A DNA stretch of 64,000 nt, from contig JAGVWC010000009.1 of the NCBI GenBank assembly GCA_018304465.1, positions 124,001 through 188,000 on the forward strand, written 5' to 3'. Shown here one piece after another: positions 1-64,000 of the stretch; position 1 is the stretch's first letter, and the number at the start of each line of letters is the position of its first letter. The DNA comes from Candidatus Iainarchaeum sp. Lineage in GTDB: Archaea > Iainarchaeota > Iainarchaeia > Iainarchaeales > JAGVWC01. The position numbers and the translations under genes are program-made. The notes below the pieces were generated by a model. The model was not told where the DNA came from. It searched no databases and saw nothing but the letters and a program-made list of their open reading frames with translations.

Positions 1-3000
1 AAAGGCACCGTGTTCGTCGCGCGGGTTTCAAAAGGCGGGTATGTCAAATTCGTTTCCGCCCAGCAAACCGTTCGCGACGAGGAAATGCAATTGAACGTGG
101 AGCTGGTCAAAGGCGGAACCAAAGTTCGGGTCACGGTCCAGTCCAAAGAAAGCAGTTTGCCGCTGGCGGGCACCTTGGTGTCATTGTACAAAACCGACGG
201 TTCACGGGTCGAAGAACAATCCGCGCCGTTTAGCGGAACCGTGGATTTTTCGGGATTGCAACCGGATGAAAATTATTTCGTCGGCGGTTATTTGACGGGG
301 TTCGTTCCGGCGCTCGAGTTTTTTTCGCCGTTTGAAACCAACGAATTGACGTTGGAATTGGAAACCGAAAGCACTTCGAACATGGCCAAATTCAACGTGT
401 TCGTCACGGGTTCGGACGGTCTTGCGGGAAACAACGCGGGCGTATCTTTTTTCGAAGTGATCAACGGGTATACGATTCCCACGGGTTTGCCAACAGTAGT
501 CACGGAGTACGACGGATACGTGTCCATCAAGGCGCCGGTTGGAAAAAACATTCTTGGCCGCGCGTCAAGAGGACTTGAAACCGGGGACGCGAACAAGATC
601 GTCGCCTTGGGAGAAAACAATGTTGCGATTCGCATGAAACTCACGGACACCGCCAAGCGACTGCGCGTACTCGGGTTTGACGGAAACCCCGTAGTCCAGG
701 CATTCTTGCACGTCGAATCCCCGTCCAAAGAAGTGTTGTTTGACGGAAACATCGGGGACGACGGCAGTATTTTGTTTGACGCCAAAAAAAGCGATTCCAT
801 TAACGTCACGGTTTCCTTGCCGGACGGAAACGTGTTTTCAAGCCAGGAAATAGTCAAAGGAAAAAGCGAAGTCATCGTGCGGTTAAAACCCAACAACACG
901 GACGCGCTGGCTCCGCCCATCAAATTTTTGGGACTCGAACAATCGGATGGCACCGTGGTGCAAAGCCTCACGCCGGGAACCGAATATTGGGCGAAGTTCC
1001 AGATCGACTGGGTGGAAGGACAATACCGCGGCGGCGTGCATGTGCGCATCGGAAACGACAACGAACCGTTCGCCGAATCCGACGATGTCGGAATCATGGG
1101 TTTTGACGCCGGCGGGTTTTCGTCGTTCGCGTATTCGCGTTCGTATTCCCCGCTTCCGTCCCCCGGAAACGAATCCCTCGATCTTCGCAACAAAGGCGAA
1201 GCCGGCCAGTACAACAAATGGGCGGAGATTTATTTTGACAATCCGAAAGGAACCCAGATTATCCGCGTGAAAGTCAAAGCGAAAGAAACCATTTCCAAGC
1301 AAACCGTTTTTCTGCATTACCGCGCGTGGTCTTTGGTCGGAACCGCGTATCACCGGTCTCCGGAAGACCCGGAATTAAAGAACGAACAATTCTCGAATTC
1401 GAAAACCGCGTTGTACGCGCAGACGAACGCGGAAACCCTGTCCGTGTTTTCGACACAGCCCGACTGCCAGGGAAAAGCCTGCGCCACGTTCACGATCGTT
1501 TCAAGCGACGGGGAAACGGTTCAAAAATCCGATTTCACGTACGCGGCGCGTGGACGCGTCTACGCGATCGAAGCCACGATTCGAAGCCAGCAAGCCATGG
1601 GCGCGCTGATCAAAGCGACGACCCCCAAACAAAAACCAAAATTGTTTTTTACGGGAAGCGAAGTCGAGAGTTTCACGCAGTTCATTGACACGAATTCCAC
1701 GCAAACCGCGATGGAAATCAACGATTTAAGCGTGCTTGAAAACGTCGAGCGAAAAGCCCGCATTTATTTCAAACCAGTCCAGGACGGCCCCGCGACGATT
1801 CACATGGAGTTTTTGGGCGAGGACGTCATCGTCAAAGAGGATTTCTTTTTCAATGTCGGCGAGGACAAAACCTTGTTCGTGGCGGTGGAACCCGGAATCG
1901 TTAATCTGGGTTCTTCATTCAAAGTCATCGTAACGGACGACAAGAACAAAGGAGTCGAAAACGCCACGGTGCACATCCGCGATAATCTTAACGCGATCGC
2001 GTCAAGCATTGTCGGCAGTTCGTCGTTTGGAATGGGTCGCGGCGGAGAATACGGTTTTGGAACCACGATGGGCGCGGGAGAATTCACCGCTGAGGTATCC
2101 GCGCCGGGTTACGAGCCGAAAACGGTTTCGTTTAGCATCAGCGCCAATGACGCGCTCAGATTGCCGGAAGAAATTATTTTGAAGATTCCGATGGGACAGC
2201 CCACCGCCAATATGGCCGTTGATTTGGAGAATATTTCCGCGGGAGTCATCCGCGATATTTCAACCGAAGTCCAGCAAAACGGTAGCTGGCCGTACGAGTT
2301 GTCCTTAAACGCGGGAACGGTTTCGAGTTTGCGCCAAGGACAAAAAGGAAAACTGGATGTCACGGGAACGTTTGCCGGGGACAGCAATCGCGTGGTGCAA
2401 GGCGAAGCCGACGTAATCGTGAAAGGATACGTCACGGGCAAATATCCGGCGATCGCGTCCACGCACGTGATTGTGTCGTATAACCAGCCGTTGGATCCGC
2501 ATTGTCTGGTGTTCGAACCCAAGGAATTGACCGTGTATTTGGCCGCCAACGCGCCGTATCCCGGCGTGGATGGTCTCTTAAGCCCGAACAAGTTTTACTC
2601 GGATTACTCGAAATACAGCGCGTCGTACGCGCCGTATTATTCGAATACCCAGGACCAGTCGAATTACAATTCCCAGTTAAACCAAGGCCAATACGGCGCG
2701 TTGTATGACCAGTACAACACCAATGGCCAGATCAATTCGCAGATGGATCCGCGGTATTCACAGTACAACGATCCGGGATATACTCAAAACGGATCGCAGT
2801 TGTACGGCGGATCGTATTCCCAGCCCAGTAATTATTACGCGCCGTATTCGAACGTGTACGAGGATTACGATAACCAGCAAAAAGAACTGGAAATTCAGGT
2901 CAAAAACAATTGCGGCGTGGCACTGAACCTGACCGGCAAAGTTGTGGCCAAGCAAGGCGGAAACACGGACCCGTTTATTCAGGTAACGGCGCCGCCGCTG

Positions 3001-5805
3001 GTGTTGCAACCCAATGAATCCACGACCACGACGATTTCTGTTAGAAACCTGCGCGATCGTATCGTCAGCCGTCAGGAAACCCGAAACTTCGACATAACGT
3101 ATGCTTCGAACGCGAACCTCGCGACGCTTCCCTTGCATGTCGTGCTGTGGGATTCGCGATACGCCTTGGCGATGCGCGACAACATCGTCATGTATTTGTC
3201 CCAAGGCGCCAAAGGCGAGCCCGTGATTTCGGCCGAACCGATTTTCGTTCGCAACGTGGGGCTTCAGGACATTGAAAACTTTAATATTTTCCTTTCCGGC
3301 GACACGTATCAAAATGGCGTGGACGTGCGGATCACACCCAGCGGAGACGTTCCGATCCTAGGACGAAACCAGGTGATTTTTCCCCCCAAGATGCTGGTCG
3401 CGGAACTGCGCGGCGGAACCGACAAAGGCCGCTTGATCCGCGCGCAAATCATCGCCACGGGAATGATTAACGGAAAAGAAATGGAACTTCGGCGCGCCAA
3501 TGTGTGGATCAATGTCAGTGCGTACGAATGCCTGCGGATTTCGCCGGCGGAATCCCTTGATTTCGTCAGTCAGGAATCGCGCATCGGAACCATTGACAAG
3601 AAAATCAAGGTGCGAAACACCTGCGAAGAAGCCGTGCGCGTCGCCGACATCCAACCCAACAAATTGGGCGCCAACGAGGTTTCGATTGTTCCGATCGCAA
3701 GCGATATTCTCGCTCCTGACGCCGAAGCGGAGTTTTTGGTGCGCGTCGTCAAACGCCAGGATTACAAGAGCCAGAACCTGAATTTTTCGGTTGTTGGTCT
3801 CACCACGGTGTCGCGAAAATTCATCGGGTCCAATCGTCTTCATGCGCTCGTGGAACTCGGTCAAACCGCGGTGTCCACGGGGGTCTCGACCGAAGCCTAC
3901 ACGATCAACGTGTGCAAGGAAGACGGAACGATTTCCGCGGAAACCCGTCAAGTCAAATTCCCCAAAGTCGCGTCTACCGCCAATTGTGACAAGGCATATT
4001 GTGACGCGGAACTTGCTGCCGAATACTTGTTGAAAAAACTGGATACCAAAATCGCCCAGGCGCGCAGCGCGATCGGATACGGAAACGGTGAAGTCATGAA
4101 TTTTTCGGATAACTGCATCGTGACCGCACAAAACCCCGTGTGTTCGTTCGGACAACTGGACCCAAAGATTCCGGAAACGTTTGACTTGTACCTGCAAAAT
4201 GACCGCTTGTCCACGGACCTGTTGCAAAAAACGATTTCGGAAAAAGGAAGCGGAGAAATCAAGAATTATCAGGTGAATTATTGCGCCGGAAGCCGCTGTG
4301 ACGCCCAGGCGATCGCCGCCACGGGCTACCCCAATTTGTTGATGGTAAGCGACAATATTCAGGGCTGCGGTCACTTTCGGGTTTCCATTGACGGCGCCGC
4401 GTTTGTGAACCAGAACCAGATTCGAACGGATGGATTCACGTTGGCCATTAACGTGTCGAATTACGCGGTGACCCCGGAGTGCGTGAACAAGATCCAAAAC
4501 GTGCATAATTTCCTGCCGATCGACAAAACCCTGACCGCAAACAACGCGTACGGAACAATGATGGGAATGGCGGAAGCCGAAACCAAATTGCTGCCGCTTG
4601 CGGAATCGTTTGCCAAGGAGTTTTACGGAACAAGCGACGGACGTTTTTCGGAAAACAGCCAGGGAAACAAAGTACACATTGAAACCGGCGAAGTTCCCGG
4701 CGGAATTGTTAAAATCGGTTTGGACCCGCAGGGAACCGCAACCGATCCCAAAACGATTACCGCGACGATTAACCGCAGCATCGAAGGCGTGGATTTGACT
4801 CAAAACAACCAAAACGCGTTGTTCAAGGAAGCCGCGAACGCGTTTTCGGCTCTCAAAAGCCGCCAGATTCCGCTTGGAAAAGGATGTATTTCCCCCAACG
4901 AGGATTATTTCGTGTTGGGTTCCGCGGCCAAACTCGGGGACTTGACCGTTACCGGTCCTGACAAAATCGATGTGTTGCCGCAGTACGAAGCCTGCATTGA
5001 TCTGATCGTGAATTCCGAAATCCGAGAACAAGTGCGCTTGGAAACGAACGCCGAAGAATTGCTGCAATCAAGCAATGCGTTTGCGGAAATACTGTTAAAG
5101 AAAAAAACCGATCAGTCCTTGATAAAACCCAGCGACGACATCGTATTGGATGAGAATCCTGCGAGCAAAAAATACACGCAAGCGTTCCAATTGTGCGTCA
5201 AAGGAAGCGAATACTTCCAGTTTTCGGAATCCGCGTCCAAGATCAAGGTTTTGGCGCAATCCACCTTGGATACCGTGCGCAGAAGCAAGGAAAAAGAAAT
5301 CGGCTTTCAGGCCTGCGGAATTCATCCGTATGATTTGGTGAACAAGCTGAACACGCTGGAACCCGGAAAAGAATATTACGCGACCGTGGGCTGGAAAGGC
5401 GATCCCAATGCCGTGACCTTGTCCGCCGTGATCAACGGAATGGCCGAAAAGAAATTGTTATCCAAAGAAAACACGTTGACCGGTTCCGGCGTGGATGTCG
5501 CCAAGCAGGTTCCGGTTCAGGATGAAATCAAAAAACAAAACCTCGCGTCGATTCTCGGTTACTGGCCGGGCGGCGGCACCAAGGTGGCTAGCGCGTATCT
5601 TCCGACGTGTGTAGCCGTTTCCGCGGTCTGCAATGGTTTTAGAACCCTGGGACTCGGCGGATGGCTATGGGGCCCCATGTTTGACTGCGGATTACCCGCG
5701 TTGTGGGCGATTTCCCCGCAAATCGGTTTGGAAGGCGCGCGCAACATGATTGAAAACGCGTTTGGTTCCTGCTGGGTCCAAGCACCACGCCAACGGACCC
5801 GTTAA
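1..5805 (+). CDS. Giant exported surface protein P1, 5' partial, N-terminal part
   Basis: The reading frame is open from the first base, so the start lies outside the window; 1934 codons are visible. The first ~300 residues are tandem beta-sandwich repeats of the carboxypeptidase-regulatory (CarboxypepD_reg/PEGA-like) kind, with recurring patterns such as LAGTLVSLYKTDG. Near residue 345 (base ~1033) begins a domain shared with the two giants downstream: GVHVRIG, KWAEI and YRAW line up with GVHVRTG, KWANM and YRGW in P2. A Tyr/Asn/Gln-rich linker follows at bases 2581-2880, then a KNNC domain also present in P2, then a Cys-containing helical C-terminal region. The frame ends at a TAA inside apparently continuing coding sequence; the next frame at 5829 carries the remainder. 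Family role is unknown; an extracellular structural or adhesive role is inferred from domain type and from the membrane anchor seen in P2 and P3. Confidence 0.8.
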   Translation, partial: KGTVFVARVSKGGYVKFVSAQQTVRDEEMQLNVELVKGGTKVRVTVQSKESSLPLAGTLVSLYKTDGSRVEEQSAPFSGTVDFSGLQPDENYFVGGYLTGFVPALEFFSPFETNELTLELETESTSNMAKFNVFVTGSDGLAGNNAGVSFFEVINGYTIPTGLPTVVTEYDGYVSIKAPVGKNILGRASRGLETGDANKIVALGENNVAIRMKLTDTAKRLRVLGFDGNPVVQAFLHVESPSKEVLFDGNIGDDGSILFDAKKSDSINVTVSLPDGNVFSSQEIVKGKSEVIVRLKPNNTDALAPPIKFLGLEQSDGTVVQSLTPGTEYWAKFQIDWVEGQYRGGVHVRIGNDNEPFAESDDVGIMGFDAGGFSSFAYSRSYSPLPSPGNESLDLRNKGEAGQYNKWAEIYFDNPKGTQIIRVKVKAKETISKQTVFLHYRAWSLVGTAYHRSPEDPELKNEQFSNSKTALYAQTNAETLSVFSTQPDCQGKACATFTIVSSDGETVQKSDFTYAARGRVYAIEATIRSQQAMGALIKATTPKQKPKLFFTGSEVESFTQFIDTNSTQTAMEINDLSVLENVERKARIYFKPVQDGPATIHMEFLGEDVIVKEDFFFNVGEDKTLFVAVEPGIVNLGSSFKVIVTDDKNKGVENATVHIRDNLNAIASSIVGSSSFGMGRGGEYGFGTTMGAGEFTAEVSAPGYEPKTVSFSISANDALRLPEEIILKIPMGQPTANMAVDLENISAGVIRDISTEVQQNGSWPYELSLNAGTVSSLRQGQKGKLDVTGTFAGDSNRVVQGEADVIVKGYVTGKYPAIASTHVIVSYNQPLDPHCLVFEPKELTVYLAANAPYPGVDGLLSPNKFYSDYSKYSASYAPYYSNTQDQSNYNSQLNQGQYGALYDQYNTNGQINSQMDPRYSQYNDPGYTQNGSQLYGGSYSQPSNYYAPYSNVYEDYDNQQKELEIQVKNNCGVALNLTGKVVAKQGGNTDPFIQVTAPPLVLQPNESTTTTISVRNLRDRIVSRQETRNFDITYASNANLATLPLHVVLWDSRYALAMRDNIVMYLSQGAKGEPVISAEPIFVRNVGLQDIENFNIFLSGDTYQNGVDVRITPSGDVPILGRNQVIFPPKMLVAELRGGTDKGRLIRAQIIATGMINGKEMELRRANVWINVSAYECLRISPAESLDFVSQESRIGTIDKKIKVRNTCEEAVRVADIQPNKLGANEVSIVPIASDILAPDAEAEFLVRVVKRQDYKSQNLNFSVVGLTTVSRKFIGSNRLHALVELGQTAVSTGVSTEAYTINVCKEDGTISAETRQVKFPKVASTANCDKAYCDAELAAEYLLKKLDTKIAQARSAIGYGNGEVMNFSDNCIVTAQNPVCSFGQLDPKIPETFDLYLQNDRLSTDLLQKTISEKGSGEIKNYQVNYCAGSRCDAQAIAATGYPNLLMVSDNIQGCGHFRVSIDGAAFVNQNQIRTDGFTLAINVSNYAVTPECVNKIQNVHNFLPIDKTLTANNAYGTMMGMAEAETKLLPLAESFAKEFYGTSDGRFSENSQGNKVHIETGEVPGGIVKIGLDPQGTATDPKTITATINRSIEGVDLTQNNQNALFKEAANAFSALKSRQIPLGKGCISPNEDYFVLGSAAKLGDLTVTGPDKIDVLPQYEACIDLIVNSEIREQVRLETNAEELLQSSNAFAEILLKKKTDQSLIKPSDDIVLDENPASKKYTQAFQLCVKGSEYFQFSESASKIKVLAQSTLDTVRRSKEKEIGFQACGIHPYDLVNKLNTLEPGKEYYATVGWKGDPNAVTLSAVINGMAEKKLLSKENTLTGSGVDVAKQVPVQDEIKKQNLASILGYWPGGGTKVASAYLPTCVAVSAVCNGFRTLGLGGWLWGPMFDCGLPALWAISPQIGLEGARNMIENAFGSCWVQAPRQRTR
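2581..2880 (+). other. Tyr/Asn/Gln/Ser-rich prion-like linker within P1
   Basis: About 100 residues composed almost only of Y, N, Q, S, G, D and P (for example YSDYSKYSASYAPYYSN). The linker separates the beta-domain half of P1 from the KNNC domain. A similar but Gly/Tyr-rich stretch sits at the same place in P2. The composition suggests a disordered or self-associating spacer; this is inference. Confidence 0.75.
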
Positions 5806-5828
5806 AAGCCCAGGCGCAAGAAGACATC

Positions 5829-7148
5829 GTGAATGGCGCCGTGGTTTCGGTCGGAGCAAAAACCTTATTGGGCGCCAGTTCCGAATTGTATTACGGAAAT
5901 TATCGTTCGCCACTGCCGATTAACAGCGCGGCCCGCCAAATCTCCAATGACATCATTGACCAGGTCGTCACGGAAAAACTCGCCCCGATCGGAACCCCGA
6001 TCAAGGATTCTTCCGGCGCCGTAATCGGAGCCGTCAAAGCCAGTGATCACGCGGAATTCCGAAACATCTTAAAAGACAAACTCGAACCCGCGATCAAGGA
6101 CGCGTTGGAAGAAAAAGGCGTCAAGAACCGCGTTCCGATTCCGGGCGCCGACAAAGTGCGAATCGCGTTAAACGATGAAAAACTCATCAACGAAGCCACG
6201 AGCACGGCGATCACGAAAGCCTCCGCGGATCTGGAAAAACCGCTGTCCGATTGGACGGTGTCGCATTCGAGCGTCTTCCAGGATCCCGTCAAGCTCGCCA
6301 AGCAAAGAGAACTCGTTTCAAGCGTCGTGGATTTATTCGGACAGGATCTTCCGCAAACCGGAAACGTCGTGGACCGGACCACGCTTGAACAAGTGTGGAA
6401 CCAGCGCATGCTCGACGACTTGAAGTCTTACGGTTTGAAAGAAACCGACTTGGTTGGAACCAAATCGGTACAGCGACTGGTCGAGGAAAAAGTCCGCGCC
6501 GGCGTGATCACGGAAGGAATGCCAGTCGGGAAAAAAGTCGCGATTCAGCCGGTGTACAAATTGTTGGATCCGAAGAAAACCTACGCGAGTGTCATCGGAG
6601 AAATTTATTCTAACGCGGAATTAGCCAAAAAACTGGATACGGGCTTTAAGGACCGTGCCGGAAAATTCGCCAAGGGATTGCTCGAAGGAAAAACCGGCGA
6701 AATCGGCGGGTTCACCCGATTCAGAAAATTCCTCGGTTCGATGGCGCGGGGTCTTGCGTGCGGTTTCATTTCGAACGCCGCGGGTCTTTGGATGTACAAA
6801 CAAGGATTGGCGGAAAACCTGAATCTGCCCGATGATAAGATCTCGGTTAAGGGACCGGCGAAAGTCAGTCCGACCGGTGGGTTGGTCGTGGACGGAACCG
6901 GAAACATCAACACGGACGCGGAGCTCTTGCGCGGACACACCTACAAAATCGTGTCGAAAAAAACCGACGACAAAACGCGTTCGATTGAAATCACGAAAGT
7001 CGCGAATATTTCGGAGCTGTCAAAGGTCCCCAAAGACGCCTGGCTTAACACGGATTGCACCGGAAAATTCGGGCAAAAAGACTTAAGCGAAGTCCTCAAC
7101 GCAAAGGCGCTTGTGGGCGTAAACCTCTCGTCCACGAGAGCGTCATAA
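5829..7148 (+). CDS. C-terminal part of giant surface protein P1 (frameshifted continuation)
   Basis: A GTG at 5829 opens a 439-residue frame, but the same frame is already open upstream: from about base 5766 it reads GPSTTPTDPLKAQAQEDIV directly into the annotated start. It therefore looks like the continuation of P1 after loss of one base around 5769-5785, where the GGG run could originally have been GGGG. The product is mostly helical and polar, with one hydrophobic stretch near MARGLACGFISNAAGLWMY. It has no signal peptide and no ribosome site at 5829, which also argues against an independent gene. The next gene begins 10 bases after its stop, so the region is probably transcribed as one unit. 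Confidence 0.75.
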   Translation: MNGAVVSVGAKTLLGASSELYYGNYRSPLPINSAARQISNDIIDQVVTEKLAPIGTPIKDSSGAVIGAVKASDHAEFRNILKDKLEPAIKDALEEKGVKNRVPIPGADKVRIALNDEKLINEATSTAITKASADLEKPLSDWTVSHSSVFQDPVKLAKQRELVSSVVDLFGQDLPQTGNVVDRTTLEQVWNQRMLDDLKSYGLKETDLVGTKSVQRLVEEKVRAGVITEGMPVGKKVAIQPVYKLLDPKKTYASVIGEIYSNAELAKKLDTGFKDRAGKFAKGLLEGKTGEIGGFTRFRKFLGSMARGLACGFISNAAGLWMYKQGLAENLNLPDDKISVKGPAKVSPTGGLVVDGTGNINTDAELLRGHTYKIVSKKTDDKTRSIEITKVANISELSKVPKDAWLNTDCTGKFGQKDLSEVLNAKALVGVNLSSTRAS

Positions 7149-7158
7149 AAAAGAGGCA

Positions 7159-10100
7159 ATGGTTCAGGTCACTTGGGTGAACGCGATTGGAAAAATACTT
7201 ACGATTCCTTTTTTTGTATTAATCATTAGCGGCTTTTTGTTTTTTCTGGTTTCGCAAACCAATCTGCTTTCAAACCAAAATCCAATAATTGACCAAAATG
7301 AGCAAGTCTGTGGAAACCGTGTTTGTGAATCCAACGAAAACAGTTTTACTTGTTTGTTGGATTGTTTTGCATGTAACGAAAACGGAACCTGTGAAACCGA
7401 GATTGAAGAAAACGATTACTCATGCGAAAAAGATTGTCCGATCAGGGTGTGCAATAATGACGGAAAATGCGATCCGAAAGAAAGCCCAACCGATTGTCCA
7501 ATCGACTGCGAACCAAAAACCGGCCCGTGCATCAAAGACGGATTCTGCAACAAAATCATTGGCGAAACAGTGGAAATGTGCCCGGAAGATTGCACGGTCT
7601 TGCCCCCGGCATGCGGAGACGCAAAATGCAACGGTTCCGAAACCTGCTTTGGTTGCCAAACCGATTGCGGTTCCTGTCCCTTCAATCCAACATGCGGAAA
7701 CAACATTCCTGAAGGAACCGAAGTGTGTGACGGAACCGCATTAAACGGTCAATCCTGTCAAACCAAAGGATTCGCAAGCGGAATTCTAACCTGCTTTTCC
7801 TCTTGCGATGATTTTAACACCGTCAACTGCGCGACACCGCTTCCACCTTGCGATGAAAACTGGAGCTGTGGACAATGGTCTACTTGCTCGAGCAGAGTAC
7901 AAAACCGAACCTGTACTGACACCAACGGATGCAGCACCACCATTGAACAACCCGCCTTAACCCAAACCTGCAATAACGCGGTATGCGGAAACAACTTTCG
8001 CGAAGAAGCGGAAATCTGTGACGGAACCGATTTGAATGGGCAAACCTGTCAAAGTCAAGGATTCGCCAATGGCAACGTGGCTTGCGCAACCAACTGCCAG
8101 TCATTCAACATGACAAACTGCGTCGGCGCTTCAAACGTCGAATGCGGAAATGGACTCATTGAAACCAACGAAGCTTGCGACGATTCCGACACCTCGTCCG
8201 GAGACGGTTGCAGTTCGAGTTGTCAAGTCGAATCCGGATACTGGTGCACCCGTCAACCGAGTATTTGTCAAGCCGGCGCCTGGGCCGCGCCCATCGGAAT
8301 TCCAACCCCCGGATTCGGAATCGAAGAAACCTACCGAATCTACGACGACCCAACCCACCGGAATCCGGGCGTACACTACACTCAAAACGAAGAAGGGGGA
8401 TACTACACGCATTACATCGATGCGACGCGTTTGACAGCAACGGATGTGGACAACCCGTTTGGATCCGTTTCAAAGCCCCGCAAAACTATTCCAAGAAACC
8501 TGTCGGCTGGAAGCGTCGTCGAGATCCATACCAGTACGCTTGCGAACTATCAAAGCAGGATCGTCGTGTCCGGTGAAGGAACGCCGCTGCAACCGATTTT
8601 TATTCGAGGACCCGATTCTTTGCACAAACCGGTTTTGAACAACACGGTGGAAGTCGGATTTATCGATCGAAACGGAAGGTACATCATCATTGAAAACCTG
8701 GACGCCCCTCACATTTCGATTCGGTCAAGAGGCGTAGACGATTACAAGGCCGATCACATCGCTGTTCGGCATTCCGAGATTCATCATGGCTCGGGAACAA
8801 GTGCAAATGCCTATTCTTCCGACATCGTGATTTTCAATAACCATATTCACGATGGGGGCGATTGGACTGCGGATTATGAAAGCAACGTGTCCGGTGTTTC
8901 GGCGGGTTCAAACACCCTGCGAGTCTGGATTTTGGATAATGACATTCATCATTTCGGAAGCGATTCCATGATCATCAGCGGTGCGGGGGTGTTGTACGAA
9001 AACGCCGCTCGTTTCATTTACATTGGACGGAACAATTTGCATCACAACGGCGAGAACGCGGTTGATGTCAAACGTGCGCGTGATGTCATCATTTCCCAGA
9101 ACACGATCCATGATTTTCGCGAACCATACGCGGTCGGCGGAAGCGCGGCGAGCCGCCCGGGAATTGTTATTCACGATCGTCCGGAAAACGTTTGGATTTT
9201 GTTCAATCGTTTTTACAATATTGGAAACGCGGTGACCGCAGCAACCGAACGGGGAACGTTGGCCATGATTGGAAACGTGGTGCAAGAAGGGGGCGATAAC
9301 CGACCCATTGTCCAGCTGAGCGCCGGCGATAGTGACCTGGGTTACAAGAGCAAGATCATTTTTGCGCACAATACGTTGTTCAATGTGGCCAACGGGCTGT
9401 CCTTAGGAGGAAACGACACGATTTCCGTTGGCGGAAACATCATTGACGGCATCAGTCAAAATTCTAGCAGCCAGCACATCCGATTCTCGGGGCCCGTGGA
9501 CAGTCCGTGGAACCTGAATTACTCTTTGTTCGGCGGCCCCGGCACGAAAGCCAAGATCGGCTGGGGAACCTCGGTTTCTCGCGATGTTGTAACACTTGGA
9601 CAGGATTATTCCGGACAATGCGCCGGCTGTCTGGAAACCAGCCCCCAATTCGTCAATGCTCCGTTTTCCAGTGTTTGGGTGGATACGTTTTTCAAAGCAA
9701 CGTATTCGAATGCGGAAATGACCGAAATCAATCGCACCGGTGTCCCGGATTCCGCCCGCATCCGAACCACACTGCGAGTGCCAGGGCAGGATTTTTCCGC
9801 GGTGGGAATTCGAATCGGAGATCATGTGAAAATGAACAGCGGAACGGGCGTGGTTACCTCTTTACTTTCAACCGACAATCCCAACCTCAAGATTGGTGCA
9901 ATCAATGGTGACACCCTTACGCTGAACCGAGACATTACCCTTTCGCCTTCCTCGGACGTATCGTTTTCGGTTTCGTATTATCCAACCACCCGAACCGACG
10001 TGTATCTTGCGGACGTATCCGGTTTTGCTGTGGGGGACAAGGTAGAATTTGGAAACGACAACGTCGCACGCACCGTCTCTGCCATCACAGCGGACAGCAA

Positions 10101-10359
10101 GGGATCAAAAATCGTTTTTTTCCCTCCCACTCCAGACCCCATTTATCCCTATCGTTTTTTATCCAACTGGAAGCAAAACACCCGTGTGGTGGAAGATTTC
10201 CGAGTGAAGTCCGCTTCGCTTGCCGAAAACGCAAGCATCGAAGGCAACTACTACGCGTTATTCGAGTCACTGTACGGGATTGACATCCGAAAAGATTTCG
10301 ATGGAAAAATCCGTCCGCGGGGAAGCCAGTGGGACATCGGGGCATTCGAACGTTCGTAA
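7159..10359 (+). CDS. Membrane-anchored Cys-rich, right-handed beta-helix surface protein
   Basis: The 1066-residue protein starts at ATG 7159, with GAGG three bases before it. One N-terminal transmembrane helix lies at residues ~11-32 (IPFFVLIISGFLFFLVS). Residues ~45-370 are Cys-rich modules: several CxNDGxCDxxE-like repeats, two internally duplicated modules beginning CGNN (bases ~7690-7827 and ~7984-8121), a thrombospondin-1-like WSCGQWSTCSS segment between them, and a myxococcal-type CGNGLIETNEACDD repeat. Residues ~430-1066 form a parallel beta-helix with repeated NNHIHDGG/NDIHHFG turns, as in polysaccharide lyases and surface glycan-binding proteins. The fold is well supported; enzyme activity is not shown. 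It follows P1 by 10 bases and was probably co-transcribed with it. Confidence 0.8.
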   Translation: MVQVTWVNAIGKILTIPFFVLIISGFLFFLVSQTNLLSNQNPIIDQNEQVCGNRVCESNENSFTCLLDCFACNENGTCETEIEENDYSCEKDCPIRVCNNDGKCDPKESPTDCPIDCEPKTGPCIKDGFCNKIIGETVEMCPEDCTVLPPACGDAKCNGSETCFGCQTDCGSCPFNPTCGNNIPEGTEVCDGTALNGQSCQTKGFASGILTCFSSCDDFNTVNCATPLPPCDENWSCGQWSTCSSRVQNRTCTDTNGCSTTIEQPALTQTCNNAVCGNNFREEAEICDGTDLNGQTCQSQGFANGNVACATNCQSFNMTNCVGASNVECGNGLIETNEACDDSDTSSGDGCSSSCQVESGYWCTRQPSICQAGAWAAPIGIPTPGFGIEETYRIYDDPTHRNPGVHYTQNEEGGYYTHYIDATRLTATDVDNPFGSVSKPRKTIPRNLSAGSVVEIHTSTLANYQSRIVVSGEGTPLQPIFIRGPDSLHKPVLNNTVEVGFIDRNGRYIIIENLDAPHISIRSRGVDDYKADHIAVRHSEIHHGSGTSANAYSSDIVIFNNHIHDGGDWTADYESNVSGVSAGSNTLRVWILDNDIHHFGSDSMIISGAGVLYENAARFIYIGRNNLHHNGENAVDVKRARDVIISQNTIHDFREPYAVGGSAASRPGIVIHDRPENVWILFNRFYNIGNAVTAATERGTLAMIGNVVQEGGDNRPIVQLSAGDSDLGYKSKIIFAHNTLFNVANGLSLGGNDTISVGGNIIDGISQNSSSQHIRFSGPVDSPWNLNYSLFGGPGTKAKIGWGTSVSRDVVTLGQDYSGQCAGCLETSPQFVNAPFSSVWVDTFFKATYSNAEMTEINRTGVPDSARIRTTLRVPGQDFSAVGIRIGDHVKMNSGTGVVTSLLSTDNPNLKIGAINGDTLTLNRDITLSPSSDVSFSVSYYPTTRTDVYLADVSGFAVGDKVEFGNDNVARTVSAITADSKGSKIVFFPPTPDPIYPYRFLSNWKQNTRVVEDFRVKSASLAENASIEGNYYALFESLYGIDIRKDFDGKIRPRGSQWDIGAFERS

Positions 10360-10412
10360 CTTTTTCGGTCTTTTTTTCGGCAAAAAGATTTGGCGACAAT
10401 CAACCGCGGAAA

Positions 10413-10419
10413 TTAAATA
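10413..10419 (+). promoter_or_regulatory. TATA box for the 10450 gene
   Basis: The sequence TTAAATA is preceded by a purine-rich BRE-like GCGGAAA and lies about 34 bases before ATG 10450, the spacing expected for a very short or absent leader. Confidence 0.6.
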
Positions 10420-10449
10420 CTTCTTTCTTGTTTTATCTTTCGAAAGCGT

Positions 10450-11952
10450 ATGAATCAGCGGGCGTTCAATTTATTCACGGCGTTGGTTTCGTTTGTCCTC
10501 ATCATGCTGGCCGTGCTCATGGTCAACACCATGACGCGAACCGAAGAACGCGCCATCGCGACGGTCGCGGATCTGCAACAGCAATCCGAAATGCAGACGA
10601 TTGCGGACCTGCGCCGCGGAGACGCGTTTCAGTACGTGGTGTTTCGGATCCGGCATTTGATGGAAGAATATTTTTTCCGCACTGACGTGTATATTCCCGT
10701 GCAAAAAGGGAGAACCTGGGACCAGATGGTCTATGACGATTTCGCGTGCGCGCGCATGGGCGTGAATTGCGGAAGCGATCCGGGAGACGCGGATCGGGTA
10801 CAGTTGGCGAACTGGATTTCGGACGCGATCACGGGAATGCTTTATGAAGGCGAGTCGCGCGGACCGTATCTGGTTTCGTTGGAAGGATACGGCGCGGAAG
10901 GATTGATCGCAAAACCCAATTTCGAACGGGCCTTGACCGAAGCATTGCGATACGAGGATGCGACCGGAACGGATCCGCATCCGGTGTTCGAGCTCGTGGA
11001 CTGCGCGTATGACGAAACGGATCCGAATTGGCGTCGCGATTGTCCCGGCGGAACGTTTTACATCAATTTGCGTTTTGACAAAATCGACAACGCGACGTAC
11101 GAAGCCTTGCCGCGCATCGTGGTGACGGATTACAACGTGACGGGCGCGGTACTCAAAACCAGCGTGTTGCCGCGTTCGAATCTGCGCGTGTTCGTTCCCT
11201 TGCGCGTATTCCAGACATTGGCGCGATCCAAGGAAATCGCGGACAAAACCTTGTTCACGCCGCACATGGAAACCACGTTGTCGAACATGCATATCGGCGT
11301 GTGCGATGTGAGCAGTTGTGCGATCGAACGCAGGTTGAGTTCTCCGCAGCCGTCGATTCCGATTCCGGCTGGAACTGGCTGCGCGGGAACCACGGATACC
11401 GCGACGTATCATTTTGCCAAACCCGGCGCGCAGCCGCTGCCGTTGCCCACGGTTCCGGCGTCGATCATCAATTTTGATCCGAACTCTCCTGCGGATATGG
11501 TGGAAAAACTCGCGGATTACGCGCGCCGATGGATTTGCGAAACCGCGCGGGTACCACTGGCCGCCGAACTTGTTTCGGATCCCGCGGAAAGAGATTTGAA
11601 ATTGTTGACGAATCCCGCCGACAACTGTGTGTTCGTGAACACGACGCTTCGCCCAAACGCCGAGTCGCGTCCGATTATGATGCGCTGGGGCGGTGTGAAA
11701 CAATTCCCCGCAAACCAGGCGTTTTGCACGATGTTTGGCACCGCAGGCAGTTCCGCGTACCAGACGTACGCGAGTTTGTCGTTTTTGGAACAAAACGAAA
11801 ATTACAAAGTGCGGAAAAACTCGAGCGGAACCTACAACGTGCGGATTTATCCGTCGTGGCCGACCAAACCGAAACCGAACTTCGGAACGTGTTATGACGA
11901 CTGCGATCCGGATGATTTGACGATCTGCGGAAGCGTTTCGTGCAATCCTTAA
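10450..11952 (+). CDS. Pilin-like membrane-anchored protein of unknown function
   Basis: 500 residues. The N-terminus is MNQRAF followed by a single hydrophobic helix (residues ~8-28, NLFTALVSFVLIMLAVLMVN) and then a charged helix, an arrangement resembling archaeal type IV pilin-like proteins processed just before the helix. No prepilin cleavage site can be proved. The rest is a large exported domain with about ten cysteines, several in pairs (CDVSSC, CYDDCD, CGSVSC), suggesting disulfides. It has its own TATA box and lies between the P1 and P2 loci. I do not recognise the family; a role with the surrounding giant surface proteins is inferred from position. Confidence 0.75.
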   Translation: MNQRAFNLFTALVSFVLIMLAVLMVNTMTRTEERAIATVADLQQQSEMQTIADLRRGDAFQYVVFRIRHLMEEYFFRTDVYIPVQKGRTWDQMVYDDFACARMGVNCGSDPGDADRVQLANWISDAITGMLYEGESRGPYLVSLEGYGAEGLIAKPNFERALTEALRYEDATGTDPHPVFELVDCAYDETDPNWRRDCPGGTFYINLRFDKIDNATYEALPRIVVTDYNVTGAVLKTSVLPRSNLRVFVPLRVFQTLARSKEIADKTLFTPHMETTLSNMHIGVCDVSSCAIERRLSSPQPSIPIPAGTGCAGTTDTATYHFAKPGAQPLPLPTVPASIINFDPNSPADMVEKLADYARRWICETARVPLAAELVSDPAERDLKLLTNPADNCVFVNTTLRPNAESRPIMMRWGGVKQFPANQAFCTMFGTAGSSAYQTYASLSFLEQNENYKVRKNSSGTYNVRIYPSWPTKPKPNFGTCYDDCDPDDLTICGSVSCNP

Positions 11953-12017
11953 GCAAACCATTAAAAACGTTAAAACCCATGAAATTGCAGTTTTCCCGAG
12001 AATGGGCGGGAAAAAGA

Positions 12018-12025
12018 TTAAAATA
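12018..12025 (+). promoter_or_regulatory. TATA box for giant gene P2
   Basis: TTAAAATA lies about 38 bases before ATG 12060; a short GTGAG at 12052-12056 may help ribosome binding. Confidence 0.55.
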
Positions 12026-12059
12026 CACCATTAATCTACTATAATGAGAAAGTGAGTCC

Positions 12060-15000
12060 ATGGGCCTTGGGGATTCGGTTAAAAGTTTTTACCTGTCATT
12101 GGAAGACAAATACTATTCGGGCCTTGATTGGCTGGACTCCAAAGGAGTTCCCGTGTACGGCGTGGTCGACGCGATCGAGTCGGCCAATATTCCAAGTTTT
12201 CCGATTTTCGCTTTGCTCGTGCTCGTGATTTTAGCCGGAATTGGATTCGTATTGATCGGCGGTTTTTCGCCGGCGGAATCAAACGTTTCTTTGTCGATTG
12301 TCGATGAAGAAAGCAACCCCGTGGCCGCGGCAACGGTGGCAGCCAAGATTCGTGATTCCACTGCGGATCCCAACTCGTTGATTTCGAATGTTGAAGGCGT
12401 AGTTACGTTTAAGGTTCCGTTCGGAACCATCGTGGATGTTACCGTCACCAAGGATGGTTTTGCCGAAGCCAAAGAATCGGTTTCTCCGAATACCGCGGAA
12501 TTTTCGAAGACCATCGTGTTGTCCGAATCCCAATCGACGGACACGCGCGTGATCCGGATCGTGAACGCCGCGGATAACTCGGTGTACACGGCTCCCATTT
12601 CTTTGCGTTTTTCGTGCATCGGAAATTCGTCGTTTTCAAAAGAAGTGACGTCGCAAAACGGTCAGGTGACGGTGGATGGAATTCCAAAGAACTGCGGGTT
12701 GCTCGTGGCCGCGGTAAGCACTTCCGGTTTGTCGGTTGGAAGCGGTCAGATTGATTTGGCGGCGCCGTCGCCGGTCATTACGGTTTCGGAAGAACAATTG
12801 ATTACGGGAACCGTCAAAGTCGTGGTTGCCGGCGAAACCCAAAAAGCGCTTTCCAATATCAATGTGCGCTTGTTAAAACAAAACGGACAGTCCTTGGGTT
12901 CGCAGTCTACGGGAGAAACGGGGATTGTTTCGTTTGAAAAGGTTCCGATCGGAAAATATTTCGTGCGCGCAACGGATCTGGGTTCTCCCGCGCGTTTTGC
13001 CGAGTTTGATTCTTCCGTCAAAGGAACCATCAAAGACGTTTTGGAAAACCAGTCCACCGAATTCGCGGTGACGATGGAAGAAAAAGTCCTTGGAAAAATC
13101 AAGTTGTTGGTGCGCGATTCGGAGTCTTTGCAGCCGGTTTCGAATGTATCCGTCACGTTGTACAAGGACAAAACCGAATTGGATGTCAAAAGCACGGGTA
13201 GCGACGGCAAAGTCGAATTTTCCGTGGGAGACACGGCGCCGGTATACGGATTGAAACTGGATCATCAGAGTTATTTGATTGCAACAAAAGCGTCTGTGGG
13301 CGCGTCCGATTCCGTGCAAGAAGTGTTGCTTGAAAAACTCACGAGCGAAAACGGGAACAGCACTGAAGTATCCGTGGTCGATCAGACGAACCAACCGGTT
13401 GAAAACGTCAAGGTCGTGTTGAAGAAACTGGACGGAACGATCGCAAGCGAAGTACTCGTCACGGGTAGCACCGGAAAAGCGCGTTTTTCGCGTCTTGTTC
13501 CCGACACGTATTATGCGTTTGTTTCAAAAGAAGGAATCGGAGAAAACAATTCCGACAGTGTGGCGGTCACGGACCGGCAGTTATCCAAGATTTTGGTAGC
13601 GCTTGAAATCGGTTCGGGTGACTTTGAAGTCACGGTGCTCGACGCGGGGTTACAGCCGTTAAGCGGCGCGACCGTCAAAGCGATTGATCTTTATTCGCAA
13701 GCAGTGCTGGCCACGCAGTCTTCGCAGTCGGATGGAAAAGCGAAGTTTTCGATTCGAACCGACAAACGCGTGTTTTTTGAAGTGACCGCGCCTGGATTTG
13801 CGTCGTTTTACACGGTCTCGTTGTCGCCGCAAAACGGAGCCACGCGTTTTGTGGTCAGCCAACTGGTCGCCGACATCGCCAAATTGGAAGTCCGCTGGCT
13901 TGGGCTTGCGGTTGGGGAAGAACAAGTGGCGGAAGACAGTTCCACGCCGCCGTTAAAAGCGGGTGAAAAATACACCGCACGATTGTTGCTATTGATTCCA
14001 AAAGACACGCAACTGGACGAAGCCGGCGTGCATGTGCGCACCGGCAAAAGCGACGTTGAAGCCGTCAATGTGTTGGAAAGCGATTATTTGTTTATTTCAA
14101 GAATCAATTCCGCGGCGACAGGCATGATTCGTGGAACCACGTTTTCGCCTCCCACGGGTTATGCGGAGGATTCGACGCATTTGACCACCGGAGATTCGAA
14201 ATGGGCGAACATGGTGTTTTCGCGTCCGAAAGGCGGCGCGTACCAAATCGAAGCCGAAATCGTGGTGCGCGACAATACGCCGCTTGGAACCACTTTGGAA
14301 ATCAATTATCGCGGTTGGGGAAAAACCGGTTCGTACGTGCGGTTCCCGACGGATCGGGTGTTGGGCGAAAACGAATCCGCGCAGGGAAAACAAGCCTTGT
14401 ACGCGGTGACGAACACCAAGCTTTACAGCGTGGGGCCTTCGAGTTTGTGCAGCGGAAGCTTTTGCACGGTCATTTCGATTCAGGATTTGTCCCAGGACCT
14501 GCAGACCGGTGTCTTTGATTCGTTTCCGGCAAAGCCTTTGACGGATTACAAATTGTTTTTTACCATTATCAACAATGGTTCCGCGGCGTTTGGAAACGCG
14601 CAAGTCGAGGTTTCGACCCAGACCGGCGGATTGGTGTTTGACGAGTACCAGATCACGGATTCGGCGGGTCAACGCGCCAGCGGAAACGCAAGCGGCGCGG
14701 GTTCGTTTAGTGTTCCGGTGAACGATTTCACGCAAAGCTCGACGATTTTCGGAAACGTGGTTTTTTCCACGGCCAGCGAAGGCATCACGCGGTTGTTGAT
14801 CACGGTCAAGAGTTCATCGTCCGGCGTGTTCCAAAAAGCGATCGATCTTGAAGTCGAACCCTTGCGCGACATGAACATCGACGTGTTGCCCAAGAACATC
14901 GTTTCGTTCCTAAACAATGATTTGCTGGTGCGGGCAACCGACCGGAATTCCGAATCCGGCATTCCGAATGTTTCGATCGAAATTTTCCAAAACGACTTTC

Positions 15001-18000
15001 GGATCGCGTCCGGTGTCACGGACGGAAGCGGCGTGTTTCGAAAAACCTTGCAGGCGCCGTCGCCGGGAAGCGTTTTCGTGCTGAAAGCCAAAAAACCGGG
15101 GTACAAAACCGTGGAACAGCAATTGAAGGTGTCGCCTTCGATTTTGGACGTGGTTCCAAGTTCAATCGAGGAAACCCTGACGACCGTGGGATTGTTTAGC
15201 CTTCAAAAAGAATTGATTATCACGAATCGCACGGCGTTGGATTTGACGATTCGCGAAATTCGTTTCAACAACGATTTTAACCGCCTGGTGCGCGGACGCT
15301 TAAGCCAGAATTACGCGGGCCAAAAACTTTCCCAGGGCATCGATTCGAACGTGTTCGTGATCATTGAATTGACGGACGACGGAAAACGCTTGTTGCAACG
15401 CCAAGACGTGCATGGAACCTTGACGATTTACGTGTCGGATGCCGAGAACACGGCGACGTGGGCCAATGAAATTCCCGTGACGGTTCACATCGGGTTTGGC
15501 GGCGAAGTCCTCGAACCCAAATGTTTGATTATTTCTCCCGATAAAACCGAAGTGTTTTCGTTTGGAAACGCGGTGACCACGCAGGTATTGGTCGCGAACA
15601 AGTGCCGCGCGGACGCGAGTTTCGTTCCGTTGCAAAACCTTGAAGCCAAAGTCTCGTGGAAAGGAACCGGAAACGAAATCGGGTTGTTCGGTCTTGCGTC
15701 GACCGGCGAAACATCGGCAAGCGAAGAAAGCGCTTCTTTTGCGGGACTTTCCCCAAGCAACGGCGCATACTTGTCCGGAGTCGCGCGTTTTGATGCCGGC
15801 GCCACGCTGTCCAAGATTTATCGTACCACGTTGGAAGCCTTGAATCCGAATACTGAAAACGCGTTTGATTTGACGTTTGCGCCAAAACCCGGAATCGCGG
15901 GCGGTTCTGGCATTGCCGTGATCACGTTTCGAGCGCATCATCCCGCGAACAACGGCGAAGAACTCTTGTCGGGTTCGATCGAAGTACCAGTCAATGTCAA
16001 TGATTTGTTGCGTTGCATCGAAATCGACCGCACCCAGCGTTTAACGGTGCAGTCCACGCCGCCGGGAATCGGCTACGGAATTTACGATCAATTCGGATAC
16101 GGCGGTTCCACGAACCAAGGATTCGGCCGGTTCGATTACCAAGGCGCTCAGAATTATTACGGCGGTTACAACAACGGAACCTTGGGAACCGGTGTGTACG
16201 GCGGCTATGGCCCCGGAAACGTAACGGTTCCGCCGGTCGGAGGCGCCAGCAACGCAAACCCGACGTTGGTGGATTATCCCGAACGCGTGCAGGCATTCAA
16301 TTATCCGTACGCGGGTTACTCCGAACCGTTTTACGATACCTTGTCCCCGTACCAGGGAACCTCGTTTGGAATGCCGTTCAATTACAGCAACGCGTGGAGA
16401 GGACAAACGAACTTTTTCACGGTGCGAAACAATTGTTCGATTCCGGTGCAAATCCAGTTGAGTCCGGATCCGGAATTGTTGGTGGACAACGCCAAGTTTT
16501 CGTTGTCGCCCGGAAACGATCAGCGCGTGGAGATCCAGAGTTCGAACTATTACGGCTCTTACCGGATTAATGTGGCCGGAAAAGCCGAAACCGGAACCGA
16601 TTTGCCGAGAAAAATCGCGTCGTTAAACGTGGACGTGATGCCCGCGGATGATCCGAGCCGTTACCGCGATTGCATCAAGCTTTCCACGACGCGATTCATG
16701 TTCAATGATTTGGTGCAACGACCCGTGACCGCCAAAGTATTCAATTCGTGTTTTGGCCAAGGCGTGCGATTGGATTATGATTCCGTGACGTTTAGCAACC
16801 AAGCGTACGGAGAAATCCAGGCGCAATCCGAAGGCGTGAATGGTTTGATTCAAGGCGTGCAAGTCATTGATTTGAGCACGCGACGCATGAGCGGCAACCA
16901 GGCGCAGCAAGTGCTTGAATTCGAGATTTACAAGAATCTTTCGTATCGCACCCAACCGGGTTTTCCATATCAGCAAGCCCCGCAAGACGATTTGTACGGT
17001 TTGCGCATCATGGCAACCCAAGCCTATAATCGCGTGCAGTCACCGGGAAGCCTCGTGGTCCGGTACATGACGCCGGAAGGAATGACGCAACAAAAAGCGT
17101 TTCGCGTGACACTCGAAGACCAATGGAACCTCCTCAACATGCTTCCGATGTTTTCGCTTGGAAACCCCTATATTCATCCCCAGCAATGCCTGGTTGAAAA
17201 AGCATTGGATTTCGGCAGTTGTTTGACGGATTCAGATTTTGCGGGAAAAAACACGTATTCATATAGTGCGCGCCGCGTTTTGAATGTCGGCGGTTCCCAA
17301 GGCGGCACGGGAACAGGCTATGGCGGCGTCGGTTCGATGTATCCGTATTCGCCGTACGCAAACCCCGCCATGGTCGGAAACCCGTCGTATGGATACAATC
17401 CATATGGCACAAGCCCGATCGGTGGCTATTCGGGCGCTCAAGACCCGTATTTGGGGAACACGTTCCAGCCCAGCAACGCTCCCAATGCGCTGGTTCAACC
17501 GTATCCGTACTATAATCCGTCGCCAACGGTCTCCGGTTATCCGAATGGTCAATTCGGCGGACAAGCGAACATGTGCGGAAGCGTTGATTCTTTGATCTTA
17601 AGCGGAAAAGAACAGGGATCCGTCATAACCAAGGATGGTTTGCGCGTCACCGTGGCGGTTGCAACCGAAGGCGGCGTCGGAGGCGCGAACGCCGTGCGCG
17701 TCACCGTGGACAGGTCCAATGTCAAGGCGGGTCGCATTGAAGTCAATGAAACCCTACGCGCCCAGGTACGGCGACAAACCCCGCTTGGAACGTATGATAT
17801 TTCTCTTCCGTTACGCGTATGCGTGGAATTTAAGCAAGGCGGAACTGGAACCGGTACGCCGACTCCTGGCGGTGGCGCGATTTTGGGTCCTGATGGAATC
17901 GTTCCGGGTTCAACGCCACCCGTGGCATGCGACGAGGCAAGCCAGCAAACCGGTCCGGGTGCGTTTGACAAGGCGCGTTTTTACATGCTAAAACTCGATT

Positions 18001-19874
18001 GGAAATACGATTCGATTGCGGCCGAACAATGCAATTATGTCAGCGGCCAGAAATCGGACAAACAAAACAACTTTTGCGACGGCGTACAGCATTTGGCGGC
18101 CTTGACCAAGAAAGTCAAAGCGATTCGCGAAACCGTGTCGGCGAACGAAGCCAAATTCAATTCTGAGGAAACCATGAAAAAAGTATACGGAATCACGGAG
18201 GACACAAAGCTTTCCGAGTACAAGATTTCCAGTCGATTGCCGCAATGGATGATCGAACACGTGATCATCAATCAGGACGTCGTGTTTAATGCCGGCAAGT
18301 TCCAATGGGTATCCGACAAAACCAAAACGAAACCCATGGCGTACATGGTCAGCAAGAAATCGGACGAGTTGCTGGTGAAAGGCGCGGTCAGTTCCGAGAT
18401 GTTTACGCGCGTGAAAGCATTGAACGAAGTCACGAACAAGACGCCGAATCCCGAGACCTTTGGCGTGATTGTGTCCAAAATGAGCGAAGCCTTGACGGGT
18501 TTGGCCGCGCTTCCCGCGGATTCCGACAAAATCGTTTTGTTGTTTGAAAAAAAACCCGAATTGGATGGACTATTGCCAAAATTGGGAGCGGATTTGGTTT
18601 CGATCAAGGACACGCAGTTCTATGCCTTGACCCTAAACGAATACGGGTTGTTCCACCAGCAATTGGCCGCGGTTTTGGACCTGGATAAAAAACAATCCGC
18701 GGACATCCAGATCGGAGACACCACGGTGAACGTGACGAACGCGGCAATGCAATCGATGCTGGCCAACATCAAGGTGTTGTCCGCGGTGGAAGAAGGCGAA
18801 GGATCCGAATACACGTATTTCGCGTACAAGAACGGAAAATTGCGAAAAGAGCTCGAAGGATCCAAGATCGACCTTGAAAAGTTTTTCGAAACCTTCGTAT
18901 TGGCGCAGACATTGCTGATCAAGGATAATTATTCCCAGCAATTAAAGGATAATTTCCAGTCCGCTTACCAAGGCGCGTTCGGATCCGAGAAAGACACGGA
19001 TTATTTGAACGTGAAAAACTGGGAGTTTGAATCCCCGCAATTAAGCCAAAGCGGCGTGTACATGACCATGATCGAATACAACTGGGCGGACAGCCAAAAG
19101 CCCCTCAAGATCGGAATCACCAAGGATACGAGCGCGGTTCCCCAAGACGTGGCGGACGCCGTGGCCAACAATCCGTTGTTTTCCATGCCATTTGACGTTT
19201 TGACAGTTCCGGGAACGGATTTCGGAACGGGAACCAGCGAACAATTCTTGATCGCGGCGCAAACCCGCTCGAACGTGACGGGCCAAACCATGGTCGCAAG
19301 CCAAGTCAAGAAACTCGGGGACGCAAAACTGCACTCGGGCGTTTTGTTTGAATTAAACCAGAACAACCTCGTGTTCGCGCCTTCGGTAGCGTACGCGTTT
19401 TCACAGACCCAAGCCGGCGAAACCGGTTTGCTTTACGAAGTCAAGATGGGCGGCAATTCGGCTCCGGCGATTCGTTGGAGTTCAGGTGAAGGCGGATTGG
19501 GAACGCCGAAAAGCATTTGCGGCATCACGGGCGACAATCAGTATTATCTGGTGAAAGGACAATCGACCGCCGGAACATTGTTTTTGCCAGCGGAAGCGAC
19601 TCCGGCCAGCGTGCGATTGATTTGTACGCAAAACACGGCTTCGCTTTCCGGAAAAAAATTCGAGTTCAAGAACGGCATCGTGGCCCCTAGCGCATTAACC
19701 GGTGTTTCGACGACCAAGGATTCGAAAGCCAATAACGCGATGGATTTGGGGTTGTCCAGCGCTTCCGCGGTTTCTTTGTACGACATGGTCCAGGGAATCC
19801 GGTCGGGTTACGTGTGCATTTCTTCTTCTGGCGGATCCATGACCATGCATTGGAACGCAAAGCAGATCAAGTAA
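12060..19874 (+). CDS. Giant membrane-anchored surface protein P2 (intact paralog)
   Basis: The intact 2604-residue member of the family. The N-terminus (FYLSLEDKYYSGLDWLDSKG) is shared almost residue for residue with P3 and precedes one transmembrane helix at residues ~47-68. Residues ~75-640 are about six carboxypeptidase-regulatory-like beta repeats of ~85-95 residues. The shared central domain follows, with GVHVRTG near 656, KWANM near 714 and YRGW near 750. Further Ig-like domains lead to a Tyr/Gly-rich linker (~1335-1447), a RNNCS domain, a second such linker (~1740-1837) and a ~700-residue helical C-terminal region. The topology predicts a short cytoplasmic tail and a huge external part. 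No enzymatic motif is visible. A structural, adhesive or host-contact role is inference. Confidence 0.85.
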   Translation: MGLGDSVKSFYLSLEDKYYSGLDWLDSKGVPVYGVVDAIESANIPSFPIFALLVLVILAGIGFVLIGGFSPAESNVSLSIVDEESNPVAAATVAAKIRDSTADPNSLISNVEGVVTFKVPFGTIVDVTVTKDGFAEAKESVSPNTAEFSKTIVLSESQSTDTRVIRIVNAADNSVYTAPISLRFSCIGNSSFSKEVTSQNGQVTVDGIPKNCGLLVAAVSTSGLSVGSGQIDLAAPSPVITVSEEQLITGTVKVVVAGETQKALSNINVRLLKQNGQSLGSQSTGETGIVSFEKVPIGKYFVRATDLGSPARFAEFDSSVKGTIKDVLENQSTEFAVTMEEKVLGKIKLLVRDSESLQPVSNVSVTLYKDKTELDVKSTGSDGKVEFSVGDTAPVYGLKLDHQSYLIATKASVGASDSVQEVLLEKLTSENGNSTEVSVVDQTNQPVENVKVVLKKLDGTIASEVLVTGSTGKARFSRLVPDTYYAFVSKEGIGENNSDSVAVTDRQLSKILVALEIGSGDFEVTVLDAGLQPLSGATVKAIDLYSQAVLATQSSQSDGKAKFSIRTDKRVFFEVTAPGFASFYTVSLSPQNGATRFVVSQLVADIAKLEVRWLGLAVGEEQVAEDSSTPPLKAGEKYTARLLLLIPKDTQLDEAGVHVRTGKSDVEAVNVLESDYLFISRINSAATGMIRGTTFSPPTGYAEDSTHLTTGDSKWANMVFSRPKGGAYQIEAEIVVRDNTPLGTTLEINYRGWGKTGSYVRFPTDRVLGENESAQGKQALYAVTNTKLYSVGPSSLCSGSFCTVISIQDLSQDLQTGVFDSFPAKPLTDYKLFFTIINNGSAAFGNAQVEVSTQTGGLVFDEYQITDSAGQRASGNASGAGSFSVPVNDFTQSSTIFGNVVFSTASEGITRLLITVKSSSSGVFQKAIDLEVEPLRDMNIDVLPKNIVSFLNNDLLVRATDRNSESGIPNVSIEIFQNDFRIASGVTDGSGVFRKTLQAPSPGSVFVLKAKKPGYKTVEQQLKVSPSILDVVPSSIEETLTTVGLFSLQKELIITNRTALDLTIREIRFNNDFNRLVRGRLSQNYAGQKLSQGIDSNVFVIIELTDDGKRLLQRQDVHGTLTIYVSDAENTATWANEIPVTVHIGFGGEVLEPKCLIISPDKTEVFSFGNAVTTQVLVANKCRADASFVPLQNLEAKVSWKGTGNEIGLFGLASTGETSASEESASFAGLSPSNGAYLSGVARFDAGATLSKIYRTTLEALNPNTENAFDLTFAPKPGIAGGSGIAVITFRAHHPANNGEELLSGSIEVPVNVNDLLRCIEIDRTQRLTVQSTPPGIGYGIYDQFGYGGSTNQGFGRFDYQGAQNYYGGYNNGTLGTGVYGGYGPGNVTVPPVGGASNANPTLVDYPERVQAFNYPYAGYSEPFYDTLSPYQGTSFGMPFNYSNAWRGQTNFFTVRNNCSIPVQIQLSPDPELLVDNAKFSLSPGNDQRVEIQSSNYYGSYRINVAGKAETGTDLPRKIASLNVDVMPADDPSRYRDCIKLSTTRFMFNDLVQRPVTAKVFNSCFGQGVRLDYDSVTFSNQAYGEIQAQSEGVNGLIQGVQVIDLSTRRMSGNQAQQVLEFEIYKNLSYRTQPGFPYQQAPQDDLYGLRIMATQAYNRVQSPGSLVVRYMTPEGMTQQKAFRVTLEDQWNLLNMLPMFSLGNPYIHPQQCLVEKALDFGSCLTDSDFAGKNTYSYSARRVLNVGGSQGGTGTGYGGVGSMYPYSPYANPAMVGNPSYGYNPYGTSPIGGYSGAQDPYLGNTFQPSNAPNALVQPYPYYNPSPTVSGYPNGQFGGQANMCGSVDSLILSGKEQGSVITKDGLRVTVAVATEGGVGGANAVRVTVDRSNVKAGRIEVNETLRAQVRRQTPLGTYDISLPLRVCVEFKQGGTGTGTPTPGGGAILGPDGIVPGSTPPVACDEASQQTGPGAFDKARFYMLKLDWKYDSIAAEQCNYVSGQKSDKQNNFCDGVQHLAALTKKVKAIRETVSANEAKFNSEETMKKVYGITEDTKLSEYKISSRLPQWMIEHVIINQDVVFNAGKFQWVSDKTKTKPMAYMVSKKSDELLVKGAVSSEMFTRVKALNEVTNKTPNPETFGVIVSKMSEALTGLAALPADSDKIVLLFEKKPELDGLLPKLGADLVSIKDTQFYALTLNEYGLFHQQLAAVLDLDKKQSADIQIGDTTVNVTNAAMQSMLANIKVLSAVEEGEGSEYTYFAYKNGKLRKELEGSKIDLEKFFETFVLAQTLLIKDNYSQQLKDNFQSAYQGAFGSEKDTDYLNVKNWEFESPQLSQSGVYMTMIEYNWADSQKPLKIGITKDTSAVPQDVADAVANNPLFSMPFDVLTVPGTDFGTGTSEQFLIAAQTRSNVTGQTMVASQVKKLGDAKLHSGVLFELNQNNLVFAPSVAYAFSQTQAGETGLLYEVKMGGNSAPAIRWSSGEGGLGTPKSICGITGDNQYYLVKGQSTAGTLFLPAEATPASVRLICTQNTASLSGKKFEFKNGIVAPSALTGVSTTKDSKANNAMDLGLSSASAVSLYDMVQGIRSGYVCISSSGGSMTMHWNAKQIK
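16065..16400 (+). other. Gly/Tyr/Asn-rich low-complexity linker 1 in P2
   Basis: About 110 residues dominated by G, Y, N, Q, F and P (for example YYGGYNNGTLG), located just before the RNNCS domain. It occupies the same place as the Tyr/Gln-rich linker of P1. Confidence 0.75.
17280..17575 (+). other. Gly/Tyr/Pro/Asn-rich low-complexity linker 2 in P2
   Basis: About 98 residues rich in G, Y, P, N and S (for example YPYSPYANPAMVGNPSYGYN). It separates the middle domains of P2 from the C-terminal helical region. Confidence 0.75.
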
Positions 19875-19941
19875 GCCAACAGGCTTTTATAGTTCTTTTT
19901 GCCTTTATTTCCACACATACGCGTGTCCAAAAGGGTTTTTC

Positions 19942-20547
19942 ATGGTTGAACGATCGGATTTGATGGTTTCTTTTTTGGTGGCATTCGCGTTCTGGATGGT
20001 GGCCCGCGTGGTTGCCGTTATCGGACATTGGGAATACTCCTTGTTTTCGATTTCCACTCCGACCATGATCGGATTGGTGTTGATGGGAATCGTTGCGGTT
20101 TTTTTCTCGTCGCTTTTGTTTGGCCGCACGGTGTTCTTGACGTTTTTTTTGCTTGGAGTCATGACCAGTCCTGTGATTGGTTATTCCTCGGTGTTTCTTA
20201 ATATCGCAGTCGGCGTCGCCTTGTCATTGGCAGGAGTCGTGGGCGTGTTGCTGGGGCAAAAGATTTCCGCGGATTTGCAGGAAGACGACCCATTGAAATT
20301 CAAGGACAAAGGGTTGATTCTTTTGGTGGTTGCAAGCGTAGTGTTGTGTGTTGGCGTCGGATTTTTTTCCGAACACATTAATTCGTTTAATGAAAAATCC
20401 CTTTCCGTGGCACGCGATGTGCGAGACGGAAAAATCGATTGGGTCAGCGCGGTCGCGCGTTTGGCGGGAACGGATTATAACTCAGCCATGACCCCGGATC
20501 CGAATGGGGCGGCTTTTGATCCAAACCAACTTCCGGGGCGTTCCTGA
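19942..20547 (+). CDS. Four-helix integral membrane protein, function unknown
   Basis: 201 residues with about five hydrophobic segments: ~9-29, ~42-60, ~64-82, ~86-104 and ~125-145 (GLILLVVASVVLCVGVGFFS). A polar C-terminal tail of ~55 residues follows. ATG 19942 lies about 26 bases after a CTTTATTT element (19912-19919), consistent with a leaderless transcript. It lies between P2 and P3, in the same orientation, with its own intergenic regions on both sides. No family is recognised. A role in inserting or supporting the giant proteins is a guess from position only. Confidence 0.75.
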   Translation: MVERSDLMVSFLVAFAFWMVARVVAVIGHWEYSLFSISTPTMIGLVLMGIVAVFFSSLLFGRTVFLTFFLLGVMTSPVIGYSSVFLNIAVGVALSLAGVVGVLLGQKISADLQEDDPLKFKDKGLILLVVASVVLCVGVGFFSEHINSFNEKSLSVARDVRDGKIDWVSAVARLAGTDYNSAMTPDPNGAAFDPNQLPGRS

Positions 20548-20561
20548 GCCGAATTTTGAGC

Positions 20562-20610
20562 ATATATTAATAAATACAAAAATCATAATTTCGTAGCGTT
20601 AGCGAGGGGA
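20562..20610 (+). promoter_or_regulatory. Promoter and ribosome site of giant gene P3
   Basis: Overlapping TATA-like sequences ATATATTAATAAATAC occupy 20562-20577, and GAGGGGA at 20604-20610 sits four bases before ATG 20615. Unlike most genes here, P3 therefore appears to have a true leader with a ribosome site. Confidence 0.6.
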
Positions 20611-20614
20611 CCGA

Positions 20615-23600
20615 ATGGGTATTGTGGATGGGATTCGCGGAGTCTACTTCTCGCTGGAAGATCGATATTATTCTTTTCTGGATGCATTGGAGTCCAAAGG
20701 AATTCCGGTGTACAAAGTCGTGGATCCAATTGATTCCGTGGTTCCGTCGTTTCCGTTATTTGTATTGATTGTTCTTTTGTTGCTGGGGGGATTGCTCTGG
20801 TTTTTGGTGTTGCCAAATCTTTCGTTTGGAAACGCGCAGTTAAACGTCAAGGTGCTGGATTTTTCGGATAGTCCGATTTCCGGGGCCTCGGTCACCGTGA
20901 TTCGAAACGGAACCCAGACCATTGGCGTATCCGACGCACTGGGAAAAACCGCGTTTGATTTTCCCAAAGGAAGCGAAATCGCCGTCTCGGTGTCGCGTGA
21001 AGGATTCGATAATTTTGAGGTGCCCGCTTTTGTTTTGTCCGAAAGCCGCGAAGTCACCGCGCGATTAAGCACGGCGGGAAGCGCTTCCGGCGAAGCCGTG
21101 ATTCGAACGATTCGCCTGTTAAGCCAGTCCGGCCAGCCCTTGGTCGGCGAAGACATTACCGTTTCTTTTTCGTGTTCCAATTCCGCGGCAAATCCACCGG
21201 CAGAAGTCACGGTGACGACCGGAGAAGTCAAAGTCACGGAACCCGGTAATTGCGGCGGTTTGGTGGCCCAAATTAGGTCCCGAAATTTCAAGGAAGTCGC
21301 GTCTTTTCCCGTGTCGCAACTGGTCAACACCGCGTATTTGATTTCGAATTCGGCGGCGTTGGAAGAAGACCGCGGAACCATTGAAGTGTTGGTGACGGAA
21401 AACAATCAAGCCGTTTCCGATGGCTTGTCGATCGTATTGTATCCTTTTGAAAGCGATATTTCCGTGGACAGTGCGCCCGTGCAAAACGGAAAAGCCGTGT
21501 TTTCGAACGTGGCCTTCGGAAAGTACGTGGTGAAAAACCGCGGAACCAGTGATTTTGCTCCGACGTCGGCCACACTGACCTTGTCTTCCAAGCGTCAAAC
21601 GGTTTCATTGGCATTGCAAAAAAACGTGGCCGGAAAAATTGTTGTCAAAGTGATTGATGCGGATACGCGAAAACCCGTTCCGAATTCGACGGTTTCCTTG
21701 CGCATCGGAAACGACGAAGTCGAGAAAAAAACCACGAGCGACGATGGAAATGGTTCGCTTGAGTTTTTCGTTCCGCGGGACACGACCTACAATGTGGGTG
21801 TGAGTCATCCGGATTATTGTTTCGAAACCAGATCGGACCTGGGAATCAACAAGAGTTATTCGATTGAATTGGAGCCGTTCACGGCGTCCTGCGGCGGAAC
21901 CATTGTCGTAAAAGTCGTGGACCAGGAAGGCATTCCGGTACAAAACGCGTTGGTGTCATTGGCCAGCGAACAACAGTTTTTTCTTGGAGCGGGACAAGAA
22001 ATATCGGATTTGAACGGCGTCGCCCGTTTTGCGGGAATCAAAGCGGGAACCTACACCGCGTTTGCGTTTAAGGGAACCAGTTCCGGCTGGAGCGATCCCA
22101 AGTTTTTCAACCGGAAAAAAGGCGAAACCGAACAAGTGGATTTGATTGCGACACTGCAGATTCCAAACGGAATCGTTCGAATCCAGGTCGTTGACAAGGA
22201 AAACCGCCCGGTTCCGTTCGCGACGATTACGTTTGTGGACGCGTTTGACAATCAGATCGTAGGCGGAGGCGCAAAGCCGGCGGATTCCAACGGCGTGCTT
22301 TCATGGGAAACGCGCGCGGACAAAACCGTGTACGCCATTGTCGAAAAAGAAGGGTTCGCGTCCGTTGCATCCCAATGGATCGAAGTAAAGCCGTCCACGA
22401 TCCAGGAAGAACAGGTTCAGTTGTTGCCCCCCATCACGCAGTTCGAAGTCGAGCTTGTGGGATTGTTTTCGGGAAATCTTTCCACGCCTCCCGCGGGAAG
22501 CCCGACCGCGAGTCTTGCGGCCGGACAGGAATACGTCGCGCGTTTTAGAATCAAGATTCCGTCGGATCGGTCGTTTTCTTCCGATCACCCGTTTAACCAG
22601 GTCGGAATCCATGTGCGAACGGGAACCGAAGGCATCATGGAAAAAGATTTCATTTTCTTAAAAGAAACCAACGCGCCTTCGGCTTCCGTTGTGCGTTCCA
22701 CGTCGTTTACCGGAAAATACGTTTCGGATCTTGCCGCGGTCACGAGTTCGGACGCCAAGTGGGCGAACATGACATGGACCCGACCGCGCGCCGACGTCAT
22801 CATGGCACAAATCGTGGTCAAAGTCAAGGAAAACGCGGCGCTTGGAAAAAAGCTCGATATTTTCTATCGTGCCTGGGGGGGCCAAAACGGCGATGTCGTG
22901 CGTGATCCCGCGGACCAGACGGGCGGCGGACAAGAATTGTATTCGGACGCCAAAGACGCGAGTTTTACGGTCGGCGTCGGCACGTTGTGCGACGAACGGT
23001 TTTGTTTTGACGCAAGCATTTACGATCAGCGCGACGCGTTGCGCATGCCCGTGACGGATTCGTTCGCGGCGCGAAACCTAGAAAATTACACGTTAAGCTT
23101 CGCGATCGGAAACACGTCTAAAATGGATACGGATACGTACCGCAACGCGGAACTGCGGCTCGAAGCGATCGAGGAAAATTTGTTGTTTAAACAGTACACG
23201 ATTTTTGACGCGGCGTCCGAGGGAAGCAAACCGATTACGGGCACCGCGAATGCCGCGGCGTTGCCGCGAATTACGATTGGAGATCTTTCACCCGGCCGGC
23301 GGATTTCCGGAGACATCGCGTTTATGCCCAAAATCCCGGGAACACACACGATTGATTTTAGGATCGTGGACACGGATTTGGGCCAGATCGTGTTTTCCAA
23401 ACAATTGTCGATTATTTCGATTGCGGACAACGATTTTGTCATCGTGGTTTCGCCGGAAAAGCTTTCGCCGGGAATCGAAAACCCGGTGATCATTACCGTG
23501 ACGGACAAAGTCACGGGTTTGCCGGTCAAAGACGCGTTTGTCCGGTTACGGGACAAATTCAAGAACATTTTGTCGACCAGCCAGACGAATTCGCTTGGAA

Positions 23601-24637
23601 TTGTCGAAACACGGTTGCCCGCGCAGGCCCCGGGAGAAATCCTGGATATTGAAGTCGAACGCGTCGAATACAATACATTGATCAAGAAAGTCACGGTGGA
23701 CGGAGAAATTCTCACGCTTTCCCCCGAACGACTGGGTTTTTCGGTTAATCCGAAGAGCAAACCAACGGACGCCAAAGAATTCAAGATTTCAAATGTCGCG
23801 CCGTTTGAGCTTGCGATCGAAAGCGTTTCGCTTTCGGGAAAATTTTCGGGTTTGCTTGATTTGGATTCCACCAATAACGCGTTGCATTCCTGGGCTGGCG
23901 CCAAAATCAAAGCCAATGATTTCGTTTCGATTTCGGTTCCCGTAAAAACATCCACACAGGCAACCGATCTGGAAGCCTTGACGGATTTAAGCGGTGTTTT
24001 GACGGTGCGGGTATCCAGCCAGGGTCATGCGTGGGATTTCGAGATTCCGGTTCAGATTACCGTTGGTCTTGGCGGCGAAGTGGATGATCCCGCGTGTTTG
24101 ACGTTAAGCCAAACCGAATGGGTGTCAAGTTCCCAGGGAAAACCCATTGTCCTGGAATTTTCGATTCAAAACAATTGTTCGATCGCGGGAAAACCCGTGG
24201 ACATTTCAAATGTCGAAACGCGCATCGCTTGGATCGGAAACCAAACCGGCGAGTTCGAATTATCCACGGATGTCAGCAATTCGATTTTGCGATCGGGTTA
24301 TTTCTTGACGATTTTGCCCAAACTGGAAGCCGGAAAAAGCGTGGTCGCGCGATTGACGTTTACGCCTAATGCCCAGGTCATTGGATCCACGAAAGCAACA
24401 GTGGAATTCCAGGCCACGAACCCGACGGATTCGGCACCCCAGACTTTGTCCGCCCAGCTTTCCGCGGATTTGGATGTCGTGAATTTGTTGTCGTGTGTTT
24501 CGTACGACAAGGAATATATCGAAATGCAGGCGGAAGAAACATTTAATCCCAAGGTTTCGGCCGTGGGCTTTGGCGTGTCCCAAAGCATTAATCCGATCAC
24601 GGGTCGGGTCACGGCGGGAGACGATAATTCCGATTGA
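20615..24637 (+). CDS. Giant membrane-anchored surface protein P3, N-terminal part
   Basis: 1340 residues. The N-terminus (VYFSLEDRYYSFLDALESKG) and a transmembrane helix at ~46-66 match P2. Tandem carboxypeptidase-regulatory-like beta repeats fill residues ~70-620. The shared central domain follows, with GIHVRTG near 664, KWANM near 716 and YRAW near 750. More Ig-like domains lead to an LSCVSYDKEYIEM segment equivalent to LLRCIEIDRTQRL in P2. The frame stops (TGA 24635-24637) exactly where P2 continues into its next domain, and the missing part is encoded in the next frame from 24634. The two halves together give ~2550 residues, close to the 2604 of P2. This is best read as one gene broken by a single-base deletion. 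Confidence 0.8.
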   Translation: MGIVDGIRGVYFSLEDRYYSFLDALESKGIPVYKVVDPIDSVVPSFPLFVLIVLLLLGGLLWFLVLPNLSFGNAQLNVKVLDFSDSPISGASVTVIRNGTQTIGVSDALGKTAFDFPKGSEIAVSVSREGFDNFEVPAFVLSESREVTARLSTAGSASGEAVIRTIRLLSQSGQPLVGEDITVSFSCSNSAANPPAEVTVTTGEVKVTEPGNCGGLVAQIRSRNFKEVASFPVSQLVNTAYLISNSAALEEDRGTIEVLVTENNQAVSDGLSIVLYPFESDISVDSAPVQNGKAVFSNVAFGKYVVKNRGTSDFAPTSATLTLSSKRQTVSLALQKNVAGKIVVKVIDADTRKPVPNSTVSLRIGNDEVEKKTTSDDGNGSLEFFVPRDTTYNVGVSHPDYCFETRSDLGINKSYSIELEPFTASCGGTIVVKVVDQEGIPVQNALVSLASEQQFFLGAGQEISDLNGVARFAGIKAGTYTAFAFKGTSSGWSDPKFFNRKKGETEQVDLIATLQIPNGIVRIQVVDKENRPVPFATITFVDAFDNQIVGGGAKPADSNGVLSWETRADKTVYAIVEKEGFASVASQWIEVKPSTIQEEQVQLLPPITQFEVELVGLFSGNLSTPPAGSPTASLAAGQEYVARFRIKIPSDRSFSSDHPFNQVGIHVRTGTEGIMEKDFIFLKETNAPSASVVRSTSFTGKYVSDLAAVTSSDAKWANMTWTRPRADVIMAQIVVKVKENAALGKKLDIFYRAWGGQNGDVVRDPADQTGGGQELYSDAKDASFTVGVGTLCDERFCFDASIYDQRDALRMPVTDSFAARNLENYTLSFAIGNTSKMDTDTYRNAELRLEAIEENLLFKQYTIFDAASEGSKPITGTANAAALPRITIGDLSPGRRISGDIAFMPKIPGTHTIDFRIVDTDLGQIVFSKQLSIISIADNDFVIVVSPEKLSPGIENPVIITVTDKVTGLPVKDAFVRLRDKFKNILSTSQTNSLGIVETRLPAQAPGEILDIEVERVEYNTLIKKVTVDGEILTLSPERLGFSVNPKSKPTDAKEFKISNVAPFELAIESVSLSGKFSGLLDLDSTNNALHSWAGAKIKANDFVSISVPVKTSTQATDLEALTDLSGVLTVRVSSQGHAWDFEIPVQITVGLGGEVDDPACLTLSQTEWVSSSQGKPIVLEFSIQNNCSIAGKPVDISNVETRIAWIGNQTGEFELSTDVSNSILRSGYFLTILPKLEAGKSVVARLTFTPNAQVIGSTKATVEFQATNPTDSAPQTLSAQLSADLDVVNLLSCVSYDKEYIEMQAEETFNPKVSAVGFGVSQSINPITGRVTAGDDNSD

Positions 24638-27600
24638 CGATTAAAACCGCGGATTGCGGCGGTGCCACGTCGTTTTCGCTTGAATCGGAACTCAAGTTGT
24701 CGCCAACCGAGTTTTCGCTTTCGGATAACGGCGCTCAGCAAATCGTGATTACGGCCGATGACCGCGTTCCGGGTCAGTACGGCGTCAAAGTGCTGGTCAA
24801 AGGCGCGGGAGCGGTCACGACCAAGCAAATCAAAACGATTCCGGTCGTATTGGCCCCCGCGCGCGATGAATGCGTGTTGTTGACCAAATTTGAATACAAC
24901 GTGTTCCGAAACGAAGATGTTCCGGGATCCGGAATCGATACCGCGAAAGTCATTAATCAGTGTTATGACAAACCCGTGCAAGTCATGATTGATCGGCATT
25001 CGTTAGACGATGCCATGGCGGAAGGACAACGATGGGCGGCAATGGGGCTTGCCATGGGAATGATGGGCCAAATGAACCAGAATGGCGGGTTGTTTAGCGG
25101 TTTGTTTGGCGGGTCCAGCAATGATTCGAACGCATCTCCGGGGTCCGGCAGCAATTCGAACACGCCTCCGGCTTGGAAAGAGTTCAAGGACGCGGGAACC
25201 GTATTGGTCGCGAACGGAACCGGCGGATTTGTTTCGGCCAATGCCTATAAAGACAACGCGGGAAATGAGTTCGTGTTTGAAAACGGCATGTATTATCCAG
25301 TACGGCAACGATCCGACGGAAGATATGAAAAGGTTCCAAACGGAGCCCCCGTTGCCTCAAACGGATCCGTGGGTTCGACGGCCACCGGTCCGAACGCAAG
25401 CGTCATTGCGCAAAAAGAATCCGAAATCGCGCAGTTGAACAGTCAGATTTCATCCGAACAAGCGAGCGCGACGAGTCTGGGTTGCCCCAATGGAAAGCCC
25501 GAGTGCCAAACCAGTATCGATCGCATTCATAGTCTGAACGTTCGGATCAGTTCTTTGGAGTCCGAAATCAGTGGATTGCAAACCACACCGCTCACGGGAC
25601 GGTTTTCATTGACGGGTTATCAGTTCTTGCCGTTTGCAGGCCAGGGTTTCTTCGGTTCCGGTTCAACGAATTCGGACGCGGAAAACGAATGTAGTTTTGT
25701 GGATTCGGATGGAACGCTTTCCAAGAGCCGGCAAGACGCGGACAGCGAAATTTCGTCTTTGCAAACGTTACCGATGTTCGCGAGTCTTTTGGGCGGCGGA
25801 AACATGGGCAATGCGTTTTCGCAGGCCATGATGATGTATGCCATGGGAACCGCGCAAGCCTACAATGCCCAAACCGATGTTTGCATCTGGACCGTGCAAC
25901 GCGACGTTCAATTGGGTTCCGGTGGACTAGGCGGTGTACTGGATAATTTGGCGAGTTTTTTCACCGGAAACCAGGCCAAAGGCGTTTACAAATTATTGGA
26001 TTCCACGGGAATTGACGACCGGGTGTTTTCCGGCGTCAGTGTGGAAGAATACCGAAAACCCATTGTGTCGCCGCGCAAAGACAATCAGGAATTAAGCACG
26101 GAAACGCGGTTCATCAAGGTTTCAAACGACGACGGTTTGGTCCAGGCAGACGCCTTGAATCCGTTGTTTGCCATGCTGGCGATTAACGGCGTTCGCCACG
26201 TGTATTTGCCTGAACAAATCTACGAAAGCCAAAAGCCCAGCGTGTTAAAGGAAGGCCCCAGTCAAAAGCTTTCATCGAAGTTTCATATTCAATTGAATTC
26301 GTATAAGCCCGAACCGGATTCCGTGATTTCTCCAGAGATCGGCAACTGCCAGATCGGACAAAAAATCGGTAGCACGGGTCCGAACGCGGTTCCACGCCTC
26401 AAATTCGCGTGGGGTTGGAACGAAATCAATTTCGATTCGTGCGATTCGGATAATCCGGAGTATATTTATTGTGACGCCACGCAGTTTTCGATCGCGTTAT
26501 TGAAAAAAATGGAAGTGTTACGCGAATTCACGACCGTGAACGCCTTGACGTTCGAGTGTCCATCCGCAGTCAGCTCCGTGACCCCGACCGAACAGGCGTT
26601 GTCCAAAACGGGTCTTGACATCGGCGTGACCAAACTTGAAATCGTGCGAAACCAATTGGATGCAAACATGGTGGCCACGGTTGAAAATTCGAACAATGTA
26701 TCGGGTTCCGCGGAATTGACCACGATTATTACGAATACCGCCAATGGAAAAGTCGAAAAAACCTGTATCGAAACGGTTTCGTTTCTATCGAAAACCACGT
26801 CCGGTTGTCTGGTGCAAAATCTGGCCCCGGGCGAATACCGCGTCAAAGCGCTGTTGGGCGCCGTGTCATGCACGGGCTGCCAAAACGCCGTGAGCTTTAA
26901 CGATTCTTTGGAAGACACGTTTACCACGGGCTTTGAAGGACTTGCGTGCGCCGCCAACTGGACCAATACGAGTCATTTGGAAGAAATCATCGCGGCTACC
27001 GAAGGCGCGTCCAAATCATTGGTGTATCCGGCGGGCTTTGACAAGGAAAAAATCGTCAAACTTGCCAGTTTTAGGGCGCACTTGATGAAAGACGGGTATT
27101 CAACCGGTTTTCGAAAAGATTTCCATTCGTATGCTTTGACGCAATCCTTGTTCCAGACGCCTGAGTTTTATTCGCAACCCGATGGGTTAGGCGAATATTT
27201 CTCGGATCCCGCCAAAATGCAGTTTGAATACTTCGGCAGTCCGAATGGAACGCTTTCAGAACCCGGCATTTACCAAGTGGACCTCGACGTGAATTTTTCG
27301 GATCAGCACATGGCATGGTTCGAGAACTCGACCCCCGTCGCCACGATTTTGGTGACCATGGAAAAAACCGGGGACGCAAAGCCCGCGAGCCCGTTTTATT
27401 ATTATCCATTGGACGGCGCATTGGGATTGCAAAACGGCCGCGTGGGATACGGAACCAACTTCGAGTTGGAAACCCCGGACAAACCCATCGTGATTGCGGC
27501 AACGGTTGACCGCGCGTTGTTGTCGCAATCGATTCCGGGAAGCATTCCGGCGGCAACCGTCAAAGCATATAAAATCACGGACTTTGCGACGTTGAATGTT

Positions 27601-28266
27601 TCAAACCGTGGATTGTTGTTTTCCATTGATTCGCAAACCGATGAATGGAAACTCGCGCCAAGCCTCGCGACCCCGGTGATCATGAAAGTATCCGCGACCA
27701 GTACCGCGGACGCGTTTGGATTTTATTCTTTGGAAGTGGATTCTCAACCGCAAACGAATCTTCCGTTCTTGTCGCGCTGGAGCGGAATCTCGCCGTCTTG
27801 CAAGGACTTTGCCGGAGACGGTTTGGATAAGTATTCGGAAACCCCGGATATTTCGGGGGTCAATGCCCATTGTTCGGCGTTGGGTCCCAACAGCGCGGTG
27901 TCATACGGATTCGAATGGTGTAACCGCAAGTTGCCGGGAACGGTTTCGTTGCAATCCGTGTTTTTTACGCCCACTGAAAGCAGCGCGGTATTGCGTTTGA
28001 CGGGTCAAAACGAATCCGTTTCGTTTATCGGTTTACAGGGAAGCGGTCAAAACGTGGAATTGGCCGGAGTCCCCGGAATGGCATTCAATAGTCATTCGAA
28101 CGCGATTTCTTCGGTTCAGGATGTATTAGACCTGGTAGCGGAAGGCCAAGTGTGTGTCACGGGATCGGAAAACGCGGTTCGAACCGAGTTTTTCTGGAAC
28201 CCCAAAGTGGTGTTGGATGGCTTAGCGCAGGTACGCGACGCGACCACGCAGGCATGCATCCAATAA
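24634..28266 (+). CDS. Giant surface protein P3, C-terminal part (frameshifted continuation)
   Basis: 1210 residues from a TTG at 24634 that overlaps the preceding stop. The first residues, TIKTADCGGATSFSLES, fall inside a domain that in P2 begins FTVRNNCSIPVQIQLS; the following EFSLSDNGAQQIVI matches KFSLSPGNDQRVEI of P2. The frame thus begins in mid-domain and lacks a signal or membrane segment. If GATTGACG at 24633-24640 had one more G, the frame would read through as DWTIKT. Later features are a Gly/Asn/Ser-rich stretch with a short Met-rich run (MMGQMNQNGG), a coiled-coil segment (~residues 255-310) and a Cys-containing C-terminal region whose YCDATQFSIALLKK resembles P1 YCDAELAAEYLLKK. 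The start codon is doubtful as a real initiation site. Confidence 0.75.
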   Translation: MTIKTADCGGATSFSLESELKLSPTEFSLSDNGAQQIVITADDRVPGQYGVKVLVKGAGAVTTKQIKTIPVVLAPARDECVLLTKFEYNVFRNEDVPGSGIDTAKVINQCYDKPVQVMIDRHSLDDAMAEGQRWAAMGLAMGMMGQMNQNGGLFSGLFGGSSNDSNASPGSGSNSNTPPAWKEFKDAGTVLVANGTGGFVSANAYKDNAGNEFVFENGMYYPVRQRSDGRYEKVPNGAPVASNGSVGSTATGPNASVIAQKESEIAQLNSQISSEQASATSLGCPNGKPECQTSIDRIHSLNVRISSLESEISGLQTTPLTGRFSLTGYQFLPFAGQGFFGSGSTNSDAENECSFVDSDGTLSKSRQDADSEISSLQTLPMFASLLGGGNMGNAFSQAMMMYAMGTAQAYNAQTDVCIWTVQRDVQLGSGGLGGVLDNLASFFTGNQAKGVYKLLDSTGIDDRVFSGVSVEEYRKPIVSPRKDNQELSTETRFIKVSNDDGLVQADALNPLFAMLAINGVRHVYLPEQIYESQKPSVLKEGPSQKLSSKFHIQLNSYKPEPDSVISPEIGNCQIGQKIGSTGPNAVPRLKFAWGWNEINFDSCDSDNPEYIYCDATQFSIALLKKMEVLREFTTVNALTFECPSAVSSVTPTEQALSKTGLDIGVTKLEIVRNQLDANMVATVENSNNVSGSAELTTIITNTANGKVEKTCIETVSFLSKTTSGCLVQNLAPGEYRVKALLGAVSCTGCQNAVSFNDSLEDTFTTGFEGLACAANWTNTSHLEEIIAATEGASKSLVYPAGFDKEKIVKLASFRAHLMKDGYSTGFRKDFHSYALTQSLFQTPEFYSQPDGLGEYFSDPAKMQFEYFGSPNGTLSEPGIYQVDLDVNFSDQHMAWFENSTPVATILVTMEKTGDAKPASPFYYYPLDGALGLQNGRVGYGTNFELETPDKPIVIAATVDRALLSQSIPGSIPAATVKAYKITDFATLNVSNRGLLFSIDSQTDEWKLAPSLATPVIMKVSATSTADAFGFYSLEVDSQPQTNLPFLSRWSGISPSCKDFAGDGLDKYSETPDISGVNAHCSALGPNSAVSYGFEWCNRKLPGTVSLQSVFFTPTESSAVLRLTGQNESVSFIGLQGSGQNVELAGVPGMAFNSHSNAISSVQDVLDLVAEGQVCVTGSENAVRTEFFWNPKVVLDGLAQVRDATTQACIQ

Positions 28267-28291
28267 GGCTTCTTTTTGAAAGCGGTAAAGA

Positions 28292-28298
28292 TTTATTA
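28292..28298 (+). promoter_or_regulatory. TATA box of the small membrane-protein cluster
   Basis: TTTATTA, preceded by GGTAAAGA, lies 28 bases before ATG 28323. That spacing favours 28323 over the ATG at 28314 as a leaderless start. It probably drives the five genes up to 30237. Confidence 0.55.
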
Positions 28299-28322
28299 AT
28301 TTGAAACACCCTAATGGTGCCT

Positions 28323-28733
28323 ATGATCACGGGTTTTGACATTATGGCCGTTTTTGCGGACTTTAACCTGATCCTAAAACTATTTGTTTTGATCATGATT
28401 ATTTCGTTTGTCAAAAGCCATTTGGGCGGAGGCCCTTTGGCGACCATGGTCATGGTGTTCATTGCTTTTTTCGTTATTTTCGACGCGTGGAAGATTTTTG
28501 GCGGAATTTATCTTTTGTACGCCATTATCACGTTAGGGTTTTCCGGGTTATTGATTGATTTTTTCTTTGTTACGCCGCCGTTGGCCAATCAGCGGGAAAA
28601 TCCCGAATCGGATGCGGGAGAAGGCATCAACAGTCAGGATGTCAAGGAACGGATTAACCGTTTGCATATGGCCGGGGGTCGCGCAGGCCATCATGGCGGT
28701 CGCCCGCCGGGTCCGCCGCCCATGATGGGATAA
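28323..28733 (+). CDS. Small three-helix membrane protein with GPPPMMG tail
   Basis: 136 residues from ATG 28323; an in-frame ATG at 28314 would add three residues but lies too close to the TATA box. Three hydrophobic helices (~9-31, ~37-56, ~60-82) are followed by a polar tail of ~50 residues ending in a Gly/His/Pro-rich stretch and PPPMMG. The same kind of ending (YGPPPMG) closes the fourth protein of the cluster. It is the first of five closely spaced membrane-protein genes. Family unknown. Confidence 0.7.
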   Translation: MITGFDIMAVFADFNLILKLFVLIMIISFVKSHLGGGPLATMVMVFIAFFVIFDAWKIFGGIYLLYAIITLGFSGLLIDFFFVTPPLANQRENPESDAGEGINSQDVKERINRLHMAGGRAGHHGGRPPGPPPMMG

Positions 28734-28745
28734 TGGGTTGAGAAA

Positions 28746-29066
28746 ATGAATCAAAAAGGAAACCTTGTACTGTTTGGACTGCTGGGACTGGTACTCGTCG
28801 GCGTGGTGTCTTTCCTTATTATCATGTTTGTTCCGCAAGCCGCGATTCTGATGCGCATCGTCCTGGTTTTTGCGATTTTCATGACGGTGCGCGGCGCGAT
28901 CGGAGACGGTACTCCAACGTTGTTGATTTCCGCGATTTTGATTTATTTTTTGGCATTCAAGTATTTTGAATTGGCGGCCGCGGGCTATGTGGTGTATTTC
29001 ATGGTCGCGTATACGGGTACGACGTTGTTTAGTTTTGGATTGCGTTTTTTCTTCGGAAAGCATTGA
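28746..29066 (+). CDS. Small four-helix membrane protein
   Basis: 106 residues, starting 12 bases after the previous stop. Nearly the whole protein is hydrophobic: helices ~7-29, ~33-51, ~58-74 and ~78-100, with only short charged loops (RGAIGDGTP) and a basic end (FFFGKH). There is no recognisable motif. The tight spacing places it in the same transcript as its neighbours. Confidence 0.7.
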   Translation: MNQKGNLVLFGLLGLVLVGVVSFLIIMFVPQAAILMRIVLVFAIFMTVRGAIGDGTPTLLISAILIYFLAFKYFELAAAGYVVYFMVAYTGTTLFSFGLRFFFGKH

Positions 29067-29076
29067 GGGATGAAAC

Positions 29077-29322
29077 ATGGTGTCAAGCGTTTGGTTGGAT
29101 TCGTTGTTTGGAAACCTGGAGATCGCCTTGATTTTGTTTTTTTTCGTATGGCTTTTTTCGTGGGCCAAAGGAAGTCTTGGAAGCGAAAAACTCGCGGTTT
29201 TTTTCGCGATCCTGATCATTTACTTGACGGTGTTCCAGTATCGGGAATTGATTTGGATTGCCGTGGCGTTGTTTTTGTTGTCGACGTTTGGAAAAGAGTT
29301 GTTTTCGAAATTGTCAAAGTGA
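29077..29322 (+). CDS. Very small membrane protein, about three helices
   Basis: 81 residues from ATG 29077, with GAGGGATGA at 29065-29073 just upstream as ribosome site. Helices are at ~14-31, ~38-52 and ~57-72, and the C-terminus is Lys-rich (GKELFSKLSK). An overlapping frame from 29070 is longer but reads charged, non-membrane sequence and is rejected. Family unknown. Confidence 0.65.
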   Translation: MVSSVWLDSLFGNLEIALILFFFVWLFSWAKGSLGSEKLAVFFAILIIYLTVFQYRELIWIAVALFLLSTFGKELFSKLSK

Positions 29323-29340
29323 AACACAGAGGGATTGTCG

Positions 29341-29649
29341 TTGGAAACCATGAATTTGTTGATCGCGGTGGTGCTCATGCTCCTCGGAGCCACGTACAGC
29401 GAGTTTTGGATCGTAATCGGAATCGCGGCCATCATGGTGTTAACAGAGCGGAATCTTTCGACGTTTGTCATGATGACGTTGGCGATTGTCTTAATTTACG
29501 GGTTTAAAGGCGTGCTATCCGACTACATTCCCCATATCCTGCTCGGAATGATTATTTTGGCGTTGGTGTTCAACAAGCCCGCGCAGCAACCCCAGGGAAT
29601 GGATATGGGCGGATTGGAAGGATTATACGGTCCGCCGCCCATGGGGTAA
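29341..29649 (+). CDS. Small membrane protein with GPPPMG tail
   Basis: 102 residues. TTG 29341 is chosen because AGAGGG (29328-29333) lies seven bases upstream; TTG 29335 is too close and ATG 29350 is further than usual. About four short hydrophobic helices fill residues ~5-80. The soluble tail is Gln/Pro/Met/Gly-rich and ends in YGPPPMG, echoing the PPPMMG end of the first protein of the cluster. The shared tail suggests a common binding partner; this is inference. Confidence 0.65.
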   Translation: METMNLLIAVVLMLLGATYSEFWIVIGIAAIMVLTERNLSTFVMMTLAIVLIYGFKGVLSDYIPHILLGMIILALVFNKPAQQPQGMDMGGLEGLYGPPPMG

Positions 29650-29661
29650 CGAGGCGGTTTT

Positions 29662-30237
29662 GTGGATATCGATATTTTCGGGATTGTCATCGCGTTTTGC
29701 CTGATTTTGTTGGGGGCCGTGTCCGAGCGCTGGTGGTTTGTTTTTCTTTCGGCGCTCGTGTTTTTCGCGTTGTTTCCGACCATTACCACGTTTTGGATCC
29801 TGGTAGGCGCCATTATCCTCAGTTACATTTGGGCGAATTCGTTTGACGAGTTGTCGTCCCAGGGATTTTTGCTGATCATTGTTTTGATCGGAAGCGCGGT
29901 CATCGCGATTTCGCTGGGTGAAGTGTTCATTGGATTGTTGTTGTCCTTGGCGTTGGTGTTCTTGTTTTTGTTAACGCCAAGCGTGAAATTAAGCAAGAAA
30001 GTGTCGCGAAAAGCGCGTGAAGAATTCGACGATATTCACGCGGGTTTGAAAAAAACCAAGGGACAGCATCCGGATTTGTTCGGAACCGTGGAAAATCTTT
30101 CCAAGGACACCGGAGCGATTGCGGGAGAAGCGTGGGTCACGAATCCGAATCAAAAACTGGTTTCAAACGATTTGGTGACCCGGATTTCTCAGGGATCGAA
30201 AAACCTGTTGGACGGATTGGGAAAACTGTTCAAATAG
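29662..30237 (+). CDS. Membrane protein with cytoplasmic-type helical tail
   Basis: 191 residues from GTG 29662, with GAGG at 29651-29654. Four or five hydrophobic helices occupy residues ~5-115. The ~75-residue tail is polar and basic at its start (KLSKKVSRKAREEFDDIH), consistent with a cytoplasmic C-terminus under the positive-inside rule. It is the last gene of the five-gene run and converges on the coiled-coil gene 30238-30768, whose stop is adjacent. Confidence 0.7.
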   Translation: MDIDIFGIVIAFCLILLGAVSERWWFVFLSALVFFALFPTITTFWILVGAIILSYIWANSFDELSSQGFLLIIVLIGSAVIAISLGEVFIGLLLSLALVFLFLLTPSVKLSKKVSRKAREEFDDIHAGLKKTKGQHPDLFGTVENLSKDTGAIAGEAWVTNPNQKLVSNDLVTRISQGSKNLLDGLGKLFK

Positions 30238-30768
30238 TTATTTTCGTTCTTGTAGTTCGGTAACGATTTGGCGGTTGGTGTCCAGCAATTTGTCCATGAT
30301 GGTTTTGTAGGCGGCCATTTGGGTTTTCATGTCGTTGATTTCGTTTTCGAATCCGGCGATCCGGTTTTCGACGCGCGTGATGGAATCGCTTAATTGCAAG
30401 GCCGGCAATTCCGATATTTTGGCGAGTTTGGCGTCAAGGGATCGGAATTCTTCCAAAAGATTTTGAATCTGTTCGCTTTGTTCTTCGAGTACCACGTGCG
30501 TGGTCGCGTGCAAGGCTTCATCGTGGCTGGATTGGGGGGTTTGCGGCAATCCGGGTTCTTCGTCGTCTTCGGTTTCAAAATCGTCCGTTTCATCCGAAGA
30601 ATTGGTTGAAACGGAGGGAGTAGACGCGGTTTGTCCGCCTTGGAGGTATTCGTTTACTTCGTCTTTGCTTAAACCGATGTCTTGTAACGTGGATTCGATG
30701 ACGTGGTCGCTGATGCCAGACGATCGCATGCGCTGGATTGTTTCCATGACGACTTGTTTGTCCACCAT
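30238..30768 (-). CDS. Coiled-coil protein with N-terminal helical domain
   Basis: 176 residues. ATG 30768 is preceded on its strand by GGTGA eight bases away. Residues 1-42 form a compact helical pattern (SGISDHVIESTLQDIGLSKD) seen at the start of many uncharacterised archaeal proteins. A Ser/Thr/Asp/Glu-rich linker follows, then a long coiled coil from ~85 to the end (heptads through SLDAKLAKISEL and SITRVENRIAGFENEIND). There is no catalytic motif. Its build resembles the coiled-coil gene at 32416-32928, on the other side of the HerA-like gene, so the three may work together; this is inferred from position and shape. Confidence 0.7.
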   Translation of the reverse strand: MVDKQVVMETIQRMRSSGISDHVIESTLQDIGLSKDEVNEYLQGGQTASTPSVSTNSSDETDDFETEDDEEPGLPQTPQSSHDEALHATTHVVLEEQSEQIQNLLEEFRSLDAKLAKISELPALQLSDSITRVENRIAGFENEINDMKTQMAAYKTIMDKLLDTNRQIVTELQERK

Positions 30769-30890
30769 CGGGATTCACCCAGAATTCGTTAATAATAGGT
30801 TTTTGGGGTTTAAATTGGTTTACCTTCCAAAAAACGTGTTTTGAAAGGTCGGTAGTTTTTTTAACTTGAAAAACCTTATTTTCTCAAAAA

Positions 30891-30895
30891 AGGTG
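30891..30895 (+). promoter_or_regulatory. Ribosome binding site deciding a TTG start at 30901
   Basis: AGGTG ends five bases before TTG 30901 and no ATG is nearby, so it fixes the unusual start of the HerA-like gene. Confidence 0.6.
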
Positions 30896-30900
30896 CGATT

Positions 30901-32412
30901 TTGAAGACGCCGGGCGGTCCGTGGGAAACGGTGTTTGCGGCCCAACAACCCGATGTGGATATTCGGGTGGAATTCAATGAAGAATCCCTGTTGCTGGTCA
31001 GCGTAACCGAAAAAAAGGACGGGAAAAACACAGGAGTCGTGTTGGATTTATTTCGGGCGTTTGTTTCCGAGACCAATCCCCAGACCTTGATTGAAAAGCT
31101 TCCGTTTCCCTGCATCGAATTCGGATTGCATACGGATGGATCCACGACGTACTGGATCGTGCTCGTGGACAGCGGAACGGTTTTTTCCGAACCGGATGAA
31201 GGAAAAATTTCGCGCTTGTTTTCCGAACAGAAAAAAAAACTGGAATCGATCGAAGAACAATTAAAACCCAGCGTGTTGGCGTTGGACCACAAATTCGAGT
31301 GGCTTAGTCACGCGCCGATGGATGTGCGAAGCGCGTTTTTCGGATCGCTTTTGGTGCCTCCGATGATTGTTTCGCGAACAAAAACGGGTCCCGCGCAACA
31401 GGCCCCGGTTGCGGTTTCGGGAACGATCATGCGTTTTGGGGAAATGAAAGTCGGCAAGACAAAAGACGGCGCCTTGGTACGCGAACCATTGGTGTTGCTG
31501 AAAAAAACGATTATCGTTGGCGGGACTCCAAAAGACCGTTCACGCGTACTGCGCGTCTTGATCGAAAGCGTGTTGTTATCCGGATCGGCGGCTGTGATCG
31601 TTGACTCGCAGAATTCGTTTTCGGGTTTGCGCGAACCCAATCCGAATGCCGCGGAAGTCGCGGAAAGCGGTTTTGAATTGACTCCGATCGGTTTTCCAAC
31701 CGAAGAATTCGAGGTTCCGAACAAGTTATGGGTGAATTTTTCGAACTTGGACATCGAATCGATGCTGGAATTGTATCGCGTCGGAAAAACTCCCGCGGCC
31801 AAAGTAATCAAAATGGTGTTTGATTTAGGCGTTGCCGCAAACTGGCGACAGCTGGTTGACACGATCAAGATTCAGTCCCCGGCCGCGGACGTGACGCGTT
31901 TTCATTTGAACAAGGCGATGCGTCTTGCCGCGCTAATCGATAACAGTTATCCGGGTTCTTTTAACGGTCCGAATAATATGTCGAATATCGCGCGTTCGCT
32001 TGAAACCGGTTTGGGCCGAGCGGCGATCGTTCATACGGACAAGATGGATAATCGATTGCGGTTGCTTGTTTTGCACGGGCTTGTGCGCGAATTACGGCAT
32101 TTTTTCGAACAATCGCCGAATCGTCAACCCTTGTCGTGCATGCTTTTTTTGCCGCAGGCCTCCGAGTTTTTTCCGTTTCGCGAAACCGCGCGAATTTCAA
32201 GGGTAATCGAGGAAGACCTCAACGCGATGGTGAACTTCGGCGTAGGCGTCACCGTGGTCGCGGAAAAAGGAATGGATTTGCACGAAACGATTCCGCGACA
32301 GATGGATTCGGAGTTTTCGATTGTTTCGGGAAAAGACGTGGGGCTTCGGATCGAAAAAAGAAAACCGTATCGCGTGATCATCCGAAATCCGCTGAGCCGA
32401 TTGTCCGAATAA
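30901..32412 (+). CDS. HerA/VirB4-like ATPase-fold protein with degenerate Walker A
   Basis: 503 residues from TTG 30901. The N-terminal ~190 residues are a soluble alpha/beta region. From ~200 the pattern matches the HerA/DUF87 P-loop fold: IIVGGTPKDRSRVLRVLIES takes the place of the usual VGGTGSGKS Walker A, and AVIVDSQNSFSGL at ~230 takes the place of the usual VIDPQGDF Walker B. A typical late segment follows (FGVGVTVVAEKGMDL). The invariant Lys-Ser/Thr of the P loop is lost (DRS instead of GKS), so nucleotide hydrolysis is doubtful. It may be a pseudo-ATPase subunit. It is flanked on both sides by oppositely oriented coiled-coil genes. Family assignment is by pattern only. Confidence 0.6.
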   Translation: MKTPGGPWETVFAAQQPDVDIRVEFNEESLLLVSVTEKKDGKNTGVVLDLFRAFVSETNPQTLIEKLPFPCIEFGLHTDGSTTYWIVLVDSGTVFSEPDEGKISRLFSEQKKKLESIEEQLKPSVLALDHKFEWLSHAPMDVRSAFFGSLLVPPMIVSRTKTGPAQQAPVAVSGTIMRFGEMKVGKTKDGALVREPLVLLKKTIIVGGTPKDRSRVLRVLIESVLLSGSAAVIVDSQNSFSGLREPNPNAAEVAESGFELTPIGFPTEEFEVPNKLWVNFSNLDIESMLELYRVGKTPAAKVIKMVFDLGVAANWRQLVDTIKIQSPAADVTRFHLNKAMRLAALIDNSYPGSFNGPNNMSNIARSLETGLGRAAIVHTDKMDNRLRLLVLHGLVRELRHFFEQSPNRQPLSCMLFLPQASEFFPFRETARISRVIEEDLNAMVNFGVGVTVVAEKGMDLHETIPRQMDSEFSIVSGKDVGLRIEKRKPYRVIIRNPLSRLSE

Positions 32413-32415
32413 GAT

Positions 32416-32928
32416 TTATTTCCGTTTTTTCATTTTTTGTTCGAATAATTCGTCGAATTGTTTTAAGGTAATAAAATCCATGGGATTGATCGTGTCAATC
32501 ACGTATTTCATTTCTTTGAGCGCTTCGATTTTGGCGTAATGTTCTTTGACGTCGGATAATTCGTTTTGGAGTTCGAGCATTTTTTGGGCTTGGGTTTCGA
32601 CTTTTGCGGACAAATCTTTGAGCAGAACCGCGGTTTCGACGGAAACGCCGGAATTTTGTCCGCCGCCAATGCCGTTCGATTCGATTTCGCGGATGCGCTT
32701 GGATAAAACAATCAGGTTTCGGCCCAGGATTTTTTCATTGCGCACGAGGTACTGCATTTTTTGGCTTAAAATCAATACGCTGGAATTTAAGGCGCGGATG
32801 TCGGCTTGAAGTTGAGAAAAAACCGTGGCGGTTTGGGTTTGGGACGGCATTGAAGCGGGTCGACTGGTTTGGCCCGCAGACGCCGGTTGGCTGGGGGGCG
32901 CGGTTTGGACTCGTCGTTCGTGCACCAT
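32416..32928 (-). CDS. Coiled-coil protein
   Basis: 170 residues from ATG 32928; a TTG two codons upstream is possible, but GTTTATTC about 25-30 bases upstream on this strand favours the ATG. Residues 1-35 are Pro/Gln/Ser/Thr-rich and probably disordered. Residues ~38-150 are long amphipathic helices with heptad spacing (LQADIRALNSSVLILSQKMQ). The C-terminus is basic (EQKMKKRK). The gene converges on the HerA-like gene with a three-base gap and is divergent from DNA polymerase B. Its architecture is like the coiled-coil protein at 30238-30768. Confidence 0.65.
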   Translation of the reverse strand: MVHERRVQTAPPSQPASAGQTSRPASMPSQTQTATVFSQLQADIRALNSSVLILSQKMQYLVRNEKILGRNLIVLSKRIREIESNGIGGGQNSGVSVETAVLLKDLSAKVETQAQKMLELQNELSDVKEHYAKIEALKEMKYVIDTINPMDFITLKQFDELFEQKMKKRK

Positions 32929-32971
32929 AGGCAAAAAAACCCTTCGTTGTGCAAGAATAAACGCAGTCCAT

Positions 32972-32979
32972 ACTTAAAA
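32972..32979 (+). promoter_or_regulatory. TATA box of DNA polymerase B
   Basis: ACTTAAAA lies about 38 bases before ATG 33015. The upstream in-frame TTG 32988 would fall between the TATA box and the expected transcription start, so ATG 33015 is preferred. Confidence 0.55.
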
Positions 32980-33014
32980 AGATTTGTTTGCATATTCGAA
33001 TCGGACGGGGTTTA

Positions 33015-35429
33015 ATGGCCAAAACGGATGGTTTTCTGGTCGATGTCGATTACGAGTCCAATTCGTTGGGGGACTCGGTCATATCAGGTTTTTTCCGCAC
33101 ACCCGACGGGCTTGAACAGTTTTTCTTTCCGGAGTTCAAACCGTATTTGTTTGCGGCCTCTTTGAATTCGAATGCGTTGGAAGCGATTCGGGAAAAAAAG
33201 TTTGGACCGGATGGTTTTTCGGTTTTAAAAATCGAGGAAACCAAAAAATCCGGAAAAACCCTGATGAAGCTTTTTTTTAAAAGTACCAAAGAACTTGTGA
33301 TCGCCCGCGACGAATTACGCAACATGGGCATATCCATTTTTGAATTTGACATCCCGTTTGGAAAACGGTTTTTGGTGGATCATCCTATTGAACCCTATTG
33401 CGAATTCGACATCGAGTTCATCGAGGAAGCGGGAAAAAAAAACATGGTGAGTTTCAAACCCAAAAAAGAACAGCATGTGTTTGCCCCGAAAATGGCAGCC
33501 ATCGATATCGAAACGTATTCTCCGGGCCGGTTTCCAACGCCGCAAAAAGACGCGATTCTCATGATTTGCACGGCGTTACGCGATAAGAGCATCGTGTATA
33601 CTACACATCAAAAGGGAAGCGGACTGCCCGGCACGAAAGTGTTTGCAACAGAAAAAGAAATGCTTTCGGGGTTTTTTTCGGATTTGCGGGAAATGGATCT
33701 TGATGTGCTGATTACGTATAACGGGGATTCGTTTGACATGCCGTATTTGACGGAGCGCGCCAAATTGTTCGGACTCAAAGCGGATTTCGGGTTCGATGGT
33801 TCGGAGATTCAATTGAAGCGCAAAGGACTTGAAAACGCGGCGAAGCTCAAAGGCGTGCAGCACGTGGACGCGTATCAGACGATTTCGCTGTTGAGCCGAT
33901 TTGGCGCCGTGAGTCTGGTGAAAAAAGACCTGGAGTCCGTGGTCGCCGAATTGTTCGGTTACGCCAAGAAAAAAGTCCCGCCGGCCAAGATCAACGAAAT
34001 TTGGGATTCGGGAAACGGGTTCGAAGAACTGGTCATGTATAACCGCGAAGACGCGGAGTACACGCTGCGAATCATTTTGGAGTATTATCCGATGCTGCTT
34101 GAGTTGTCCAAAATTGTTCGGTTTTCCTTGTTTGACGTGTGCCGAAGCTCGGCGTCGCAGATCGTGGAAGGATTACTCTTGATCAAAAGTCAGGAAGAAT
34201 CCGCGTTTGTTCCAAACAAGCCGGATGAAAGCGAAGTGCATCAGCGCTTGTTGCAGTCCGTGATCGGCGGATACGTCAAGGAACCCGTGCCGGGGCTGCA
34301 TGAAAACATCGCAGTGCTGGACTTCCGGTCGCTGTATCCGAGCATCATCGTGAGTCATAATATTTCGCCGGATACCTACAAGGGAATCGCCCCCAAGGGA
34401 ACGAAAGGAAAAAATATTTCTCCGGAAGGGGATTGGTTTGCGGAGGACCGCGAGGGTTTTTTTGTCAGCATCGTGTCGAGTCTGTTGACGTTGCGAAGCA
34501 AGTACAAAAAAGAATACCAAAAAATCGATAAAAAAGATCCGAAAGCCCGTTTGATGTTTGGCCGGCAATGGGCGTTGAAAATTATTTTGAATTCGTTTTA
34601 CGGAACCATGGGATTCGCGTCGTTTCGCTGGTATTCGCGGGAATGCGCGCGAGCCGTCACCGCGTTTGCAAGACATTATATTCAAGATGTAAACGCCGAA
34701 GCCGAAAAAGACGGATTTCAGGCGCTTTACACGGATACAGATTCGGCGTTTCTGAAGATTCCCCGCGACAAGACTCATGAAAATGTCAGGGAATTCGTCA
34801 AAAAAGTCAACGCCAAACTGCCGGAGTCCATGGAACTTGAACTTGAGAATTTTTACCGTCGCGGAATTTTTGTGACGAAAAAAGACCCCAAAGGCGGCGC
34901 GGCCAAAAAGCGGTATGCATTGATCGATTACAACAACAATCTCAAGATCGTGGGTTTCGAATACGTACGGCGTGACTGGTCGACGATTGCCAAGCGCACG
35001 CAAAAAGACGTGATCGAGGCGCTGTTAAAGGAAGGAGATCCCCAAAAAAGCGTAGCGATCGTGCGCGAGGCGATTCGACGTTTAAAAGAAGGAAAAGTAC
35101 CGAAAAAAGAACTGGTGGTCTTGACGCAGATCAAGCGAAAACTCAACAAGTATGATTCGATCGGTCCGCATGTGGCGGCGGCAACGAAAGCGGTGGCGCG
35201 CGGTCGGGAAATCGAGGTTGGAAGCGTGATCGGTTTTGTGATCACGAAAGGAAACGGAAAAAGCATCTCGGAGAAAGCGGAACTGGAAGAGTATGTCAAG
35301 GAAGGAAATTACGACGCGGATTATTACATCAGCCACCAGGTCGTTCCGGCGGTCATCCGAATTTTGAACGAACTGGGATATTCCGAACAGGATTTGCTTG
35401 AAGGCGGAAAACAAAGCAAGTTGTTTTAG
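33015..35429 (+). CDS. polB: Family B DNA polymerase (replicative)
   Basis: 804 residues, a normal length for an archaeal PolB. It replicates DNA and proofreads 3'-5'. Exonuclease motifs are complete: Exo I AAIDIETY (~163), Exo II YNGDSFDMPY (~235) and Exo III YNREDAEYTL (~342). Polymerase motifs are DFRSLYPSI (motif A, ~436), KIILNSFYG (motif B, ~523) and YTDTDSAF (motif C, ~572), with both catalytic aspartates present in YTDTD. The thumb segment YDSIGPHVAAA is typical. No intein interrupts the gene, although PolB is a frequent intein site in archaea. It stands alone with its own promoter, divergent from the coiled-coil gene. Confidence 0.97.
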   Translation: MAKTDGFLVDVDYESNSLGDSVISGFFRTPDGLEQFFFPEFKPYLFAASLNSNALEAIREKKFGPDGFSVLKIEETKKSGKTLMKLFFKSTKELVIARDELRNMGISIFEFDIPFGKRFLVDHPIEPYCEFDIEFIEEAGKKNMVSFKPKKEQHVFAPKMAAIDIETYSPGRFPTPQKDAILMICTALRDKSIVYTTHQKGSGLPGTKVFATEKEMLSGFFSDLREMDLDVLITYNGDSFDMPYLTERAKLFGLKADFGFDGSEIQLKRKGLENAAKLKGVQHVDAYQTISLLSRFGAVSLVKKDLESVVAELFGYAKKKVPPAKINEIWDSGNGFEELVMYNREDAEYTLRIILEYYPMLLELSKIVRFSLFDVCRSSASQIVEGLLLIKSQEESAFVPNKPDESEVHQRLLQSVIGGYVKEPVPGLHENIAVLDFRSLYPSIIVSHNISPDTYKGIAPKGTKGKNISPEGDWFAEDREGFFVSIVSSLLTLRSKYKKEYQKIDKKDPKARLMFGRQWALKIILNSFYGTMGFASFRWYSRECARAVTAFARHYIQDVNAEAEKDGFQALYTDTDSAFLKIPRDKTHENVREFVKKVNAKLPESMELELENFYRRGIFVTKKDPKGGAAKKRYALIDYNNNLKIVGFEYVRRDWSTIAKRTQKDVIEALLKEGDPQKSVAIVREAIRRLKEGKVPKKELVVLTQIKRKLNKYDSIGPHVAAATKAVARGREIEVGSVIGFVITKGNGKSISEKAELEEYVKEGNYDADYYISHQVVPAVIRILNELGYSEQDLLEGGKQSKLF

Positions 35430-35537
35430 GTGTATTGAAACAAAAAAAAAGAGCGTTCTTCTACATAACTTGTTTTCGATTTTGCCTTTTTTCCCCTCGC
35501 ACCGTGTTTTTAATTATTTTTATGGAAAAGTAATGGT

Positions 35538-36449
35538 ATGGATTATTCTGTTCGCAAGAATTACGAGTTGGCCGGCAAGATTCACAAAGCCGCGATGAAA
35601 AAAGCCGAAAAAAACGTGCAACCGGAAAAAAAGCTGCTTAATATCGCCGAAGAACTGGAACAGTTTTTGCTTGAACAGGTCGCTGAAACCAAAAAAGAAG
35701 GCGGGCTTGCGTTCCCCGTGAATTTGTCGGTGAATCACGAGGCCGCGCACGCGACGCCGGGGATTTCCGACGAAACCGTTTTGCTGCAAACGGATCTGCT
35801 TAAAGTCGACATCGGAGTGCACATCGATGGATTCATTGCGGATGGCGCGAAATCGTTTAATTTTTCGAATGACCATGCCAAGCAAATCGAAGCCAACGAA
35901 GCGGCGTTGGAAGCCGCGTTGTCGATGGTAAAACCCGGTGCGGAAATCAAAAAGGTCGGCGAAGTCGTGGAGCCGTTATTGGAAAAAGCGGGTTTCAAAG
36001 TCGTGTCCAACCTGACGGGTCACGGGGTTGCCGAGTACGTGCAGCACGCGCCGCCGTCGGTTCCAAACGTGCGGAATAATTCGTTCGGAAAATTCGAGGA
36101 CGGCATGGCGATTGCGATCGAACCGTTTGCGACCACGGGACGCGGAACGATTGCGGACTCAAGTCAAATCGAGATTTTTTCAGTGGAAGAAGAACGAAGC
36201 GTGCGGGACCCGCATGCGCGAAAAATCCTTGAATTCGCGAAAGCGAATTTTGCGTCGTTGCCTTTTGCGGAGCGACAACTGGCCGAATTAAAGCTGTCGG
36301 AATTTAGCCGTAAAGTGGGTTTACGCGAACTGGTAAAAGCAGGGGTCTTGCATTCGTATCCCGTGCTGGTGGAACAAAAAGGCGCGTTTGTTTCCCAGGC
36401 CGAAAAAACCGTAATCATTGACGGAAACGAAGCGATTATCATCAATTAA
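35538..36449 (+). CDS. map: Methionine aminopeptidase, type II
   Basis: 303 residues. It removes the initiator methionine from new proteins using two metal ions. The metal ligands are visible: two Asp in VDIGVHIDGFIADGA, His in LTGHGVAEY, Glu in AIEPFAT and the last Glu in FVSQAEKTVII. The insert typical of type II (helical segment around PHARKILEFAKANF) is present, as expected for Archaea. ATG 35538 lies 27 bases after TTTTTAATTA (35507-35516), a leaderless layout. The gene stands alone between polB and a tRNA-Arg gene. Confidence 0.96.
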   Translation: MDYSVRKNYELAGKIHKAAMKKAEKNVQPEKKLLNIAEELEQFLLEQVAETKKEGGLAFPVNLSVNHEAAHATPGISDETVLLQTDLLKVDIGVHIDGFIADGAKSFNFSNDHAKQIEANEAALEAALSMVKPGAEIKKVGEVVEPLLEKAGFKVVSNLTGHGVAEYVQHAPPSVPNVRNNSFGKFEDGMAIAIEPFATTGRGTIADSSQIEIFSVEEERSVRDPHARKILEFAKANFASLPFAERQLAELKLSEFSRKVGLRELVKAGVLHSYPVLVEQKGAFVSQAEKTVIIDGNEAIIIN

Positions 36450-36475
36450 TCCGGTTTGTCAGCGGTTGTTTCCAG

Positions 36476-36549
36476 GACCCCGTAGTATAGCCTGGATAGT
36501 ACTCAGGGTTCCGGACCCTGTAACCTGGGTTCGAATCCCAGCGGGGTCG
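36476..36549 (+). tRNA. tRNA-Arg (anticodon CCG)
   Basis: The cloverleaf is complete: acceptor GACCCCG/CGGGGTC, anticodon stem CAGGG/CCCTG with loop TTCCGGA, T arm CTGGG/CCCAG with loop TTCGAAT. The discriminator is G and CCA is not encoded. It shares the first half with the tRNA-Arg at 37383. Confidence 0.95.
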
Positions 36550-36649
36550 ATTTTCCATCAGGATCTTTTTGCCGCCGAACAGGTGGGTTGCGATTGTCGG
36601 ATCTTTCAATGAATCATCGGATGTTTGATATTCTTTTGTTAAAAAAAAT

Positions 36650-37114
36650 TCAGTCGTTTTGGATTTGGTCCAGCGTCACATACAGTACGGTGTTTTTGTT
36701 CTGGGAAAGCGCGAACTCGAGCCGAGTTCCGTTTTGGATGCAAAAAAGAAAATACGGCGAAAGTTCGGGCCCGTGCGGAGTCGGCGGCAGGTATTCCAAC
36801 GCCGGAAACCGCAGGTATACTTCCGGTTGTCGGATTGAAAAATCCGGTGAAAGAAAAAGAATCAACCGCCCTCCGACGGACTGGTGAACGGATTGTCTTA
36901 GTTCGGCGGAAAGAAACATTTTTTCAAACGGGCTTTTTTCAAAGGTGGCGACCCAAGTTCCGAAATGATCGTTTTCGGATACTTTTTTGAATTGGGTTGC
37001 CAATTGGTCTTCGATTTTTTGTCGTTTTAATGGCGGAATGCTAAAACCCAAAATCAAATTGAAAAAACTGGTTTTGGTCAGCGACACGCCGCTTTCTTTG
37101 GTATAGTTCATCAA
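36650..37114 (-). CDS. Hypothetical protein, 154 residues
   Basis: No family recognised. The protein looks soluble, with no signal or membrane helix; a hydrophobic patch (FFNLILGFSIPPL) near the N-terminus is too short and broken for a clear helix. A TTATTAAAA element at 37144-37154 on the same strand lies ~30-35 bases before ATG 37114 and gives a plausible promoter. The gene fills the space between two tRNA-Arg genes, in opposite orientation to them. It could be accessory; codon use does not stand out. Confidence 0.55.
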   Translation of the reverse strand: MMNYTKESGVSLTKTSFFNLILGFSIPPLKRQKIEDQLATQFKKVSENDHFGTWVATFEKSPFEKMFLSAELRQSVHQSVGGRLILFLSPDFSIRQPEVYLRFPALEYLPPTPHGPELSPYFLFCIQNGTRLEFALSQNKNTVLYVTLDQIQND

Positions 37115-37382
37115 AAAGCCTTCGGTTTGGTATTCTAACGGATTTTTTTAATAAAAAGCTTTTCGGAGACCGGAAAAAGCACGGCCAATCTTTAAAAACC
37201 GATTTTTGCAGTAATTGTGTACTGATTCGACCGGTTGGATGCTTTGTGCTTTATCCGAAAGCACCGGTATTTCGGCACCTGCGGTCGAAAACGCGGGCCC
37301 ATTGGGCCGACTGGCAGCCTTTTGAAAAAGGCTGACGAAAAGTAAATAATTCTTTTCCCAGGTTTTCTTGTAAAGAAAAGCT

Positions 37383-37456
37383 GGCCCCGTAGTATAGCCT
37401 GGATAGTATGAAAGCTTGCGGAGCTTTTGACCTGGGTTCAAATCCCAGCGGGGTCA
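37383..37456 (+). tRNA. tRNA-Arg (anticodon GCG)
   Basis: The acceptor is GGCCCCG/CGGGGTC with one G-U pair, the anticodon stem AAAGC/GCTTT has loop TTGCGGA, and the T arm is CTGGG/CCCAG. The discriminator is A and CCA is not encoded. An AGTAAATAATT element ~35-45 bases upstream is a likely TATA box. The D-arm region is identical to the tRNA-Arg(CCG) 0.9 kb upstream. Confidence 0.94.
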
Positions 37457-37520
37457 CTTATTCAAACCCAAAGAAAAACAATATTTACCTCCGATTCGAA
37501 TGGAATGTGGAGGAGTTCCA

Positions 37521-37832
37521 ATGGGTTTGTTTGACAAGTTGAATAAAACGATTAGTTCCGCGAATCAGATTTCTAACGCCGCGAACCGCACGATTGATAC
37601 CACGGAAAGCTCCAAGCGCACCGTGGATCGCGTGGGAGAAAAAACCGCGCAAGTCGGAAAAACGCTGGCCCCAAAATGCAAGTTTTGCAACGCCGAATTG
37701 AAATCGGACGCGGAAAAAAACAAAGGCGTTTGGTCAATTGCGCGTTGTCCAGAATGTGACCGGTCAAGAAAAAATCGTTTCAGCCGGCTTTTTTTTGTTC
37801 AAGGAAACCGCCGAATAAAAAAGAACATTTAA
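37521..37832 (+). CDS. Small zinc-ribbon protein
   Basis: 103 residues from ATG 37521, chosen because GGAGGAG (37509-37515) is a good ribosome site for it and not for the in-frame ATG at 37500. Residues ~1-55 are polar and helix-forming (KLNKTISSANQISNAANRTID). A four-Cys zinc site follows: CKFC, then CPEC about 24 residues later. The end is basic. It is probably a small metal-binding, possibly nucleic-acid- or protein-binding factor; no family is recognised. Its stop overlaps the TATA box of the next gene. Confidence 0.65.
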   Translation: MGLFDKLNKTISSANQISNAANRTIDTTESSKRTVDRVGEKTAQVGKTLAPKCKFCNAELKSDAEKNKGVWSIARCPECDRSRKNRFSRLFFVQGNRRIKKNI

Positions 37833-37834
37833 AT
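37826..37834 (+). promoter_or_regulatory. TATA box of the DUF2330-like gene
   Basis: ATTTAAATA centred 30 bases before ATG 37860, a leaderless layout; it overlaps the 3' end of the zinc-ribbon gene. Confidence 0.65.
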
Positions 37835-37859
37835 AGCACATATCTGCTTACTTGCGTAC

Positions 37860-39209
37860 ATGTTTTCCGCAAAAGGACTTGCGATTTTTTTCGTCTTGGT
37901 TTTGTCGATGTCGGTTTTTGCCGACGGAATGATCGTGAACCCGGATATGATGCCGGTGCGACAAGACCGGCAAGAAGCCTTTATTGTCCACGAAAACGGA
38001 ATCCAATCCATGGTCCTGATGGTTAATCTGCAAGAAGCCATTAACACGACGGAGTCGCACGTGTGGATTTTTCCGGTTCCCGCAAAACCCGAGGATATTT
38101 CCATCGCGAATCTGAAAGGTTTTCCCGCGATGACGGGAAAAGACGTCAAAACTCAGTTGACCGACAATCTTTTTTTCCTTGAAGCCTACATGACGACAGC
38201 GGCGTTTCCGCCGTTTGTCATTTTCCCGCTGTTGATGATCGCGACCCCGATGAATTCGTACAGCAACGGAATGCCGATGGCCGACCTTAGAACGACCCAA
38301 GATTCGTACGGAGTCGATATTTACCAGCACATCGACAAGTACGGTTTGGCAACCGAAGTCATCAAAGCGGATGACGTAGTCCGCTTTGAAAGCTACTTAA
38401 ATGCCCGAGGAACCAATCTGTCGGATGAAGCCGAAAGTTTTTTGACGGAGTATATGGGAAAAGATTACTCGTTTGTCGTCAGTTGGATCAGCGACCCGGA
38501 AGAAGCGCGTGAAGTGACCGGCAATAACGATTATTATTATCGTCAGACGAATCCGATCGGAGTGTTCGTCCGGTTTCCGTCCGAAAATGTTTTTTTTCCG
38601 TTAAAACCCACCGCGTATTACGGAACCGATTCGTTTCCGGTGATCGTCAACGTGAAAGGTTTTTTTAATCCCGAAATTTACCAAAACGTCAAGGAATCCA
38701 CCACGATTTCGCATCATCAAGTGGATTTTTGGCGGCGAACGATTTCCGAGGAAGAATCCTTGCGGCAAGTGTTTGGAGAAAACATTCCTTCTTCCTTGCT
38801 TTTCACGCGAATCCAGATCAATTCGCAAGCCCAATATTTTACGGAGGACTTGTCGTTTACGCGGTCCGAAGCGTGGTCTCCGCATATCATGAATTTTTTC
38901 AATCAAACGTGGATTTTTTGGTTTGTGGTGCTGTTTGCTTTATCCGGATTGGTTTCGGCTTCGTTAACCAAGCGGGTTTTGAAATTGAACTGGACGCATT
39001 TGGATGTCGTCGAGCTTTCCGTCGCGAATTTCTTTTCGATCATCGGCGCGGGAATCGTCATGGCCGTGATTCCAAAAAACCGGTTTAACGTGGAAGAAAA
39101 ATCCTCGTTCGAAAAACGCCTTTTGTCGCTTGCGGTGTTTGAAGGATTTTTTCTGGTCGCAACCGTCATCTTGTTTTTGGTGACGTTGCTGATGCTCGCG
39201 GTCAAATAA
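37860..39209 (+). CDS. Exported DUF2330-like protein with C-terminal membrane helices
   Basis: 449 residues. Signal peptide 1-21 (LAIFFVLVLSMSVFADG). The ectodomain begins with MIVNPDMMPVRQDRQEAFIV, followed by an HVWIFPVPAKPEDI segment, which is the usual start of DUF2330 proteins (function unknown). Near the C-terminus are a helix at ~356-376 (IFWFVVLFALSGLVSA) and two more hydrophobic helices at ~390-403 and ~425-447, so the protein is anchored with the main domain outside. The family match is from memory of the pattern and is not a search result. The next gene is convergent, with stops two bases apart. Confidence 0.65.
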   Translation: MFSAKGLAIFFVLVLSMSVFADGMIVNPDMMPVRQDRQEAFIVHENGIQSMVLMVNLQEAINTTESHVWIFPVPAKPEDISIANLKGFPAMTGKDVKTQLTDNLFFLEAYMTTAAFPPFVIFPLLMIATPMNSYSNGMPMADLRTTQDSYGVDIYQHIDKYGLATEVIKADDVVRFESYLNARGTNLSDEAESFLTEYMGKDYSFVVSWISDPEEAREVTGNNDYYYRQTNPIGVFVRFPSENVFFPLKPTAYYGTDSFPVIVNVKGFFNPEIYQNVKESTTISHHQVDFWRRTISEEESLRQVFGENIPSSLLFTRIQINSQAQYFTEDLSFTRSEAWSPHIMNFFNQTWIFWFVVLFALSGLVSASLTKRVLKLNWTHLDVVELSVANFFSIIGAGIVMAVIPKNRFNVEEKSSFEKRLLSLAVFEGFFLVATVILFLVTLLMLAVK

Positions 39210-39211
39210 AA

Positions 39212-39886
39212 TCAGATTTCTTTTTCCGGAATATGAACCGCGATTCCGGCTTTTTCCGCGAACGAAACCGCGTCTTGTTTGGTTCCGACGATGCTTCCAA
39301 AATGCATCGGGATCACGAGCCGCGGATTGATGGTACGCGCGGCTTTTACTGCTTCGTCCACCGTCATGACGTAGGTCCCGGAGATCGGCAGAAACGCCAC
39401 GTGGATTTTCTTTATTTTTTTCATTTCCGGAATGAAATCGGTGTCTCCGGCAAAGTAATAGCGGATATCATCCATTTCGAATACGAATCCGAGTTTTTGA
39501 TCTTCTTTGGGATGAAACGGAACGCCTTGTGAACGAAACTTGTTGGTGTTGTACGCCGGAATTCCCGTGATCTGGAGTCCTTCGACTTCGAGGGATTCGT
39601 CCGGATGCAGGACTTGAACGTTTCCGGTGAGCGCTTTGACGGCTTGAACGGAAGCAACAATTCGGGTCTCTTTTCCCGAAACTTTTTCGATGTCTTTGGG
39701 GCTGCAGTGATCGCGGTGTTCGTGGGAAATCAAAACAACGTCGGCTTTTTTTGAAAAAGAACCGATGTCATACGGGTCAATCACGATTTTTTTGGAGCCC
39801 GTGATAAAAAATCCGTCGTGTCCCAGCCAATCAATGGAATGCACCAAATCGTCAATATCCCTGGTTGGTTCGATCGTGCTGGTCAT
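39212..39886 (-). CDS. Metallo-beta-lactamase-fold metal-dependent hydrolase
   Basis: 224 residues. The HxHxDH metal motif is present as SHEHRDHCSP (~68-77), with the further ligands GDTDF and the late MHFGS histidine, so the two-metal site looks intact. Length and order fit the UPF0173/YcfX-like group of small hydrolases of unknown substrate. The frame is open to 39940, but ATG 39886 lies 26 bases from a TTTTAT (plus-strand 39910-39915) TATA box, so the shorter start is chosen. The gene converges on the DUF2330-like gene. Confidence 0.85.
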   Translation of the reverse strand: MTSTIEPTRDIDDLVHSIDWLGHDGFFITGSKKIVIDPYDIGSFSKKADVVLISHEHRDHCSPKDIEKVSGKETRIVASVQAVKALTGNVQVLHPDESLEVEGLQITGIPAYNTNKFRSQGVPFHPKEDQKLGFVFEMDDIRYYFAGDTDFIPEMKKIKKIHVAFLPISGTYVMTVDEAVKAARTINPRLVIPMHFGSIVGTKQDAVSFAEKAGIAVHIPEKEI

Positions 39887-39909
39887 AGTAGGATAATGAA
39901 ACGAAATGG

Positions 39910-39915
39910 TTTTAT
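39910..39915 (-). promoter_or_regulatory. TATA box of the metallo-hydrolase gene
   Basis: ATAAAA on the minus strand, about 26 bases before ATG 39886; it argues for that start over the longer frame. Confidence 0.55.
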
Positions 39916-40010
39916 GGGTAACGAAAACCTGTTTTTGCAAAGAGTTTTTTGGCGTTTTTGAAAAAGAAAAAATGACTATCTTGCGACGTTACTTTTTCGG
40001 ATCAAAAAAA

Positions 40011-40131
40011 TGCAGGGAGGCGGATTCGAACCGCCGAACGCACTAAGCGGCCGGCTCGTTCCAATTTTTCGCAGAATATTTCACGAAAAACTGCCTGAAG
40101 CCGGGAGGTTTGACCGCTCCCCAATCCCTGC
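40011..40131 (-). tRNA. tRNA-Leu (anticodon CAG) with a 37-base intron
   Basis: Exons read on the minus strand: acceptor GCAGGGA/TCCCTGC, a leucine-type D arm, anticodon stem CCGGC/GCCGG with loop TTCAGG-A, a long variable arm (CCGCTTAGTGCGTTC) and T arm GGCGG/CCGCC with loop TTCGAAT. The discriminator is A. The intron (40057-40093) follows position 37, the canonical archaeal site, and can form a TTTTTCG/CGAAAAA helix. The 5' exon and part of the intron are also the 3' end of the endonuclease frame 40081-41157. Confidence 0.93.
40057..40093 (-). other. Archaeal tRNA intron in tRNA-Leu(CAG)
   Basis: 37 bases between position 37 and position 38. The internal helix TTTTTCG/CGAAAAA with flanking exon pairs allows a bulge-helix-bulge structure for the tRNA splicing endonuclease. 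Exact cleavage points could shift by a base or two. Confidence 0.8.
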
Positions 40132-41157
40132 AAGGGAAAACAAGAGGTTTAAACGATCCTCTCGTTTGGGCAAATAATTCGCTACCAGAACATCTTTTAA
40201 CCTTTTTATCTGGGATTTTGGGATCGAAAAGTCATTTTGGATATATTTGCCGTTCTTTAAGTGGGTTCCGTAATATTTGGCTTCAACTCCGTTTTTCTCC
40301 AGAAGAATGAGCAAGTCGTCTATGAGTCGCTTGCTTCTGAACGTGCATCCCATTCCACGGCCATGTTTTCCGATATCGCTGTCGATTAAGCCGGAAATAA
40401 ATGGAATCTGCTCTCGCACAGGCAATTGTTTAATTGTGTCCGGGATGCATGCTTTTTCGCTTTTTTTTCCACTTGGAATTCCAATAATGTTTACAAAGAA
40501 TCTGTAGAGCGCCTTGTTTGCCTTGCGCAGATCCCACGAAGGCCAATGGCTGTCCTTATATTGAAATGAAATTCGATTAATCTCAAACAATTTGAAAAAA
40601 ATTGGCGATACTTTGTCCTGTAAAAACTCTTTTTGGCTACTTGTAAGAATTACAACAAAAGCATTGTTTCCATCCCGCCCATATTTTTTAACCGAAAAAC
40701 AGCCGTCGCCCATAAGAATTCCAGTTAAATAAAGCAAGTCCGGAGAAAGCTCCTTTGGAATTCGAATAACCTCCTGAGTCGTGCTCGAAACATAGTCAAT
40801 CTGCTCAGCTAGTTCAGTCAGTTCCTTTTCTTCAATGAAAAATTTCAGCTTTTCGATTGCAATCAAAGGGATTGAAGCCCTTCCGCAGAACCAGTCTTTG
40901 AAAACACATTGCTTAATCGGATATCCTATTTTTTCGGCCCATTTTTTTCGCCACGAGAATCCAGTTTTTTTAACCAGTCTTTGATCGATATTCCGAATCT
41001 TTTGAACAATCGGGATCGCTTTGGTATTTCGGATCGTCGGGTTTTTGCAGTACTTTGGCAATATTGTATATACCCTCAGACACCTGCGCAGAGTGGTGTC
41101 TTCCGCAGGAACATGTAAACGAAATATATCCAAAGTCATGCAAAAAATACAGTTCAT
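40081..41157 (-). CDS. LAGLIDADG homing endonuclease overlapping tRNA-Leu
   Basis: Up to 358 residues. Two LAGLIDADG motifs are visible: LTGILMGDGCF (~143-153) and FISGLIDSDIG (~253-263), each followed by the expected beta-sheet region, so it is a single-chain two-motif enzyme that cuts a long DNA site. An N-terminal helical region (~40-110) could be a DNA-binding extension. The start may be ATG 41157 or ATG 41139. The last 17 residues are encoded by the 5' exon of tRNA-Leu(CAG) and part of its intron; the TGA lies in the intron. The tRNA intron itself is too small to contain it, so the gene sits next to the tRNA and not inside its intron. It appears intact. Confidence 0.88.
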   Translation of the reverse strand: MNCIFCMTLDIFRLHVPAEDTTLRRCLRVYTILPKYCKNPTIRNTKAIPIVQKIRNIDQRLVKKTGFSWRKKWAEKIGYPIKQCVFKDWFCGRASIPLIAIEKLKFFIEEKELTELAEQIDYVSSTTQEVIRIPKELSPDLLYLTGILMGDGCFSVKKYGRDGNNAFVVILTSSQKEFLQDKVSPIFFKLFEINRISFQYKDSHWPSWDLRKANKALYRFFVNIIGIPSGKKSEKACIPDTIKQLPVREQIPFISGLIDSDIGKHGRGMGCTFRSKRLIDDLLILLEKNGVEAKYYGTHLKNGKYIQNDFSIPKSQIKRLKDVLVANYLPKREDRLNLLFSLAGIGERSNLPASGSFS

Positions 41158-41208
41158 CGCATAATAAGGGAAAGGAGGCCGCTCTGCCAGTGATTCACAG
41201 TCTGGCGG

Positions 41209-41226
41209 GCATAAAGGCTTTTATGC
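41209..41226 (-). terminator. Hairpin between the endonuclease and membrane-protein genes
   Basis: GCATAAA/TTTATGC, a perfect seven-pair stem with a four-base loop, lies five bases after the stop of the minus-strand gene 41231-42406. It may end or stabilise that transcript. A second small stem, GCCAG/CTGGC, occupies 41186-41206. Confidence 0.4.
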
Positions 41227-41230
41227 GTTT

Positions 41231-42406
41231 TCAGATGCGCAAGAGTTTGTTGATTGCGAGTTCCCATTTTTCAGGATCTGAAACTGAATAGAATTCCGGT
41301 TTTTGTTTGTTAGCCCGGCTGATTTGGAGTCCGTCTTTTTCCGCGGTGGCGCTCACGACTTTTGGCAGGTCGGTCGAAACGGTCCGTAGACTTCCGACAT
41401 AGACCAGACGTTTATTCGTCAAATACAGGTCTCCGCCGTCTATTTTTCTCCATTCCAAGTGTGATTCGGATTGACCCATGTGGATTCTGACGCCTTTGGC
41501 AACGCGAAAGCTTCCGCCACCATAGTTTCGAATCGATCTTGGTTCAAAAAATGCGACAGGTTCTGAAAAATGAAGAACTTCGCCTTTTTGTAATTGTAAT
41601 GAGTCCGTGTCTGTAAGGATAGGGAGGTTTCCCTTTTCGATGTTTGAAAGCGTGTTTTCGCGTACCGTTTTTCCCGTATCCCGAATCCACTCCAGATCTT
41701 GGGTGGTGAGAACGGAACCGTTGAAGCGCTGGTTTGAATCGCGCAAGTCGGTCGAGATTACAAACTGGTTTTCTCCTTTTGAAGTGAATAACGACAAGCA
41801 ATTAGAACATTGGATATTGCGGGAACGCAGCAGGCCGAAAAGGCTCTGGTGTTCGATTATATTCAAACCGGCCTTTTTGCAAAACGGGCACGTTCCCAAT
41901 TCAGTGACCAAATCATGCTCTGGACCGGCCAAAATTTCAACTGGCGGGGGGAGTTGATTTTGAGTTTTTTTTGGAGCGATTGGTTTTTGTTCGAATTCTT
42001 TTGGAACCAGGGGGACCAGTTTTTCTGGTAAGACATTTTTAATTGGTGCTGGCGTCGTGGGTTTTCTTGATTTATACCATCCGATTGCAAAACCAAGTAC
42101 AACCAAGAGCCCGATGCCACCAGCAATCAGCATCAACAGAAAATAGAGGGCGCCTGGAACGACCCACCACCAGGAAATCTTTTCTTCCGCGCGGTTCTTG
42201 TAAAGCAGGTGTGAGGAGTATCCCAAGAGAGGCAAAAAAATCAGCAAAAGCAGGCCAAAAAAACCAACCAATATCGAGTTTTTATTGTAAGAATAAACAA
42301 TTAGACCCACGACTACAAGAAAGAAATTTGCAACGAGCCAAAATTTGTATTTGCCGGCAGGGGACAGCGAATCAAGCTTTTGCATCAATCTCTCAAGTTG
42401 GTTCAT
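41231..42406 (-). CDS. Membrane protein with zinc ribbon and C-terminal PH/GRAM-like domain
   Basis: 391 residues. Hydrophobic helices lie at ~21-40, ~45-66, and two between ~79 and ~110 (WWWVVPGALYFLLMLIAGG). A Pro/Lys-rich linker leads to a four-Cys zinc ribbon (CPFC ... CSNC), then a ~150-residue beta-rich domain with GDLYLTNKRLVYVG near the end, the hallmark of GRAM/PH-like bacterial and archaeal domains. It is probably a membrane-bound sensor or scaffold; the substrate is unknown. ATG 42406 is 63 bases from the divergent start at 42470, so the two genes share a short promoter region. Confidence 0.7.
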   Translation of the reverse strand: MNQLERLMQKLDSLSPAGKYKFWLVANFFLVVVGLIVYSYNKNSILVGFFGLLLLIFLPLLGYSSHLLYKNRAEEKISWWWVVPGALYFLLMLIAGGIGLLVVLGFAIGWYKSRKPTTPAPIKNVLPEKLVPLVPKEFEQKPIAPKKTQNQLPPPVEILAGPEHDLVTELGTCPFCKKAGLNIIEHQSLFGLLRSRNIQCSNCLSLFTSKGENQFVISTDLRDSNQRFNGSVLTTQDLEWIRDTGKTVRENTLSNIEKGNLPILTDTDSLQLQKGEVLHFSEPVAFFEPRSIRNYGGGSFRVAKGVRIHMGQSESHLEWRKIDGGDLYLTNKRLVYVGSLRTVSTDLPKVVSATAEKDGLQISRANKQKPEFYSVSDPEKWELAINKLLRI

Positions 42407-42469
42407 TGACCCACCAAAAACCCGATTGTAAGTATGCTACAAGGTATTTTAATTGGGTTTCGACTCATG

Positions 42470-43555
42470 CAATCTATGCTTTTGCAAAAACGTTTTTCAC
42501 AGGATAAAATCGGCCAGGACGACTGGGTTAAGCATGGGTCCGGTGATTGGCAGGTTTTGCTGAGTTGCTATTTTGGCCATCAATACACGCAAACGTTGAA
42601 AGAAACGCTTGGCATGCAAATGGGCAAAACAATCCTAATCACGAGAAACGGGTATACGTCGACCAATACAGAAAAAGAAGCGCTCTCCAAGTTCGGAAAT
42701 CATTTGGTCGACTTGGTGAAAAAAGACCCAACAATCGTGGCAAGTTGGTGTTCAGAGCTTAAAAAACAGGCCGATATTGTTGAACGCGTAATCAAGGACT
42801 TGAGAAAAGATCCTTTTGGAGAAAGACAATTCAAGACCTACGTGGACTGCTTGTATCCGTATGTTACTCCGCATCAGGCGATCAAGCAAGTCGTGAATTA
42901 TCTTCCGCTTCCCTTGCTTGAAAAATATATGCCACAATTCCAAGAAGCGCGGCAATACGCAGAAAAAGCATACGAAGAAGCACGAGTGTATGCGTATGAA
43001 TTCGCGAACGGATTTGAAAAAGAAACAAAATATCCCGCCAAATGCCTTTTGTGTCTGACCGAAAAAGAAATCAAAAATTATTTCAAGACAGGAAAGCTTA
43101 TTCCGAAAAAGAAACTGGAAGAACGACTGAAGGCCGGTGCGGTGCTATTCGAGGATGGAAAATACTTCGTGGTTTCAGGGTCCGAAACCGATGCAATCGA
43201 AGCGGCCATGCATTCGCACGAGAAAAAAGGCGAAATATCAGGCACCTCCGCATACCCTGGAAAAGTCACAGGAATTGTGAAAATCGTGTTCAAGCCCGAA
43301 GAAGGAGAAAAATTCAACGAAGGAGACATTTTGGTTTCTGGAAATACCCGCCCGTTTCTGTTGCCCGTGATGGCCAAATCCAAAGCGATTGTGACCGAAG
43401 CAGGTGGCCTGTTGAGCCATGCCGCAATCACGGCACGCGAATACAAAAAACCCACTATTGTGGGCGCGGTTGGAGTCACAACTGTTTTCAAAGATGGAGA
43501 CTTGGTCGAAGTAGACGCGACAAAAGGAATCATCCGAAAAATATCTAAACGCTAG
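42470..43555 (+). CDS. Orphan PEP-utilising (phosphohistidine swivelling) domain protein
   Basis: 361 residues from ATG 42470; ATG 42434 is in frame, but a TATTTTAA element at 42446-42453 lies ~22 bases before 42470, favouring the shorter start. Residues ~255-361 are a phosphohistidine domain: SGTSAYPGKVTGIVKIV, then GGLLSHAAITAREY with the His that carries phosphate in PEP synthase and PPDK, then TIVGAVGVTTVFKDGDLVEVD. The ATP-grasp and PEP-binding TIM-barrel domains of those enzymes are absent. The helical N-terminal part contains KCLLCLTEKEI, as in the linker of PEP-synthase-like proteins. It may act with a separate phosphoryl donor; the reaction is unknown. Confidence 0.8.
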   Translation, partial: QSMLLQKRFSQDKIGQDDWVKHGSGDWQVLLSCYFGHQYTQTLKETLGMQMGKTILITRNGYTSTNTEKEALSKFGNHLVDLVKKDPTIVASWCSELKKQADIVERVIKDLRKDPFGERQFKTYVDCLYPYVTPHQAIKQVVNYLPLPLLEKYMPQFQEARQYAEKAYEEARVYAYEFANGFEKETKYPAKCLLCLTEKEIKNYFKTGKLIPKKKLEERLKAGAVLFEDGKYFVVSGSETDAIEAAMHSHEKKGEISGTSAYPGKVTGIVKIVFKPEEGEKFNEGDILVSGNTRPFLLPVMAKSKAIVTEAGGLLSHAAITAREYKKPTIVGAVGVTTVFKDGDLVEVDATKGIIRKISKR

Positions 43556-44466
43556 TGCCGAATGGTCTTGTTTTTCTTCAGGACAACGGTCTTTATGCTT
43601 CCGTCGCTGAACAAGAGTTGTGAAACGCTTTCGCCCCTGGCAATCAACCCGCCCATTTTTTCGCGTTCCATGCCAGTCAATGCGCGCGCTTCGGCATCAA
43701 TATCACCTGCGATTCCAGGGACGCCGCCGTGACCAAAGTACCCTAAGAAGATGACCGGGTCTTTTGCGCCAAAGCGTTTGTTCCGGATATTCTCTAGAAT
43801 AGTTTCCTTCATTTTCCGGACTGTGAGGGCTCTTTTAAGAAAATCTTTTCGGAGCTCCCAGCCTTTGACCGGTTCTCCTTTGGTCCAACGCGTAAACTCA
43901 TCCACTACGGCAGAAACCTCTTGCTTAGTCTTTGGATAATAACTCAAATGCGCTGGCGCACGCAGGATATGAAGATCAGGCGTAGTATGAGCAAACTGGC
44001 CGACGAGCGGAATCTTTTTGTCCCGAAAACGCATCGACAACCCCTGTCGAACGAATTCGCCGGTTTCGATCGCGCGGACTAGTGGCGAATACACCCCATT
44101 GAATACAACGCCCCTGTTTTGAAGATCACGCGAAACTTGTTTTGACCGCATGAGCTCGTTCGCAATCCGCTCGCCTTGGGCCATCGATTTCGCTTCCCCA
44201 GGCAGATCAAGACCATACAAGTGCTCTTGTCGATGCTTCGCTGGATAGTGACCACCCTTCAACGGAACAATTCCGAATCGTGACGCTACATCCGTTCGAG
44301 GCGTATTACCGACGGATTCGTGGCGCATGACACTCATCACAGCGACTAATCGAGGAGACGTTTTCCGATGCAGTGCGGTCGGGTTCAAGCCGACACGGGA
44401 TGAGTTAGGAGGTTGACGACGACCTGCAGGTATTCGGGTACGTGCTGACTTTGACTGCAACTTCAT
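43552..44466 (-). CDS. Histidine-phosphatase-superfamily protein
   Basis: 304 residues from ATG 44466. Family signatures: VMRHESVGN near residue ~46, carrying the RH of the RHG motif that forms the phosphohistidine; YSPLVRAIETGEFV, equal to SPLxRAxETA; and a late GYFGHGG with the second catalytic His. The third position is Glu instead of Gly (RHE). The first ~40 residues are basic and probably disordered. A palindromic TATTTAAATA (44489-44498) lies 28 bases upstream. Its stop overlaps that of the PEP-domain gene in a shared CTAG. Substrate unknown. Confidence 0.75.
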   Translation of the reverse strand: MKLQSKSARTRIPAGRRQPPNSSRVGLNPTALHRKTSPRLVAVMSVMRHESVGNTPRTDVASRFGIVPLKGGHYPAKHRQEHLYGLDLPGEAKSMAQGERIANELMRSKQVSRDLQNRGVVFNGVYSPLVRAIETGEFVRQGLSMRFRDKKIPLVGQFAHTTPDLHILRAPAHLSYYPKTKQEVSAVVDEFTRWTKGEPVKGWELRKDFLKRALTVRKMKETILENIRNKRFGAKDPVIFLGYFGHGGVPGIAGDIDAEARALTGMEREKMGGLIARGESVSQLLFSDGSIKTVVLKKNKTIRH

Positions 44467-44488
44467 CAATTAAGCATCTTCTTTAAAG

Positions 44489-44498
44489 TATTTAAATA
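44489..44498 (-). promoter_or_regulatory. TATA box of the histidine-phosphatase-like gene
   Basis: TATTTAAATA, centred about 28 bases before ATG 44466 on the minus strand; a leaderless layout. Confidence 0.6.
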
Positions 44499-44536
44499 TA
44501 TTTTGACTGGTTTTTTGAAAACTGGTACGCACGTGT

Positions 44537-45298
44537 TCAAGGCATTTTTTCTCTTTGCAAGTGGTCAATTATCGCTATGAGTTCTCGATCTTTGGCTTTC
44601 TCGGCGGCTTCTTCGGCGAGAAACAAAAAACCAAGCGGGTCTGTCGAAGCAGTTCTTGCGTTTTTTATTGCCATTGCTATCCATCCAACGCTTACTTGCT
44701 TCCAGTCTGCTCTTGTTTTGGCTTTTCTTGCGAACGCAGTAATAAGTCGTTGTGCTTCTGCAAAGTCCTTGCGCAGTATTTTATTCCACAGATTTGGAAT
44801 TAGGACTTCTTCTGTGCGAACGGGGACTTTTGGAACTCCGCTTGGCAAGCCCTTTTTTTTGACCAGTTGTTCAAGAAGACCATGAAAATCAGTTCCGCCT
44901 CCGATTCGAATCTTTGGCGCCCCTTTCGAATTACCTTTTCGACCAGAGACTGACTGTTGCCTCTCCGATGTACGGCTCTTTACTCTAGTCGGGGTTTTCG
45001 AAGCCATCCTTCGTTTATCTAACACGCGAGTTATACGCTTCGTTACCGCTGCCCGCGTTTTGGGATTCGCTGCTTGTCTGGCCAAGTCTATCAATAGATT
45101 TGCGTGGTGTTCACGACTAAACTCGCGGCCCATTCCGCTTTGAAGAAAGCGTGATAGTCGGTCTGCGACTCGTTGTACATCTTTTGGGTTTGAATATCGT
45201 GCTGTTTTCAGTCTTTTTCTGTACGGTATTTGAGGCAAGAAATCCCTTTCGGAAGTGTATGCTGTTTTGTCTATAAATAGGTTTCGTTCAGTATTCAT
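44537..45298 (-). CDS. Hypothetical basic protein next to an insertion sequence
   Basis: 253 residues, soluble, rich in Lys and Arg in its first 130 residues (RMASKTPTRVKSRTSERQQS), with a helical C-terminal half (FAEAQRLITAFARKAKTRAD; FLFLAEEAAEKAKDRELIAI) that may be a helical repeat. No known family. ATG 45298 lies 13 bases from the inferred end of the insertion sequence, and the nearest TATA-like sequence (TTTTAAAT, 45321-45328) lies inside the IS end. The IS may therefore have replaced the natural promoter or now supplies one. The protein could be longer if a former start was cut off. Confidence 0.6.
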   Translation of the reverse strand: MNTERNLFIDKTAYTSERDFLPQIPYRKRLKTARYSNPKDVQRVADRLSRFLQSGMGREFSREHHANLLIDLARQAANPKTRAAVTKRITRVLDKRRMASKTPTRVKSRTSERQQSVSGRKGNSKGAPKIRIGGGTDFHGLLEQLVKKKGLPSGVPKVPVRTEEVLIPNLWNKILRKDFAEAQRLITAFARKAKTRADWKQVSVGWIAMAIKNARTASTDPLGFLFLAEEAAEKAKDRELIAIIDHLQREKMP

Positions 45299-45322
45299 GG
45301 CTGTTCAGGGTGTTGAATAGTT

Positions 45323-46207
45323 TTAAATGATGCTGGTCACGCTCCTTGCGTTGTAAGGTTGGTTGTGTTGGTGTGCGGCTAGTGCCAGCACCAGCATGCT
45401 GGTGCAGCACAACAAACAGTGTTGGGTGACTTTGGGTAGGCCGCGGACTGTGAGACTGTCGAGGTTGAACGAGAGTTTGCTTCGGCTGAAGCATCGTTCT
45501 ACGCTTGTTCGTTCGTTGTACTTTTTTGGGAGTGCGTGTGTTCGGTTTCTGGAGGCGGTAATGGGTTTTGCTCCGTAGTGGATGATGCGGTTGTAAAAGT
45601 CGGTGGTGTAGTAGGCGGCGTCTCCGAGCATTGTGCGCAGTTTGGTTCGGATCACCAGTAGCGACTTGTCAAGGAGCGGGACTGCGTGTTTGGCGTCGTT
45701 GTCTTTTCCAGTCGAGACCAAGACGGCAACGGGTAGTTCGGTTTTGGTGTCGCAGAGTATGTGTTCTTTGTACCCGTAAAACACTTTCTTTTTGGTTTTA
45801 TGCCCAAAACTCGCGTCTCGATCGGATTGCACGTGTCGGTTGGAGTACGCTTTGAGATGGGTGGAGTCGATGGCTAAAGTGTCGGCGGAGACGATGTTTT
45901 TGTGAACGAGTTCAGTCACGAGTGGGTGGAATATGTCTTCTGTTTTGTCACCGAGTCGTTTGCGGAAAACGCGAAACGTGGAGTGGTCGGGTACGCGCGG
46001 CAAGCCGCAGGCGCGCACCCAATAGGGCCGTTTGTGTAACTCGCGTTCAAGTTCCCGTTCTGACCGGATGCGTTCGATTCGTTGGAGTATTAAGGCTTTC
46101 AGCAAGCCAAGCGGAGGCAGTCGAAACTCCGAAACCTGCGTCAGCAGGTGCTCCAGCACCTGCACAGGTATTTTAACAGCCTCCAAAACCATAGATATTG
46201 GGAGCAT
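45323..46207 (-). CDS. IS4/IS5-type DDE transposase
   Basis: 294 residues. The N-terminal domain has the pattern LPPLGLLKALILQRIERI and then PDHSTFRVFRKRL, as in IS5/IS1182-like transposases. The catalytic triad is visible: Asp in LAIDSTHLKAYS, Asp in LGDAAYYTTDF and Glu in NERTSVERCFSRSK with the flanking Y/R residues of the C1 signature. No frameshift, so probably active. ATG 46207 has a strong ribosome site GAGGTGA seven bases upstream, but both lie within a hairpin (46198-46241). Confidence 0.92.
   Translation of the reverse strand: MLPISMVLEAVKIPVQVLEHLLTQVSEFRLPPLGLLKALILQRIERIRSERELERELHKRPYWVRACGLPRVPDHSTFRVFRKRLGDKTEDIFHPLVTELVHKNIVSADTLAIDSTHLKAYSNRHVQSDRDASFGHKTKKKVFYGYKEHILCDTKTELPVAVLVSTGKDNDAKHAVPLLDKSLLVIRTKLRTMLGDAAYYTTDFYNRIIHYGAKPITASRNRTHALPKKYNERTSVERCFSRSKLSFNLDSLTVRGLPKVTQHCLLCCTSMLVLALAAHQHNQPYNARSVTSII
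45388..45405. repeat. 18-base perfect palindrome inside the transposase gene
   Basis: GCACCAGCATGCTGGTGC is its own reverse complement. It lies in the 3' part of the transposase gene, near one end of the IS. It may be chance in a codon run for Leu/Ala/Ser or a structural element. Confidence 0.6.
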
Positions 46208-46241
46208 GGTTTGGTCACCTCAATGAACAAACCACTCCCAA
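46198..46241 (-). promoter_or_regulatory. Hairpin enclosing the transposase ribosome site and start codon
   Basis: TTGGGAG (46198-46204) pairs with CTCCCAA (46235-46241), and GGTTTG (46208-46213) pairs with CAAACC (46228-46233). On the minus strand the apical loop contains GAGGTGA, and the start codon lies in the internal loop between the two helices. Such structures in other insertion sequences block translation of read-through transcripts. Confidence 0.6.
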
Positions 46242-46292
46242 CAATAAAAAACAAAACTCCCTATTCAACAGCCATTTCCGATAACCGTTAGG

Positions 46293-46300
46293 CTTAAATA
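46293..46300 (+). promoter_or_regulatory. TATA box of the 46322 gene
   Basis: CTTAAATA, centred 26 bases before ATG 46322, just outside the insertion sequence; leaderless layout. Confidence 0.6.
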
Positions 46301-46321
46301 ATTTCAAGCCCTGTTGTTGGC

Positions 46322-47335
46322 ATGCAAAAGAATAATGCCGGTCCGATGCTATTGGGGATTGGCGTTTTGGTTTGCGTTGTGATCGCGGGTTTTTTTCTCA
46401 ATCAAACAGAGCTTAACGTGGATGATTTGTCGTCTTTTTCATTTGAGGTCACGATGGCCAAAATTCTTACCGTGAAGTTTGTTTTGTTCTTGGTGTTTCT
46501 TGGAATGGTCGGAGGAATCACGGGCGGAGCCATCGGAGTGTTGCCAAAGAATGCGATTCATGCGGGAACCCTTATCGGCGGTTTGGTCGGAGCGCTCATT
46601 GCGCACATCGCGTTTGATTTTTCGTTTTTTTTGATTCCCATCGTTGCGATGCTTTGGGGTCTTGCGGCGGGAATCGAAGCCGGTGTTTCCAAACGCGAAG
46701 AATACAAATCGTTTGTTCCGGCGCGAACGGCCATGTCGGTCGCAGGCACGATGGGAACGTTTATCGCCGTAGGTTTGTTGCTGTGGGGAATTGTCGCGCT
46801 TTCCCCGATTCAAAACCAGTTATCCGACCGGTTTATCGGTTCGGTGCTGAACATGGGCCTTGGAAACATGGGACCGGATTCGGAAGTGGATCAGCTAAAA
46901 ACCGCGTTGGCTAAAAACTCGGCCCGGGTTTCGGTTCAGAGTCAAACGATGCTGTTGACTCAAATCATGTCGACGCCGGCGTTTAATGATTTGCGTTCGA
47001 ACCAGGACCAGAAATCCCGCGTGTTCGTGGCCACCATGGAAGGGACATTGGATCAGGTATCGTCTTCGGAATATTTGCAACGCTTTGAGGAAGAATTCGT
47101 GAAAGATGCCCAGAAAATCGAAGTGGAGGTTCCGCAGGTAAAAAGCACGGTCGTGGACCTGTTTAATCAGAATCCTTTTTTCAAAGCCATGATGGATCAT
47201 TTGGCTTTGGTGGTTTCCATCAGTTTGTTGATCTTGTTTTTGACTTTGAATTCCCTGATTATTCGTCCGGTGGGAGCGCTTTCCGGCTGGGTTTTCAACC
47301 AGGCGTTTGAATCCCTAAAAAATGCCCCAAAGTAA
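46322..47335 (+). CDS. Polytopic membrane protein with external helical domain
   Basis: 337 residues. Hydrophobic helices: ~8-27, ~50-72 (Gly-rich, VFLGMVGGITGGAIGV), ~80-95, ~98-118, ~138-160 and a last one at ~296-315. Between the last two lies a ~130-residue polar helical domain (SEVDQLKTALAKNSARVSVQ). No family recognised. The next gene is trkH, 45 bases downstream in the same orientation, so the two could be co-transcribed; a link to potassium transport is only suggested by that. Confidence 0.7.
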   Translation: MQKNNAGPMLLGIGVLVCVVIAGFFLNQTELNVDDLSSFSFEVTMAKILTVKFVLFLVFLGMVGGITGGAIGVLPKNAIHAGTLIGGLVGALIAHIAFDFSFFLIPIVAMLWGLAAGIEAGVSKREEYKSFVPARTAMSVAGTMGTFIAVGLLLWGIVALSPIQNQLSDRFIGSVLNMGLGNMGPDSEVDQLKTALAKNSARVSVQSQTMLLTQIMSTPAFNDLRSNQDQKSRVFVATMEGTLDQVSSSEYLQRFEEEFVKDAQKIEVEVPQVKSTVVDLFNQNPFFKAMMDHLALVVSISLLILFLTLNSLIIRPVGALSGWVFNQAFESLKNAPK

Positions 47336-47380
47336 AAACCCAAAACAATTAAAAACAACAAATTCCTTTTCTTGACTGGT

Positions 47381-48850
47381 ATGGCGTTCCCTTTTTCCGG
47401 TGCGGATTTTAGAATCGTTTTCCGCGATGTTGGAAACTTGTTGCAGGTGTTGGCGTTGGGGTTTTTGTTCCCGGCAGCCATCGGCGTTCTGTTGGAAGAA
47501 CCCGCGTTCAATATCATTTCGTTCGTCTTGGCGGGGGTTGTTTGTTTTACCATCGGACGCGCCTTGTTTGAGTGGGTCAAATCAAGCGGCGAAACCACGT
47601 TGCGGCATGCATTGGTGATCTCCGCGGTGGTTTTCGGTTTGTACACTTTTTTGGCGGCCGTGCCGATCATGTGGGTTTTGCGGGTTTCGTTTTCAAACGC
47701 TTTTTTTGAAGCCATGTCCGCAGTGACCACCACGGGTTTGTCGGTATTGGGAAATCCCGAGATTCTTCCGCAAAGCGTGTTGTTTTGGAGAAGCTTTTTG
47801 GGTTGGATCGGAGGAATCGCCGTTGTTTTGATGGCAATGATTGGTATTTTTTCGACGTATTCGCGTGCCACCCGGTTGCTTAAGACAACGAACCGCGAGG
47901 AGCGGGTGAAATACAATTTTCGTCAGACGTTTGCCAGCATGTGGAAAACGTATCTTTCCTTGACCGCGCTTGGAATCATCCTGCTTTTGCTTTTCGGAAT
48001 GGGTTTGTTTGACGCGGTGAATTATTCAATGAATGCGATTTCGACCACGGGTTTTGACTCGACCTTGGCGGGCGTCGCGGGGTTTGACAGCCGCTGGATC
48101 GAATCGACTTTGATTTTGCTCTCGTTGCTGGGTGCCACGAGTTTTTTCGTGCATTATGCGGTGCTGAACAAGAAAATGCTGGATGGGTACGGCGAGGATA
48201 CCCAGTTCAAAGGAATGCTTTTGCTTGGGATCGCCGGGTCATTGTTGTTGTTTTCGGGTTTGAGTTCGGTTTCGTTTTCGTTTAAGCAAGCCGTGGAGTA
48301 TTCGCTTTTTTCGGCCGGAAGCGCCGTGACCACCGCGGGTTTTTCGGTGGTGCGACCGATTGCTTCGCTTGGAGAGTTTTCAAAACTTGTGTTGATCGGG
48401 CTCATGCTGATCGGAGGAAGCGCGGTTTCGACGGCGGGTGGAATCAAGGTGAACCGGGTGTTGATTTCGCTTCGGTCGTTCTGGGATCGTTTGGTTTTGC
48501 GGATGCGCGGAACACGCAAAGAGGGTTCGGTTCATTTGGATCATCATTTGGTGTCGGAATCCGAAGTCGGCGAGGTCAACCAATTCATTATCTTATATAT
48601 ACTGGTGGCGTTGGCGGGCGCGATTCTCCTCGTTCTTGCCGGAAACACTTTTGACGATTCCTTGTTCGAAGCCGTTTCGGCCCAAGGAAACGTCGGTCTT
48701 TCAAGCGGAATCACCCATGCTGCAATGCCGTTGTTTTCCAAGATCGTTTTGGTGCTTTTGATGTGGATCGGCCGTCTTGAGATTATTCCTTTGTTTGCAG
48801 GGGTCGGCGTATTGGTATGGGCCGCGACAAACCGGAAGGAAAGAAAATGA
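47381..48850 (+). CDS. trkH: TrkH/KtrB-type potassium channel subunit
   Basis: 489 residues; ATG 47381 is preferred over TTG 47372. It forms the potassium-conducting part of Trk systems in the cytoplasmic membrane. Four pore loops are recognisable by their filter sequences: MSAVTTTGLSVLG, ISTTGFDSTL, GSAVTTAGFSVV and AQGNVGLSSG, each with the conserved filter Gly, between paired transmembrane helices. Length and order are normal. No TrkA (NAD-binding regulatory) gene is adjacent; the gene upstream is an unknown membrane protein. The downstream gene overlaps its stop by ATGA. Confidence 0.93.
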   Translation: MAFPFSGADFRIVFRDVGNLLQVLALGFLFPAAIGVLLEEPAFNIISFVLAGVVCFTIGRALFEWVKSSGETTLRHALVISAVVFGLYTFLAAVPIMWVLRVSFSNAFFEAMSAVTTTGLSVLGNPEILPQSVLFWRSFLGWIGGIAVVLMAMIGIFSTYSRATRLLKTTNREERVKYNFRQTFASMWKTYLSLTALGIILLLLFGMGLFDAVNYSMNAISTTGFDSTLAGVAGFDSRWIESTLILLSLLGATSFFVHYAVLNKKMLDGYGEDTQFKGMLLLGIAGSLLLFSGLSSVSFSFKQAVEYSLFSAGSAVTTAGFSVVRPIASLGEFSKLVLIGLMLIGGSAVSTAGGIKVNRVLISLRSFWDRLVLRMRGTRKEGSVHLDHHLVSESEVGEVNQFIILYILVALAGAILLVLAGNTFDDSLFEAVSAQGNVGLSSGITHAAMPLFSKIVLVLLMWIGRLEIIPLFAGVGVLVWAATNRKERK

Positions 48851-49548
48851 AAAAAAAAGGTGGCCGATCAAAGTCCCGTTCCAATAGCCGGAAAAAAACG
48901 GTTTCGTCTTCTGGGCAAAAGCGAAAAAAATTTAGGCAAAAAGCCGTTGTCCGTGCGCTAATTTCTACCCCTGAAATTCAAAAGACCTTGGCGCTTCCAT
49001 CCGGATTCGTTCCGTGGATCAAAAGACTGGAAAACGGTTTGAAAGAAGCCGAGCACAACAACCGGTTTGATTTTTTGCGCCCAATGCCCAAAATAAAGCT
49101 TCATTCGCAAGTGTTTCTTGGCGAAATCGTTTGGGCGACGCACGAAGAATCGATTCGCTTCGGGAATTTTCCGCCTGATCCCAAATTGGTGTATGAAGGG
49201 CGTTCGCTTTCGCGTTTGCCGGTTTCGTTTTCCATGCTTCAAACCCTAAAATCCGATGGATTGGTGTCGGATCAGGACATCAACCGGTTTTTGCTCGGGC
49301 CCGCATCAAAACAAACCGTTGGAGATTATTGCCGGATTCGTTCGGCGTGGTATCGCCACGCGTATGACGAGTTATCCAAAAAAGATTTTTTTGGGGATTT
49401 ACCGATTGATGGACAGCGCGATTTGTTGATTGCCGCGTCGCGAAACGAACAAAGCCTTTTGGAAGTGTTGAGTCAAAACGAAAAATTACCCATCCAGCTG
49501 GATCGCTATGTGTCCAGCATTAAAAATTATTCGCAATGGTTTGATTAA
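48847..49548 (+). CDS. Hypothetical protein with highly basic N-terminus
   Basis: 233 residues from ATG 48847, which overlaps the trkH TGA (ATGA) and has GGAAGGAAAG just before it; a longer frame from 48817 is less likely. Residues 1-35 are almost only Lys, Arg, Ser and Gly. The rest is soluble and helical, with no motif I recognise (VGDYCRIRSAWYRHAYDELS). The operon position suggests co-translation with TrkH, but nothing in the sequence shows a role in transport. Confidence 0.65.
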   Translation: MKKKGGRSKSRSNSRKKTVSSSGQKRKKFRQKAVVRALISTPEIQKTLALPSGFVPWIKRLENGLKEAEHNNRFDFLRPMPKIKLHSQVFLGEIVWATHEESIRFGNFPPDPKLVYEGRSLSRLPVSFSMLQTLKSDGLVSDQDINRFLLGPASKQTVGDYCRIRSAWYRHAYDELSKKDFFGDLPIDGQRDLLIAASRNEQSLLEVLSQNEKLPIQLDRYVSSIKNYSQWFD

Positions 49549-49561
49549 GAGCGGATTTGAA

Positions 49562-50410
49562 ATGACGAAACCGGTTTCACGCAGAGGGTTGTTCAAAAGA
49601 GCCGTCGCGGTCGGAGCGGGATTTTTTTTGGGAAAAAAAGCGTTGAATGCCAAGCAGCCCAAAAAAGAACAGCCGCGCCAACCAGTTCAAACCAAACGCC
49701 GCGAACAGCAAAAAACCGCTCGTCCAACAGCCGCGCGACCGGCCACGCGTCCGGTCAGAAGACCGTCGCGCATTTTGCCAAGACGCGAAATTGAGCGGTT
49801 AATCGACCAACACTCACAATTTGTTCCGGCGGGTTATCCGCGGGAGCTTTTGATTCGACAGATTTTTACCGAAACCAACCGCGGAGACGCCCATGCCTAT
49901 GGAAGCGCGGGAGAAATCGGTTTGATGCAGATCAAGCCGTCTGTTCTGGCGGATTTGCAAAGAGCGAATATGCTTCCCCGGCGCGGAATTACAGCGGAGG
50001 ATTTGTTTGATCCGGCCGTGAACATTCAAGTGGGCACATCGTATATCGGGTGGATTTGGAGATATGTTCGTCCGATGGGAAAGCGGGAGAATTTTACCCA
50101 AGCGACTCCCGATGAGCAGATTGATTTTGTGTTGGGTGCCTATAACCAGGGGATCGGAAGGATTGAACGGAAAGGCATCACGCCTTTGGCTGCCGAATAT
50201 ATTCGTCGCGTGCGGCAAACCACCCGATTACCGCCGTTAGAGGCTCCAACCAACCAATCGGCACCCGCTACGGGATCACGCCCTGCTCCCCAAACGAGGC
50301 CCGCCACGCGACCGGCGCCTTCAAGCGGCCGGTTGGTTCAACCCCGAATTGCGAGTAAAACAGGCGCAAACGCCCCTAGAAAAGGGTTTTTAAAACAAGA
50401 ACGTGCTTAA
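49562..50410 (+). CDS. Tat-exported lytic transglycosylase (SLT domain)
   Basis: 282 residues from ATG 49562. The N-terminus MTKPVSRRGLFKRAVAVGAG is a twin-arginine signal: SRRGLFK followed by a hydrophobic stretch. A Pro/Arg/Gln-rich linker (~35-78) precedes the SLT/goose-lysozyme fold (~80-220). The catalytic Glu is in FTETNRGDAHAYGSAG, followed by EIGLMQIKP, the usual GLMQ motif, and later GAYNQGIGRI (AYNxG motif). These enzymes cleave the glycan strand of peptidoglycan, which archaea lack. A low-complexity Pro/Ala/Arg tail follows. It lies 13 bases after the preceding gene. It is probably of bacterial origin and used outside the cell; target unknown. Confidence 0.88.
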   Translation: MTKPVSRRGLFKRAVAVGAGFFLGKKALNAKQPKKEQPRQPVQTKRREQQKTARPTAARPATRPVRRPSRILPRREIERLIDQHSQFVPAGYPRELLIRQIFTETNRGDAHAYGSAGEIGLMQIKPSVLADLQRANMLPRRGITAEDLFDPAVNIQVGTSYIGWIWRYVRPMGKRENFTQATPDEQIDFVLGAYNQGIGRIERKGITPLAAEYIRRVRQTTRLPPLEAPTNQSAPATGSRPAPQTRPATRPAPSSGRLVQPRIASKTGANAPRKGFLKQERA

Positions 50411-50544
50411 TTTTATTGATTTACGATGGCGCGGGATTTAGTTCATCTCAGTTGAAATGCTGCTTGAAAACGAGAGCGATCCGTCGGTTAAAAGTCTTGG
50501 TTTTAATCCTTTTTCCCCTGAAAAATACCTATCCGATTTTGAAT

Positions 50545-50616
50545 GGCGGCCATGGTGTAATGGTAGCATCGAAGCCTGTGGAGCTTTGGGACCGGGTTCG
50601 ATCCCCGGTGGCGGCC
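50545..50616 (+). tRNA. tRNA-His (anticodon GTG)
   Basis: Anticodon stem GAAGC/GCTTT with loop CTGTGGA and T arm CCGGG/CCCGG with loop TTCGATC. The discriminator is C (50616), and a G at 50545 supplies the extra G-1 that histidine tRNAs need. The acceptor GCGGCCA/TGGCGGC has one G-G mismatch at 3-70. The hisS gene begins 52 bases downstream. Confidence 0.92.
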
Positions 50617-50637
50617 CTTTTGATTCAAACCCAAGAA

Positions 50638-50643
50638 ATATTA
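50638..50643 (+). promoter_or_regulatory. TATA box of hisS
   Basis: ATATTA lies about 29 bases before ATG 50669 and after the end of tRNA-His, so hisS can be transcribed on its own. Confidence 0.5.
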
Positions 50644-50668
50644 ATGGGAAAAAGAACAAGTGATTCAC

Positions 50669-51919
50669 ATGGCTTCGAAATTTCAAACGGTTCGCGGAAT
50701 GCGGGATTTTTTGCCTGCGGATTGCCGGAAAAAAAAACAAGTGGAAGCGGTTTGCCGCGAAGTATTCGCGTCTTTTGGTTTTGAACCGCTTCAAACTCCG
50801 GTAGTGGAGCCGTTCGAATTGCTTTCGGCCAAAGGCAGCGCCGGAGAAGCCATCAAAGACGAAGTGTACTGGTTTAAGGACAAAGGAGACCGAGAAGTGG
50901 GTTTGCGGTTTGATTTGACGGTTCCGCTGGGTCGCGTGGTCGCGTCGAATCCCCAGTTGCCAAAGCCGTTCAAGCGGTATCAAATCGGAACGGTGTACCG
51001 TTATGATCGCCCGCAAGCCAAGCGGTACCGCGAGTTTACGCAGGCGGATGTCGATATTGTCGGAGTGTCGGATGTAACCGCGGAGTTTGAGATTATTGCG
51101 ATCGCGGTTAAAATCATGCAGCGGTTGGAACTGGATTTTTTCATCAAATTGAATTCGCGTCCGGTGCTCGAGCGAATCGCATTGAAATGCAACGTGAAAA
51201 AAGAGCAGATTCCAGATTGTTTTCGTTTGATTGATAAGCAGGACAAGTCGGATTGGAAAACGATTGACGCGGAATTAAAACAAAAAGGAATCGACCCGAA
51301 GATCGCCAAGGTTTTGCAGGAAAATAATCTTGTTGAAATCGAAAAACTGGTGGGACGCGATCCGTCGTTCGAATCGTTGTTGGGTTTGATGGAATTGCTT
51401 TCCGAAAGTGGGTTGGATAAATTTGTCAAGCTTGATTTCGCCTTGGCGCGCGGACTGGATTATTATACCGGAACCGTGTTCGAGGTGTCATCCGAAAACA
51501 CGACGGTTGCGGCGGGCGGGCGATACGACAAACTTGTGGAACAATACGGAGGACCCGCGACTCCGTGCGTTGGAATTTCGTTTGGCGTGGACCGGTTGTT
51601 TGATTTGGTGTCGCAGCGATGGGTGTTGCCAGCCGTTTCCCGAGTGCTGGTCGTGTGTCTTGATTCCAAGCAACAAGGCTATGCGTTCAAAGTGGCGGAA
51701 TCGCTTCGAAAAGCGGGAGTCAACGTGGAATCGGATTTGCTTTTCCGAAACATCGGGAAAAACATTGAGTATGCCGTCAAAAAAGGCATTCCGATGTTGG
51801 CGATTGTGGGAGAAAACGAAGCCAAAGAACAAAAGGTGACTCTCAAAAATTTGGCGAAAAAAACCCAGTTTTTGGTTCCTTTATCCCAAGCGGGGTCGTT
51901 TTTGGCGAATTCCAATTAA
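50669..51919 (+). CDS. hisS: Histidyl-tRNA synthetase
   Basis: 416 residues from ATG 50669; the in-frame GTG 50660 is too close to the TATA box. A class II synthetase that charges tRNA-His. Visible motifs: GMRDFLP at the N-terminus, motif 2 region RYQIGTVYRYDRPQAKRYRE and FTQADVDIVG, histidine-binding motif ALARGLDYYTG, motif 3 region CVGISFGVDRLFD, and a C-terminal anticodon-binding domain (~325-416). Length is normal. It lies directly beside its substrate tRNA gene. Confidence 0.96.
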   Translation: MASKFQTVRGMRDFLPADCRKKKQVEAVCREVFASFGFEPLQTPVVEPFELLSAKGSAGEAIKDEVYWFKDKGDREVGLRFDLTVPLGRVVASNPQLPKPFKRYQIGTVYRYDRPQAKRYREFTQADVDIVGVSDVTAEFEIIAIAVKIMQRLELDFFIKLNSRPVLERIALKCNVKKEQIPDCFRLIDKQDKSDWKTIDAELKQKGIDPKIAKVLQENNLVEIEKLVGRDPSFESLLGLMELLSESGLDKFVKLDFALARGLDYYTGTVFEVSSENTTVAAGGRYDKLVEQYGGPATPCVGISFGVDRLFDLVSQRWVLPAVSRVLVVCLDSKQQGYAFKVAESLRKAGVNVESDLLFRNIGKNIEYAVKKGIPMLAIVGENEAKEQKVTLKNLAKKTQFLVPLSQAGSFLANSN

Positions 51920-51977
51920 AAGCTTTTCTTTGGCCAAATTGGTTGGTAAATGGTTCTTTTCGATTAAAGACTTTTGG

Positions 51978-52051
51978 GCCACAGTAGCACAACCTGGTGG
52001 TGTTCGGCATTGGTAATGCCGAGGTTGGGGGTTCAAATCCCCCCTGTGGCT
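51978..52051 (+). tRNA. tRNA-Thr (anticodon GGT)
   Basis: Acceptor GCCACAG/CTGTGGC is perfect, anticodon stem CGGCA/TGCCG has loop TTGGTAA, and T arm GGGGG/CCCCC has loop TTCAAAT. The discriminator is T and CCA is not encoded. Its 3' end is overlapped, on the other strand, by the last codons of the endonuclease gene 52033-52770. Confidence 0.95.
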
Positions 52052-52770
52052 TTCCATTCAGTAATTTTTTGAATGTTTTTGGGGTTTGAAAATCCGATCA
52101 ATCGCTCCCACCGTGAAAAATTTTTCGCCCCATAAAGAAAGATTCTCCATGTTTCACAAGGGGTGTTCGTCAGATAGTGATTTTGCAATTGGCGCGTGAT
52201 TGAAAAAGTAAATCCGTTCACTTTCAATACTTCGCCAACTTTGTAAATCAATTTTTTACTCTTACTGGTAATGTCCAAGCGGGGATACGGACGCGCTTTT
52301 TTGTTTCGATTAACAAATCGTAGGTACCCATCTGTATCGAAGAGACCTCGCAGGAAATCAAAAATATACGGACTTCCAAAAAGCATTCCCGAAATCTGAA
52401 TATTGTCCTTTCGGCCAATCGGAAAACCGATTGATCGTTTAAACTCGCATAATCCTTTGGACGTGGCATAACACCCAAGACAACTATGACCATTCCGAAT
52501 ATGCAGGTTAAGGTTGTATATTTTTTTGTACAAAGGAACAAGTATATTATCGATATAGTCGCGTTCCTTTTTACTTGAAGCAATTTCGTAAATGTATTTT
52601 GTTCCCCAAATCGATTTTTTAATACTCAGATATCCATCGCCCGTATGAATTCCCATTTCTTCTGCCAACTCGTGTGTCATGAATTCGGGAACAGAAAGTC
52701 CTTTTTCAATATCTGTTCGAGAGAGATTCACGGTAATCGTTTGATTCTGTGAATTTAATATCGGAAACAT
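52033..52770 (-). CDS. LAGLIDADG homing endonuclease overlapping tRNA-Thr
   Basis: 245 residues. Two LAGLIDADG-type motifs: ELAEEMGIHTGDGYL (~34-48) and FDFLRGLFDTDGYLRF (~137-152), with acidic residues at the catalytic positions, so a compact two-motif enzyme. Late aromatic segments (WRIFLYGAKNFSRWERLIGF) are typical of the second half. The final ~6 codons run antisense into the acceptor and T-arm end of tRNA-Thr(GGT). The tRNA has no intron, so the gene is free-standing beside it. The reading frame appears intact. It is more AT-rich than its neighbours, a sign of transfer. Confidence 0.88.
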   Translation of the reverse strand: MFPILNSQNQTITVNLSRTDIEKGLSVPEFMTHELAEEMGIHTGDGYLSIKKSIWGTKYIYEIASSKKERDYIDNILVPLYKKIYNLNLHIRNGHSCLGCYATSKGLCEFKRSIGFPIGRKDNIQISGMLFGSPYIFDFLRGLFDTDGYLRFVNRNKKARPYPRLDITSKSKKLIYKVGEVLKVNGFTFSITRQLQNHYLTNTPCETWRIFLYGAKNFSRWERLIGFSNPKNIQKITEWKATGGI

Positions 52771-52911
52771 GATGAGATAACCCGGTTCCTGCGATTAATC
52801 TTTGCAGGCACTCTTCATTGCCGGTGATTTGACAAGGATATGCTGGAGTATCTGTGTTTTTCGGGACACCAACCTTTTTATTGGAAAAACTCCTTCTATT
52901 AACCGATCTTC

Positions 52912-54441
52912 ATGGTTGTGGGTTTGGGCGCGTTAACCGAAGTCGGAGTGATTTTGGGGTTTGGCCTGATTTTAAGCATTTTTTTCAAGCGCATGGGCCA
53001 GAGTCCCGTGCTTGGATTTATTTTGTCGGGTTTTTTGCTTGGGCCTTTTTTGTTGAATTATATCCAACCGGGAAGCGAATTGCTCTCTGCGTTTGCCGAA
53101 TTGGGTTTGTTCGTTTTGTTGTTTTATCTTGGAATCGAATTGTCGTTTAAGGATTTTATCAAAGCGGGGGTTCCGACGTTGGGACTCGCGTTGGTGGATA
53201 TGCTTTTTTCCGTGATCGGTGGCGTGATTCTGGCTTTAGTACTGGGGTTTTCGTTTTTGTTTTCCGTGATCGTCGGAATGATGTTGTTTTCAACCAGTTC
53301 CGCGATTGTCGGAAAGTTTTTGCTTGATCGGGGAATGATGAAAGAAAAAACCGCGCAATTGGCCATGGCGATTTTGATTTTGCAGGATTTTTTGGGTATT
53401 TTGCTGTTGGTTTTCATTTCGAGTCTGTCGAGTTCGGGTTCCGCGGTTTCTCTCGGTGTCACGGCGGTCGTGTTCGCGGCGGTCGCGTTTTACGCGGTGC
53501 ATCGTTTATCCGGAGTCGCGGAAAAGATTTTTGAAAAATTCGATTTGTCCGCAACGGAAATGACTTTGTACGCGCTTGGGATCGGATTGATCGTCGCGAC
53601 ATTGGGCAGTTTTTTGGGTTTGTCATCCGCATTGGGCGCGTATTTTGCGGGGTTTGCGTTGTCCGAGTTCAAAGCCGGCGAGCACGTCAAAAAAGAATTG
53701 AATTTTTTGCGCGAATTTTTTCTCTTGTTTTTCTTTGTCGCGTTTGGAGCCACGTTGTTTTTCGACGCGGAACTAGGCGCCGTGGTTGTTCCCGAGTTTT
53801 CCCAGTTGATTTTCGTGACCGGGTTTACGGTAGGGCTTACCATTGTCGCGATGATTGCGCACGGGGCTTCTTTGACGATGTTTGGTCCTTTGTTTGGTTT
53901 GACGAATCGGGCGTCAAGCGAAGTCGCGATTTTGTTGGGGCCCTTGGGTGAGTTTGTCATCATCATTGCCCTTGCGGCAATTCCGTTGTTGAGTAAAAGC
54001 GAAGCGACGTTGCTCTCACCCATCGCGTTTTTGCTGATTTTGTTGACGTTGTTCTTGTTCCAACCGGTATACAGACGTTTGGATTGGCATGATCGTCTCA
54101 CGACCCGAATTCCCGCGTTTGCGCCGCGACCTTTGGTGGAAGAACCTGTCAAACAGTATTCGGATGAAGGTCGAGATGCCTTGCATTCATTTGGAATCAA
54201 TTTGTTGATTATTATTTTGCTGGCTTGGATTACGATCCAGTTGTATTCCGCGGTTCCTGAGTTAGGGATTCCGATTCCGTACGGCCGCTTGATTTCAACC
54301 GTGATTTTATTCGCTTTTTTCGCGGTGGTTCCTTTTTTTAGGGTGATTCGCGCCAGTCGCAAGTTGTTTCATTATTCGATGAACCGACAAGATCCAAAAT
54401 CCCCGGAAAGGCCTCGAAACAATAGTTTTTTAAGCCGTTAA
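52912..54441 (+). CDS. CPA2-family cation/proton antiporter (KefB/NapA-like)
   Basis: 509 residues with about 12 transmembrane helices over residues ~5-380 and two more at ~425-480. The start (LILSIFFKRMGQSPVLGFILSG) and LFLLFYLGIELSF-like segment (residues ~65-80) are typical of the Na+/H+ or K+/H+ exchanger domain. The helix with GLSSALGAYFAGFALSE matches the conserved ion-binding core of the family. It lacks the TrkA-N/NAD-binding domain of true KefB/KefC, so a simple proton-coupled exchanger is more likely. Ion specificity cannot be read. The next gene, an SPFH protein, follows by 15 bases but has its own TATA box. Confidence 0.88.
   Translation: MVVGLGALTEVGVILGFGLILSIFFKRMGQSPVLGFILSGFLLGPFLLNYIQPGSELLSAFAELGLFVLLFYLGIELSFKDFIKAGVPTLGLALVDMLFSVIGGVILALVLGFSFLFSVIVGMMLFSTSSAIVGKFLLDRGMMKEKTAQLAMAILILQDFLGILLLVFISSLSSSGSAVSLGVTAVVFAAVAFYAVHRLSGVAEKIFEKFDLSATEMTLYALGIGLIVATLGSFLGLSSALGAYFAGFALSEFKAGEHVKKELNFLREFFLLFFFVAFGATLFFDAELGAVVVPEFSQLIFVTGFTVGLTIVAMIAHGASLTMFGPLFGLTNRASSEVAILLGPLGEFVIIIALAAIPLLSKSEATLLSPIAFLLILLTLFLFQPVYRRLDWHDRLTTRIPAFAPRPLVEEPVKQYSDEGRDALHSFGINLLIIILLAWITIQLYSAVPELGIPIPYGRLISTVILFAFFAVVPFFRVIRASRKLFHYSMNRQDPKSPERPRNNSFLSR
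54426..54432 (+). promoter_or_regulatory. TATA box of the SPFH gene pair
   Basis: TTTTTTA lies ~28 bases before ATG 54457, inside the last codons of the antiporter gene; leaderless layout. Confidence 0.45.
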
Positions 54442-54456
54442 TGGTGTTTCTTCGGT

Positions 54457-55284
54457 ATGTGGGGCATTGCGTTTTTGCTTTTCCTGGTGTTAACGGTACT
54501 TGGTTTTTTGGTTCACCCCGCGATCGGAATCGTTTTGGTTATCGTTGACTTGGTGTTTATTCTCGTTTCGATTCGCGTGATTATGGAGTATCAGCGCGGA
54601 GTGGTTTTTACCTTCGGAAAGTTTACGGGTAATCTTTCGCCGGGTTTTAATCTGGTTGTGCCCGGAGTCCAGCGTATTGCCATGGTGGATTTGCGCGTTC
54701 GCGTGGACGATGTTCCGGAACAATCTCCAATCACCAAAGACAACGTGTCGCTAAAAGTCGATGCCGTGATTTATTACAAGATTCTTGAGGAAAAAGCTCA
54801 GGATGCCATTATTGAAGTCGAGGATTACCGGTACGCGGTAAGCCAGTTGGCGCAAACCACGATGCGAAACGTGATCGGAAACATGCTGTTGGATGAAGTG
54901 TTAAGCAAACGAGACGAAGTCGCGAACAAGATTCGTGAAGTCGTCGAAGTCGCGTCCGGAAAATGGGGCGTAGACGTGGAAGCCGTAAAGCTTCGATTGA
55001 TCGAATTGCCGGAAGAAATGAAACGCGTCATGGCGCGTGCCGCGGAAGCCGAGCGAATCAAGCGCGCGGCGATTATCAAGGCGTCCGGTGAAGCCCAGGC
55101 GGCTCAGATTGTTTCCAAAGCCGCGGAAACGATTGCAAGCGTCGAAGGCGGATTGAATTTGCGTACGATTCAAGGATTACAACAGATTTCTTCGGATCCG
55201 TCCAATGAAGTCGTGTTCTTTGTTCCCATTGATACGATTAAGCCGCTCGAAGGATATCCCGAAGCCAAGGAGGGAAAAAAATGA
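54457..55284 (+). CDS. SPFH/stomatin-like membrane protein A
   Basis: 275 residues. One or two N-terminal hydrophobic helices (residues ~4-42) anchor it. The SPFH (band 7) domain follows: YQRGVVFTFGKFTG, PGFNLVVPGVQRIA, VDDVPEQSPITKDNVSLKVDA and the YRYAVSQLAQTTMRNVIG segment. A coiled region rich in Ala/Glu (AEAERIKRAAIIKASGEAQA) promotes oligomerisation. Such slipins form ring- or raft-like assemblies that organise membrane proteins. No NfeD-like protease partner gene is adjacent. Its stop overlaps the next start (ATGA), so the two SPFH proteins are translationally coupled. Confidence 0.93.
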   Translation: MWGIAFLLFLVLTVLGFLVHPAIGIVLVIVDLVFILVSIRVIMEYQRGVVFTFGKFTGNLSPGFNLVVPGVQRIAMVDLRVRVDDVPEQSPITKDNVSLKVDAVIYYKILEEKAQDAIIEVEDYRYAVSQLAQTTMRNVIGNMLLDEVLSKRDEVANKIREVVEVASGKWGVDVEAVKLRLIELPEEMKRVMARAAEAERIKRAAIIKASGEAQAAQIVSKAAETIASVEGGLNLRTIQGLQQISSDPSNEVVFFVPIDTIKPLEGYPEAKEGKK

Positions 55285-56060
55285 TTGTCGAAACCCTTCT
55301 TTGGATCATTGTCTTTATCATCGTTTTCTTTTTGTTTGGTTCGCTAAAAATCGTGAACCAGTACGAACGCGGAATAAAATTTACATTGGGTCGTTATGCG
55401 GGCATTATGGAACCGGGAATCAATTGGGTGGTTCCGATTTTCCAATCCTGGATCCGAGTGGACATGCGAACCATTGTTCGCGATGTTCCGCGTCAAGACA
55501 TCATGACCCAGGACAACGTTTCCGCGATCATTAACGCGGTCGTGTATTACAAAGTCGTCAAAGCGGATTTAGCGGTTTTGAAGGTTCAGGATTATCATTT
55601 CGCGATTTCACAATTGGGTCAAACCTCCATGCGCGACGTGATCGGCGAAGTGAGTTTGGACGAATTATTGGCCAAACGCGAGTTAGTTGCCGGAAAAATC
55701 CGCGAGATTTTGGACAAAGCGTCCGATCCGTGGGGAATCAAGGTTGAAGCCGTGGAATTAAAAGAAATCATTTTGCCCGAAAGCCTGATCCGCGTGATTT
55801 CGCTGGAAGCCGAAGCCGAGCGCGACAAGCGCGCCATCGTGATCAAGGCGTCGGGAGAATTCGAGTCCGCCAAGAACCTCGCGCAAGCCGCCAAGGAATT
55901 GACGCGCGTCAAAGGCGGAATCCATTTGCGCACCCTGCAAACGATTAATTCGCTTTCAACCGAAAAAAGCAAAACCGTCGTGTACGCGATTCCAAGCGAA
56001 TTGCTCAAGAGCATCGATATTCGCGTATTGGATTTTTTCAAGGAAATGAAGAAAAAATGA
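55281..56060 (+). CDS. SPFH/stomatin-like membrane protein B
   Basis: 259 residues, a paralog of protein A: N-terminal helix (~3-21), YERGIKFTLGRYAG, PGINWVVPIFQSW, VRDVPRQDIMTQDNVSAIIN and the AEAERDKRAIVIKASGEFES coiled region. It begins at the ATG overlapping the stop of protein A and probably forms mixed complexes with it, as known for other paired SPFH proteins. The C-terminus is short and basic (FFKEMKKK). A 45-base repeat linked to a mobile-element relic begins 43 bases after its stop. Confidence 0.93.
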   Translation: MIVETLLWIIVFIIVFFLFGSLKIVNQYERGIKFTLGRYAGIMEPGINWVVPIFQSWIRVDMRTIVRDVPRQDIMTQDNVSAIINAVVYYKVVKADLAVLKVQDYHFAISQLGQTSMRDVIGEVSLDELLAKRELVAGKIREILDKASDPWGIKVEAVELKEIILPESLIRVISLEAEAERDKRAIVIKASGEFESAKNLAQAAKELTRVKGGIHLRTLQTINSLSTEKSKTVVYAIPSELLKSIDIRVLDFFKEMKKK

Positions 56061-56102
56061 TTTTTTCTTTTTCGAAAAACCCGGAAAAAGGGTTCGGTCA
56101 AG

Positions 56103-56147
56103 CGGTTGAAATCCTGATTTTTGTATTTTTGTCAAGTGCGGTTGATT
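56103..56147. repeat. 45-base repeat, copy 1
   Basis: Starts CGGTTGAAATC and ends GTCAAGTGCGGTTGATT. It differs from copy 2 (56716-56760) at only four positions and lies six bases beyond the stop of the minus-strand gene 56153-56689. Its inner 19 bases recur inverted at 57291-57309. Confidence 0.85.
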
Positions 56148-56152
56148 ACTCG

Positions 56153-56689
56153 TTAATTCTTTGGGTTTTTTTTATCGCTTGCTGGAAAATAATTGTGAGG
56201 TACGGTAGCATGGAAGTATTCTAAAATGCTCCATATCCCAGGAAGTTTTTCTGGGTCAATGGATTTTCCGTTCAGAGTGACTTTTCCATCTGGTTCGATT
56301 TTTAGCCCTGTTGGATGAAGTCTGGAATTAATAAAAGCAAGGTCGCCTTTTCGCTCCGTAATCCCTCGATACTGTGTATAGGTATCTCTTGAAACCGTTC
56401 TACTGTTGAGATCAGGGGTATTCAGTATGGGCTTAAGAGGTCTTTGCTGGTAAGAAGGAGCACGATCTGTTCTTTTTCGCTCTCTTTCAGAGGTAAAATG
56501 AATGCGCGTAACTTTAAGAACGCCTTCATCGTTTTGTAACATTAATCTCAATTGACCCCCTAAGTTTCTTGTTCTTAAAGCGGGGCTTCGTGGAATCACA
56601 GCGGTGGGGCGACTTCTGGGTTTTTTCGTTGGTTTTGGTCTCGGTATTTTATCACCAAAAGAATTTAGTGTTTTCCCCTTAAAAATCAT
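56153..56689 (-). CDS. Hypothetical protein, possible mobile-element passenger
   Basis: 178 residues. The first ~45 residues are basic and Pro-rich (PRPKPTKKPRSRPTAVIPRS) and probably disordered. The rest is a small beta-rich domain with no motif I recognise (GLKIEPDGKVTLNGKSIDPE). It is flanked on both sides by near-identical 45-base repeats and lies in a mobile-element relic, so it may be cargo. Composition is more AT-rich than the core genes. Confidence 0.5.
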   Translation of the reverse strand: MIFKGKTLNSFGDKIPRPKPTKKPRSRPTAVIPRSPALRTRNLGGQLRLMLQNDEGVLKVTRIHFTSERERKRTDRAPSYQQRPLKPILNTPDLNSRTVSRDTYTQYRGITERKGDLAFINSRLHPTGLKIEPDGKVTLNGKSIDPEKLPGIWSILEYFHATVPHNYFPASDKKNPKN

Positions 56690-56715
56690 TTCGCTTGGGG
56701 GTTCTGTCTAATCCT

Positions 56716-56760
56716 CGGTTGAAATCTTGATTTGTGGATTTTTGTCAAGTGTGGTTGATT
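56716..56760. repeat. 45-base repeat, copy 2
   Basis: Same start (CGGTTGAAATC) and end (GTGGTTGATT) as copy 1, with four mismatches in 45. It lies five bases beyond the stop of the minus-strand gene 56765-57013, the same relation copy 1 has to its gene. Confidence 0.85.
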
Positions 56761-56764
56761 TTCC

Positions 56765-57013
56765 TTAAATTAGGCAAATTGGCATTTCAATAGTACTGCC
56801 CGATAGTTTGCCAGATAAATACATCATCCCGCCGGAGGGAAAAGTAGTAGCACCTGATATTGGTCTATTTCCTATCTCGGTGGGAGTTATCCATGTGTGA
56901 CCGTGTGGTTCAATGTGTGAGTAACCATAGTAAATGTCGAGTCGGTCATCAACTTTATATCCAGAGGCAAAAAGGGCATTATCAGGTATCCAACGGATGT
57001 GTTTCATGTTCAA
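56765..57013 (-). CDS. Small hypothetical protein in mobile-element relic
   Basis: 82 residues, no known family. The start ATG 57013 (or 57007) lies inside the 3' end of the transposase stump, in another frame. The sequence is Gly/Tyr/His-rich in the middle (DIYYGYSHIEPHGHTWITPT), compatible with a small beta protein. The reading frame ends just before repeat copy 2. Low confidence that it is expressed. Confidence 0.35.
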   Translation of the reverse strand: MNMKHIRWIPDNALFASGYKVDDRLDIYYGYSHIEPHGHTWITPTEIGNRPISGATTFPSGGMMYLSGKLSGSTIEMPICLI

Positions 57014-57218
57014 ATTTTTTGTTGCTTTGTTTAATTAAACTTATCCACCGATTTTGTCCTAATTCGATTTGGATTCTGGCTTTTTGTGCGAGTGTTTCTC
57101 GGTTTAGTGCTTGGTGGGGGCGCACGAAGTTGTAGAATGTCCGATAATCGTTTGAATGACGGAGCAGGCTTTTTTGGTCGGCTAATCCACGCATGACTTT
57201 GAGGCACCCGAGCTGGTT
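56982..57218 (-). pseudogene. C-terminal stump of an integrase-type DDE transposase
   Basis: The frame reads LKVMRGLADQKS, then YNFVRPHQALNRETLAQKA and IELGQNRWISLIKQ. This is the conserved C-terminal end of rve-type transposases common in archaea, after the catalytic Glu region. A stop (TGA) lies immediately upstream in frame, and no catalytic domain is present. The parent element was probably bounded by the repeats of this region. Confidence 0.75.
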
Positions 57219-57245
57219 TCAAAATCAGTCGTTACGACTGAAACC
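57215..57245. repeat. Hairpin in the mobile-element relic
   Basis: GGTTTCA (57215-57221) pairs with TGAAACC (57239-57245), and CAGTCGT-T-ACGACTG (57226-57240) forms an inner perfect palindrome. It lies at the truncated edge of the transposase stump. Confidence 0.55.
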
Positions 57246-57290
57246 AAAAAGGTGCTGAGGGACGTTCGAAAAATCAAGTCCAAATAATCA

Positions 57291-57336
57291 AATCAACCGG
57301 TCTTGACACGTACTCCATCAACCGATTACTTGACAG
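57291..57336. repeat. Inverted copy of the repeat core, with a second partial copy
   Basis: 57291-57309 (AATCAACCGGTCTTGACAC) is the reverse complement of 56129-56147 with three mismatches in 19. A further copy, ATCAACCGATTACTTGACAG, follows at 57317-57336. These may be the right end of the element whose left end is repeat copy 1. Confidence 0.65.
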
Positions 57337-57350
57337 AACCGGAAAAAGAA

Positions 57351-57361
57351 ATATTTAAATA
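57351..57361 (+). promoter_or_regulatory. TATA box of the 57388 surface-protein operon
   Basis: ATATTTAAATA, centred ~32 bases before ATG 57388; one of the strongest TATA matches in the window. Confidence 0.65.
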
Positions 57362-57387
57362 GTAGAAAGCTGCACGTAGGATCATTG

Positions 57388-60300
57388 ATGAATCACCGCG
57401 CCTTATTTGGAGTCTTGTTATTAATGGGGATAATCAGCCCCACGGTTTTCGGCACGTACATTACGCTTTCCGCGGTCGGCGGACCGTTCTCCACAGATTC
57501 AAATATTCTCATCATCGGAAAAGTGTTCGACAACAACGGGTACGCAAGAGGCTATGTCGATGTTAACTCGTATGTCGTCAGTGATTCGAATGTGGCCAGT
57601 GATTTGAATTATCATGGAAGTGTTTCGGGAACGTTTATTCGAACGCTTCTGCCGGGCGATTTGGCTGCGGGAGATTATAACATCGTTGCCGTGGATCTCA
57701 ATCGCAATATCCGCACCAGCGTACGCATTTCCGTGCGAAGCGTCAAAGGCGGCGCTATTACGTTTAACACGCATAATCCCCCGTTCAACAAGAGCACCGG
57801 CGAAGATATCAATTTTACTTTGCTGGGAAAAGGCGCGGGAAATGCGGATACCAATGTCATGGTTCAGGTACGCTTGATTTCGGACGCCAACAATTCGCAG
57901 GCATCGCCGTACATCGACGTGAATGCCAATGGATTGGACCAAAATGTGATTGGCACTTCGGGTCTCTCCCAGGGACTATATTATATTGATGTGAATAATG
58001 GACTGGCCTTGTTCCCGGTTCCGGTGTTCCAATTCAAGGGATTTTTGGACATCAAGGACGACCAGAACAACGCGACGAACGTGTTCGGTCCCGGCAAAAC
58101 CGTGTATGTCACGGCCAAAGCTGTGAATTTCGATGGGAACATCAACCAGACAATTACCGCGATCGACGTGACGGTACGAAACCCCAGTGGCGTGAGCACG
58201 ACGGTCACCTGTACCGGAACCGCCCAAAAAACATGCCCGTATGCGATTCCCGCGGATGCAAATTCCGGCGAATACCTCGTGTCCGCAACGATCACGGTGG
58301 GAAGCGATCCGTTGCGTGTACGCAGGTCGTTTTTCGTTCAGGCATACCAGTTGAAATTTTTTCCGCAGACCTTTATCGGCGGCGATGCGGGCCGCGAAAA
58401 GATGCCCAGCGTTTTCCCAAGCGGTGCAACGGTGAATTTCGAGATGCGTATGGTCAACACCGCAACCGGGACCGAGTTGTCGGGATCCAACGACCTTAAT
58501 TACCGATTTTGCCAGGACCAGAACGTGCAGACCTTCATTTCGCTGGCAGGCGCAACCGACCGTAACCGTACCACGGCCACGATGGTTTACGCTTCGGCGA
58601 CGCCCAATTACTGCGTGGTAGCCATCACGGCGCCCCAAACACAGGGAACCTATCAGGTCACGGCCGAAGTCCAAAACGGGACCGAAACCATGCGCCGGAC
58701 ATCGGTTCTCGTCGTGCAGAATTACATGATTTTCTCGAGCCCCGTTTCACCAGACACCTTTGATCCTTCGTCCCCCACGGGCAAATTCACGTTCTACAAA
58801 GGCGAAAGCGTGGGTTTCAACCCGAGTTACGTGGACCTCAACGGAAGCCTTAATCCCAAGATTTCCGCGGTGCGCCAGATTCGCGTCCTGGAGGACGGCG
58901 GAGCAAAAACCTTCACGGCGGCCGGCGACATTACTTGGAATTCAGACAAGAACATTTTGACACTGAGCGCCGCCGCGGTCAACACCTTAAGCGGCGGGTT
59001 CAAGCAGGTCGAGATGCTTGTCGATGTGAACGCGGCGGATGCCAACGCCTCCAATATCACCGCCTTTGGCATGTTTAAACTCCAGTTGTTGAACCTGTCC
59101 GCAACGCTTTGGAGCGGATCCAGCGCGGACGCGAACAGCGCCAAAAGCGGCCAATTCGGACCGCCATCGGTCGGATTGGACGAAAACATTTTTATTCGAG
59201 TGTCCGCCACCACCGGTAGCAGCACGGGAATTTCCGGCGCGACCGTCCAACTGCGATCGATGCGCAATGTGGATACGTGGGAAGAAATGACCACCAGCGC
59301 AGTGTCTTCGCGCGTCACGGACGCCAACGGAAACGCGGTGCTGGATATCGGAACCCTGATCGGCCTTGGGAAAGGAAGCGGCGGATACATGGTCGAAGTA
59401 GCGGTCACCACTTCGGACGGCAATTCGGATACCACTGAAATGTTTTTCGACTCGCGGCGCTTTTCGGTTTTCCTTCAGCCGCTGGATCGGACCTCGGGCA
59501 CCCAATGTCAATTCGCCCAGGGATTCCGAAAAGACGAGAACGCCTCTTTTATCATCCGCGCGTTCGACCCGCAAAGCGGTTTCGGAGCAGGCGACATCAA
59601 TCTCATTGTTGCCGACAGCGGCGCGCTCAAACTGATGTATTTCGGGTCGCCCACCAAGCCCCAGTTCCCGCCGCTCGTGGACACCAACGTGTATTACGAC
59701 GTGAATGCCGCATATCCCTGCATGGCCCAGGGCGGATCCGGCGGAGGGGAACCCGGCTCGCCGACCAACTTGATCATGATCACGCTACGAAAACCAAATG
59801 ACACCAACTGGACCACTGGATTTTTTGACGTCTCGCTTCAAACCGATGCGAACGGGGGCCGATTCGATGGCAATCGCGAGACCGGCCGCGGATTCATGCG
59901 TATCCAATCCTTTAGTTTCACCGCCAACCCGAACGAAGTCGGCCAATACGGCGCGCCGACTGCCAAACCTGGCGCGGTTTTCGACGTCAATACCGTCATC
60001 TTTGGCACCACGGGGGATGTTAACATCACGGCCCAACTGGTGGACATGATGGGCGGCGGCAAGATGGATTTTGGCGAAGCCGCAGGCTCGGACCTTAATA
60101 TCGGCCTACGAAACCCAGGGCTTAACGGAGACTGCAACGCGACGAGCTGTCCCTTGAAATATCTGCAAAAATCAAGCGATTCCAACTCGCAAGATGTCAA
60201 CGTCATCAGAGTATTCATTCCATCCGGCACGAAACTGCAGGACTATCTCATCATGCTGACCGCGACCGACAGCGCCGGAAACACTGCCGAAGCAGAGGTA

Positions 60301-61824
60301 TTCGTGAACATGAAGTTGTTCAAACTCGTGAACTTCGGCTGGTACAATTCCCTGTTCGGCACGCAGGGACAGGATAACCCGCAAGTGGATTGGAATGTAG
60401 CCGGCCAGACCTATGACCAAGTGTACTGGGCGCAGAACATGAACCAGCCGCCTGGAGCGCCTCCGCAGCTCGATTTCAATTTCCTCATTAATTACTCCGC
60501 ACGCACACTAAAGGTAGACACCAATCGCGACCGCAACTTTGGGGACAATCCCACGCTGGCACCCGGAGCAGACATCAATAACATGTATCGGATCACGGAT
60601 ATTTCCCGGATCGGAAGCCAAAAACAGGGAATCAAATTCATCCGCACCAGTTCCTTTTCCACTACGGAGAGCAGCTTCGGTTACATCGGCGAGTATCCCG
60701 CCGATATCAATTTCATGGTTCCGCTCATGGTCAAGGACGTAAATGGCTCGGCCATTGACGCGAACGTGATTGTCTCAAACGTTGCCAGGTTTAGGTCCGG
60801 AAGCTTTTATCCGGAAAACCTTGCGATCCGCAGTTGTTCTTCTTTGTCCGAGCTTCAATCGTGCACGATCAGCAATGACTTCAATTCGTGGCGTCGGCAA
60901 ACAGACGGAAACGGATTCGTATTGCTGCCCGTGCGGATCGCCAAGGCCGGAAGCCGGATCATGCTGGAGATCACGGTGTATACGAACACGGGAACCGCAG
61001 TGATTTCCACGCAGAAACTCCAACCGTTCGAAGGTCCCACCCTCGACGTCCTCAAGTACACTGTGACCACCAAAATCGCGGGTGCGACGTTTACTGTTAA
61101 CTTTGACCAGAATTACCTGGACACCACCACGTATCCATGGCTGTCCGACCTTAATATCACCTATCCGTCCGACGTGAACGTGTTCATCGGACAGATCACC
61201 GGAACTGGAGGCAACAACGGTCCCGCCGGAAGCTTGGGAAGCGATCGCAACTGGTATTTCATCAGGACACTCGACGGAAACCTGATTATCGACGACGACC
61301 GCAATATCAGCCCGCCCGTGACGCCGTTTGACCCGGGCAATTACCTGGATGGGAACGCGGCGGAAGCCGGAGCCATCAGCGAGATGCTTTGTACGGATCT
61401 AAACACGAACTGCCAGGTCGTATATGATGACGGCATCGGGTCACCAAGCAGGTATCTCGACGCGAACGCAACGGATGCCAATATTTTTGATGGAAACGTG
61501 ATTTTTTACTCCGTGTACTCGGACTCCTACGGATCCAACTCGCCAAAAGCGGATTCGAACGTCCAGATATACGTCTTGCCTTCGACGCTCGCCGGTGTTC
61601 CGGTAACCGACACCTATTCGATAACGAATATACGCCTCGAGAATTTCGGAAGCTGGTCCACGAGCGCGGTGAGCTGTACCAATTGCTCCAACCGCACGGG
61701 GCCCCTATTGCTTAACATCGGGAACCTTTCGACCGCGGGCGGATACAACGTGACATTCAACCTCGGCGTTGGCAGCGAAGAAGCCACTGAGAACCGGGTT
61801 TTCTTCAATCTGGGAGGCTCTTAA
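57388..61824 (+). CDS. Large secreted surface protein rich in Asp-x-Asn
   Basis: 1478 residues from ATG 57388. Signal peptide ~1-23 (LFGVLLLMGIISPTVFGTYI). The remainder looks like a chain of Ig-like/beta-sandwich domains (~90-110 residues each, for example ending in EYLVSATITVG and TYQVTAEVQNGTETMRR). Asp-x-Asn triplets (DAN, DVN, DTN, DLN, DIN) recur throughout, which would suit surface calcium sites; that is inference. Few cysteines, and no C-terminal helix or sorting motif. Its stop is followed at once by the ATG of a second secreted protein that does have an anchor, so the two probably form one surface unit. Unrelated in sequence to P1-P3. Confidence 0.8.
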   Translation: MNHRALFGVLLLMGIISPTVFGTYITLSAVGGPFSTDSNILIIGKVFDNNGYARGYVDVNSYVVSDSNVASDLNYHGSVSGTFIRTLLPGDLAAGDYNIVAVDLNRNIRTSVRISVRSVKGGAITFNTHNPPFNKSTGEDINFTLLGKGAGNADTNVMVQVRLISDANNSQASPYIDVNANGLDQNVIGTSGLSQGLYYIDVNNGLALFPVPVFQFKGFLDIKDDQNNATNVFGPGKTVYVTAKAVNFDGNINQTITAIDVTVRNPSGVSTTVTCTGTAQKTCPYAIPADANSGEYLVSATITVGSDPLRVRRSFFVQAYQLKFFPQTFIGGDAGREKMPSVFPSGATVNFEMRMVNTATGTELSGSNDLNYRFCQDQNVQTFISLAGATDRNRTTATMVYASATPNYCVVAITAPQTQGTYQVTAEVQNGTETMRRTSVLVVQNYMIFSSPVSPDTFDPSSPTGKFTFYKGESVGFNPSYVDLNGSLNPKISAVRQIRVLEDGGAKTFTAAGDITWNSDKNILTLSAAAVNTLSGGFKQVEMLVDVNAADANASNITAFGMFKLQLLNLSATLWSGSSADANSAKSGQFGPPSVGLDENIFIRVSATTGSSTGISGATVQLRSMRNVDTWEEMTTSAVSSRVTDANGNAVLDIGTLIGLGKGSGGYMVEVAVTTSDGNSDTTEMFFDSRRFSVFLQPLDRTSGTQCQFAQGFRKDENASFIIRAFDPQSGFGAGDINLIVADSGALKLMYFGSPTKPQFPPLVDTNVYYDVNAAYPCMAQGGSGGGEPGSPTNLIMITLRKPNDTNWTTGFFDVSLQTDANGGRFDGNRETGRGFMRIQSFSFTANPNEVGQYGAPTAKPGAVFDVNTVIFGTTGDVNITAQLVDMMGGGKMDFGEAAGSDLNIGLRNPGLNGDCNATSCPLKYLQKSSDSNSQDVNVIRVFIPSGTKLQDYLIMLTATDSAGNTAEAEVFVNMKLFKLVNFGWYNSLFGTQGQDNPQVDWNVAGQTYDQVYWAQNMNQPPGAPPQLDFNFLINYSARTLKVDTNRDRNFGDNPTLAPGADINNMYRITDISRIGSQKQGIKFIRTSSFSTTESSFGYIGEYPADINFMVPLMVKDVNGSAIDANVIVSNVARFRSGSFYPENLAIRSCSSLSELQSCTISNDFNSWRRQTDGNGFVLLPVRIAKAGSRIMLEITVYTNTGTAVISTQKLQPFEGPTLDVLKYTVTTKIAGATFTVNFDQNYLDTTTYPWLSDLNITYPSDVNVFIGQITGTGGNNGPAGSLGSDRNWYFIRTLDGNLIIDDDRNISPPVTPFDPGNYLDGNAAEAGAISEMLCTDLNTNCQVVYDDGIGSPSRYLDANATDANIFDGNVIFYSVYSDSYGSNSPKADSNVQIYVLPSTLAGVPVTDTYSITNIRLENFGSWSTSAVSCTNCSNRTGPLLLNIGNLSTAGGYNVTFNLGVGSEEATENRVFFNLGGS

Positions 61825-63033
61825 ATGCGCTTTATCTGGCTGACGAGTCTCGCGTTTGTATTGCTGGTTGCCCCCGTGTTTGCGACTGGAAGTCTTTCGA
61901 TTTCTCTTAATTCGCTCGACGCCATCAACGCGGGCGATTCCACGTCCTTGGTGGCCACGGTTTCGGCTTCCGGCGACTCGGTGTCAAACGTACAGGTCAG
62001 CATTTCGCTTCCATCCGGACTGACGACTTCCGATTCAACCACGCAGACCGCAGGAACACTTTCAGCCGGCCAAAGCACGACCAAATCATGGACGATAACA
62101 GGTAACTCCGCCGGAACCTATACGATCACCGTTACCACGACCGGCACCAGCGTGACCACGCAGACTGCCAATGCCACTCTGACCGTCAACAGCCCCGGGT
62201 TTGTCACGGTAAGCGCCCAACAGTCGCCAGCTTCCACACTGGCCGCCAGCGCGATCACGACGCTGCAACTGTTATACGCCAACACCGGCGGAAGCAGTAC
62301 AACCGTCTCGACAACGATCACGCCTTCATCAGGCTTGACGGTTTCAAGCGGTTCCGCCACCCAATCCTTCGATCTTAACGCGGGACAATCCACCTCCATC
62401 AGCTGGACTTTTTCGATGACCGGCACCGGAACCCAGACCATTTCAGCGGCGATTTCGAGCACAGCCAACAATCCAGACGACTTGTCTTATTCCATCACTG
62501 GACCTGCGGCCGCCGTCCCTGACAACGGCGGAACAAACCCTTTACCCCCTGCCAATCCGACCACAGCACCGGGAGGAGAAACGAATTCGCCGGGTTCCAG
62601 CGGATCTTCCCCACCGTTAGAAGAAACCGGTCTTTGCACCACCGGAGAGACGCAGGTTTGCCGGACCGGAAAAGAAGGAATTTGCAGTATTGGAACCCAG
62701 ACCTGCTCGAACGAAACTTGGAGTGCATGCGTCCAAAAAAACCAGCCGCGAACCGAAGACTGTTTCAATACCATTGACGACGATTGCGACGGTGCAGCCG
62801 ATGCAAATGATTCCGACTGTGATACGACCCCTGGAAGAACAGATGATACGGGTCCGTCAGCGGATCTGATCACTCCACCTCCCTCGGAACCGGGCTTTCC
62901 GATTGAAGTGGCACTTGGCGGGTTGGCGCTTATCGTCTTGGTTGGCGCAGGGTACCTATATTACAAAAATCAAAAGCTCATCAAGCCGCCGCAAGGCAAG
63001 AACCGCATGGTTTTAAAGTCAAAACCCGAATAA
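61825..63033 (+). CDS. Membrane-anchored CARDB-like/MopE-like surface protein
   Basis: 402 residues. Signal peptide 1-21 (LTSLAFVLLVAPVFATG). Two CARDB/DUF11-like beta domains (~22-125, ~128-235) rich in Ser/Thr follow, with patterns such as AGTYTITVTTTG. A Pro/Gly/Ser-rich linker leads to a Cys-rich MopE-type module (~272-333): CTTGETQVCRTG, then EDCFNTIDDDCDGAADANDS with the DDDCDG acidic loop. A C-terminal helix (~354-373, LGGLALIVLVGAGYLYY) and basic tail anchor it. ATG immediately follows the stop of the 57388 gene, so they are co-translated. Probably the anchor subunit. Confidence 0.82.
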   Translation: MRFIWLTSLAFVLLVAPVFATGSLSISLNSLDAINAGDSTSLVATVSASGDSVSNVQVSISLPSGLTTSDSTTQTAGTLSAGQSTTKSWTITGNSAGTYTITVTTTGTSVTTQTANATLTVNSPGFVTVSAQQSPASTLAASAITTLQLLYANTGGSSTTVSTTITPSSGLTVSSGSATQSFDLNAGQSTSISWTFSMTGTGTQTISAAISSTANNPDDLSYSITGPAAAVPDNGGTNPLPPANPTTAPGGETNSPGSSGSSPPLEETGLCTTGETQVCRTGKEGICSIGTQTCSNETWSACVQKNQPRTEDCFNTIDDDCDGAADANDSDCDTTPGRTDDTGPSADLITPPPSEPGFPIEVALGGLALIVLVGAGYLYYKNQKLIKPPQGKNRMVLKSKPE

Positions 63034-63045
63034 ACCGTGGAAAAT

Positions 63046-63054
63046 CTATTTATA
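63046..63054 (+). promoter_or_regulatory. TATA box of the rpiA-like gene
   Basis: CTATTTATA, about 36 bases before ATG 63086. Confidence 0.55.
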
Positions 63055-63085
63055 GAAGGGTGCTGTTGTACATACGGATTCATCC

Positions 63086-63760
63086 ATGCACGAACAAACC
63101 ATCGAAGAACTCGTCGCCAAGTATATTCCGGCGGATTCAGTGGTCGCCTTGGGCACGAGTCACTTGGCGGAAATTTTTTTGAAAAAACTGGCGTTTCGAA
63201 CCCTTACGGAAAACGAGTCGTTTCAACTGGTTCCGACTTCGATGCGTTTGGCCGCGCTTGCCGCTGAACTGCATATCCCCATCACGTCCATTGACGAGCA
63301 TGAAATTGATGTGGCGATTGATTTTGTGGATTTGATCGACCGCGATTACAATTTTTTGAAAAGCGATTCGCATTCCTTGATTCGCGACAAAATGATTTGT
63401 CAAAGCGCAACCGATTTTATCGCGATTTCGGAACGAAAAAACCTGGTGACAAAATTATCCGGAAAAGTCGGGTTTGAAATCGCTCAATTCGGCCACCGCC
63501 ACACCTTGACGGAATTGTCCCGATTCGGAAAAACGGAAATGAAAAAAGAAGGAAAAAAAGACTTCAAAACCGAGTCCGGCAACCTGCTTGCGTTTTGCCA
63601 GGTGGACGCCATTTTTTCGTTGGATGATCTTGAATTCCAGTCCAAGCAGATCCCCGGCGTGATTGAAACCGGTTTGTTTATCGGGTATGCGGACCGGATG
63701 ATTTTGTATAACCCGGGGCTTGAAGCATTAAGTCGGATTCGAGTCACGCAAAAGAGGTGA
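63086..63760 (+). CDS. rpiA: Ribose-5-phosphate isomerase A-like protein with altered active-site loops
   Basis: 224 residues, normal length for RpiA, which interconverts ribose-5-P and ribulose-5-P. The fold is recognisable from VVALGTSHLAEIF, IDVAIDFVDLIDRDYNFLK, SLIRDKMICQSATDFIAI and the late IPGVIETGLF. The catalytic pieces differ from the usual enzyme: the phosphate loop GTGST is GTSHL, DGADE is DFVDL (both Asp kept), and KGGGGAL-TREK is KSDSHSL-IRDK (Lys kept, glycines lost, the catalytic Glu replaced by Asp). It may be a diverged isomerase or a paralog with another role. It has its own promoter and a small ORF follows. Confidence 0.75.
   Translation: MHEQTIEELVAKYIPADSVVALGTSHLAEIFLKKLAFRTLTENESFQLVPTSMRLAALAAELHIPITSIDEHEIDVAIDFVDLIDRDYNFLKSDSHSLIRDKMICQSATDFIAISERKNLVTKLSGKVGFEIAQFGHRHTLTELSRFGKTEMKKEGKKDFKTESGNLLAFCQVDAIFSLDDLEFQSKQIPGVIETGLFIGYADRMILYNPGLEALSRIRVTQKR
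63754..63760 (+). promoter_or_regulatory. Strong ribosome binding site before the 33-residue ORF
   Basis: GAGGTGA, a full match to the archaeal 16S tail, overlaps the rpiA-like stop codon and ends five bases before ATG 63766. Confidence 0.6.
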
Positions 63761-63765
63761 TTCAA

Positions 63766-63867
63766 ATGACGGCACGATCAAGTTTCTTTGCATCGACAAT
63801 CAAGAGACAGAAACCGAAAGCGAAAAAAGAAGGAAAAAAAATTACCAACTACACCCAAAGAATGTGA
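63766..63867 (+). CDS. Tiny basic protein, 33 residues
   Basis: ATG 63766 is preceded by the full ribosome site GAGGTGA and lies five bases after the rpiA-like stop, so translation from the same message is plausible. The product begins MTARSSFFASTIKR and is about one-third Lys/Arg (KPKAKKEGKK). No family recognised; it could be an RNA- or ribosome-binding peptide, or a non-functional leftover. The main support is the ribosome site. Confidence 0.45.
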   Translation: MTARSSFFASTIKRQKPKAKKEGKKITNYTQRM

Positions 63868-63944
63868 TGAACAAGAACCATTCAACCGGTTGACCTCGGA
63901 TAAAAACAGAAATTCTTGTTGCTAACCCATAGTTTTTATCAATT

Positions 63945-63976
63945 AACCAAACGTATATTTTAATATAAGTTTGGTT
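63945..63976. promoter_or_regulatory. 32-base near-perfect palindrome with TATA-like centre
   Basis: AACCAAAC at 63945 and GTTTGGTT at 63969 are exact inverted arms around an AT-only centre (TATATTTTAATATA); 14 of 16 pairs match. It could be an operator over a promoter for a gene beyond the window or a terminator. Nothing else is seen between 63868 and 64000. Confidence 0.45.
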
Positions 63977-64000
63977 GTTTTAGTAGTATATGCTGATCCC

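Follow-up and report, generated by a model that had tools for sequence, protein, structure and literature searches.

A predicted lytic transglycosylase with a twin-arginine leader in an archaeon of the Iainarchaeales without detected Tat genes

Introduction

A gene for a soluble lytic transglycosylase (SLT) preceded by a twin-arginine leader lies within a 64,000-nucleotide stretch of a contig of Candidatus Iainarchaeum sp. (JAGVWC010000009.1), which is referred to here as the window. Its presence in an archaeon raises the questions of what such an enzyme would act on, how it would leave the cell and where it came from. The initial annotation, made from the sequence alone, had answered them with Tat export, bacterial walls as target and a bacterial donor of the domain. 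These three proposals fare differently when the locus, the protein and its relatives are analysed.

The gene and its archaeal context

The open reading frame at 49508–50410 of the forward strand is real, and its first ATG is found at 49508. The ATG at 49562, which gives a protein of 282 residues, is the better start, because it lies 14 bases past the stop codon of the upstream gene and places the leader at the N-terminus (Table 1).

The gene is located on a 190-kb contig of an archaeon with a small genome, and the window also holds genes for a type II methionyl aminopeptidase, a family B DNA polymerase and hisS. Gene order in the window matches that of G063, a metagenome-assembled genome from another family of the same order, in which the methionyl aminopeptidase gene, homologs of the genes at 46322 and 48817, tRNA-His and hisS are arranged with a few other genes interspersed. 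The exception is the SLT gene, placed between the 48817 gene and tRNA-His; in G063, which has no SLT gene here, tRNA-His and hisS come immediately after the 48817-type gene. Since the neighbours keep the order of G063, a bacterial chimera at the SLT locus is very unlikely, and the location of the enzyme on archaeal DNA is borne out. The SLT gene was either gained at this locus or lost in G063.

This difference from G063, adjoining a tRNA gene, could also mark the gene as a lysis gene of a mobile element or virus that was parked here recently, as a transposase is encoded nearby (45323–46207) and PHROG endolysin and tail families match the protein. Such an origin is nevertheless highly improbable: no virus-like neighbours are seen around the SLT gene, viral and phage collections give one IMG/VR and two phage matches, all weak (27–33% identity), and small SLT genes occupy stable places in other families.

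Table 1. Features of the SLT gene and its surroundings in the window.
Feature	Position	Strand	Basis or remark
Upstream gene	48817..49548	+	14 bp before SLT gene; homolog in G063, paralog in own genome
CDS, 282 aa, leader-bearing SLT/GH23 lytic transglycosylase	49562..50410	+	Pfam match, motifs
Leader MTKPVSRRGLFKRAVAVGAGFFLGKKALNA	49562..49651	+	Tat-like by sequence: RR, Gly-rich h-region, basic c-region
Twin-arginine motif SRRGLFK	49577..49597	+	
Basic Arg/Pro-rich linker, probably disordered	49652..49783	+	Low model confidence
E104 codon	49871..49873	+	Putative catalytic Glu by profile alignment; Thr105 register in some pairwise alignments
Pfam SLT match, PF01464 positions 26–104	49880..50173	+	
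GEIGLMQIKP motif, residues 117–126	49910..49939	+	
Pre-AYN insert VRPMGKRENFTQATPDEQIDF	50066..50128	+	Comparison with SLT proteins of the order and bacterial relatives
GAYNQG motif, residues 192–197	50135..50152	+	
Basic Arg/Pro/Ala-rich C-terminal tail	50237..50407	+	Low model confidence
tRNA-His	50546..50617	+	
hisS, conserved neighbour	50660..51919	+	69% identity to the G063 copy, of which 164 aa are available

Identity of the enzyme

The SLT domain (PF01464) is recognised with an E value of 5.2e-11 and 42.6 bits, above the cut-off of 21.3, and scores 87–91 bits with profiles made from about 50 sequences of relatives. The GLMQ and AYN motifs of SLT/GH23 enzymes are intact (GLMQIKP and GAYNQG), and E104 occupies the catalytic-Glu column, with the top posterior class, in two profiles from relatives. 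Of the three hallmarks on which the initial annotation had relied, GLMQ and AYN therefore stand, and the Glu is probably in place. Two departures are found around the Glu: a Thr replaces the near-invariant Ser that follows it (ET instead of ES), and one additional residue separates it from GLMQ, for which reason the local Pfam match starts just past the Glu. With some alphaproteobacterial proteins, pairwise alignment without gaps brings Thr105 to the Glu position; loss of the catalytic residue was considered and set aside in view of the two profiles. E104 is thus the putative catalytic residue, with some doubt, and the one-residue shift likewise leaves some doubt on catalysis.

The AlphaFold model, built on 29 sequences, has a mean pLDDT of 71.6, which rises to about 90 across most of the SLT domain. 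Foldseek comparison of this model to the PDB gives MltC, MltE and Slt as top matches (E 1.5e-4 to 1e-3; TM 0.56–0.63 on the MltE length), and the lysozyme-like fold of the Slt/MltC/MltE group is present in the predicted structure. A sequence search of the PDB with the protein alone as query found nothing, and a search with a profile retrieved GH23 enzymes, g-type lysozymes and chitin-active enzymes. SLT is the only domain found in the protein, and none of the known wall-binding domains was recognised. Past the leader, Arg (34) and Lys (11) together outnumber the acidic residues (21). Compared with GH23/SLT enzymes such as MltC and MltE of E. coli, Slt70 and Slt of P. aeruginosa, the window protein has the same domain, predicted fold and GLMQ and AYN motifs, but it differs in its archaeal host, short domain, disordered basic flanks, pre-AYN insert, ET for ES and the additional residue before GLMQ.

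It could be argued that the protein is intracellular and freed only by lysis, or that it is a degenerate pseudo-enzyme. The intact GLMQ and AYN motifs, the assignment of E104 and the conservation of the relatives, whose positions are kept, make this quite unlikely, even if the Thr after the Glu, the one-residue shift, the strongly basic character and a leader with Sec-avoidance-like charges in a genome without Tat would all agree with it.

The leader and the export machinery

The leader contains SRRGLFK, a short Gly-rich hydrophobic stretch and KKALNA, which confirms the twin-arginine signal of the initial annotation. The Tat consensus and the Sec-avoidance features used for judging it are those described for bacteria, where basic residues after the hydrophobic stretch (here KKALNAKQPKK) hinder Sec export, and where more than half of the E. 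coli Tat leaders are able to engage Sec (PMC7317946). The strict motif [ST]RRx[FL][FL][KR] occurs as an N-terminal leader in the organism's own genome in the window SLT protein only; none of ten further matches genome-wide is N-terminal on a plausible leader-bearing gene. A relaxed RR scan of a 331-kb sample, made up of stretches of two contigs, adds one more, a paralog of the 48817 gene.

The initial annotation had also called for a check of Tat genes. Profile searches detect neither TatC nor TatA in the own genome (92% complete, 15 contigs), and a TatC profile derived mainly from the order's own TatC gives no match there at E values up to 10; SecY is present. TatC is found in 4 of the 75 genomes of the order, and of the 93 relatives, 9 have TatC and 8 have TatA above the cut-off. 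These absence calls look sound, since seven genomes of the order and class encode TatC, and six of them have TatA next to it on the same contig; in G050, TatC stands alone. The TatC of G050 is encoded on a 5.7-kb contig (C46), and the other five sampled genomes of the genus are without TatC, so that it represents either real patchiness or a binning error. With both components absent from a 92%-complete genome, and Tat rare in the order, the proposal of Tat export is not upheld. Lack of Tat together with absence of the active residues had been named as what would speak against the annotation as a whole; the former is observed, while the residues are present.

The window protein is not alone in this mismatch. 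Canonical RR leaders are carried by the SLT proteins of the window, G015 (two), G041 and G067, and by the products of the G063 homolog and the own-genome paralog (contig C11, 34746–35435) of the 48817 gene, and none of those found in the SLT and 48817-type proteins belongs to a genome with detected Tat. G015, G041, G063 and G067 (78–92% complete) lack both TatC and TatA. In the remaining small SLT proteins of the order the pair is KR or RK, or is missing.

Three ways out of the cell can be considered: Sec, Tat with genes that several assemblies all happen to lack, which is unlikely, or another reader of the leader. That the protein is a Tat substrate after all, with tat genes lying in the missing 8% of the assembly or too divergent to be seen, would be in line with the match of the leader to the Tat consensus, basic c-region included, with the sporadic occurrence of Tat in the order and with an assembly that is incomplete and split into 15 contigs. 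This is unlikely, given that the searches with TatC, TatA and the lineage-tuned profile all fail although Tat is readily detected in the group, and that the four other genomes with canonical leaders lack it too; if all five had Tat, the chance of missing it in every one by incompleteness alone would be about 1e-5, a rough figure obtained from the completeness values.

Another possibility, rather unlikely as well, is that RR leaders in Tat-less members of the order use a different, undescribed route, or are uncleaved membrane anchors. A mostly Tat-less order would then be keeping canonical RR, Sec-avoiding leaders on a few exported proteins, which, if true, would imply that these cells can recognise an RR leader in the absence of TatC. 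The appearance of such leaders on two unrelated families (SLT proteins and 48817-type putative lipoproteins) in Tat-less genomes, several of them also with basic residues past the h-region, points in this direction; against it, the examples are few, the KR, RK or missing pairs of the other small SLT proteins suit a merely basic n-region, and there is no candidate machinery. In genomes of this kind, Tat export should not be concluded from a twin-arginine leader by itself. What deserves further attention is that leader and export machinery do not fit together; the proteins listed here form a small set on which export of RR leaders by Sec or by something else can be tested.

The 48817-type family comprises the window gene (48817–49548) and the genes L135:4464–5141 and L134:4747–5436. 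The RR leaders of the G063 homolog (TRRGFLKKTGLGLGLVLGAKGC) and of the own-genome paralog (GRRTVLRTVVSAAIVMPLGC) have a lipobox-like Cys past the hydrophobic stretch, whereas the N-terminus of the window copy is basic and lacks such a stretch. Another protein of the own genome (L125:3–347, minus strand, contig C5) shows a basic leader with a bacterial-type lipobox, RLRLAKALMSAGLLAAGCAPVY.

Distribution and origin of the SLT proteins

SLT domains are found in 20 of the order's 75 genomes (21 of the 93 relatives) and come in two sizes, as large surface-type proteins and as proteins of about 250–360 aa with a leader. The small SLT gene lies, in three genomes of family f10, between genes for a YchF/OLA1-like GTPase and an RFC-large-subunit-like protein, names which we read from the sequences; the SLT genes of G015, G041 and G067 have other neighbours, common to these three. 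This keeping of place in one group and sharing of neighbours in the other argue for retention and not for chance. All ten small SLT proteins compared have the catalytic Glu. The pre-AYN insert is common in kind to the SLT proteins of the window, G067, G032 and G035; the bacterial relatives compared lack it or have a shorter one. G015 has two SLT genes in tandem (L127:6148–6984 and 7116–7982), both with RR leaders, and in one of them AYN reads AYR, as in G041.

In the domain tree, a weak one because the domain is short, the window protein groups with the small SLT proteins of f10 with moderate support (90/84), and the SLT domain of the window has no bacterial sister. A forced single clade of the window protein with those of G015, G041, G067, G032 and G035 is neither rejected (p 0.26) nor demonstrated. 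A scan of 84,980 genomes, whose search patterns favour some families, gave no close bacterial donor among the matches listed; the best relatives among them are 27–38% identical, with short segments up to 52%, and are scattered over many phyla. The bacterial donor expected initially is thus not recovered as a recent one, which was rejected on these identities, and the domain groups within the order. An enzyme that is old in the order and maintained by the lineage is the best reading of these comparisons.

Proposed role and relation to known systems

On balance, the evidence favours an old, lineage-maintained GH23 enzyme, established in the chromosome, that would act on bacterial murein and is probably exported or anchored by Sec. 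Murein made by the organism itself was considered as substrate and rejected: the only Mur-ligase-M match in the own genome reads as FolC-like, and no murein-synthesis set is seen. Bacterial walls, the target named in the initial annotation, are hence the most plausible one. Murein ranks first among the candidate substrates, but not alone, because GH23-type relatives include g-type lysozymes and chitin-active enzymes, and chitin-like substrates are possible.

In the proposed mechanism, Sec would target the protein to the membrane, where the leader would be cleaved or kept as an N-terminal anchor. The SLT domain would then be located outside the cell, where its basic Arg/Pro-rich flanks may bind it to anionic surfaces, and would cut the MurNAc–GlcNAc bond of bacterial murein, which could serve feeding on, attacking or attaching to bacteria. 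The RR motif would either be left over from a Tat-dependent ancestor or form a basic n-region tolerated by Sec. The ability of many E. coli Tat leaders to engage Sec speaks for this route, and the basic residues past the hydrophobic stretch speak against it. Delivery by a contractile injection system was also considered, and it was rejected as its sheath protein (PF04984) was not found.

Large murein-like lytic-transglycosylase proteins have been described in Woesearchaeota and Pacearchaeota (Castelle 2021, PMC8204110; Vigneron 2022, PMC9723730), and DPANN transglycosylases have been proposed to act on bacterial walls (PMC8204110, PMC9723730). They share with the window protein a lytic transglycosylase domain in DPANN, but they reach 3,000 aa, whereas the window protein has 282 aa and an RR leader; both large and small sizes occur in its order. 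Two haloarchaeal peptidoglycan hydrolases have been shown to be bactericidal (Strock 2025, PMC12352652) and share with the window protein, a putative murein hydrolase, the archaeal host and a leader. That survey required a catalytic and a wall-binding domain, so that the window protein, which has no wall-binding domain, falls outside its definition, and the two enzymes tested have Tat leaders in Halogranum, unlike the window genome, where Tat is not detected. Murein hydrolases of archaea and of DPANN are therefore already published, and the window enzyme adds to a known kind. Its odd feature is the twin-arginine, Sec-avoiding-looking leader, which recurs in Tat-less archaea. The occurrence of murein-cutting enzymes in episymbiont-like archaea is a sign of contact with bacteria, and not with archaeal hosts only.

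Other genes of the window

A LAGLIDADG-type open reading frame (52033–52770, minus strand) overlaps the end of the tRNA-Thr gene (51977–52052), and a second LAGLIDADG-like one is found at 40081–41157. Two SPFH/stomatin-like genes lie in tandem at 54457–56060, and a single gene of G046 is related to both.
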